Assembly (NCBI GenBank): GCA_025923995.1
Contig: JAICEW010000029.1
Span: 1 to 32,775 of the forward strand
Source: Vicinamibacteria bacterium
GTDB lineage: Bacteria; Acidobacteriota; Vicinamibacteria; Fen-336
DNA length: 32,775 bases
Direction: 5' to 3'
Within the stretch, counting starts at the first letter, position 1, and each line of letters starts with the position of its first letter. A model generated the notes under the pieces. The model had not been told where the DNA came from and made no database searches. It saw only the letters and a list, made by a program, of their open reading frames with translations. Below are positions 1 to 32,775 of the stretch, piece by piece. A program made the translations under genes and the position numbers.

Positions 1-3000
1 CTAGAACGTCACCTTCGCCGCGATCTGCACGATGCGCTGCGTGTCCTCGAAGTTGATCTGCGTGCCCACGTCGGCGCCGAAGTCGAGCCGCGGGTTGCTG
101 AGCCCGATCTGCGGCACGAGCGCCGTTCCGGTGAAGTTGTAGAGCGTGTCGCGCTGGGAGGTGATGTTCGTGCTGTTGAGCAGGTTGAACGCCTCGGCGA
201 TCAGCTCCAGCCGCACCTGCGAGCCCATCGGGATGCGCTTGCTGAGCCGCAGGTCGACGTTGAAGATCGACGGCAGGCGGTGCGAGTTGCGCGCGCCGGG
301 CACGATGTCGTTGAAGCGGTTGCCGTCGTTGTTGAGGTCGTTGCTCACGCGCTCGTTGTAGGGCAGCCCGCTCTGGGCCGTCGCGATCCAGGACAGCGAC
401 CACCCGTCGAGCAGCGCCTTGGTGGCCCCGGTGGAGCCGCTCCAGTACGCGAGGTCCCACAGGCCGCTGAACACCGCCCGGTGCCGGACGTCGTTGTCCC
501 CCGTCGCGCGGTCGGCCTCGAAGTCGGCCGGGTTGGACGCGTACTTGGCGTCGTCGCCGGCGTTGCCTGGCACCACGGCGGTCGCGTCCGGCTTGGTGTC
601 CTCCACCTTGCCCAGCGTATAGGCCAGGCTCGCCTGCACGTGCCCGCTGTAGCGCTTGCGCAGCTCGACGGTGACGCCGTTGTAGCTCGACTCCGCCGTG
701 CTCTGGAACTCGATGATGCGGTCGAAGCTGGCGAAGGGCCGCGCGGCCGGGAAGCGCTGGACCGTGAGGGCGCCGCCGGTGGAGATGGGCACCTGGGTGG
801 CCGTCGGCGTGCCGATGTTGATGTCGGTCGAGCGCTGCAGCTTGCGCCCGGCCACGCCCAGGTAGCTGACCGCCACCGCGACGTCGTTCGTGAGGGAGCG
901 CTCGATGCCCGCGCTCCACTGGTGCACCTCGGGGTTCTCGAACTCGCTGTCGAACACGAAGATGCTGGGCCGTACACCGGCGACCCCCGTGGGGGGCGCC
1001 GACAGGACGGCCGGGTACGTCGGCACCTGGGTCCCGGTGAGCCGCACCGAGATCACGTTGACGCCGTTGTTGGAGTGCGCGGTGCCCACCATGATCGACG
1101 GCGTGCGTCCGTAGAAGAGGCCGTAGCCCGCGCGCACCACCGTCTTGTCGCTCGGCCGGTAGACGAGGCCCAGCCGCGGCGCGAAGTTGTTCTTGTCCGT
1201 CGCCAGGAAGCTGGTGTCGATGCCGGCGGCGGCCAGCTGCGCGTCCGGGTTGCGCACCTCCGGCTTGGCGAAGCTCTGCAGGTCGTAGCGCAGCCCCAGC
1301 GAGAGCGTCACGTCCTTGTTCAGGCGCCACTCGTCCTGCAGGAACATCGCGAACTCGTTGATGTTCGGCTCGGTGGTGGCGCCGGTGGTGCCCAGGCCCG
1401 CGAAGTTCTGCTGGAACGACTCGCCGGCGCCGCTGGGGACGCCGCGGTTGAAGCTGGCGAGCGAGGCGAACGTGTAGTTCCCGCCGAAGAACCCGGGGAA
1501 GAAGTTCAGGATGTCGTCGTGGTTGTAGTCGAACCCGACCTTCAGCGAGTGCACGCCGCGCACCCAGGTCGCGGTGTCGGCCACCTGGAAGCGCTTGATG
1601 GTCGTCTCGCGCGGGCTGAAGTTGTTGCGCCCGAAGGCCAGCACGCGCTGCCCGCCCTGGTTGACCAGCGTCTCCGGGTCGTTGGTGTTCGCCTCCCCCG
1701 GCTCCTTGTCCTGCGCCCACTGGACGCGCAGCTCGTTGAAGAAGGTCGGGCTGAAGACCGAGGACAGGCTGGCGTTGACGCTGCGCGTCCGCACCAGCGA
1801 GTCGCCGCTGTGCTCCTCGGCGTTGGTGGTGCCGCTGGTCTCGCCGTTCTGGCCCGTGTAGTTCTGGTGGTTGTAGCGCACCGAGACCCGGTGGCGCGGG
1901 TCGGCCTGGAAGTCCACCTTGGCCAGGAACACGTCCTGGTCGCGCGCGCGGTCGTAGTCGTTGGCCTTGGCCTGCACCTTCGCCAGCCCCGCCTGCGTGT
2001 CCGGGTCGGTCGGCAGGTTGGCGGGCAGCGTCAGGATGACCGGGTTGGGGATGGTCTGCCGCTGTCCGTCGTAGGAGAGGAAGAAGAACGCGCGATCCTT
2101 CACGACGGGCCCGCCCAGCGACGCGCCGAACTGGTGGATGCGGAAGGGGGACTTCTCGCGGATGGGCGTCTGGATCTTGTTGTTGTAGCTGTTCGCGTTC
2201 AGGGACTTGTCGCGGAAGAACTCGAAGGCCGAGCCGTGCAGGTCGTTGGTGCCCGACTTGGTGACGACGTTGATGACGGCGCCGCCCGCGCGGCCGTACT
2301 CCGCGGAGTAGGCGCTGCGGTTCACCTGGAACTCCTGCACCGCGTCCTGGCTGAACTGGTAGGGCGCGCGGCCCGAGCCCGTGCGGCCCAGCGTCTGGCC
2401 GAAGAAGGTGTTGTTGTTGTCCGCGCCGTCGATCACGAGGCTGTTGAGCGTCCCCCGCTGGCCGGCGAAGCTGATGTCGCCGCCGCGCGTGTCGCGGCTC
2501 ACGCCGGGCGTCGTCAGCACGAAGTCGATGAAGTTGCGCCCGTTGACGGGCAGGTTCGCGACCGCGCGCTCGCCCACGGTCGAGGCCTGGTGCGTGCGCG
2601 AGGTCTCGAGAATGGGCGCGTCCGCCGTGACCGTGACCTCCTCCTGCGCGCTCGCGACCTTGAGCACGAGGTCGACGTCGAGCGTCTGGCCGATCGTCAG
2701 CGTGAGGTTCGGCCGGCGCGTGGTCGCGAAGCCGGAGAGCGCCGCCGTCACCTCGTAGCCGCCGACCGGCATCAGCGGCGCGCGGAAGAGGCCGCTGCCG
2801 TCCGTGCTCGTCTCGCGCACGATGCCGGTGGCCTGGTGCCGCACCGTCACGGTCGCGCCGGGCAGGACGGCGCCCGACTCGTCCGTGACCGTGCCCTCGA
2901 TGGACCCGCCGGCCGACTGGGCCTGGGCCAGCAGGGACGCGGGGGCGAGGCACAGCGCCAGCGCCACCCACACGGCGGACCACGGCTTCAGCATCGTCCT

Positions 3001-3006
3001 CGACAT
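1..3006 (-). CDS. Oar-like TonB-dependent outer-membrane receptor
   Basis: The 1001-residue product is an outer-membrane beta-barrel transporter or adhesin of the TonB-dependent, Oar-like type. A signal peptide (about residues 1-28, ending ASLLAQAQS) is followed by a carboxypeptidase-regulatory Ig-like domain (about 35-120, GSIEGTVTDESGAVLPGATV). A plug domain follows (about 140-250, LPVNGRNFIDF and VIDGADNNN), then a long barrel closing with the terminal phenylalanine of KVTF. I chose ATG at 3006 because AGGAG lies 8 nt upstream and the signal peptide starts there; the frame stays open further upstream without coding character. The stop is a TAG at positions 1-3. The substrate is unknown. 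Families of this kind are greatly expanded in Acidobacteriota. It lies 122 bp downstream of the VOC gene on the same strand and probably has its own promoter, but I could not identify one. Confidence 0.93.
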   Translation of the reverse strand: MSRTMLKPWSAVWVALALCLAPASLLAQAQSAGGSIEGTVTDESGAVLPGATVTVRHQATGIVRETSTDGSGLFRAPLMPVGGYEVTAALSGFATTRRPNLTLTIGQTLDVDLVLKVASAQEEVTVTADAPILETSRTHQASTVGERAVANLPVNGRNFIDFVLTTPGVSRDTRGGDISFAGQRGTLNSLVIDGADNNNTFFGQTLGRTGSGRAPYQFSQDAVQEFQVNRSAYSAEYGRAGGAVINVVTKSGTNDLHGSAFEFFRDKSLNANSYNNKIQTPIREKSPFRIHQFGASLGGPVVKDRAFFFLSYDGQRQTIPNPVILTLPANLPTDPDTQAGLAKVQAKANDYDRARDQDVFLAKVDFQADPRHRVSVRYNHQNYTGQNGETSGTTNAEEHSGDSLVRTRSVNASLSSVFSPTFFNELRVQWAQDKEPGEANTNDPETLVNQGGQRVLAFGRNNFSPRETTIKRFQVADTATWVRGVHSLKVGFDYNHDDILNFFPGFFGGNYTFASLASFNRGVPSGAGESFQQNFAGLGTTGATTEPNINEFAMFLQDEWRLNKDVTLSLGLRYDLQSFAKPEVRNPDAQLAAAGIDTSFLATDKNNFAPRLGLVYRPSDKTVVRAGYGLFYGRTPSIMVGTAHSNNGVNVISVRLTGTQVPTYPAVLSAPPTGVAGVRPSIFVFDSEFENPEVHQWSAGIERSLTNDVAVAVSYLGVAGRKLQRSTDINIGTPTATQVPISTGGALTVQRFPAARPFASFDRIIEFQSTAESSYNGVTVELRKRYSGHVQASLAYTLGKVEDTKPDATAVVPGNAGDDAKYASNPADFEADRATGDNDVRHRAVFSGLWDLAYWSGSTGATKALLDGWSLSWIATAQSGLPYNERVSNDLNNDGNRFNDIVPGARNSHRLPSIFNVDLRLSKRIPMGSQVRLELIAEAFNLLNSTNITSQRDTLYNFTGTALVPQIGLSNPRLDFGADVGTQINFEDTQRIVQIAAKVTF

Positions 3007-3128
3007 GACTGGTCTCCTGGTTCGGTGCGCCACGGGCGGTGATGGTGAGGGCCGCGCACGGCGGTTCCGGATTTCCCCTGTGACTTTCGTGTGACGGAGA
3101 CTAGCACACGGTCGGCGGAGCGGCTGCC

Positions 3129-3941
3129 CTAGAACCCCGGGGCCGGCTCCCAGAGGCTGAACGGGACGGCCTGGTCGTCGCGGCAGGACGCGCCGCGCCC
3201 GGACCTCGACTCCCAGACCGGCTCCGCGCTGCCGCCGTTCGCGCGCACGCGGGCGATCGCCTCGTCGATGTCCGCCACGCGGTAGTACAGGTGGGGGCTC
3301 ACGCCCTTCGAGTCGTTCGTGAGCCCCAGCGGCAGCCGCACGTTCTCGACGTGCGCGTAGCCGTCGCCTCCCGCCTGCTGCGCGGGCGAGAGCTCCCAGC
3401 CGAAGACGGCGGCGTAGAAGCGGCGGCCGCGCTCGACGTCCGGCACCGCGAACGTGTAGTAGCCGACCTCGTCGACGCTCGCGTGCGTGACCGACGTGTT
3501 GCCGGGGGCCAGCCCGTTCCAGAGGTCCCGGTTCTGCGCGTCGGTCACGCGGACCTTGGGAGTGCGGATCGACCACACGTGCCCGAACGGATCCTGGATC
3601 CGGCCCGCGCGGTCCCCGTGGAACTCGTCCTGGACCGGCTTCAGCACCTTGGCGCCCGCCTTCTCCGCGGCCGCGACGACGGCGTCCGCGTCGTCCACGG
3701 TGAGCGAGATCCCGCCCACCACGCCTCCCACCGCGCGCGGCCCGCGCATGCCGTACTCGGGGTACTCGTCGGCCAGGTGGACCAGGTGGCCGCCGAAGGA
3801 GAGCTCGGCGTGGCCGAGCCGCCCGCTGCCTTCGGTGTAGCGGGCCAGCTCGCGCGCCCCCAGCACCCCCTTGTAGAACTCGATCGCGGCGGCGCCGTCG
3901 TGGACCGTGAGGTAGGGGATCAGACCGCGAACGTGTGTCAT
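3129..3941 (-). CDS. Two-domain VOC (glyoxalase/bleomycin-resistance fold) protein
   Basis: The 270-residue protein contains two tandem vicinal-oxygen-chelate modules. Module 1 (about 1-125) resembles PhnB-like glyoxalase proteins, with GHAELSFGGHLVHLADE and GDRAGRIQDPFGHVWSI. Module 2 (about 155-270) begins VGYYTFAVPDVERGRRFYA and ends FSLWEPAPGF. VOC proteins bind a metal and act as lyases, dioxygenases or drug-binding proteins; the substrate cannot be read from sequence. Start ATG at 3941 has GGAGG 5 nt upstream. It begins 11 bp after the stop of the methyltransferase gene, so the two are probably co-transcribed. A resistance or detoxification role alongside the methyltransferase is inference only. 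Confidence 0.88.
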   Translation of the reverse strand: MTHVRGLIPYLTVHDGAAAIEFYKGVLGARELARYTEGSGRLGHAELSFGGHLVHLADEYPEYGMRGPRAVGGVVGGISLTVDDADAVVAAAEKAGAKVLKPVQDEFHGDRAGRIQDPFGHVWSIRTPKVRVTDAQNRDLWNGLAPGNTSVTHASVDEVGYYTFAVPDVERGRRFYAAVFGWELSPAQQAGGDGYAHVENVRLPLGLTNDSKGVSPHLYYRVADIDEAIARVRANGGSAEPVWESRSGRGASCRDDQAVPFSLWEPAPGF

Positions 3942-3952
3942 GGGGCCTCCGC

Positions 3953-4981
3953 TCAGGCGCGCCGCGCCTCCAGGATGCTCATGGCCGTGGCCGTGCCCAG
4001 CACGCGCGTCACGCGCAGGCCGGCCGACTCCAGCAGCCGCCGGTACTCCGCCTCCGTCCGCTCCTTGCCGCCCGTCATCAGCATCATGTTGAGGTCGGAG
4101 CCGACGATCATGCCCTCGTAGGGCGATCCCGTCAGCCGCTCCGGCGCGAGGATCTCGATCACCAGGAGCGGCGAGTCGTCCCTCATGGCCTCGCGCACGC
4201 GCGCGAGGATGGCGCGGCTCTTCTCGTCGTCCCAGTCGTGGAGGACGCTCTTGATGAGGTAGGCGTCGGCGCCGGCGGGCACGCGCTCGAAGAAGTCTCC
4301 CGCCTCGAAGCGGCAGCGCTCCGACACGCCCTGGGCGTGCAGGAACCCCTCCGCCCCTTCGCGGCAGTAGGGCAGGTCGAAGACGACACCGCTCATCCCC
4401 CCGTTCGCGGCCAGCAGCGCCGGCAGCAGCGCGCCGTGGCCCCCGCCCACGTCCACCACGCGGCGCAGGCCCGAGAAGTCGTACGCCTTCGCGATCGCGC
4501 GCGACACGCGTACGGTCAGCTCCTGCATCGAGCGGTTGAAGATGTCGGCCCCTTCCGGGTCCTGCGCGACCCACTCGAAGGTGCCGACGCCTGCGATCAG
4601 GCGGGGCGCGGTCTCCCCGGTGCGGACCGCGTCCGAAAGACGGCCCCACGCCGACCAGATCATCGGCCGCCCCCACAGCACCGCCCAGTTGCGCATGGTG
4701 TCGGGCGCGTCCGAGCGCAGGTACTCCCCCATGGGCGTGAGCGCGAAGCGGCCGTCCTCGCCCTGCGTGCACAGCTCGAGCACCACCAGCGCGCGCAGCA
4801 GGCGATGCACCTGGTCGGCGGGCGCGTCGACGGCCCGCGCCACGTCGTCGCTCCCCCGCGGCCCGGCCGCGAGCGCGTCGGGCAGCTGGAGGACGGCGGC
4901 GGTGTGGATGGCCTGCGGCACCCAGGTGCTCATGATCATCCGCGACAGCTTCACGGGAAGCGGGAGGTCGGTCTGGCTCAT
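3953..4981 (-). CDS. SAM-dependent O-methyltransferase (Methyltransf_2 type)
   Basis: The 342-residue protein has the architecture of small-molecule O-methyltransferases: an N-terminal helical dimerisation/winged-helix region (about 12-95), then a Rossmann SAM-binding domain. Motif I is VVDVGGGHG (175-183). A SAM-contacting acid follows in FDLP (about 201-204), then GDFFERVP (228-235), and the HDW motif at 248-250 supplies the general-base histidine usual in this family. NMMLMTGGKERT (298-309) is the usual late signature. Such enzymes methylate hydroxyls on phenolic or polyketide-like compounds; the acceptor here is unknown. The start at 4981 has no Shine-Dalgarno sequence but has a TATCTT box 7 nt upstream, suggesting a leaderless transcript. 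The AraC-type gene lies 53 bp upstream and the VOC gene 11 bp downstream. Confidence 0.9.
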   Translation of the reverse strand: MSQTDLPLPVKLSRMIMSTWVPQAIHTAAVLQLPDALAAGPRGSDDVARAVDAPADQVHRLLRALVVLELCTQGEDGRFALTPMGEYLRSDAPDTMRNWAVLWGRPMIWSAWGRLSDAVRTGETAPRLIAGVGTFEWVAQDPEGADIFNRSMQELTVRVSRAIAKAYDFSGLRRVVDVGGGHGALLPALLAANGGMSGVVFDLPYCREGAEGFLHAQGVSERCRFEAGDFFERVPAGADAYLIKSVLHDWDDEKSRAILARVREAMRDDSPLLVIEILAPERLTGSPYEGMIVGSDLNMMLMTGGKERTEAEYRRLLESAGLRVTRVLGTATAMSILEARRA

Positions 4982-4988
4982 GTGCACG

Positions 4989-4994
4989 AAGATA
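4989..4994 (-). promoter_or_regulatory. -10 box of the methyltransferase gene, possible leaderless promoter
   Basis: On the minus strand TATCTT ends 7 nt before the ATG at 4981. There is no Shine-Dalgarno sequence. AAGACC at 5012-5017, 17 nt further upstream, is only a partial -35 match. Confidence 0.4.
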
Positions 4995-5034
4995 CGCGGC
5001 CGCGGCGCGCCGGTCTTGGAAAAAAGTCCGAGCG

Positions 5035-5913
5035 TCAACCCTCCGCGACGCTCAGCGTGTGCGTGTAGCGCGCGGCGGCCAGGAACTCCCGCGGCGCCAT
5101 CCCGCTCAGCTCGCGGAACTCGGCCGTCATGTGCGGCTGGTCGTAGTAGCCGGTGTCGAGGGCCGCCTCCGCCAGCGACGACGACCCGCCGTGGATCAGC
5201 TTCAGCAGCCGCTGGAAGCGGAAGATGCGCGCGTAGACCTTGGGCGGCAGGCCGACCTGGTCGCGGAACGCGGCCGCCAGGCGGCTCTTCGAGAGGCCCG
5301 CCTCCTCCCGCAGCGCGCCGATGGGGACGGTCCCGCTGCTGCGCTCGATGCGCGCGGCCGTCCAGGACACGGCGGGCAGGCCCGGCGCGGTGCGGCCGGT
5401 GCGCTCCTCGATCCAGGCCGCGGCCCGGCGGAACCGCTCGTCGGTCGAGCCCGCCTCGAAGCAGCGCTCCGCGAGCTCCTCCGCGGCCCGGCCCACGACG
5501 TCGGCCAGGTCGAGCGTCCAGCCGCTGATCTCGCGCAGCGGCCGGGCCACGAGCGCCAGCGCTCCCGCCGGCTTGAGCCGGACGCCCAGCGTGCGGACCA
5601 GGCGCGAGCACTCGATCACGACCGGCCGCGCGTGCAGCCCCGACAGCCAGCCCGACTTCAGGACGGACGAGCCGACCCCCTCCACCAGGCGGATGGGGTC
5701 GCCCAGGTTGACCAGCAGCTCGATGCGCCCGTTCGGGAAGAGCCGCTTGTGCGGCAGCGTCGCGGTGCCCTCCGCGAACCAGAGCAGCTCCACGAGCGCG
5801 GACAGGTGCGCCGGGCGCCACTCCGCGTACGAGAAGCGTCCCAGCGGGTCGTCGTGCTCGAAGCGGACGACGCCCGGGAGAGGAGCGCGGGGCGCGGTCG
5901 CGAGGGATGCCAA
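5035..5913 (-). CDS. AraC-family transcriptional regulator
   Basis: The 292-residue protein has an N-terminal sensor-like region (about 20-160), including the RLFPNGRIELLVNLGDP segment seen in AraC proteins with a DUF6597-type N-terminus. The C-terminal double helix-turn-helix (about 190-285) contains GLSKSRLAAAFRDQVGLPPK, the second-helix region ALDTGYYDQPHMTAEFRELS and the closing GMAPREF. It likely controls the methyltransferase/VOC genes downstream, the divergent DUF2378-like gene, or itself. The only usable start is TTG at 5913: no in-frame ATG or GTG precedes the conserved region. A TAAGGT box lies 6 nt upstream of the TTG, so the mRNA may be leaderless. The ligand is not deducible. Confidence 0.88.
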   Translation of the reverse strand: MASLATAPRAPLPGVVRFEHDDPLGRFSYAEWRPAHLSALVELLWFAEGTATLPHKRLFPNGRIELLVNLGDPIRLVEGVGSSVLKSGWLSGLHARPVVIECSRLVRTLGVRLKPAGALALVARPLREISGWTLDLADVVGRAAEELAERCFEAGSTDERFRRAAAWIEERTGRTAPGLPAVSWTAARIERSSGTVPIGALREEAGLSKSRLAAAFRDQVGLPPKVYARIFRFQRLLKLIHGGSSSLAEAALDTGYYDQPHMTAEFRELSGMAPREFLAAARYTHTLSVAEG

Positions 5914-5919
5914 GGCGTG

Positions 5920-5925
5920 ACCTTA
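5920..5925 (-). promoter_or_regulatory. -10 box of the AraC-type gene, possible leaderless promoter
   Basis: On the minus strand TAAGGT ends 6 nt before the TTG start at 5913. It overlaps the opposing TATACT box by two bases, so the two promoters probably exclude each other. Confidence 0.35.
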
Positions 5926-5929
5926 TACT
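5924..5929 (+). promoter_or_regulatory. -10 box of the DUF2378-like gene, possible leaderless promoter
   Basis: TATACT ends 6 nt before the ATG at 5936, which puts the expected transcription start on or next to the start codon. There is no Shine-Dalgarno sequence and no good -35. Confidence 0.45.
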
Positions 5930-5935
5930 TTCCGG

Positions 5936-6496
5936 ATGGTCCTTGTCCGCGGGATCGCCTTCATCGGCGCCATGCAGTTCGTGAAGGACGAGTTCGGGGC
6001 GGAGGGCCATGACCGCGTCGTGGAGGCGCTGCCCGAGGCGAACCGCGCGACCTTCTCGGTTCCGCTGCGCGACTCCGTCTGGAAGCCCGTCGAGGACCTC
6101 GCGCTCTACGCGGGCACGGCGCGGCGCCTGCTGGCGCCCGACGACCCGACGTTCTACGAGCGGCTCGGCTTCCGGGCCGGTCGCGTCGAACGTGAGCAGG
6201 GCGGCTTCCACCCCATGGTCGTCGACGCCCCCACCGCGATACGCCTGGCCGGCATGATCTGGCGCTCGCTCTACGACGCCGGCCGCATGGAGATGATACC
6301 GGACCGCGCGTCGCAGGCGCTGGTGCGCATCCACGACTTCCCCACGTCGCCGGCGCTGTGCCAGGCGAACGGGGCCGCCCTGTCGGGCCTGCTGGGGAGC
6401 GAGGGGAGCCCGGTGACCTCCGAGAAGACGGCGTGCGCGCTCGAGGGAGCGCCCTTCTGCGAGTGGCGCGTGACCTGGGAATCGCCGACGGCCTGA
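5936..6496 (+). CDS. DUF2378 (TIGR02265)-like protein
   Basis: The 186-residue protein resembles the DUF2378/TIGR02265 paralogous family known from myxobacteria, in the opening VRGIAFIGAMQFVKDEFG, the ALPEANRATF segment and the long helical core. The C-terminal stretch, with a cysteine in EKTACALEG and another in PFCEWRV, recalls V4R and haem-NO-binding-like small-molecule domains, in which a Cys pair is seen near a Trp. Function is unknown; a sensory role is inference. The start ATG at 5936 lies only 22 bp from the divergent AraC start. It has no Shine-Dalgarno sequence but has TATACT 6 nt upstream. It could be functionally linked to the AraC regulator through the shared promoter. Confidence 0.8.
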   Translation: MVLVRGIAFIGAMQFVKDEFGAEGHDRVVEALPEANRATFSVPLRDSVWKPVEDLALYAGTARRLLAPDDPTFYERLGFRAGRVEREQGGFHPMVVDAPTAIRLAGMIWRSLYDAGRMEMIPDRASQALVRIHDFPTSPALCQANGAALSGLLGSEGSPVTSEKTACALEGAPFCEWRVTWESPTA

Positions 6497-6525
6497 GCCC
6501 CCACTCGTTCGCGCTGGGGCGAGCG

Positions 6526-6531
6526 TACGAT
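6526..6531 (+). promoter_or_regulatory. -10 box of the small hypothetical gene, possible leaderless promoter
   Basis: TACGAT ends 7 nt before the ATG at 6539. This placement is the reason for preferring that start over the in-frame ATG at 6530. Confidence 0.35.
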
Positions 6532-6538
6532 GGGGCCC

Positions 6539-6898
6539 ATGAGCAGGATGAAGCGGCTGTTCTCGGCCTGGCGCGGCGGCTCCGCCGATCGCGGTGGGCG
6601 GCCCGTTCCCGATGCCAGCCAGCCGGTGCGGGTCGACCGGGCAGGCGAGAAGCTCCTCGAAGTGCTGACCTCCGCCTCGGGCGAGCGGAGGGTCGGCATC
6701 ACGCGGGACGGGCCCGGCATCTATCGCCTGCGCGTCGAGACCTGGGCTCCCGACTGGGAGACCTTGGGGGTCGCGACGTGGATCCAGAGTGGGCACGACG
6801 GGGCCCTGGCCGAGAGCCAGGAGCACGCGCGCGCCCTGGCGGCGGAGGTGCTGGGAGAAGCGGGCCGGGACGAGGCGGACGAAGACGGCGAGCCGTGA
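6539..6898 (+). CDS. Small hypothetical protein (119 aa)
   Basis: I do not recognise this protein. It has a basic N-terminus (MSRMKRLFSAWRGG), a central segment that could form a small mixed alpha/beta fold (GERRVGITRDGPGIYRLRVE, then ETLGVATWIQSG) and an acidic C-terminus. There is no signal peptide or membrane segment, so it is probably cytoplasmic. Two in-frame ATGs exist, at 6530 and 6539. I chose 6539 because the first overlaps a TACGAT -10-like box (6526-6531), leaving 7 nt to the second. The stop overlaps the GTG start of the next gene by 4 nt (GTGA), implying co-translation and supporting that it is real. Confidence 0.6.
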   Translation: MSRMKRLFSAWRGGSADRGGRPVPDASQPVRVDRAGEKLLEVLTSASGERRVGITRDGPGIYRLRVETWAPDWETLGVATWIQSGHDGALAESQEHARALAAEVLGEAGRDEADEDGEP

Positions 6899-7335
6899 CG
6901 AGCCCCGGCGACGAGGGGCCTCCGCCATCGCCGGAGTCGGAACCCAACGCCCCGCGCCCCTACCAGCCGAAGCCGCCGCTGTGGCGTTCCGCCGGCGAGA
7001 AAGCGGGCTCTCGTCTCGTCACGGTTCTCGGGATCCTGGCGATGCTCGTGGGAGTCGCCGTCCTCGTCGCGGTACTGTTCGAAAGCCAGGCTCTCCCCGG
7101 GCCCGCCACGGCCACACCGGTCACCATCACCGCGATCGAATCCGTCGCCCACGCGGACGAAGGCGCGCCGAGCCGTTACGTGTACCGCGTGCGCCTGCCC
7201 GACGGCCGCACGGCGCGCTTCTCGAGCCAGCGGGTGCACCAGCCAGGAACGCGCCTCGTCGCGATGGTCTCGCGCGGGTGGCTCACCGGGCGGACGATCG
7301 TCGCGCCGCCCTACGCCGTGCAGCCCGACGACTGA
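6895..7335 (+). CDS. Hypothetical single-pass membrane protein (146 aa)
   Basis: The function is not recognised. The protein has a proline-rich cytoplasmic N-terminus (about 1-38), one transmembrane helix (about 42-64, VTVLGILAMLVGVAVLVAVLF) and a C-terminal domain of about 75 residues. That domain looks like a small beta-barrel (SRYVYRVRLPDGRTARFSS, then GTRLVAMVSRGWLTGR), similar in feel to NfeD- or OB-like modules that follow a membrane anchor; the resemblance is weak. The start is GTG at 6895, overlapping the upstream stop by 4 nt. The stop lies 3 bp from the converging stop of the RND pump gene. Confidence 0.65.
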   Translation: MTSPGDEGPPPSPESEPNAPRPYQPKPPLWRSAGEKAGSRLVTVLGILAMLVGVAVLVAVLFESQALPGPATATPVTITAIESVAHADEGAPSRYVYRVRLPDGRTARFSSQRVHQPGTRLVAMVSRGWLTGRTIVAPPYAVQPDD

Positions 7336-7338
7336 CGC

Positions 7339-10300
7339 CTACGCGCCCAGGCGCGGCGCGGCCGCGTTCAGGCGCCGGGCGCGCAGCTCGGCCAGCGCCG
7401 CACCGATCCCGACTCCCCGGCGGCGCCGCTCGGCGTTCCAGACCACCACGTCGTCCAGGATGCTGTAGGCCGCGGGCACCACGAACAGCGTGAGCAGCGT
7501 CGACACGGCCATGCCGCCCACGAGCGCGAGCGCCATCGGCCGCTGCAGCTCGGCGCCCGGGCCGATCGCGAGCGCCGGCGGGATGGCGCCCGCGATGGTC
7601 GCGATCGAGGTCATGAGGATCGGACGCAGCCGCACGGGGCAGGCCTTGAGGATCGCTTCGTGCCGCTCGACGCCCGTTTCGCGGATCTGGTTCGTGAAGT
7701 CCACGAGCAGGATCGAGTTCTTCTTGGCGATGCCCATCAGCAGGATCATGCCCAGCATGCTGTAGATGTTGAGGCTCTGCCCCGACACGAACAGCGCCAT
7801 CAAGGCACCGCTGATCGAGAAGGGCAGCGCCAGCAGCACCGTGAAGGGGTGCGTGAACGCGTTGAACTGGGCGGCCAGGACCATGTACGCGACCATGAGG
7901 CCCAGGGCGAACGCGAAGACGAGCGACGCAAAGCTCTCCTGGAAGGCCTGGCTGGTGCCCGAGGGCAGCGCCCGGTAGCCCTCCGGCAGGACGCGCGCCG
8001 CGATGTCGCGGGCGCTCTGCAGCGCGTCCGCCTGCGACGCGCCGGGCGCCACGTTCGCGAAGATCGTGATGGCGCGCTGGCGGTCCTTGCGCGTGATGGC
8101 CTGCAGCGTCGGCTCCTGGACGATCGTGACCAGGTCGCCCAGCCGCACCAGCTCCCCCGTGCCGGTGCGCACGAACAGGCGCTGGATGTCCTCCGGACGC
8201 TGCCGCTGCGGGGCCAGCAGGCGCACGCGGATGTCGAAGCGGCGCCCGCCGTCCTTGAACTTCCCGACGCGCTCGCCGCCGATGGCGGCGTTGATGGTCT
8301 CGCCGATGGTGCGCATGCTGATGCCGAGGTCCGCCGCCTTGTTGCGGTCGGGGATCACGCGCACCTCGGGCATGCCGACCTGGTAGTCGCTGTCCACGTC
8401 CGTCACCAGGCCCGCCCCCCGCATGTCGTCCATGATCTTCTGCGAGTACTCCGCGAGCTTGCCCCAGTCGCGGCCGCGCACGGTCATCTCCACCGGGTAC
8501 CCGCCGCCGCGGCTGGCCGAGAAGCCCTGCTGGGACGGGTCCATCAGCGACACGCGCACGCCGGGGATGTTCGACGTGCCCTTGCGGATCACGTCCATGA
8601 ACTCCTGCTGCGTGAGGCGGCGGCCGGACTCCGGATCGGGCGGCCGGTCGCCGCGGTCCTTCATCGTGACCCAGGTCATGCCGGTGTTGACCTCGCCGCC
8701 GCCGAAGCCGCCGATGAAGCCGAAGTAGCGCTCCACCTCGCCCCGTCCGGCCAGGAAGGCCTCGATCTGCTTGAACACCGAGTCGGTGGCGTCGATGCTG
8801 GTGCCGACCGGCGTCTGGAAGCGGATCTGGAAGCGGCTGCTGTCCTGCGCCGGCACGAACTCCTGCCGCAGCAGGCCCACCAGGCCCAGCGACACCACGA
8901 AGAACGCGACCGCGCCCAGCATCACCCACGCGCGGTGGTGCAGCGCCGGCTCCAGCAGGCGCAGGTAGGTCGCCGACAGGCGGTCGAACGAGCGGTCCAC
9001 CCACTGCCCGAAGCGCCCGTGCCGCTCCCCCACCTCCAGGAAGCGCGAGCAGCGCATGGGCGCCAGCGTGAGCGCCTCCAGCAGCGAGATCAGCACGGCC
9101 ACCGAGATGGTCACGCCGAACTGGAAGAAGAACTTGCCGATGATGCCCTTCATGAAGGCCACCGGCAGGAAGATGGCGATGATCGCGAGCGTAGCCGCCG
9201 CCGCCGCGAACGTGATCTCGCGGGCGCCGATGGAGGCCGCCGCCACCTTGCCCTTGCCCTGCTCGCGGTGCCGGTAGATGTTCTCCAGCACCATGATGGC
9301 GTCGTCGACGACGATGCCGACCGTGAGCGTGAGCCCCAGCACGGTGAACGTGTTCAGCGTGAAGTTGAGGAAGTACATCACGATGAACGTGCCCAGGATG
9401 GACGTGGGTATGGCCAGCAGGACGTTCAGCGTGGTCGACCACGAGCCCAGGAACACCCAGCACACGAGGCCGGTCAGCATCGCGGCCAGGAGGAGGGTGA
9501 ACAGGATCTCGTCGATCGAGTGCTTGATGAAGGTGGTGCTGTCGAAGTTGATGTTGAGGTCCATGCCCTCCGGCAGCTGGGCCTTGACCTGCGCCACCTT
9601 GGCGTGGACGCGCTCCCCCACCTCGACCGCGTTGGCGCCGCGCAGCTTGCGTATGGCGAACCCCAGCGAGGGCTGCCCCTGCGCGCGTGAGAGCCGCCGC
9701 CGGTCCTCCAGGCCGTCCTCCACCACCGCGACGTCCTTGAGGCGCACGGGCGTGCCGCCGCGGAAGACGATGACCAGGTTCTCGAACTCCTGCAGGTTCA
9801 GCGCCTCGCCCTCCGCGCGCACGTTCATCTCGCGCTGCGGGGTCTCGATGCGTCCGGCCGGCACCTCCAGGTGCTCGCGCTCGATCGCGTCGTTCACGTC
9901 CTGGACGGCCAGGCCCTGCGCCTCCAGCCGCGCGGCGTCGAACCACACGCGGATGTTCCGCTCGCGGAACCCGCCCATCGAGACCTCGCCCACGCCCTCG
10001 ATGGTCTGGAACTGCGGCCGCAACACGTTGCGCATGTAGTCCGACATGAACGTGGGCGAGCGGTTGCCCGAGAGGGACATCCACAGCAGCGGCTGGTCCT
10101 CCGGGTTCGTCTTGCTCATGATGGGCGGATCGATCTCGCGCGGCAGCCGGCGCGCGGCCTGGGCCACGCGCGTCTGCACGTCCTGGAGGGCCACGTCGAT
10201 GTTCTTGGACAGCTCGAACTCGACCGTGATGTTGGCCTGACCCTGGCGCGAGGTGGAGGAGATCTGCTTCACGCCCTCCACGGCCGTGATGGCGTCCTCC

Positions 10301-10587
10301 AGCGGATCCACCACGTCCGTCTCCATGATCTCGGGCGAGGCGCCCTCGTACGTCACGGAGACGTTGACGATCGGGTAATCGACGTCGGGGTTCTGTGACA
10401 CGCCCAGCCCCTTGAAGACCGTCCCGGCGCCGGTGAAGCAGAGCAGACCGAAGCCGATGAGCGCGGCCATCAGCATCCAGGCGAAGACGTGGTTGCGGAT
10501 CGAGATGTCCGCGAGGGTCGAGCCGTTCGCGATCGCCTTGACGTCCTCGACCTCCGGCTCGACGGGCTTGCGGTGTTCGTCGCTCAC
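7339..10587 (-). CDS. RND (HAE1-type) efflux transporter, inner-membrane subunit
   Basis: The 1082-residue protein is a full-length resistance-nodulation-division pump that exports hydrophobic or amphiphilic compounds from the periplasm using the proton gradient. TM1 is at about 31-52, followed by the first periplasmic porter region (GVSQNPDVDYPIVNVSVTY). The TM4 proton-relay aspartates are D428-D429 in GIVVDDAIMVLEN. GRDW and related segments lie in the second large periplasmic loop. The TM10 lysine is in GIAKKNSILLVDF (about 955). The start is GTG at 10587, overlapping the adaptor stop (GTGA), so the two subunits are translationally coupled. No outer-membrane TolC-like gene is adjacent; it must be supplied elsewhere. 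The D-D and K residues and the HAE1-like sequence argue against a heavy-metal (HME) pump. Confidence 0.95.
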   Translation of the reverse strand: MSDEHRKPVEPEVEDVKAIANGSTLADISIRNHVFAWMLMAALIGFGLLCFTGAGTVFKGLGVSQNPDVDYPIVNVSVTYEGASPEIMETDVVDPLEDAITAVEGVKQISSTSRQGQANITVEFELSKNIDVALQDVQTRVAQAARRLPREIDPPIMSKTNPEDQPLLWMSLSGNRSPTFMSDYMRNVLRPQFQTIEGVGEVSMGGFRERNIRVWFDAARLEAQGLAVQDVNDAIEREHLEVPAGRIETPQREMNVRAEGEALNLQEFENLVIVFRGGTPVRLKDVAVVEDGLEDRRRLSRAQGQPSLGFAIRKLRGANAVEVGERVHAKVAQVKAQLPEGMDLNINFDSTTFIKHSIDEILFTLLLAAMLTGLVCWVFLGSWSTTLNVLLAIPTSILGTFIVMYFLNFTLNTFTVLGLTLTVGIVVDDAIMVLENIYRHREQGKGKVAAASIGAREITFAAAAATLAIIAIFLPVAFMKGIIGKFFFQFGVTISVAVLISLLEALTLAPMRCSRFLEVGERHGRFGQWVDRSFDRLSATYLRLLEPALHHRAWVMLGAVAFFVVSLGLVGLLRQEFVPAQDSSRFQIRFQTPVGTSIDATDSVFKQIEAFLAGRGEVERYFGFIGGFGGGEVNTGMTWVTMKDRGDRPPDPESGRRLTQQEFMDVIRKGTSNIPGVRVSLMDPSQQGFSASRGGGYPVEMTVRGRDWGKLAEYSQKIMDDMRGAGLVTDVDSDYQVGMPEVRVIPDRNKAADLGISMRTIGETINAAIGGERVGKFKDGGRRFDIRVRLLAPQRQRPEDIQRLFVRTGTGELVRLGDLVTIVQEPTLQAITRKDRQRAITIFANVAPGASQADALQSARDIAARVLPEGYRALPSGTSQAFQESFASLVFAFALGLMVAYMVLAAQFNAFTHPFTVLLALPFSISGALMALFVSGQSLNIYSMLGMILLMGIAKKNSILLVDFTNQIRETGVERHEAILKACPVRLRPILMTSIATIAGAIPPALAIGPGAELQRPMALALVGGMAVSTLLTLFVVPAAYSILDDVVVWNAERRRRGVGIGAALAELRARRLNAAAPRLGA

Positions 10588-11720
10588 TGCGCGTCTCCCA
10601 TGCCCGGCGATGCCGACGCCGGCGCCGCGCCCCCGGCGACCCGGACCGGCACGCCGTCCGCCAGACGGTCCGAGCCCTCCGTGACCACCACCTCGCCCGC
10701 CGCCACGCCGGAGAGGATCTCGACCACGCCCGTGCCCGTGCGCAGGCCGATGGCGACGGGACGGAGGTGGGCCTTCTCCTGTTGCACCACGTAGGTGACG
10801 AAGCCCTTGTCGCTGGCCTGGATGGCGCCTTCGGGGACGACCAGCGCGCCGCGGCGCGTCTCCGAGGCCAGCGTCACCTCCGTGAAGAAGCCGGCCTTGA
10901 GCTCGCCCGGGTTCTTCACCCAGGCCATGACCTCGACCTGGCGCGTGGCCGGGTCGGCCATGTCGCTCACGTGGTAGACCGTGGCGGTGAACTCCCGCGC
11001 GCCGAGCGAGGCCACGCGGAACTTCACCGTCTGCTGCTTCTGCGCGCGCAGCGACTCGGCGTCGCCCACCTTGAAGCGCAGGCGCAGGCGGCCGGTGTCC
11101 ACGAGAGTCGCCAGCACGTTGCCCGGCTGCACGAACTGGCCGGTCTGCACCGCGCGCGTGTTGATGACCCCCGCGCGCGACGGGCGCACGCTGGAGCGGG
11201 CCACGTTCTGGTTGGCGATGTCGCGAGCGGCCTTGGCCGCGGCCGACTCGGCCGACAGGCGGTCGGTCTCGCCGCGCGAGCGGTTCAGCTCCTCGACGGC
11301 GACCAGCTGGTCGCGCGCCAGCGCCTCGCGCCGCTCCAGGTCGGCGCGCGCGCGCTGCTCGTCCGCCAGCGCCTTGCGATAGGCGGCCTCCGCGCGGTCC
11401 GCCTCCAGCCTGTAGCGGTCCGGGTCGATGCGGGCCAGCACGGTGTCCGTGCCTACGCGATCGCCCTCGTTGAAGCGCACGTCCGCCACCGCGCCCTGCA
11501 CCTCGGCCGTGATCTGGACCAGCTCCTCGGGCTCCAGGGAGCCGATGGCCTTGATCTCGTACACCACGTCCTGGACCGCCACCGGGGCGGCGCGCACGGT
11601 CAATGCGCGCGGACCGGCGCCGCGCGGCGAGGCGGCGGTCTGGCCGCCCTTGCAGGCGGTGAGGGTGGCGGGGACGGCGGCCAGGACGGCGCCGGTGACC
11701 AAACGCATGAGAACGCTCAA
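10584..11720 (-). CDS. RND periplasmic adaptor lipoprotein (membrane fusion protein)
   Basis: This subunit bridges the RND pump and an outer-membrane channel. A lipoprotein signal peptide ends in LTAC and is followed by KGGQ. The rest shows the usual order: barrel-sandwich half (YEIKAIGSLEPEELVQI, GAVADVRFNEGD), an alpha-helical hairpin rich in Ala, Arg and Glu (about 115-185), the second lipoyl half (RPSRAGVINTRAVQTGQFV), a beta-barrel and a membrane-proximal domain. I prefer TTG at 11720 because GAGG lies 8 nt upstream; ATG at 11708 is the alternative and would give 374 residues instead of 378. The stop overlaps the pump start by 4 nt. It is transcribed divergently from hemQ. Confidence 0.92.
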   Translation of the reverse strand: MSVLMRLVTGAVLAAVPATLTACKGGQTAASPRGAGPRALTVRAAPVAVQDVVYEIKAIGSLEPEELVQITAEVQGAVADVRFNEGDRVGTDTVLARIDPDRYRLEADRAEAAYRKALADEQRARADLERREALARDQLVAVEELNRSRGETDRLSAESAAAKAARDIANQNVARSSVRPSRAGVINTRAVQTGQFVQPGNVLATLVDTGRLRLRFKVGDAESLRAQKQQTVKFRVASLGAREFTATVYHVSDMADPATRQVEVMAWVKNPGELKAGFFTEVTLASETRRGALVVPEGAIQASDKGFVTYVVQQEKAHLRPVAIGLRTGTGVVEILSGVAAGEVVVTEGSDRLADGVPVRVAGGAAPASASPGMGDAQ

Positions 11721-11789
11721 GGAAGCAACCTCGTTGGCCCCACGCGCGGGCTGAAGGCGCGGGCGCAGCACGATATTGTCGCGCCGGCC

Positions 11790-11812
11790 GCCCTCCGCTA
11801 CCAGCGGGGGGC
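11790..11812. repeat. Inverted repeat in the RND/hemQ divergent region
   Basis: Arms GCCCTCCGC (11790-11798) and GCGGGGGGC (11804-11812) form a 9-bp stem with one T-G pair around the loop TACCA. It lies between the adaptor and hemQ genes and could be an operator or an RNA hairpin. Confidence 0.45.
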
Positions 11813-11842
11813 CCGCCGGACGCGGTTAAATGATGTGCGCCC

Positions 11843-11861
11843 CCCATCCGCCCGGGATGGG
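11843..11861. promoter_or_regulatory. Candidate operator: perfect inverted repeat upstream of hemQ
   Basis: CCCATCC (11843-11849) and GGATGGG (11855-11861) form a perfect 7-bp inverted repeat with a 5-nt centre. It covers the -35 region of a TAGAAT box at 11864-11869, the position expected of a repressor or activator site. Confidence 0.45.
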
Positions 11862-11863
11862 CC

Positions 11864-11869
11864 TAGAAT
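11864..11869 (+). promoter_or_regulatory. Possible -10 box of hemQ
   Basis: TAGAAT lies 13 nt before the ATG at 11883. If used, the leader would be about 7 nt and would exclude the AGGA at 11871-11874, so either this box or that ribosome site is probably not functional. Confidence 0.3.
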
Positions 11870-11882
11870 GAGGACTTCCGCA

Positions 11883-12746
11883 ATGCACGACCCGCGCGTC
11901 CCGGAAACGCTCGAGGGCTGGGCCCTCCTCCACCAGATGTTCCTGGTGCGCTGGGAGACCTGGCGCGCGCTGCCCAAGGCCGACCGACGCGCCCGCGCGA
12001 CCGAGTCGGCCGATGCCCTGGCCGCCATGAACCGCGGCGACAGAGGTGTGACGGCGCTGTCCACCCTGATCGGCCACAAGGCGGACCTCATGCTCGTGCA
12101 CTTCCGGCCCGGCTTCGAGGAGGCGCAGGCGGCCGAGCTGGACGTCTCGCAGCTTCCGATCTGGCCCTACCTGCAGCCGGCGACGTCGTACGTGTCGGTG
12201 GTCGAGCTGGGCATGTACGAGATGACGGCCCAGATCCACAACCGGCTCGGCGAGCGCGGGCTGAAGACGGGCACGCCCGAGTTCGAGCAGGCCTTCGACG
12301 CCGAGATGGAGGAGCAGCGCCGCCGCGTGATGCCGCGGCTCTTCCAGGAGGTCCCGCCCCGCCGCTACGTCTGCTTCTACCCGATGAACAAGCACCGCGG
12401 CGAGCACAAGAACTGGTACGCGGTCCCGTTCGAGGAGCGCGCGCGCATGATGCGCGACCACGGCGTGATCGGCCGGCACTACGCGGGCGCGGTGAACCAG
12501 ATCATCTCGGGCTCGATCGGGTTCGACGACTGGGAGTGGGGCGTCGACCTGTTCGCGGACGACCCGGTCGTCTTCAAGAAGCTCGTGTACGAGATGCGCT
12601 TCGACGAAGCCAGCGCCTGGTACGGCGAGTTCGGCCCGTTCTACGTGGGCCTGCAGTTCTCGGCCGACGAGCTGCCGCGGTACCTGGAGGGCGAGGTGCC
12701 CGAGCTGCGCAGGAAGGAAGAGGCGCGCCGGGAAGGGCTCGGATAG
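11883..12746 (+). CDS. hemQ: Coproheme decarboxylase / chlorite dismutase family (HemQ, ChdC)
   Basis: The 287-residue protein matches HemQ of the coproporphyrin-dependent haem pathway, which uses peroxide to decarboxylate coproheme III to haem b. The key motif FYPMNKHRGEHKNWY gives Tyr166 (radical-forming tyrosine), Met168 and Lys170. RDHGVIGRHYAG gives His193, the proximal haem ligand, and IGFDDWEWGVDLF follows. The resemblance is to Firmicutes/Actinobacteria HemQ rather than to true chlorite dismutases, which lack the Tyr/Lys set. ATG at 11883 is preferred because AGGA lies 8 nt upstream; an in-frame ATG at 11868 sits inside a TAGAAT box. Other haem genes (hemH, hemY) are not in the window. 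A DUF962 gene follows 22 bp downstream. Confidence 0.93.
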   Translation: MHDPRVPETLEGWALLHQMFLVRWETWRALPKADRRARATESADALAAMNRGDRGVTALSTLIGHKADLMLVHFRPGFEEAQAAELDVSQLPIWPYLQPATSYVSVVELGMYEMTAQIHNRLGERGLKTGTPEFEQAFDAEMEEQRRRVMPRLFQEVPPRRYVCFYPMNKHRGEHKNWYAVPFEERARMMRDHGVIGRHYAGAVNQIISGSIGFDDWEWGVDLFADDPVVFKKLVYEMRFDEASAWYGEFGPFYVGLQFSADELPRYLEGEVPELRRKEEARREGLG

Positions 12747-12768
12747 ACACGGTCAGGGAGGTGGGCCC

Positions 12769-13203
12769 ATGAGCCCCACGCTGCGGACGCACTTCGCCGA
12801 CTACGCGTCGCACCACCAGACATCCGGGAACCAGGCCTGCCACTCCGTCGGCATCCCCCTCATCGTCTTCAGCCTGATCGCGCTGCTGGCCCAGGTCGGC
12901 CTGGCCTCGGTCGGCGGCCACACGATCACGCTCGCGCACGTCGTGATCGCGGCCGCGACCGTCTACTACCTGACGCTCGATCCGCTGCTGGCGCTGGGCA
13001 TGCTCGCCTATTCGGTCGCGAGCCTCCTCCTGGGCGGAGGGCTGCCGTGGACGGTCTCGCTCGGGCTGTTCGTGTTCGGCTGGATCCTGCAGTTCGTGGG
13101 CCACTCCGTCTACGAGAAGCGGTCGCCGGCTTTCCTGAAGAACTTCGTTCACCTGCTGGTGGGCCCGCTGTGGATCCTGGCCAAGGTGACCCGCCGCACC
13201 TGA
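12769..13203 (+). CDS. DUF962 / Mpo1-like membrane protein
   Basis: The 144-residue membrane protein belongs to the DUF962 family, which includes yeast Mpo1, an iron-dependent dioxygenase acting on 2-hydroxy fatty acids. Visible hallmarks are a histidine-rich N-terminus (YASHHQTSGNQACHSVGIP, with His15, His16 and His25), hydrophobic helices (about 30-45, 55-75 and 80-110) and the family's C-terminal signature GHSVYEKRSPAFLKN, then LLVGPLWI. Whether this bacterial member is a dioxygenase is inference from the retained histidines. ATG at 12769 follows AGGGAGGTGG. The dehydrogenase gene starts 11 bp after its stop, so hemQ, this gene, the dehydrogenase and the GNAT gene look like one operon. Confidence 0.85.
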   Translation: MSPTLRTHFADYASHHQTSGNQACHSVGIPLIVFSLIALLAQVGLASVGGHTITLAHVVIAAATVYYLTLDPLLALGMLAYSVASLLLGGGLPWTVSLGLFVFGWILQFVGHSVYEKRSPAFLKNFVHLLVGPLWILAKVTRRT

Positions 13204-13214
13204 AAGGCCGCCTC

Positions 13215-14429
13215 ATGAACCGTCCCCTGCTGGCTCTCGGAGCCGGCGCCCTGTGCCTCCTCGCCGGCTGCGGCAGCGACGACTCGACGCCCACCGATCC
13301 CGGCTCGCCGCCGCCCAGCTCCACCTGCGCGGCGGGAAACCCGGTGCCGGGCACGCCCAACCTCACGACCACGCTGGTGGTGAACGGCCTGCGCGAGCCC
13401 CTCGACGTGCAGGCGGCTCCGGGGGACCGCACGCGGCTGTTCGTCGTCGAGCAGCGCGGCCGCATCCGCATCGTCCGCGGGGGCGCCCTCGTGGCCACGC
13501 CGTTCCTCGACATCTCGAGCCGGGTGGTGTTCGGCGGCGAGCAAGGCCTGCTGGGGCTGGCCTTCCATCCGCAGTACGCGCAGAACGGCCGCTTCTTCGT
13601 GAACTACACCGACCGCAACGGCGACACGCACATCGCGGAGTTCCGGGTCTCCGGCAACGCCGACGTGGCCGACGCCGCGAGCGAGCGGCAGATCCTGTTC
13701 GTGCGCCAGCCCTTCGACAACCACAACGGCGGCGGCCTCGCGTTCGGCAACGACGGCCTGCTCTACATCGGGCTGGGCGACGGCGGATCGGGCGGGGATC
13801 CGCAGGGCAACGGCCAGAGCCTGACGACGCTGCTGGGAAAGGTGCTCCGCATCGACGTCAACCAGGGGAGCCCCTACGGCATCCCGGCCGACAACCCGTT
13901 CGCGTCGCGGACGGGCGCGCGCGAGGTCTGGTCGTACGGGCTGCGCAACCCCTGGCGGATCAACTTCGACCGCGCGACGGGCGACCTCTACATCGGCGAC
14001 GTGGGCCAGGGCGCGCGCGAGGAGATCGACGTGGGCCTGGCCTCGCGCCGGGGCGGAGAGAACTGGGGCTGGAACATCATGGAGGGCACGCGCTGCCACC
14101 GGCCGTCGAGCGGCTGCAACATGTCCGGCCTCGACCTGCCCGTGCTCGACTACGACACGGTCGGCAGCAACTGCGCGGTCACGGGCGGCGTCGTCTACCG
14201 CGGCTGCCGGATGCCGGGCTACGCGGGCACGTACTTCTACGCGGACTACTGCAGCGCGTTCGTGCGCTCGTTCCGGCTGCAGGGCGGGCGCGCCGTCGAC
14301 CTGCGGGACTGGACCTCGTCGCTGGGGCGCGGCCTCGACTCGCCCACCTCGTTCGGCGTGGACGCGGACGGCGAGGCGTACATCGTGGACCGCGACGGCG
14401 AGCTGTACCGAATCGTCCCCTCGGGATGA
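13215..14429 (+). CDS. PQQ-dependent sugar dehydrogenase-like lipoprotein (GSDH/sorbosone dehydrogenase family)
   Basis: The 404-residue protein is a six-bladed beta-propeller of the soluble aldose/glucose dehydrogenase family. The signal peptide ends in the lipobox LAGC with Cys19, predicting a lipid anchor. It is followed by a Ser/Pro-rich linker. Family signatures are GEQGLLGLAFHPQY, NHNGGGLAFGNDGLLYIGLG with likely catalytic His170, LLGKVLRIDVNQG, and WSYGLRNPWRINFD at the PQQ site. Several cysteines in the last blades (TRCHRPSSGCNMSG, NCAV, RGCRM, DYCSAF) could form disulfides, consistent with export. The electron acceptor is not visible. An AAAGG lies 7 nt before ATG 13215, and the stop overlaps the GNAT start by 4 nt (ATGA). 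Confidence 0.9.
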   Translation: MNRPLLALGAGALCLLAGCGSDDSTPTDPGSPPPSSTCAAGNPVPGTPNLTTTLVVNGLREPLDVQAAPGDRTRLFVVEQRGRIRIVRGGALVATPFLDISSRVVFGGEQGLLGLAFHPQYAQNGRFFVNYTDRNGDTHIAEFRVSGNADVADAASERQILFVRQPFDNHNGGGLAFGNDGLLYIGLGDGGSGGDPQGNGQSLTTLLGKVLRIDVNQGSPYGIPADNPFASRTGAREVWSYGLRNPWRINFDRATGDLYIGDVGQGAREEIDVGLASRRGGENWGWNIMEGTRCHRPSSGCNMSGLDLPVLDYDTVGSNCAVTGGVVYRGCRMPGYAGTYFYADYCSAFVRSFRLQGGRAVDLRDWTSSLGRGLDSPTSFGVDADGEAYIVDRDGELYRIVPSG

Positions 14430-14938
14430 TCCTGCAGACCGCGCGGCTCGCGCTGCGCGAGATGACGCCGGACGACCTCGATTTCGTCGCGTCGATGCTG
14501 GCCGATCCCGAGGTCATGCGGTTCTATCCCGCCCCCTGCGACCGCGCCGGCGCTTCCGAATGGCTCGCGCGCCAGCGCAGCCGCTATGGCCGTGACGGGC
14601 ACGCGCTGTGGCTGGTCACGGAGAAGGACTCGGGCGTGCCGGTCGGCCAGGTCGGACTGGTGATGCAGGTGGTGGGCGGTGCGTGGGTCCCCGAGATCGG
14701 TTACCTCATCCACCGGCCGTACTGGCGGCGCGGCTTCGCGAGCGAGGCCGCGCTGGGCGTGCGGGCGCACGCGTTCGGCCCGCTCGGGTACGACCGCGTG
14801 ATCTCGCTCATCCGCCCCGAGAACGAGCCCTCGCGCGGCGTCGCGCGGAAGCTGGGCATGGCCGTGCGCGCGCGGACGTGGCACGGCGGGTGCGAGCACG
14901 ACGTGTGGGGGGTGGAGAGAGGCGCGCTCGGCGCCTAG
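14426..14938 (+). CDS. GNAT acetyltransferase (RimJ/RimL type)
   Basis: The 170-residue protein is a GCN5-related N-acetyltransferase. It opens with ILQTARLALREMTPDDLDFV, typical of the RimJ/RimL subgroup. The acetyl-CoA-binding motif A is seen in EIGYLIHRPYWRRGFASEA, with RRGFAS as the pyrophosphate-binding turn. ENEPSRGVARKLGM is the usual motif-B segment. The substrate may be a protein N-terminus or a small amine; it cannot be told from sequence. The start overlaps the dehydrogenase stop (ATGA), giving translational coupling. The TAG stop shares a CTAG palindrome with the stop of the converging outer-membrane gene. Confidence 0.9.
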   Translation: MILQTARLALREMTPDDLDFVASMLADPEVMRFYPAPCDRAGASEWLARQRSRYGRDGHALWLVTEKDSGVPVGQVGLVMQVVGGAWVPEIGYLIHRPYWRRGFASEAALGVRAHAFGPLGYDRVISLIRPENEPSRGVARKLGMAVRARTWHGGCEHDVWGVERGALGA

Positions 14939-15957
14939 AACGCCTTCGCCAGCCCCATCGCGAAGATGAACCGCGGGACCAGCTGCCCCTCGTTGACGCG
15001 GCGGTACAGGGGGAACTGCACGGAACCGTAGAACGTGCCCGACAGCGGCATGCGCACGCGCAGGCCCGGAGCGAGGGACACGAGGGTCGCGCCGGTCGAG
15101 GGGCTCGACTCGCCCAGGTAGACGTTGCGCCGCTCGTGCTGGGTCTTGGCCTGCAGCGTGAGCCCGAGCGGCCCCTTCACCGTCCGCGACACGCCGGCGG
15201 TGACGATCACCTCGTCGCCGAAGCGGTAGCCGAAGTCGTTCTCGACGTTGCGCTGGAACGACGCCGACGCGAGCCAGCCGAAGTCGCCCCGGCGGCCGTC
15301 GGCCTGCAGCGTCCCGATGAAGCCGAGCGCGCCGGTGCCGGGCTGGTGCATGGGATCGTCGATCTGCCCGTACTCGTCGAGCCGGTTGATGGGGCCCGTG
15401 GGCAGCTTCACCGCGGCGCCCGCGGTCAGGCCCTTGGCCATGGCGAAGCGCAGGCCGATCAGCGCGTCGCCCACGCCCGCGATCGACCAGGTCTGGCGCG
15501 ACGGACCGGGGCCCGCGTCCGCGTGCAGGTCGACGCCGGGCGCCGGGAAGAACACGTGGTCGACGTCGTAGCGGCTGTGCACCGGCAGCGAGGCCAGGGC
15601 GGAGAGGCGGCTGGAAAGGCCGTAGGCCACGTCGAACTGCAGCGCGGCCTGGCGAGCCTCGAACTCCTGGTGGTAGTTGGGACTCAGGCGCCCGTTCGCG
15701 AAGTCCACCCGCGGGCGCAGCACGGGCGTCTCGCTGGCGCCGGTCACGACGACCTCGTCGGTGCCGTAGCGGCGCGCGTCCTGCTCCACGAAGCGCCAGC
15801 CGACGTCGACGCGCCAGCTCCCGCGCGCGACGTACGGCCCGTCGGTGCGCGTCAGCAGCGTGCAGTTGGCCGTCGTGCACGCGGCGGCCGGGCCGGGCGC
15901 GATCGCCAGCCACGCGAGGGTGGCCAGCGCGATCTCGAAGGTGCGTCGCACGACCAT
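14935..15957 (-). CDS. Outer-membrane beta-barrel protein of unknown function
   Basis: The 340-residue exported protein has a signal peptide (about 1-25, TFEIALATLAWLAIAPGPAAA), two early cysteines (CTTANC, a possible disulfide) and then many alternating-hydrophobic strands. It ends in GLAKAF with the terminal Phe typical of BAM-inserted barrels. Segments such as DVAYGLSSRLSALASLPV and SIAGVGDALIGLRF look like barrel proteins annotated as transporters or DUF-type outer-membrane proteins. No ligand is suggested. ATG at 15957 is preferred; an in-frame GTG at 15975 lacks a ribosome site. TACCTT lies 8 nt upstream of the ATG, so translation may be leaderless. Confidence 0.8.
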   Translation of the reverse strand: MVVRRTFEIALATLAWLAIAPGPAAACTTANCTLLTRTDGPYVARGSWRVDVGWRFVEQDARRYGTDEVVVTGASETPVLRPRVDFANGRLSPNYHQEFEARQAALQFDVAYGLSSRLSALASLPVHSRYDVDHVFFPAPGVDLHADAGPGPSRQTWSIAGVGDALIGLRFAMAKGLTAGAAVKLPTGPINRLDEYGQIDDPMHQPGTGALGFIGTLQADGRRGDFGWLASASFQRNVENDFGYRFGDEVIVTAGVSRTVKGPLGLTLQAKTQHERRNVYLGESSPSTGATLVSLAPGLRVRMPLSGTFYGSVQFPLYRRVNEGQLVPRFIFAMGLAKAF

Positions 15958-15965
15958 ACGCCCCG

Positions 15966-15971
15966 AAGGTA
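15966..15971 (-). promoter_or_regulatory. Extended -10 box of the outer-membrane barrel gene
   Basis: On the minus strand TACCTT, preceded by TGT (a TGN extended -10), ends 8 nt before the ATG at 15957. There is no Shine-Dalgarno sequence. Confidence 0.35.
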
Positions 15972-15994
15972 ACACGTCCGCGAGGAGCCGCTTC

Positions 15995-18394
15995 CTACGC
16001 CAGCTTCACCATGTCCTTGAGCTCGGCCAGCATCTCGTCGGCCGAGCCGTGGCGCAGCTCAGGGCGCGGGTGCAGGTTGCGCAGCAGCAGCTTGTCGAGG
16101 GCCTCGGGCACGCCCGGCGACAGCGTGCTCGGCATGGGCAGCGCCGCGCCCTGCGGCTGCGAGCGCGGGTGGATGCCGGTCAGCAGGTGGTAGAGCACGC
16201 CCGCCAGCGCGTAGATGTCGCCGGAGGCGTCCAGCTTGTTCTCCGGCGCGCGGTAGCCGGGCTGCGGCCCGTGCGCGTGCGCCAGCCGGCCCAGCCCCAG
16301 GTCGGCCAGCTTCACCACGCCGTTCGCGACCATCAGGTTCGACGGCTGGATGGACCCGTGGACGAGGCCCTTGCCGTGCACGACCGACAGCACCTGCGCC
16401 AGCACGCGGCCCAGGCTGTGGACCTGCTTGACGGTCATCTTGTGTCCGCCGGCCAGCGCGTCCGCGAAGCTGCGGCCCGCCACGTGTTCGGTCACGATGT
16501 AGCGCTGCCCCTGCAGGTCGACGAGGCCCAGGATCTTCACCAGGTTCGGATGCGACACGGCCGCGGCTGCCTTGAGGTCCGCGCCCATGCGCCCGAGGCC
16601 GTCGGCGCCCAGCAGGTCGGGACGCAGCCAGCGCAGCGCCACGCTGCGGCCGTCCACCGAGTCCTCGCCCCGGTAGACGACGCCGAGCGGACCGCGCCCG
16701 ATCTCCTCCTTCGGCGAGAACCGGGGTCCGCGTCCGCCCGCCGGCGCTTCCGCGGGACGGGTCGGCGAGCCGGCCGCGGGCGCGGCGGCGGGCGGCGGCG
16801 ACGGGAGCGGGCTCTCCGCGCCGAGCAGCGGGGGCGGCGCCAGGGGGGGCACGTTGCCGCCCTCCTCGAGTCGGGCCACGCGCTTGCCGACGTCCTGGTA
16901 GTGGAGGTTCTCGGACTGGACCTTGCGGAAGATCGCCAGGGCCTCGGTGTTCTTGCCCGCGGTCTCCAGTCCCACCGCCAGCCAGTAGTAGAGGTCGAGC
17001 GTCGTCGGCGACACCGGCTGGCTCCCCAGCACCTTCTGCACGCGCTCGACGGCGAGGCCGGGCCTGCCCTCCTCGATGAACATGCGGGCCAGCAGCTCGG
17101 TCGCCGCTCCGTAGTTCTCGTCGTTGGCCGCGACCCGCTGCAGCAGCGCGATCGCCTTGGCGCGGTCGCCGGAGCGCGCGGCCGACTCGCCGCTCTTGAA
17201 GGTGAAGCCGGCCTTCTCGTAGAGCGGGATGGCGCGGCCGCCCAGGCCGGCCTCCTCGTAGAGCCGCGCCGCCGTCTCCAGGTCGCCGGCCCGCTCGTAG
17301 CTGAGGGCCGCCTTCTCCTTGAGCCCCGCGCGCACGTAGACGTTGCCGGCCGCGGCCCAGCTCTCGCCCGCCTCGTAGGCCCCCGCGGCCTGCGTCAGCA
17401 TCCCGACCGACTCGAACAGCTCCGCCGAGCGGAGGTAGTCCTTGCCCTGCTGGAAGAAGTCCGCGGCCTGCGGGACCTGGCCCTCCTTGAGCGCGACCTC
17501 GCCGCGCAGGTTGGCGGCGGCGGGCAGGTCTCCCGCCTTCTCGTGAGCCTCGGCCGCGCTGCGCGCGTCCTCGGCGCGCATGAACAGCTCCGCGGCCTTC
17601 GTGTACTGCTTCAGGGTCATGCACACGGCGGCGGCCTGCTTGAAGTAGCTGCCCTTCATGTAGATGTTCAGGGCCTTCTGCAGGTCGCCCGCCTTCTCGT
17701 AGAGCCGGCCGGCCTGTAGCGAGCTCTTCTGGTCGGCGGACGAGGCGGTCGCGGAGTACGTGGTCGCGTAGGAGACGTTCTCCATGAAGTGCTGCTCGTA
17801 CGCCTGGGCCGCCTTCGTCAGGTCGCCCAGCTTCTCGTACGCTTCCCCGGCGCGCTGCGGGTATCCGCTCTTCATGTACAGGTCAGCCGCCTTGTCCCAC
17901 ACGCCGCCCTGCCCGTAGAGCCTCGCCGCTTCCAGGTTGTTCCCCTTCTCCTGGAAGAGCGCGGCCGCCTTGGCCGGCTTGTTCGACAGCGTGTAGACCT
18001 GCGCCGCCTTCTTGTAGTCGCCCGCCTGCAGGAACAGGTCGGCGGCCTTGTCGAGCCGGCCGAGCTTCTCGAGACCGGCGGCCGCGGCCCAGAACTCGCC
18101 GCCCTCGATGTAGGCCTCGATGGCCTCGTTGGGCTGGCCGTTCTCCTCCAGCAGCTTGCCCGCGGCGAGGAACTGCCCGCTCTTGCGCAGCTTCCCGGCC
18201 TGCCGCTGCGTCTGCCCCTTCGCATAGCCGGGGCCGAGTACCTTCCCGATGACGTCGTCCGCGCTCAGGCCGCTTCCGGGGATCTTGAACCGGACCGACG
18301 GAGCGAAACGACGATAGAGGTAAAGGACGACGACCAGACCCACGAGCCAGGGGACGTAGGGGTTACCCAGCAGTAAGTCGAGAATGAAGCTCAT
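15995..18394 (-). CDS. Membrane-anchored TPR protein with C-terminal pseudokinase domain
   Basis: The 799-residue protein begins with a membrane helix (about 14-29). A long TPR/SEL1-like solenoid follows (about 65-510), with many units of the form AGDLxKAAxLYxKAG. After a Pro/Ala-rich linker (about 515-555) comes a Ser/Thr-kinase fold (about 560-798). The kinase looks catalytically dead. The glycine loop IGRGPLG (565-571) is present, but the VAIK lysine is Arg588 (VALR) and HRD is replaced by HGS (679-681). DFG is DLG (698-700), and only 15 residues separate it from APE (716-718), so the activation segment is short. The asparagine (N686) and the metal-binding Asp698 remain. It probably acts as a scaffold or allosteric partner. 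It is divergent from an intact kinase at 18545. ATG at 18394 has only a weak GGGA upstream. Confidence 0.9.
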   Translation of the reverse strand: MSFILDLLLGNPYVPWLVGLVVVLYLYRRFAPSVRFKIPGSGLSADDVIGKVLGPGYAKGQTQRQAGKLRKSGQFLAAGKLLEENGQPNEAIEAYIEGGEFWAAAAGLEKLGRLDKAADLFLQAGDYKKAAQVYTLSNKPAKAAALFQEKGNNLEAARLYGQGGVWDKAADLYMKSGYPQRAGEAYEKLGDLTKAAQAYEQHFMENVSYATTYSATASSADQKSSLQAGRLYEKAGDLQKALNIYMKGSYFKQAAAVCMTLKQYTKAAELFMRAEDARSAAEAHEKAGDLPAAANLRGEVALKEGQVPQAADFFQQGKDYLRSAELFESVGMLTQAAGAYEAGESWAAAGNVYVRAGLKEKAALSYERAGDLETAARLYEEAGLGGRAIPLYEKAGFTFKSGESAARSGDRAKAIALLQRVAANDENYGAATELLARMFIEEGRPGLAVERVQKVLGSQPVSPTTLDLYYWLAVGLETAGKNTEALAIFRKVQSENLHYQDVGKRVARLEEGGNVPPLAPPPLLGAESPLPSPPPAAAPAAGSPTRPAEAPAGGRGPRFSPKEEIGRGPLGVVYRGEDSVDGRSVALRWLRPDLLGADGLGRMGADLKAAAAVSHPNLVKILGLVDLQGQRYIVTEHVAGRSFADALAGGHKMTVKQVHSLGRVLAQVLSVVHGKGLVHGSIQPSNLMVANGVVKLADLGLGRLAHAHGPQPGYRAPENKLDASGDIYALAGVLYHLLTGIHPRSQPQGAALPMPSTLSPGVPEALDKLLLRNLHPRPELRHGSADEMLAELKDMVKLA

Positions 18395-18439
18395 GGTCCC
18401 GTCGCTCGAGCCCGCATTCCTCGGGGAAAGGGCGCGTGG

Positions 18440-18445
18440 ATTATA
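18440..18445 (-). promoter_or_regulatory. -10 box (TATAAT) of the TPR-pseudokinase gene
   Basis: A perfect TATAAT on the minus strand lies 45 nt upstream of the ATG at 18394, in the 150-bp region shared with the divergent kinase gene. No good -35 is seen at 16-18 nt. Confidence 0.45.
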
Positions 18446-18475
18446 CCCTTCTCGCCCGCTAAATCCAGCCGCACG

Positions 18476-18505
18476 TTGACTTAGCCCGCCCGACTGACCT
18501 ATCCT
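18476..18505 (+). promoter_or_regulatory. Sigma70-like promoter of the kinase/accD operon
   Basis: TTGACT (18476-18481) and TATCCT (18500-18505) are separated by 18 bp. They predict a transcription start near 18512 and a leader of about 33 nt before the ATG at 18545. Confidence 0.5.
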
Positions 18506-18544
18506 CGCCCGGGACAACGACTCCGTACGCCGTTGCTTGACGAC

Positions 18545-20425
18545 ATGGTGCAGAAGGAGGACGAGGAGCGCGCTCCGCCGAAAGATCCGTCCGCAGCCGA
18601 CCTGCTGACGGCACAGGACATCTTCGGCGAGGTCCTCGAGTCGCTCGGCGAGAACTACGCTCCGCCGCCCGAGGCGATCGCGCCTCCGAGCGAACGGCGC
18701 TCACCGATCAGGGTCCAGGTCTCGGAGCCCGGCGCCGTCGAGAAGCCAGGCGTGGCTTCCGCCGCCGACGAGGTGCTCCCCGAGGAGCTGGCGAACCTCC
18801 TCGACGCGTTCGATCCGCAGCCGCCTGCGGAGGACGCGAGCGAGAGCGAAGCAGAGCCCCCGCCGGTCGAGAGCCCGGCGATCGAGCCCCTGCTGGCTGT
18901 CGCGCCGCCCGGACCCGTCGCTTCCGAACCTCCGGCCCCCGAGCCCATGGCTGAGCCCGAACCGGCCCTCCCCGATCCTCCGCCGCCGGTTCCCGAGCCC
19001 GTCGCCGCGTTCCACGCGCTCGACGAGGGGGACGAGGAAGAGGTGCTCGACTCGGTGCTCCCGCCGGGCGGCGAGGACGGCGAGCCGGACCTGCAGCCGG
19101 CGCTCGAGACGCCGTCGCGGCGCGCGCGGCCACCGCTGCGGCGCCGCAAGCAGCGCCCGGGCTTCTCGCCCGAGGAGGCGCTGCGCGACCTCCAGAACCT
19201 CCGTCCGCCCTTCCTCACGCCGAAGCCGGCCGCCAGCGGTCCGATCGACCTGGCCTCGCTGGTCGAGCAGGCGCTGGGCACGCCCCAGGCGAAGGGATCG
19301 CACGCGCCCGAGCCCATCGTCGACGGCACCTACGGCCCGTACCGTCTGCTGCAGAAGATCGCGGTGGGCGGCATGGCCGAGGTGTTCAAGGCCAAGCGCA
19401 CCGGGGTCGAAGGGTTCGAGAAGGTGGTGGCGGTGAAGCGCATCCTGCCCCACCTGTCGGACAACAAGGAGTTCGTCGAGATGTTCATCGACGAGGCCAA
19501 GATGGTCGCGGGCCTCGCGCACCCCAACATCGTCCAGATCTCGGACCTGGGCAAGATCGAGAAGAGCTACTACATCGCGATGGAGTACGTGCACGGGCGC
19601 GACCTGCGCACGATCCTCCGCCGGGCCAAGGAGCGCGGGCTGCGGCTGCCGCTGGACCTGACCGTCCTCATCGTCAACAAGGTCTGCTCCGCGCTCGAGT
19701 TCGCCCACCGCAAGAAGGACGAGCGCGGGCGGCCCATGCTGATCGTGCACCGCGACATCAGCCCCCAGAACATCCTGATCTCGTTCGAGGGCGAGGTGAA
19801 GCTGACCGACTTCGGCATCGCCAAGGCGGCCACCAAGGCGCGCATCACCGACGCGGGCGCGCTGCGCGGGAAGCTGCTCTACATGAGCCCGGAGCAGGCG
19901 TGGGGCAAGCCCATGGACCGCCGCTCCGACCTGTTCTCGCTGGGCATCGTGTTCTACGAGATGCTCACCGACCAGAAGCCGTTCCTGGGCAGCTCGGAGA
20001 TGAGCATCCTGGAGATGGTGCGCGAGTGCCGGATCGCGCCGCCGTCCGACGTGAACCCGCGCATCCCGGAGCGGCTGGAGAAGGTCGTGATGACCGCGCT
20101 CGACCGCGAGCCGGACCACCGCTACCAGGACGCGTCGCAGATGTACCGCGAGCTGGACCGGGTGCTGCACGAGCGGCAGCCGCCGACGGCGATCGAGCTG
20201 GCCCGCTTCCTGGAGCTGCTCTTCGACGAGGAGGAGCGCACCGAGGCGCGGCCGGAGGAGCCGCCCGAGCCGGCGCCGGCGCGGTCGGAGGAGATCGAGT
20301 TCGAAGAGGCCGGCGCGGCCGCCCAGGAGGCACCCGCTTCCGCGGCGCCCGAGGGCCCGGATCCGGGCGGGATCAAGGACCCGCTGTCCATCCAGAAGCT
20401 GCTGAAGAGATTCGGCATCAAGTGA
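18545..20425 (+). CDS. Ser/Thr protein kinase with long disordered N-terminus
   Basis: The 626-residue protein has an N-terminal region of about 260 residues rich in Pro, Glu and Ala, predicted disordered. A complete Hanks-type kinase domain follows (about 263-545): glycine loop IAVGGMAEVFKA, VAVK lysine Lys298, catalytic HRD with Asp404 in HRDISPQN, DFG with Asp422, and SPEQAWG in place of APE. An acidic tail follows, ending in a conserved-looking basic patch (IQKLLKRFGIK). There is no membrane helix, so it is soluble. ATG at 18545 is chosen; a TTG at 18533 is possible, and neither has a clear Shine-Dalgarno sequence. A sigma70-like promoter lies at 18476-18505. The coiled-coil gene begins 17 bp downstream, and accD follows. 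Targets are unknown. Confidence 0.92.
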   Translation: MVQKEDEERAPPKDPSAADLLTAQDIFGEVLESLGENYAPPPEAIAPPSERRSPIRVQVSEPGAVEKPGVASAADEVLPEELANLLDAFDPQPPAEDASESEAEPPPVESPAIEPLLAVAPPGPVASEPPAPEPMAEPEPALPDPPPPVPEPVAAFHALDEGDEEEVLDSVLPPGGEDGEPDLQPALETPSRRARPPLRRRKQRPGFSPEEALRDLQNLRPPFLTPKPAASGPIDLASLVEQALGTPQAKGSHAPEPIVDGTYGPYRLLQKIAVGGMAEVFKAKRTGVEGFEKVVAVKRILPHLSDNKEFVEMFIDEAKMVAGLAHPNIVQISDLGKIEKSYYIAMEYVHGRDLRTILRRAKERGLRLPLDLTVLIVNKVCSALEFAHRKKDERGRPMLIVHRDISPQNILISFEGEVKLTDFGIAKAATKARITDAGALRGKLLYMSPEQAWGKPMDRRSDLFSLGIVFYEMLTDQKPFLGSSEMSILEMVRECRIAPPSDVNPRIPERLEKVVMTALDREPDHRYQDASQMYRELDRVLHERQPPTAIELARFLELLFDEEERTEARPEEPPEPAPARSEEIEFEEAGAAAQEAPASAAPEGPDPGGIKDPLSIQKLLKRFGIK

Positions 20426-20442
20426 AGAAAGGAAGCTGACGA

Positions 20443-20673
20443 ATGGCGCTCTCGAAGGAGCAGTCGACGTTCTACCAGCAGACGCTGGAGATGACGCGGA
20501 AGCAGATCAACGACCTCAACACCCAGATCGAGGAGGAGCTGGCGAAGGTCAAGGAGCGCCTGGCCGAGCTGCAGAACGCGAAGAACGCCGCCAAGCAGAT
20601 CTACGACGGCGCTTGCAAGATCCTGGGCGTCGAGAACGACCTGGAGAAGGAGGACGAGGAGCTGGGCGGCTAG
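20443..20673 (+). CDS. Small coiled-coil protein (76 aa), unknown function
   Basis: I do not recognise this 76-residue protein. It is highly charged and nearly all helical. Residues about 12-58 have heptad-like spacing of Leu, Ile and Val (QINDLNTQIEEELAKVKERL), predicting a coiled coil. It ends in an acidic tail (EKEDEELGG) and has no signal peptide. The start at 20443 has AAAGGAAG a few nt upstream. It sits 17 bp after the kinase gene and 31 bp before accD on the same strand, so the three are likely co-transcribed. It could be a kinase substrate, an adaptor or an oligomerisation partner; that is inference from position. Confidence 0.82.
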   Translation: MALSKEQSTFYQQTLEMTRKQINDLNTQIEEELAKVKERLAELQNAKNAAKQIYDGACKILGVENDLEKEDEELGG

Positions 20674-20704
20674 GCGAGCGCTCTCTTCAACGGAGGAGAC
20701 TGCA

Positions 20705-21541
20705 TTGGCCTGGTTCCGCCGCGAGCAGACCTCACTGCCCCGCGGGCAGCAGGAGAGTCGTGTCCCCGAGGGCCTCTACGTCAAGTGCGACTCGTGCAAG
20801 GAGCTCATCTACCGCAAGGACCTGGCGGAGAACCTCCAGGTCTGCCCCAAGTGCTCGTTCCACTTCCGCATCTCGGCCCGCGAGCGGCTCGACCTGCTGT
20901 GCGATCCCGGCTGGGAGGAGTTCGACCGCGGGCTGGTGAGCACCGACCCGCTCCAGTTCAAGGACACCAAGCCGTACGCCGGCCGCCTCAAGGACAGCAA
21001 GGCCAAGACCGACGCACTGGACGCGGTAATGACCGCCGCCGGGGCCGTCTCCTCGCTGCCGGTGGTGGTGGCGGCGATGGAGTACGGCTTCATCGGCGGA
21101 TCGATGGGCGTGGTGGTGGGCGAGAAGGTGACCCGCGCGGTCGAGCGCGCGCTGGAGTCGCGCCACCCGCTGATCGTCGTCTCCTGCTCCGGCGGGGCGC
21201 GCATGATGGAGGGGACCCTCTCCCTCATGCAGATGGCGAAGATCTCGGCCGCGCTCGCCCGCCTGCACGAGGCGCGCATCCCGTTCCTGAGCCTGATGAC
21301 CGATCCCACCACGGGCGGCGTCACCGCGTCCTACGCGATGCTGGGCGACCTGAACCTGGCCGAGCCGGGCGCGCTCATCGGCTTCGCGGGCCCGCGCGTG
21401 ATCGAGCAGACCATCCGCCAGAAGCTGCCCGAGGGCTTCCAGCGGTCGGAGTTCCTGCTGCAGCACGGCATGATCGACCTGGTGGTCGACCGGCGCGAGC
21501 TGAAGGAGACGGTCGCGCGCTGCCTGCGGCTGCTGGGCTGA
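20705..21541 (+). CDS. accD: Acetyl-CoA carboxylase carboxyltransferase subunit beta
   Basis: AccD is the beta half of the carboxyltransferase that moves CO2 from carboxybiotin to acetyl-CoA, making malonyl-CoA for fatty-acid synthesis. The 278-residue protein has the N-terminal four-cysteine zinc ribbon (Cys28, Cys31, Cys47 and Cys50). The crotonase-fold core shows SCSGGARMMEGTLSLMQM, MTDPTTGGVTASYAMLGD and GFAGPRVIEQTI. The length is normal. The start is TTG at 20705, preceded by GGAGGAG; the encoded MAWFRR is typical of AccD. AccA and the biotin subunits are not in this window. The gene is in line with a Ser/Thr kinase, while the usual neighbour folC is absent. Confidence 0.97.
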   Translation: MAWFRREQTSLPRGQQESRVPEGLYVKCDSCKELIYRKDLAENLQVCPKCSFHFRISARERLDLLCDPGWEEFDRGLVSTDPLQFKDTKPYAGRLKDSKAKTDALDAVMTAAGAVSSLPVVVAAMEYGFIGGSMGVVVGEKVTRAVERALESRHPLIVVSCSGGARMMEGTLSLMQMAKISAALARLHEARIPFLSLMTDPTTGGVTASYAMLGDLNLAEPGALIGFAGPRVIEQTIRQKLPEGFQRSEFLLQHGMIDLVVDRRELKETVARCLRLLG

Positions 21542-21547
21542 CCGCCC

Positions 21548-22072
21548 TCACTTCGACAGGATCGCCAGGAACTCCGTCCACGGTCCGACCTCTCCGCGGT
21601 ACTGCCTGGCCATGACGCGCACGGCCTGCGCGACGTGGTTGAGGTCGTGGACCACCCAGGTCGCGATGAGCTGGCCCAGCGTGACCGCGCCCAGGGCGGG
21701 ATGCCGACCCTCGAGCCCGAGCTGGTCCTCGGTGAGGCGCAAGCCGCGGAGGATCGCGATGTTCTCCGCGCGCAGCCGCGCGAACTCGCCGAGCAGCGCG
21801 TCGATGGGCATGCCGGTCGCGTAGGCGCGGAACCCGAAGCGGTCGAACGGCTCGAAGGGCTGCGATGGGCCGTGCTCGAGGATCCGGCGCAGCCGCGGGA
21901 TCCAGTCCGTCTTCTCGCCGTGGATCAGGTGGCCGACCACGTCGTGCGGGCTGAAGGTGTCGGGGCCTTCGTTGGGCAGCGTCCAGTCGTCGCTGAGCCC
22001 GCCCAGCAGGCCCCGCAGCGCCCGGGGCGTCCGCTCCAGCACCTCGAACACGTGGCTCATCCCGATGCGCAT
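21548..22072 (-). CDS. DinB-like (DinB_2) metal-binding four-helix protein
   Basis: The 174-residue protein has the DinB/YfiT fold. Its putative metal triad is His48 in VVGHLIHGEKTDW plus His142 and His146 in HDLNHVAQ. DinB-like enzymes include thiol-dependent transferases and damage-inducible proteins; the specific activity is unknown. ATG at 22072 follows AGGGGGAAG with suitable spacing; the frame is open further upstream but lacks coding character. Its stop converges on accD with a 6 bp gap, and it is divergent from the HXXEE gene 70 bp away. Confidence 0.88.
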   Translation of the reverse strand: MRIGMSHVFEVLERTPRALRGLLGGLSDDWTLPNEGPDTFSPHDVVGHLIHGEKTDWIPRLRRILEHGPSQPFEPFDRFGFRAYATGMPIDALLGEFARLRAENIAILRGLRLTEDQLGLEGRHPALGAVTLGQLIATWVVHDLNHVAQAVRVMARQYRGEVGPWTEFLAILSK

Positions 22073-22128
22073 GGCTTCCCCCTCTCGAGCGCATACGGCG
22101 CGGGCCGCGATCGTGTTCCAGGCGGTGC

Positions 22129-22134
22129 TACGCT
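22129..22134 (+). promoter_or_regulatory. Extended -10 box of the HXXEE gene
   Basis: TACGCT, preceded by TGC, ends 8 nt before the GTG at 22143; the gene has no Shine-Dalgarno sequence. It supports the GTG start and possible leaderless translation. Confidence 0.35.
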
Positions 22135-22142
22135 CGTGGCGC

Positions 22143-22667
22143 GTGAACGAGACACGCCTGGCCGGCCTGTGGATCGTGCCCACGGCGCTGCTGCTGCACA
22201 ACCTGGAAGAGGCGCTGACGCTGGGCGCCGCGCTGCCGCGCCTGCAGGCCGCGGCGTCGCGGCTGCTGGGGCGGCCGTTGATCCTGCCGACCGAACCGCA
22301 ATACCAGCGATCCCTCCTGGTCCTGACCGCCGCCGTCGTCGGGCTCTACGTCATGGCCCGGCTGTGGGACGGCCTCGCGTACGCGCTGGTGGTGGTGCAG
22401 GCGGTGATGGCGCTGAACGTCGGCGCGCACGTCGCGTTCGCGCTGCTGCTGGGCGGGTACGCGCCCGGGCTGCTCACCGCCCTGCTGGTCGAGGCCCCCG
22501 TGAGCCTCTACGTGCTCCGCCGGCTTCGAAAGGACGCGTGGATGACCCGGGCGCACTGGCTGCTGCTGCCGCTGCTGGCTGCGATCCTGCACGGACCGGG
22601 CCTGATCGCGCTGCTGCGCGTCGTGCAGGTCAGTACTGGATCCCGTGCTTCTGCGCCTGGGCCTTGA
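22143..22667 (+). CDS. HXXEE-domain integral membrane protein
   Basis: The 174-residue protein has four to five hydrophobic segments and the family-defining HNLEE motif (His19, Glu22, Glu23) within the first helix. The second signature is ALNVGAHVAFALLLGGYAPGLLTA. Function of the family is unknown; the conserved His and Glu residues inside the membrane suggest metal binding or catalysis. The start is GTG at 22143, with no Shine-Dalgarno sequence but a TACGCT box 8 nt upstream. The 3' end runs 38 bp into the converging VWA gene, so the last dozen residues (VSTGSRASAPGP) may be poorly conserved. Confidence 0.82.
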   Translation: MNETRLAGLWIVPTALLLHNLEEALTLGAALPRLQAAASRLLGRPLILPTEPQYQRSLLVLTAAVVGLYVMARLWDGLAYALVVVQAVMALNVGAHVAFALLLGGYAPGLLTALLVEAPVSLYVLRRLRKDAWMTRAHWLLLPLLAAILHGPGLIALLRVVQVSTGSRASAPGP

Positions 22668-23730
22668 GGGCCTGCACCACCTGCGCGTCGAAGCCGTCGG
22701 CCGGCGCGCCCTGCTTCTGCAGATACGCGTCGCGCTGCTGCTGGAGCGTCGCCACGCGGGCCTGCAGCCGCGCGCGCGTCTCCTTCTGGGCCTTCAGGTA
22801 CGCGAGCGCCTCCGCGTCGCTCTTGCCCGCGAGCGTGGCCGGCGGCGACGCCGCCTTGCGCATCGCGTCCAGCTCGCGCTTCTGCTCGGGCTCGGACATG
22901 TCCACCAGGTCCTTGTCGGCCAGCGTGTCGGCGAGGCCGTAGTACCCCGCCGCTTCCGCCGCCGCGGCGGGAGCCATCGCCTTGCGCGACTCCAGCCGGC
23001 GCGCGACGACGACCTGCTCCGCGACCGTGCCGCCGGCCACGACGGTGCCGGCCAGCTCGGCGTTGAGGCGCGCCAGCTCGGCGTCGACCGGCGTGATGCG
23101 CACGGGCATGCCGCCCTGGCCGTCGATCTGCGCGTAGTGGCCCATCCCCAGCTGCGCGATCTCGCGCCAGAAGCCCGCCGTGTCCTGCGCCGGCCCGCAC
23201 TGGATCGTCTCCACCACGATGCCGCGCTGGCGGGCCTCGCGCGCGTGCCGGCGGTAGTCGAACCCGTCCTGGTAGCCGACCTGGGGGGGCGCGTCGCCCA
23301 CCAGGAAGATGATGCGCAGGGCCTCGCCTCGCGACCACGACACCCGGTGGACCGCGTCGGACATCGCGCGCGAGACGTGCTCCGGCCAGTCGCCGCCGCC
23401 GCCCGCCTCGAACGCGGAGAGGTTCGCGTACACCGCGTCCATGTCCGAGGAGAAGTCGTGCACGCGCGTCACGTACGCGTCGCCCTGGTCGCGATAGCCG
23501 ACGAGGGCGATCCGCAGCTCGGGGCGGGGCCGCCCCTCGCCGATGAGGCGCGCGATCGACCAGATGCGGCGCTTGGCCCCCTCGATGAGCCCGCCCATGC
23601 TGCCGGTCGTGTCCAGCACGAACGCGACCTCCACCCTCGGCCGGTGCGGCGACACCGCCTTCACCTGCGCCCACGCCGGGGCCGCCGTCCCCACCGCCGC
23701 CGCCACCAGGACACCCGCCAGAATCCGCAT
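22630..23730 (-). CDS. Exported von Willebrand factor type A domain protein
   Basis: The 366-residue protein has a cleavable signal peptide (1-21, ending APAWA). A VWA domain (about 31-260) follows, with a MIDAS metal site: DTTGS (40-44), Asp81 in VGYRDQGD and Asp114 in GGGGDWPEHV. A C-terminal helical, coiled-coil-like region (about 290-366) is rich in Lys, Gln and Ala. It is likely periplasmic and probably mediates metal-dependent protein binding; the partner is unknown. ATG at 23730 follows a strong AGGAGGT. Its 3' end overlaps the converging HXXEE gene by 38 bp. Confidence 0.9.
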   Translation of the reverse strand: MRILAGVLVAAAVGTAAPAWAQVKAVSPHRPRVEVAFVLDTTGSMGGLIEGAKRRIWSIARLIGEGRPRPELRIALVGYRDQGDAYVTRVHDFSSDMDAVYANLSAFEAGGGGDWPEHVSRAMSDAVHRVSWSRGEALRIIFLVGDAPPQVGYQDGFDYRRHAREARQRGIVVETIQCGPAQDTAGFWREIAQLGMGHYAQIDGQGGMPVRITPVDAELARLNAELAGTVVAGGTVAEQVVVARRLESRKAMAPAAAAEAAGYYGLADTLADKDLVDMSEPEQKRELDAMRKAASPPATLAGKSDAEALAYLKAQKETRARLQARVATLQQQRDAYLQKQGAPADGFDAQVVQALKAQAQKHGIQY

Positions 23731-23893
23731 GCGCGACCTCCTGCAAAGGCGTACAGGGCGGACTGCGGGGGTATTCCATGAAGGGTCTCCCCGCGGGCGC
23801 AGGGCGGTGATAGGCTCGGGAGCATCGGGGCTTGACTGGAGGTCGATGCGAGCCGACCGCCGCAAGCGCCCCCTTGCCTAAAGGGAGGTATGC

Positions 23894-24391
23894 ATGCGTG
23901 CATCGGTGAAGGCCGCCGCGGCGCTCGCACTGACGCTCGGGCTGGCTGGATGGGGTTGCAACGACGCGACGGAAGACCTCGAAGTCTTCAGGGCTGACCT
24001 GAGCCCGGGCAACGAAGTGCCGGCCCGGAACAGCCCGGCCTCGGGCACGGCCGGGTTCACGTTCGACGGCACGACCGTCCGCTACAGCGTCGAGGTGGAC
24101 GACCTCAGCCGGACGTTCATGGGGCACATCCAGTCCGCGCCGGCCGGGACGAACGGCCCGGTGAGGGTGTGGCTGTGGCCGTCGACGACGCCGGGGCCAG
24201 GGCCCGAGGTGTCGTTCACGGACAAGACGGTGATCGCGGAAGGGTCGTTCACGGCGGCCAACGTGACGGGCATCGGCTTCGACGCGCTCCTCAACGAGAT
24301 GCGGAACGGGAACGCGTACGTGAACTTCCACAGCACGACCTATCCGGGCGGAGAGATCCGCGGCCAGGTCCGGCTGGTGGACGTCGACTAG
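23894..24391 (+). CDS. CHRD-domain exported protein, possible lipoprotein
   Basis: The 165-residue protein has a signal peptide (about 1-21) ending LAGWGC, a non-canonical lipobox with Cys22. A CHRD domain (about 30-162) follows: FRADLSPGNEVPARNSPASG, VRYSVEVDDLS, GHIQSAPAGTNGPV and the closing YVNFHSTTYPGGEIRGQV. CHRD domains were first seen in chordin and occur in many bacterial secreted proteins; they are thought to bind or fold as beta domains and have no assigned enzymatic role. AAGGGAGG lies 5 nt upstream of ATG 23894. A strong hairpin follows its stop (24413-24437). Confidence 0.92.
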   Translation: MRASVKAAAALALTLGLAGWGCNDATEDLEVFRADLSPGNEVPARNSPASGTAGFTFDGTTVRYSVEVDDLSRTFMGHIQSAPAGTNGPVRVWLWPSTTPGPGPEVSFTDKTVIAEGSFTAANVTGIGFDALLNEMRNGNAYVNFHSTTYPGGEIRGQVRLVDVD

Positions 24392-24412
24392 CGGAAGCAC
24401 TCGCACCGAATC

Positions 24413-24437
24413 GGGGGGCCGGCGCGGCCGGTCCCCC
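24413..24437 (+). terminator. Strong hairpin after the CHRD gene, terminator-like
   Basis: Arms 24413-24423 (GGGGGGCCGGC) and 24427-24437 (GCCGGTCCCCC) pair over 11 bp with one G-U around a GCG loop, 21 nt after the CHRD stop. No T-run follows, so it may be a U-tract-free terminator or simply a stabilising 3' hairpin. Confidence 0.5.
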
Positions 24438-24456
24438 ACTCGCCTCGGGCGCTTGG

Positions 24457-24462
24457 CATAAT
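24457..24462 (+). promoter_or_regulatory. Possible -10 box of the histidine kinase operon
   Basis: CATAAT lies 9 nt before the GTG at 24472, downstream of the hairpin. It would give a leader of only a few nucleotides. No -35 match is visible. Confidence 0.3.
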
Positions 24463-24471
24463 TCGAGTACC

Positions 24472-26166
24472 GTGCCCCCCGTAGCGCCCACCGACGCCGA
24501 GCGGCTCCTGCGCCAGCGGGAGACGCTGCGCGAGGTCATCGAGTCGATCAGCAGCCAGCTGGAGCTGCGCCCGCTGCTGCTGAGCATCCTGCGGCACGCC
24601 TGCGAGCTGATGGACGCGGACGTGGGCTCGATCGGGCTCCACGACGCCGACGCGCGGGTCATGGAGATCGTGGCCGCGCACGGCCTGCCCGACGGGGAGC
24701 TGGGTCGCCGCCAGGGACCGGGCGAGGGGCTCGCGGGTCTCGTGATGGAGCGGCGCGAGCCGGTCGTGCTCCAGTCCTACGGGAGCGTGCCCAACCCGGT
24801 CTACCCCGAGCTGGGCCACCACGCGGTGGTCGCGGTGCCGATCCTCTGGCGCGAGCGGCTGCTCGGGTTCTTCGGGGTGGGCGGCGAGCCGCCGCGGCGC
24901 TTCGACGAGGCGGACGTGCAGACGCTGGCCCTGTTCGCGCGCCACGCCGCCATCGCCATCGAGAACGCGCGGCGGTACCAGTGGGAGCAGCGGCGCACCG
25001 AGCGGCTCGCGCTCATCGCGCGCATCGGCCACATCATCACCGCCGACCTGGCGCTCGACGACCTGCTGGAGCGTGCGGCCGAGGCCATCCACGAGCTGCT
25101 GGGCTATCCCAACGTGGACATCCCGCTCGTGCACCCCCGCGATCCCGACACGCTGGTGGTGCGCGCCAGGGGCGGCGCCTACAAGCGCCACATCGCGGGC
25201 GAGGACCGGCTCCCCATCACCCAGGGCATCATGGGCGCGGCCGTGCGCGAGCGCCGCGTGCAGCTGGTGAACGACATCTCGCAGGACCCGCGCTACGTGA
25301 AGCCGACCGGCGCGGTGGACGTGAGGGCGGAGCTGGCGGTGCCGATCGTGCTGGGCGACCACGTGCTGGGGGTGCTCAACGTCGAGAGCGACGGCTGCTT
25401 CGACCAGGAAGACGCCACCAGCCTGCAGATCATCGCCGACCACCTCGCGGTCGCGATCCGCAACGCGCGGCTGTTCGAGAGTGCCTCGGCCCTGGCCGTG
25501 CTGGAGGAGCGCGAGCGCCTCTCGCGCGACCTGCACGACTCGGTCACGCAGATGCTGTTCAGCGTCACGCTGGTCGCGCAGTCGCTGATCCCCGCCTGGA
25601 GGCAGGACCGGGCGGAGGGCGAGGCCCGCGCGCAGCGGCTGCTCACCTTGAGCCGCCTGGCCCTGGCCGAGATGCGCGCGCTCATCGCGGACCTGCGGCT
25701 GGACGTCCCCGCCCACGACTCGCTGCAGGGGGTGGCGCCGGTGGGGCTCTCGCGCGTCCGCAAGGAGGGCCTGCCGGCCGCGCTGCGCGGCTACGCGGAG
25801 GAGATCTCCGACGGGGCGCTCGAGGTGGTGTTGGAGCTGGAGGGCTACCGGCCCCAGCCCTTCGAGCGCGAGGAGGCGCTGTTCCGCATCGGCCAGGAGG
25901 CGCTCAACAACGTCGTGAAGCACGCGGAGGCGCGCACCGTCCGCATCGGCCTGCGCCAGGACCGCGACGGGATCCACCTGTGCGTGAAGGACGACGGCCG
26001 CGGGTTCGATCCCACGGCCCTCTCGGGCGCGGGCCAGGCCGGAGGCCTGGGCCTGGTCGGCATGCGCGAGCGCGCGCGCGCGCTGCGCGGCGAGCTGCGT
26101 TTCACGAGCGAGCCCGGAAAGGGCGCCGCGGTCACGGTGACGGTCCCAGGGGAGGCAAACGCATGA
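24472..26166 (+). CDS. GAF-GAF sensor histidine kinase (NarL/DesK-type HisKA_3)
   Basis: The 564-residue cytosolic sensor has no transmembrane segment. It has two GAF domains (about 26-165 and 182-335). The HisKA_3 dimerisation domain has H-box ERERLSRDLHDSVTQ and phospho-acceptor His355. The C-terminal HATPase (about 464-562) has N-box ALNNVVKHAEA with Asn480 and G-boxes DDGRGFDP and GGLGLVGM. GAF domains sense small molecules or redox state; the signal here is unknown. The only plausible start is GTG at 24472, without a Shine-Dalgarno sequence, preceded by CATAAT 9 nt upstream. Its stop overlaps the response-regulator start (ATGA), so the two form a coupled two-component pair. Confidence 0.93.
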   Translation: MPPVAPTDAERLLRQRETLREVIESISSQLELRPLLLSILRHACELMDADVGSIGLHDADARVMEIVAAHGLPDGELGRRQGPGEGLAGLVMERREPVVLQSYGSVPNPVYPELGHHAVVAVPILWRERLLGFFGVGGEPPRRFDEADVQTLALFARHAAIAIENARRYQWEQRRTERLALIARIGHIITADLALDDLLERAAEAIHELLGYPNVDIPLVHPRDPDTLVVRARGGAYKRHIAGEDRLPITQGIMGAAVRERRVQLVNDISQDPRYVKPTGAVDVRAELAVPIVLGDHVLGVLNVESDGCFDQEDATSLQIIADHLAVAIRNARLFESASALAVLEERERLSRDLHDSVTQMLFSVTLVAQSLIPAWRQDRAEGEARAQRLLTLSRLALAEMRALIADLRLDVPAHDSLQGVAPVGLSRVRKEGLPAALRGYAEEISDGALEVVLELEGYRPQPFEREEALFRIGQEALNNVVKHAEARTVRIGLRQDRDGIHLCVKDDGRGFDPTALSGAGQAGGLGLVGMRERARALRGELRFTSEPGKGAAVTVTVPGEANA

Positions 26167-26828
26167 GCGCGCCCATCCGGGTGATGATCGTGGACGATCA
26201 CGAGCTGGTCCGCGAGGGCCTGAGGTCCGTCCTGGTGCAGGAGGACGAGGTGGAGCTGGTGGGCGAGGCCCGCGACGGGGCCGAGGCCGTCGCCGCCGCC
26301 GCCCGCCTGTCGCCCGACGTGGTGCTGATGGACCTGCAGATGCCCGGGCTGGACGGGATCGAGGCCCTGACCCGCATCCGTGCCCAGCGCCCGCAGACGC
26401 AGGTGGTGGTGCTCACCAACTTCGCGAGCGACCAGAAGGTGCGCGACGCGGTGGCGGCCGGCGCCATCGGGTACCTGCTGAAGGACGTGCTCAAGAGCGA
26501 GCTGGTGCAGGCCATCCGCAACGCGCACGAGGGCCGGCCCTCGCTGCACCCGGAGGCGCAGCGCCACCTGATGCGCCGCGTCACGACGCCGCCGGCGGCG
26601 CCGGAGGGCAGCGAGCTGACGCCGCGCGAGCGGTCGGTGCTGGAGCTGATCGCGGGCGGGCACAGCAACAAGTCGATCGCGTCGGTCCTGAACCTGTCGG
26701 AGGGGACCGTCAAGGGCTACGTGAGCGCGGTCCTGTCGAAGCTGGGCGTCGACGACCGCACGCAGGCGGCCCTCTACGCGGTCAAGCACGGCCTGGCCCC
26801 CGGCTCCGGCGAGCCGCCCCGGAGCTGA
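26163..26828 (+). CDS. LuxR/NarL-family response regulator
   Basis: The 221-residue protein has a receiver domain (about 4-122) with acid pocket DDHE (11-14), phospho-acceptor Asp57 in VVLMDLQMPG, the switch threonine in VVVLTNF and the invariant Lys in GYLLKD. A C-terminal LuxR helix-turn-helix follows (about 152-212: LTPRERSVLELIAGG, SEGTVKGYVSAVLSKLGV). It is the expected partner of the GAF histidine kinase, whose stop codon its ATG overlaps. GGGGAGG lies about 7 nt upstream inside that gene. Its own stop overlaps the pxpA start (TGATG), so regulation of the 5-oxoprolinase genes by this regulator is a reasonable inference. Confidence 0.95.
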   Translation: MSAPIRVMIVDDHELVREGLRSVLVQEDEVELVGEARDGAEAVAAAARLSPDVVLMDLQMPGLDGIEALTRIRAQRPQTQVVVLTNFASDQKVRDAVAAGAIGYLLKDVLKSELVQAIRNAHEGRPSLHPEAQRHLMRRVTTPPAAPEGSELTPRERSVLELIAGGHSNKSIASVLNLSEGTVKGYVSAVLSKLGVDDRTQAALYAVKHGLAPGSGEPPRS

Positions 26829-27589
26829 TGCGGATCGACCTCAACGCCGACCTGGGCGAGGGCTTCGGCGCCTACGCCATGGGCGACGACGCGGCGGTGC
26901 TCGAGGTGGTGACGTCCGCCAACGTGGCCTGCGGGTTCCACGGCGGCGATCCGCGCGTGATGGACCGCACCGTCGGCCTGGCCGTCCGCCACGGTGTCGC
27001 GGTCGGCGCGCACCCTGGGCACTGGGACCTGCGCGGGTTCGGGCGCCGGGCCATCCCGGCCGAGCCGGCCGAGATCGAGACGGACGTGCTGTACCAGGTG
27101 GGCGCCCTCTCCGCGTTCGCGCACGCGCACGGCGCGGGGCTCGTGCACGTCAAGCCGCACGGCGCGCTGTACAACCAGGCGGCGGCCGACCACGTCGTCG
27201 CGCGCGCGGTCGCGCGGGGCGTGGCGCGCGCGGGGCGCGGGCTGGTGCTGGTCGGGCTCGCGGGCTCGAGCGTCATGCGGGGCGCGGCCGAGGCCGAGGG
27301 GCTGCGCTTCGCGGCCGAGGCGTTCGCGGACCGGCGCTACGAGCCGGACGGCTCGCTGCGCTCGCGCCGGCACCAGGACGCGGTGCTCCACGACCCGGCC
27401 GCGGCGGCCGCGCAGGCGGTCTCGATCGTCCGCGACGGGCACGCGCTCGACCTGGACGGCCGCGCGGTCCGCGTGCGCGCGGACACGCTGTGCATCCACG
27501 GCGACGCGCCCGGCGCCGCCGAGACGGCGCGCGCGGTCCGCCGGGCGCTGGAAGCGGCGGGCGTGACGGTCGGCGCGCTCACCGTGTGA
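26828..27589 (+). CDS. pxpA: 5-oxoprolinase subunit A (LamB/YcsF family)
   Basis: PxpA is one of three subunits of the bacterial ATP-dependent 5-oxoprolinase, which opens pyroglutamate to glutamate. The 253-residue protein has the family signatures: DLNADLGEGFGAYAMGDD at the N-terminus, SANVACGFHGGDPRVM, VKPHGALYN and EAFADRRY, with LCIHGDAPGA near the C-terminus. The length is normal. The ATG at 26828 overlaps the response-regulator stop by one base (TGATG). Its own stop overlaps the GTG start of the pxpB-pxpC fusion by 4 nt, so the whole set is translationally linked. Confidence 0.96.
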   Translation: MRIDLNADLGEGFGAYAMGDDAAVLEVVTSANVACGFHGGDPRVMDRTVGLAVRHGVAVGAHPGHWDLRGFGRRAIPAEPAEIETDVLYQVGALSAFAHAHGAGLVHVKPHGALYNQAAADHVVARAVARGVARAGRGLVLVGLAGSSVMRGAAEAEGLRFAAEAFADRRYEPDGSLRSRRHQDAVLHDPAAAAAQAVSIVRDGHALDLDGRAVRVRADTLCIHGDAPGAAETARAVRRALEAAGVTVGALTV

Positions 27590-29163
27590 CCGCGCTCCGC
27601 TTCGCGGACGTCGGCGACCGCGCCCTCGCCGTCTATCCCGAGGAGCCCGACGACGCGGCGTCCAGCGTGCGCGTGCGCGCGCTGGACCGCGCGCTGCGCG
27701 CCGTCCCGTTCGACGGCCTCGTGGAGTCGGTGCCGTCGGTGCGCTCGCTGCTCGTGCTGTTCGACCCCGACGTGGTGACGCCGGCGCGGGTGCGCGACGC
27801 GCTCCGCGGCCTCGCGTCGACCTCGGAGGCGCCGGACGCGGGCCGGCTGCACCTGGTGCCGACACGCTACGGCGGCGAGGACGGCCCGGACCTGGCCGAG
27901 GTGGCCCGCGCGTGCGGGCTGGGCGAGGACGCGTTCGTGGAGGCGCACGCCGCGCGCGAGTACCGCGCGCTCATGCTCGGCTTCCGGCCCGGCTTCGCGT
28001 ACCTGGGCTGGCTGCCCGAGACGCTGCGCACGAAGCGCAAGGCCACGCCGCGCGTGCGCGTCCCGGCGGGCTCGGTGGCGGTGGCCGCGCTGCAGACCGC
28101 GATCTACCCGTCCGGGTCGGCCGGGGGCTGGAACCTCATCGGCCGCACGTCGGTCGCGCTGTTCGATCCCTCACGCGATCCGCCAGTCGTGATCGGTCCG
28201 GATGACCGCGTGCGCTTCGTGCCCACGCGGGACCCGCTCGCGGAGCCGGTCGCTCCCTCGCGCGATGCACCCTGGGTGGAGCCCGCGCTCGAGGTGATCG
28301 AGGGCGGGCTGGCCACGACCGTCCAGGACCTCGGGCGCAGCGGCTTCCGCCGGTTCGGCGTGTCTTCGGCCGGCGCTCTCGACTCGCTGTCCGCCACGCG
28401 GGCCAACGCCGCCGTCGGCAACGCGCCCGATCGCGCCGTTCTCGAGTGCACGGTGGCGGGGCCGACGCTGCGCTTCCTGAGGCCGGTCCGCTTCGCGGTC
28501 GCGGGCGCCGACCTGGGCGCGGTGCTCGAGCGTGCCGATCTGGGCGATTGGCCGGTGCCTCCGGCCGTGGCGGTGCTCGCGCGCGCCGGCAACGTGCTGC
28601 GCTTCTCGGGGCGCGCGACCGGCTGTCGCGCCTACGTCGCGTTCGCGGGCGGGCTGGACCTGCCGGTGCTGATGCGCTCGCGGTCCACCGACCTCACGGC
28701 GTCGTTCGGCGGGCACCAGGGACGCGCGCTGCGAGCGGGCGACCTGCTGCCGGTCGGCTCGAGCGGCTCCGAGGCGCGCGCGGCCGCGGATGCGGGGTGG
28801 TCGGATGACGGTGACGCGGTGACGGCGCGCGTAGTCATGGGACCCCAGGACGATCACTTCGCGCCCGAGACGCTCGCGCGCTTCCTCGCCGCCGAGTGGG
28901 CCGTGGCCGGCACGTCCGATCGCGCGGCCTGCCGATTGATCGGCCCGACCCTCGAGCACGCGGGCCCTTCCGAGATCTCGTCCGAGGGAATGGTGCCCGG
29001 GTCGATCCAGGTGCCGCCCGACGGCCAGCCGATCGTGATGCTGGCGGACGGCCCGACGACAGGCGGCTACCCGAAGATCGCGACGGTCGTGAGCGCGGAC
29101 GTGCGGCTCCTGGCCCAGCTGCTGCCCGGCACGGGGCGCGTCCTCTTCGCAAGGTGCCGTTAA
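27586..29163 (+). CDS. pxpB/pxpC: 5-oxoprolinase subunits B and C, fused (KipI-KipA-like)
   Basis: The 525-residue protein joins two normally separate 5-oxoprolinase subunits. Residues 1 to about 215 are PxpB/KipI-like, with GFRPGFAYLGWLPETL, RVPAGSVAVAALQTAIYP and GGWNLIGRT. About 230-525 is PxpC/KipA-like, with VIEGGLATTVQDLGRSGFRR, SSAGALDSLSATRANA and the late DGPTTGGYPKIATVVSADV. With PxpA directly upstream, all three activities are present. B-C fusions are common in this family, so the fusion itself is not novel. The start is GTG at 27586 within the pxpA stop (GTGA). The stop is TAA at 29161, shortly before the FG-GAP gene. Confidence 0.95.
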   Translation: MTALRFADVGDRALAVYPEEPDDAASSVRVRALDRALRAVPFDGLVESVPSVRSLLVLFDPDVVTPARVRDALRGLASTSEAPDAGRLHLVPTRYGGEDGPDLAEVARACGLGEDAFVEAHAAREYRALMLGFRPGFAYLGWLPETLRTKRKATPRVRVPAGSVAVAALQTAIYPSGSAGGWNLIGRTSVALFDPSRDPPVVIGPDDRVRFVPTRDPLAEPVAPSRDAPWVEPALEVIEGGLATTVQDLGRSGFRRFGVSSAGALDSLSATRANAAVGNAPDRAVLECTVAGPTLRFLRPVRFAVAGADLGAVLERADLGDWPVPPAVAVLARAGNVLRFSGRATGCRAYVAFAGGLDLPVLMRSRSTDLTASFGGHQGRALRAGDLLPVGSSGSEARAAADAGWSDDGDAVTARVVMGPQDDHFAPETLARFLAAEWAVAGTSDRAACRLIGPTLEHAGPSEISSEGMVPGSIQVPPDGQPIVMLADGPTTGGYPKIATVVSADVRLLAQLLPGTGRVLFARCR

Positions 29164-29166
29164 GAT
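29161..29166 (+). promoter_or_regulatory. Possible -10 box of the FG-GAP gene
   Basis: TAAGAT begins at the pxpB-pxpC stop codon and lies 21 nt before the ATG at 29188, predicting a leader of about 15 nt. No -35 match is visible, and read-through from the upstream operon is equally possible. Confidence 0.25.
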
Positions 29167-29187
29167 AGACGAAGCCTTCGACCTCCA

Positions 29188-32100
29188 ATGCCTGGCAACG
29201 CCTCCAAGGCGCTGGCGACCGCGTTCGCGGGCATCCTCGCGGCGCTCGTGCCCCGTCCCCTCACGGCACAGTCGTGCGTCAGTGCTGGCTTCCTTCCAGC
29301 GGCCACCACCGCGGTGGGCCCCAACGCGACGGGGATCGTGGCCGAGGACTTCAACCGTGACGGTCGGATCGACCTCGCGGTTGCGAGCGCGGCGTCGTCG
29401 AGTGTTTCCCTGCTGCTGGCGGCGGAGCCGAGCGGGTTCCATCCAGCCGCAACGATTCCCGTCGGACCGGCGCCGTTCGCACTCACGTCGGCCGACGTCA
29501 ACCGCGACTCGAAGCCGGATCTGCTCGTCCCCAATCGGGACGCCAACAACGTCTCGATCCTGCTCGGCGACGGGGAGGGCGGCTTCACGGCGGCACCGAC
29601 GGTCGGCGTGGGCGTTGCACCCGTGGGCATCGCGGCCGCGGACTTCGACCGCGATGGCGATGTTGACTTCGCCGTCGGGAACGCGGGGTCGGCGAGCGTG
29701 TCGGTGCGGCTGGGCGCGGGTGATGGCACCTTCACTGGCGCCGAGGTGCCGGTGGGCTCATCTCCCAGGGGGATCGTGACCGGCGACCTCAACCGGGACG
29801 GCCGACTCGACCTGGTTGTCGCCAGTTTCGATGGCGGAGCCGTCTCCGTGCTGCTGGGGAACGGAGCCGGCGGTTTCGGCGCGGCCACCGCCTTTCCTGC
29901 GGTGGCCGGCGCACTTGGAGTGGCGATCGCCGACTTCGACCGGAACGGCCGCCCCGATGTGGCCGTCACCGGCTTCTCCAGCGATGCCGTCGCCGTGTTG
30001 CCCGGCGACGGCATCGGTGGGCTGGGAGTGCCGGTCGTGAGCACCGCAACGGGTCAGCCGCGAGGCATCGCGGTGGCCGATTTCGACCGGGACGGCCGGC
30101 TCGATCTCGCGGTTTCGCTGAATGCTGCGAACGCTGTCGCCGTGCTGCGCGGAGAGGGCAATGGCGCGTTCGTTGCTGCTGCGCCGGTCCCGTCAGGCGA
30201 CGCACCGAACGGGTTGGTGGCCGCGGATATCGATCGCAACGGCAACGCGGATCTCGCGATTGCCAACCAAGGCTCGGCCAACGTGTCCATTGCTCTCGAC
30301 GCGCCGCCTCCTGCCTGCACGCGGTCGTCGTTCCCCTCAGCCCCCCAGACGTTCCGGATGGGCAGCGGCGACGGGATCATTGGAGCCGGCGACTTCAACA
30401 ACGATGGCGCGCTCGATGTGCTCGGACTCACCCTCGGGGCGGGGCTGACGTTCATGGCGGGTGAGGGATCCGGGCAGTTCACCGCCGGCGCCTCCGTGGG
30501 CCAAACGGGCACGTTCCGAGCGCTCGAGGTGGCCGACCTCAACGCCGATGGCAACCTTGACGCGGTCGCAACCCAACCCCAGGACGGCCTCATCCGGGTC
30601 TTCCTGGGTGACGGCAGGGGCGGCTTCACGCAGACACACTACGCGGCCGGCCCCTTCCCCGAGGGGCTCGCCATCGCCGACCTGAACGGCAACGGAGTGC
30701 CGGACCTGGCGGTCACCCTGAACGGAGGCGGGGTGGTCATGACCCTGCTCGGCACGGGGACCGGGACGTTCACGAGCGGAGGGGTGTGGCCCGCCGGCCC
30801 AAACCCCGGCGCCATCGTGGCATACGACCTGAATGGCGACGGCCGCATGGACCTCGCGGTTGCGGATCGACCGTTCGTCCCCAGGCAAGTCGTGGTCCTC
30901 CTCGGCAACGCCACCGGCGGGTTCGATCTCCTGCCACCCTTCCCAGTCGAGGTCTACCCGACAGGCATGGTGGCGGCCGACCTGAGCGGCGACGGGATTC
31001 CGGACCTCGCGGTCGTCGATTACTGGATCCCCCGTGTCGTCATCTACACCGGCAACGGTGACGGCACGTTCGCGATGGGCCCGGACATTCCCCTCACCGG
31101 CAACACCTACGCGGTCGAGACGGCCGACCTCGACTCCGATGGACGGCCGGAGCTCCTGGTCACCAACTTCGAGCCACTCGTCAGCGTGATCCGGGGGGAC
31201 ACGGCCTCCGGCTTCGTCGCTCGCCACTACCCGATCGCCCGCGCCAGCTCCTCGGTGGGTGCGGGTGACTTCGACTCGGACGGGCGCGCGGATGTCGCCG
31301 TCGGCGACTGGTCAGGGGTCTTCTCGCTGCTGCGAGGGGACGGAGAAGGCGGCCTGGTGACGGCTGCGGCGATCCCGGTCGGCGCCGCGCCCACGTCCCT
31401 GGCCGCTGCGGACCTGGACCGGGACGGCCGTGAAGATCTCGTGCTCGGCCACGCGGACGGCGTGTGGACGATGCGCGGGAATGGAGCCGGGGGCTTGGGG
31501 GAGCCTCAACCGACGCCATTGGGCTTCGAGCCGGCCGCGACGCTTCTGGCGGACATGGACGGGGACGGGATCGTCGATCTCGTGGCCACCGACCCGGGCG
31601 CTGGCGTCGTGGTGGTGCGGTCCGGCAACGGCTCAGGCACGTTCGGTGCGCCCTCCGCGTACGCGACGGGCGCGGGCGCGCGTCGGGTGGCATCCGGCGA
31701 CTTCGATGGCAACGGTCGGCCGGATCTGGCCGTCTCCAACGTCGAAGCCCAGACCGTATCGATCCTGCTCAACGACGGCTCGGGGACGCTGGTCGCCGCT
31801 CCACCGTTGGCCATGGCCGGCATGCCGTCGGGCCTCGCGGTCGGCGACTTCGACCGCGACGGGCGCGTGGATCTCGCCATCACCAATCGCGTCGAGCTCG
31901 AGGGCAGCTTCACCGTCTGGCGCGGGCAGGGCGACGGCACCTTCACGAACCTGGCCACGGTGGCCGCCGCACCGTTTCCCGACGACTCCTTTGCCCAGGA
32001 TCTCGACGGCGACGGGATCCTCGACCTCTCGGTTCTCTGTGACTATGCGTTCTTCACGATCGTTCGGCATTTCGCGGGGGACGGTCGCGGGGGGTTCGTC

Positions 32101-32775
32101 GAGATCGAGCCCGCCCTCGGATCGTGGGTCGGCATCGGCGAGGCCCGACAACTGGTGATGGCCGACATCGACCGCGATGGCCGTCTCGATCGACTGGTCG
32201 CCAACTACGGGAGCAACCTCTCGATCGGTCGCGGCCGGGGCGACGGGACCTTCGATGCCGCCCAGGGGTTCATCACCGGCCTGACGCCGTCGGCGCTGGC
32301 CGTGGCCGACTTCGATCGGGACGGACGGAGCGACGTTGCGGTCGTCCAGCGCGAGGATTCGAGTGTCGTGATGATGCTCAGCACCCGGTGCCAGCCGCAG
32401 CGGCTACGCGTGCAGCGCGAAGTCTCGTCCTGCGACGCACCCGGGGTCCCTTTTGCGGTCCAGCCGCGCCTGGAGGCGGTGGACGACGGCGGCAACGTCG
32501 CGGCGTGCGCGCGCGGCAGCGTGCAGGCCTCGATCGTGACGCAGCAACCGGCGGTGTTGCTGGGGACGACGAGCGTCCCGCTGCTGTCGGGCGCCGCGCA
32601 ATACGTCGACCTCGCGGTCGACCAGCCGGTCTTCGGCGCACGTCTGCGATTTGCCTCGGGAGGGATGAGGGCGGCTCGCGGCCGCACCTTCACGCAGGGG
32701 CTGGGCGTGAACATTGCCGGCCCGAGTCCCGTCGCCCTGGGATCCTCGCCGACGTACGACGCCGGAAGCGGCTAC
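29188..32775 (+). CDS. Large exported FG-GAP/VCBS-repeat protein (3' end outside window)
   Basis: The frame is open for 1196 codons and runs off the window. A signal peptide (about 1-27, ending RPLTA) leads into 21 FG-GAP-type repeats of about 45-50 residues, each with a calcium-loop-like motif such as ADFDRDGRLDLAV. The repeats form one block of 7 (about 50-370) and a second of 14 (about 390-1065), matching three seven-bladed beta-propellers. A Cys marks each block edge (Cys30, Cys377, Cys1068). A different beta-rich region begins at about 1068 and ends in GPSPVALGSS. The protein is probably secreted or surface-exposed and calcium-binding. The start has no clear Shine-Dalgarno sequence; a TAAGAT box at 29161-29166 would give a short leader. 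Codon choice looks less GC-biased than in the preceding genes. Confidence 0.9.
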   Translation, partial: MPGNASKALATAFAGILAALVPRPLTAQSCVSAGFLPAATTAVGPNATGIVAEDFNRDGRIDLAVASAASSSVSLLLAAEPSGFHPAATIPVGPAPFALTSADVNRDSKPDLLVPNRDANNVSILLGDGEGGFTAAPTVGVGVAPVGIAAADFDRDGDVDFAVGNAGSASVSVRLGAGDGTFTGAEVPVGSSPRGIVTGDLNRDGRLDLVVASFDGGAVSVLLGNGAGGFGAATAFPAVAGALGVAIADFDRNGRPDVAVTGFSSDAVAVLPGDGIGGLGVPVVSTATGQPRGIAVADFDRDGRLDLAVSLNAANAVAVLRGEGNGAFVAAAPVPSGDAPNGLVAADIDRNGNADLAIANQGSANVSIALDAPPPACTRSSFPSAPQTFRMGSGDGIIGAGDFNNDGALDVLGLTLGAGLTFMAGEGSGQFTAGASVGQTGTFRALEVADLNADGNLDAVATQPQDGLIRVFLGDGRGGFTQTHYAAGPFPEGLAIADLNGNGVPDLAVTLNGGGVVMTLLGTGTGTFTSGGVWPAGPNPGAIVAYDLNGDGRMDLAVADRPFVPRQVVVLLGNATGGFDLLPPFPVEVYPTGMVAADLSGDGIPDLAVVDYWIPRVVIYTGNGDGTFAMGPDIPLTGNTYAVETADLDSDGRPELLVTNFEPLVSVIRGDTASGFVARHYPIARASSSVGAGDFDSDGRADVAVGDWSGVFSLLRGDGEGGLVTAAAIPVGAAPTSLAAADLDRDGREDLVLGHADGVWTMRGNGAGGLGEPQPTPLGFEPAATLLADMDGDGIVDLVATDPGAGVVVVRSGNGSGTFGAPSAYATGAGARRVASGDFDGNGRPDLAVSNVEAQTVSILLNDGSGTLVAAPPLAMAGMPSGLAVGDFDRDGRVDLAITNRVELEGSFTVWRGQGDGTFTNLATVAAAPFPDDSFAQDLDGDGILDLSVLCDYAFFTIVRHFAGDGRGGFVEIEPALGSWVGIGEARQLVMADIDRDGRLDRLVANYGSNLSIGRGRGDGTFDAAQGFITGLTPSALAVADFDRDGRSDVAVVQREDSSVVMMLSTRCQPQRLRVQREVSSCDAPGVPFAVQPRLEAVDDGGNVAACARGSVQASIVTQQPAVLLGTTSVPLLSGAAQYVDLAVDQPVFGARLRFASGGMRAARGRTFTQGLGVNIAGPSPVALGSSPTYDAGSGY
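29344..32343 (+). repeat. 21 FG-GAP protein repeats
   Basis: The encoded protein repeats the pattern [AG]D[FLI][ND]xDGxxDLxV about every 45-50 residues, 21 times by direct reading. Seven copies precede the Cys377 linker and fourteen follow it. The DNA copies have diverged, so this is a protein-level repeat rather than a recent tandem duplication. Confidence 0.85.

Follow-up and report, generated by a model that had tools for sequence, protein, structure and literature searches.

In this study, we analysed a stretch of 32,775 nucleotides from a Vicinamibacteria soil bacterium (the whole stretch is hereafter called the window) and observed that one of its genes encodes a degenerate kinase-fold domain carried on a helical solenoid. 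This domain is a pseudokinase kept by selection, since an arginine in place of the ATP-anchoring lysine and HGS in place of HRD are fixed in its orthologues, its dN/dS is 0.185, its predicted fold is intact and so is the reading frame; the original prediction that the domain is selected rather than decaying stands on these grounds. As to its role, we infer, somewhat in favour rather than firmly, that the protein acts in trans on a canonical kinase, to which it would be an allosteric or scaffolding partner with no catalysis of its own.

The gene (15995..18394, minus strand), identified from its open reading frame, Pfam matches and coding statistics, starts with ATG and encodes 799 aa; the frame is open throughout its 799 codons, as had been claimed, coding statistics are strong, and the residue numbers given earlier proved exact by codon check. 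The protein opens with a membrane helix, continues as a helical solenoid and, beyond a Pro/Ala linker, ends in the kinase-fold domain, all of these parts being encoded on the same strand. The membrane helix is predicted at residues 7-30 (18305..18376) by hydropathy and model and is followed by basic residues, which would put what follows on the cytoplasmic side. The AlphaFold model places this helix at residues 14-30 with low pLDDT, and hydropathy finds it in five of six orthologues, the sixth being cut by a contig end, which bears out a predicted membrane anchor. The Pfam Pkinase model matches residues 561-748 (E 1.3e-23, far past the cut-off), and several repeat models, among them TPR-type models above their cut-off, as well as IFT140/IFT172 also match the protein. 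The Pro/Ala-rich linker (residues 511-557; 16724..16864) has a pLDDT of about 33-50 and a dN/dS of 0.344.

The solenoid covers residues 55-510 (16865..18232) and, with reference to autocorrelation, AlphaFold and Foldseek, is built mostly of 10-residue helices joined by 3-residue loops. For residues 61-505 the autocorrelation has its peaks at 13, 26, 39 and 52, and the 13/26-residue period covers residues ~73-420. AlphaFold, whose pLDDT is 83-95 over the greater part of the solenoid, displays the short helices and loops in most of the stretch from 75 to 420, mainly at pLDDT values of about 85-95, followed by longer, TPR-like helices from about residue 425 to 510. The best Foldseek matches of the full-length model are IFT-A subunits and the TPR superhelices of OGT/SPY, all in the solenoid, as is also seen in the Pfam IFT140/IFT172 match; the TM-scores of this model are low because of the length of the protein and its uncertain overall curvature, and Foldseek was used here for the type of match alone. 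Classical 34-residue helix-turn-helix TPR repeats were not found over most of the solenoid, where the period is 13/26. The solenoid is therefore best described as short-helix 26-residue hairpins of IFT-A-like form, and the earlier label of TPR scaffold is fair for the family but only loosely right: the C-terminal part is TPR-like and the fold is kin to the IFT-A/TPR superhelices, but the repeat is mostly one of 13-residue helices. IFT-A subunits also differ in being eukaryotic transport proteins, whereas the solenoid of the window protein is made of short helices and is joined to a kinase-fold domain.

The pseudokinase domain was delimited at residues 558-799 (15998..16723, minus strand) by Pfam, AF2 and Foldseek, and its key positions, all read on that strand, were assigned by alignment and codon check. 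Arg588, within VALR, replaces the beta3 ATP-anchoring lysine (16631..16633), Asp606 the alpha-C glutamate (16577..16579) and HGS679-681 the HRD motif (16352..16360). Among the markers kept are the catalytic-loop asparagine N686 (16337-16339, by codon check), the metal-binding aspartate of DLG698-700 (16295..16303) and APE716-718 (16241..16249). Arg588, HGS and these fold markers had all been named before; the changes of the alpha-C Glu to Asp606 and of the catalytic-loop Lys to Gln683 are losses beyond that list. The activation segment from DLG to APE counts 21 residues inclusive, where the canonical kinase domains of the alignment have 27-43; it is short as claimed, the figure of about 18 given then being a count up to APE.

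An alignment of 46 kinase domains placed these changes in context. Domains outside the pseudokinase clade harbor the canonical key residues and DFG-APE segments of 27-43 residues, with minor deviations: an HHD loop, a DYG and an SAE in place of APE occur once each, and the group of the kinase that neighbours the pseudokinase gene has a serine at the catalytic-loop lysine position. Within the clade of the window protein, arginine replaces the beta3 lysine, HGS replaces HRD, glutamine (arginine in one member) replaces the catalytic-loop lysine, and the alpha-C position holds aspartate except for glutamate in one sequence (L025); Asn686, Asp698, the Glu of APE, the alpha-F Asp and the alpha-I Arg are retained. 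In a full-length AlphaFold model from a 4-row alignment, the kinase part had a pLDDT of about 30-60, and the domain was then modelled separately. This AF2 model, from 13 aligned rows, reached a mean pLDDT of 85.3 and a pTM of 0.86, so the structure prediction proposed earlier gives a clean kinase fold; its Foldseek matches are PknA, Stk1/PknB and PknE, with TM about 0.8 to PknA/PknB. The domain thus combines a kinase fold with the loss of at least one catalytic residue and with losses conserved in orthologues, as expected of a pseudokinase, and alignment finds neither the intact VAIK lysine nor the HRD aspartate of an active Hanks-type kinase. Ordinary phosphotransfer by this domain is very unlikely because the phosphate-anchoring lysine and the catalytic aspartate are both lost, and retention of the glycine loop, N686 and D698 makes Mg-nucleotide binding possible.

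Out of the 17 genomes of the window's order in our collection, 10 carry the gene, and all ten belong to one family (f1), with orthologues 58-63% identical. R588 and HGS stand unchanged in each of the eight sequences of the family whose domain can be read, and this invariance indicates that the losses are more than chance; the orthologue alignment yielded no true orthologue in which Lys and HRD are restored. Between two genomes of the same genus (G002 vs G010), dN/dS was 0.185 for the pseudokinase and 0.151 for the solenoid, which places the dead domain under roughly the constraint of the solenoid; for the linker it was 0.344. The interpretation that the gene is decaying, or that it is an assembly or frame artefact, can point to its absence from one genus of the family and to a broken frame in one draft genome; we give it hardly any credence, as open frames of 750-1079 codons occur in seven genomes with dN/dS of 0.15-0.19, the substituted residues are invariant and independent assemblies agree. 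As a separate observation, the pseudokinase domain of G009 (L026/L038, around 5455-6813) is partly duplicated in frame in a 1043-codon ORF, the first copy truncated and the second without the start of the N-lobe; this could be a genuine duplication or a collapse in the assembly.

A different catalytic loss was noticed in another family, f10. Two of its genomes (G030 and G034) hold full-length homologues, 38% identical to the window protein, in which the beta3 Lys, the alpha-C Glu and HRD are intact, DFG is replaced by GLG or GFG, and the segment is 22 residues long. The proteins of the two families form one clade in both the kinase tree (100/99) and the solenoid tree (97/94). This clade has degenerated by two routes, because the f10 proteins drop the DFG Asp and keep Lys and HRD on the same short activation segment. 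The simplest reading would be that the segment was shortened in a common ancestor and that the lineages then lost different catalytic residues; this is moderately secure, given the long stems (0.8-1.05). The other solenoid kinases, in f10 as elsewhere in the phylum, have canonical motifs, which makes an active solenoid kinase the probable ancestor. The f10 gene that neighbours the DFG-less pseudokinase, where the window has a Ser/Thr kinase, is a divergent MshEN-T2SSE (PilB/GspE-like) secretion/pilus-type ATPase (divergent arrangement at L028:8001-9560 and L029:8074-9693). The canonical f10 solenoid kinases (L030, L031, L084, L085) lie in a different but conserved neighbourhood, next to a gene for a transporter-like protein of some 558 residues.

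Degenerate and canonical kinase domains were repeatedly observed together in one chain. Within the window's family, an intact 1079-codon ORF of G003 (L027) comprises the solenoid, a canonical kinase (VALK, HRD, DFG) and the HGS pseudokinase, and a frame-broken draft gene of G001 has the same order. The two inserted kinases are sisters (100/100); they group with other kinases in the tree, and their origin as tandem duplicates of the pseudokinase was rejected. Phylum-wide searches of Acidobacteriota disclosed tandems of solenoid, kinase domain A and kinase domain B in 15 genomes from nine families (f15, f16, f23, f24, f29, f33, f40, f46 and f48). In 14 of these genomes the HRD Asp is missing from domain A (the replacements being NRN, HKN, ARV, ARN, HGA, FGA, HGH, HGQ and HNR), as usually is the beta3 Lys; domain B has canonical motifs throughout the set, its G125 copy losing the end to a frame problem. 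G125 (L089) is also the sole case among the 15 with canonical motifs in both domains, and the end of its ORF looks frame-shifted. A quick tree places the tandem A domains together (SH-aLRT 99), apart from the window clade (99), which sits with solenoid kinases; descent of the window pseudokinase from domain A is unsupported by this quick method with its long branches. Because the A domains occupy a separate branch, degeneration beside the solenoid probably happened more than once, and the analogy between tandems and window protein is one of convergence, not of direct descent. No tandem protein was found in the window genome at the threshold used, so a partner would be needed in trans.

The genome neighbourhood offers one candidate for such a partner. 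A canonical Ser/Thr kinase (VAVK, HRD, DFG) with no evident membrane helix is encoded divergently at 18545..20425 on the plus strand, 150 bases from the pseudokinase gene, followed by an accD-like acetyl-CoA carboxylase subunit (20705..21541, plus strand), a conserved syntenic neighbour. Neighbouring genes were called with per-genome training (L077, L080 and L082 are still miscalled, and the context of G005 was left out). The three genes occur together in seven genomes (G000, G002, G003, G004, G006, G008 and G012); in G009 kinase and pseudokinase stand together before the contig ends, an amino-acid-permease-like gene lies between the two in G002, G004 and G009, and in G001 they are apart and not adjacent. 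Three genomes (G005, G011 and G013) keep the kinase alone, and in G011 and G013 the small gene normally found after the pseudokinase adjoins the kinase directly with the gap closed up, which looks like a clean pseudokinase loss. It follows from these two genomes that the neighbour kinase does not need the pseudokinase, and obligate dependence was rejected on the evidence of all three. The earlier proposal of the neighbouring kinase as partner therefore keeps the plausibility of a conserved adjacency but is weakened. In several genomes a conserved protein of ~160-180 residues with no Pfam match follows the pseudokinase gene (L025:5886-6425, L027:9581-10132, L078:12093-12581); in genomes that lack the pseudokinase its gene adjoins that of the kinase. 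An anti-phage defence kinase was considered and rejected: the PADLOC matches PD-T4-6, mad6 and MkoA are generic kinase matches that score higher in the canonical neighbour, and no NCBIfam cut-off was reached. Elsewhere in the window, 29188-32775 encodes a very long FG-GAP repeat protein with 16 matched stretches that runs past the window end.

In the mechanism we propose, the protein would be tethered to the inner membrane face by its N-terminal helix. Its solenoid of short helices would bind a client or a signal, and the kinase fold at its C-terminus would dock on a canonical kinase and alter the activity or placement of that kinase. The partner would act in trans in the window genome, and some relatives have a kinase fused in cis; the divergent neighbour kinase would be the first trans candidate, chosen by position alone, and may be the wrong one. 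Dead domains recurring beside working kinases suggest control of other kinases and not phosphorylation of their own, and it is this repeated pairing in cis that weighs most in favour of kinase control over a generic scaffold. Fusion in cis is an association, and leaves the sign and mechanism of regulation aside. The original suggestion of a scaffold or allosteric regulator is thus still an inference, now with independent support from recurrent pseudokinase-kinase fusion on the same solenoid architecture.

A pure scaffold without allostery, in the manner of MviN, is the less probable of these roles, though worth serious thought: the domain or linker would be phosphorylated and recruit, for example, an FHA protein, with the fold as an interaction surface. 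MviN is a precedent for a scaffold pseudokinase (PMC12599244), the long low-complexity linker and large solenoid would suit such a role, and the neighbour kinase persists without the pseudokinase; yet the recurrent pairing in cis with a canonical kinase exceeds what a generic surface needs, the linker is fast-evolving, and phosphosite and FHA partner are supposition. An unconventional enzyme, acting as a weak kinase or by AMPylation (as SelO) or glutamylation (as SidJ) through Asp698/Asn686, seems improbable. Its appeal lies in the glycine loop, N686 and D698, conserved across the family orthologues, and in the HG-type loop that SelO also has, but none of the beta3 Lys, HRD Asp and catalytic-loop Lys is preserved, and the alpha-C Glu is usually changed as well. 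SelO and SidJ retain the beta3 Lys (PMC12599244), and among solved structures the closest folds are those of ordinary PknA/PknB-type kinases.

The window protein was compared with known systems. The fold and the best sequence and structure matches are those of PknB/PknA-type (Hanks) kinases, from which the window protein differs in having lost the beta3 Lys, HRD Arg and Asp and catalytic-loop Lys, in its 21-residue activation segment, and in an N-terminal solenoid with no extracellular sensor. EssB/YukC likewise combines a single membrane pass with a non-catalytic kinase fold and a short activation loop, but its glycine loop is degraded too, and it belongs to type VII secretion, of which no genes were identified around the window locus. 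MviN/ActPs3 of actinobacteria shares a degenerate membrane-protein kinase domain with an activation-loop deletion, but has all three catalytic motifs degraded (VALT, no DFG), whereas the window protein conserves the DLG Asp and catalytic-loop Asn and so falls outside that type (PMC12599244). The window protein carries its membrane segment at the N-terminus, and the 60 best PDB matches listed do not include MviN. Nor does it belong to DLHK, which keeps the HRD Asp, has DFG degraded and lacks a membrane segment, the window protein having HGS, DLG and an N-terminal helix. Bacterial pseudokinases are already known (EssB/YukC, MviN, SidJ, SelO; PMC12599244), and the window lineage is a variant set apart from ActPs3 and DLHK by the features tested. 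A 2025 review of bacterial Ser/Thr pseudokinases recognises seven families with mostly unknown functions, and its text does not mention TPR, Acidobacteria or tandem arrangements (PMC12599244). No bacterial solenoid pseudokinase or tandem pseudokinase-kinase was found in the literature covered, which is weak evidence of absence, as subscription papers lay outside its scope.

For mechanism, JAK, GCN2, STRAD and plant tandem kinases are the comparisons to be made, human JAK kinases carrying a dead kinase domain beside a working one in one protein. Relatives of the window protein similarly pair a degenerate and a canonical domain in one chain, and the G003 protein and the tandems are JAK-like in this sense; the window protein, a lone pseudokinase with one kinase domain, is not, and its group is bacterial, solenoid-led and of separate origins. 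More tentatively than for the window protein itself, Acidobacteriota may have evolved solenoid-pseudokinase allosteric control of a canonical Ser/Thr kinase more than once, fused or in trans, as a counterpart of JAK/GCN2. With catalytic losses that differ between two relatives sharing a shortened activation segment, the order of pseudokinase-making events becomes open to study, and the solenoid pseudokinase lineage together with the phylum-wide tandems provides a natural test of allosteric kinase control by bacterial pseudokinases.
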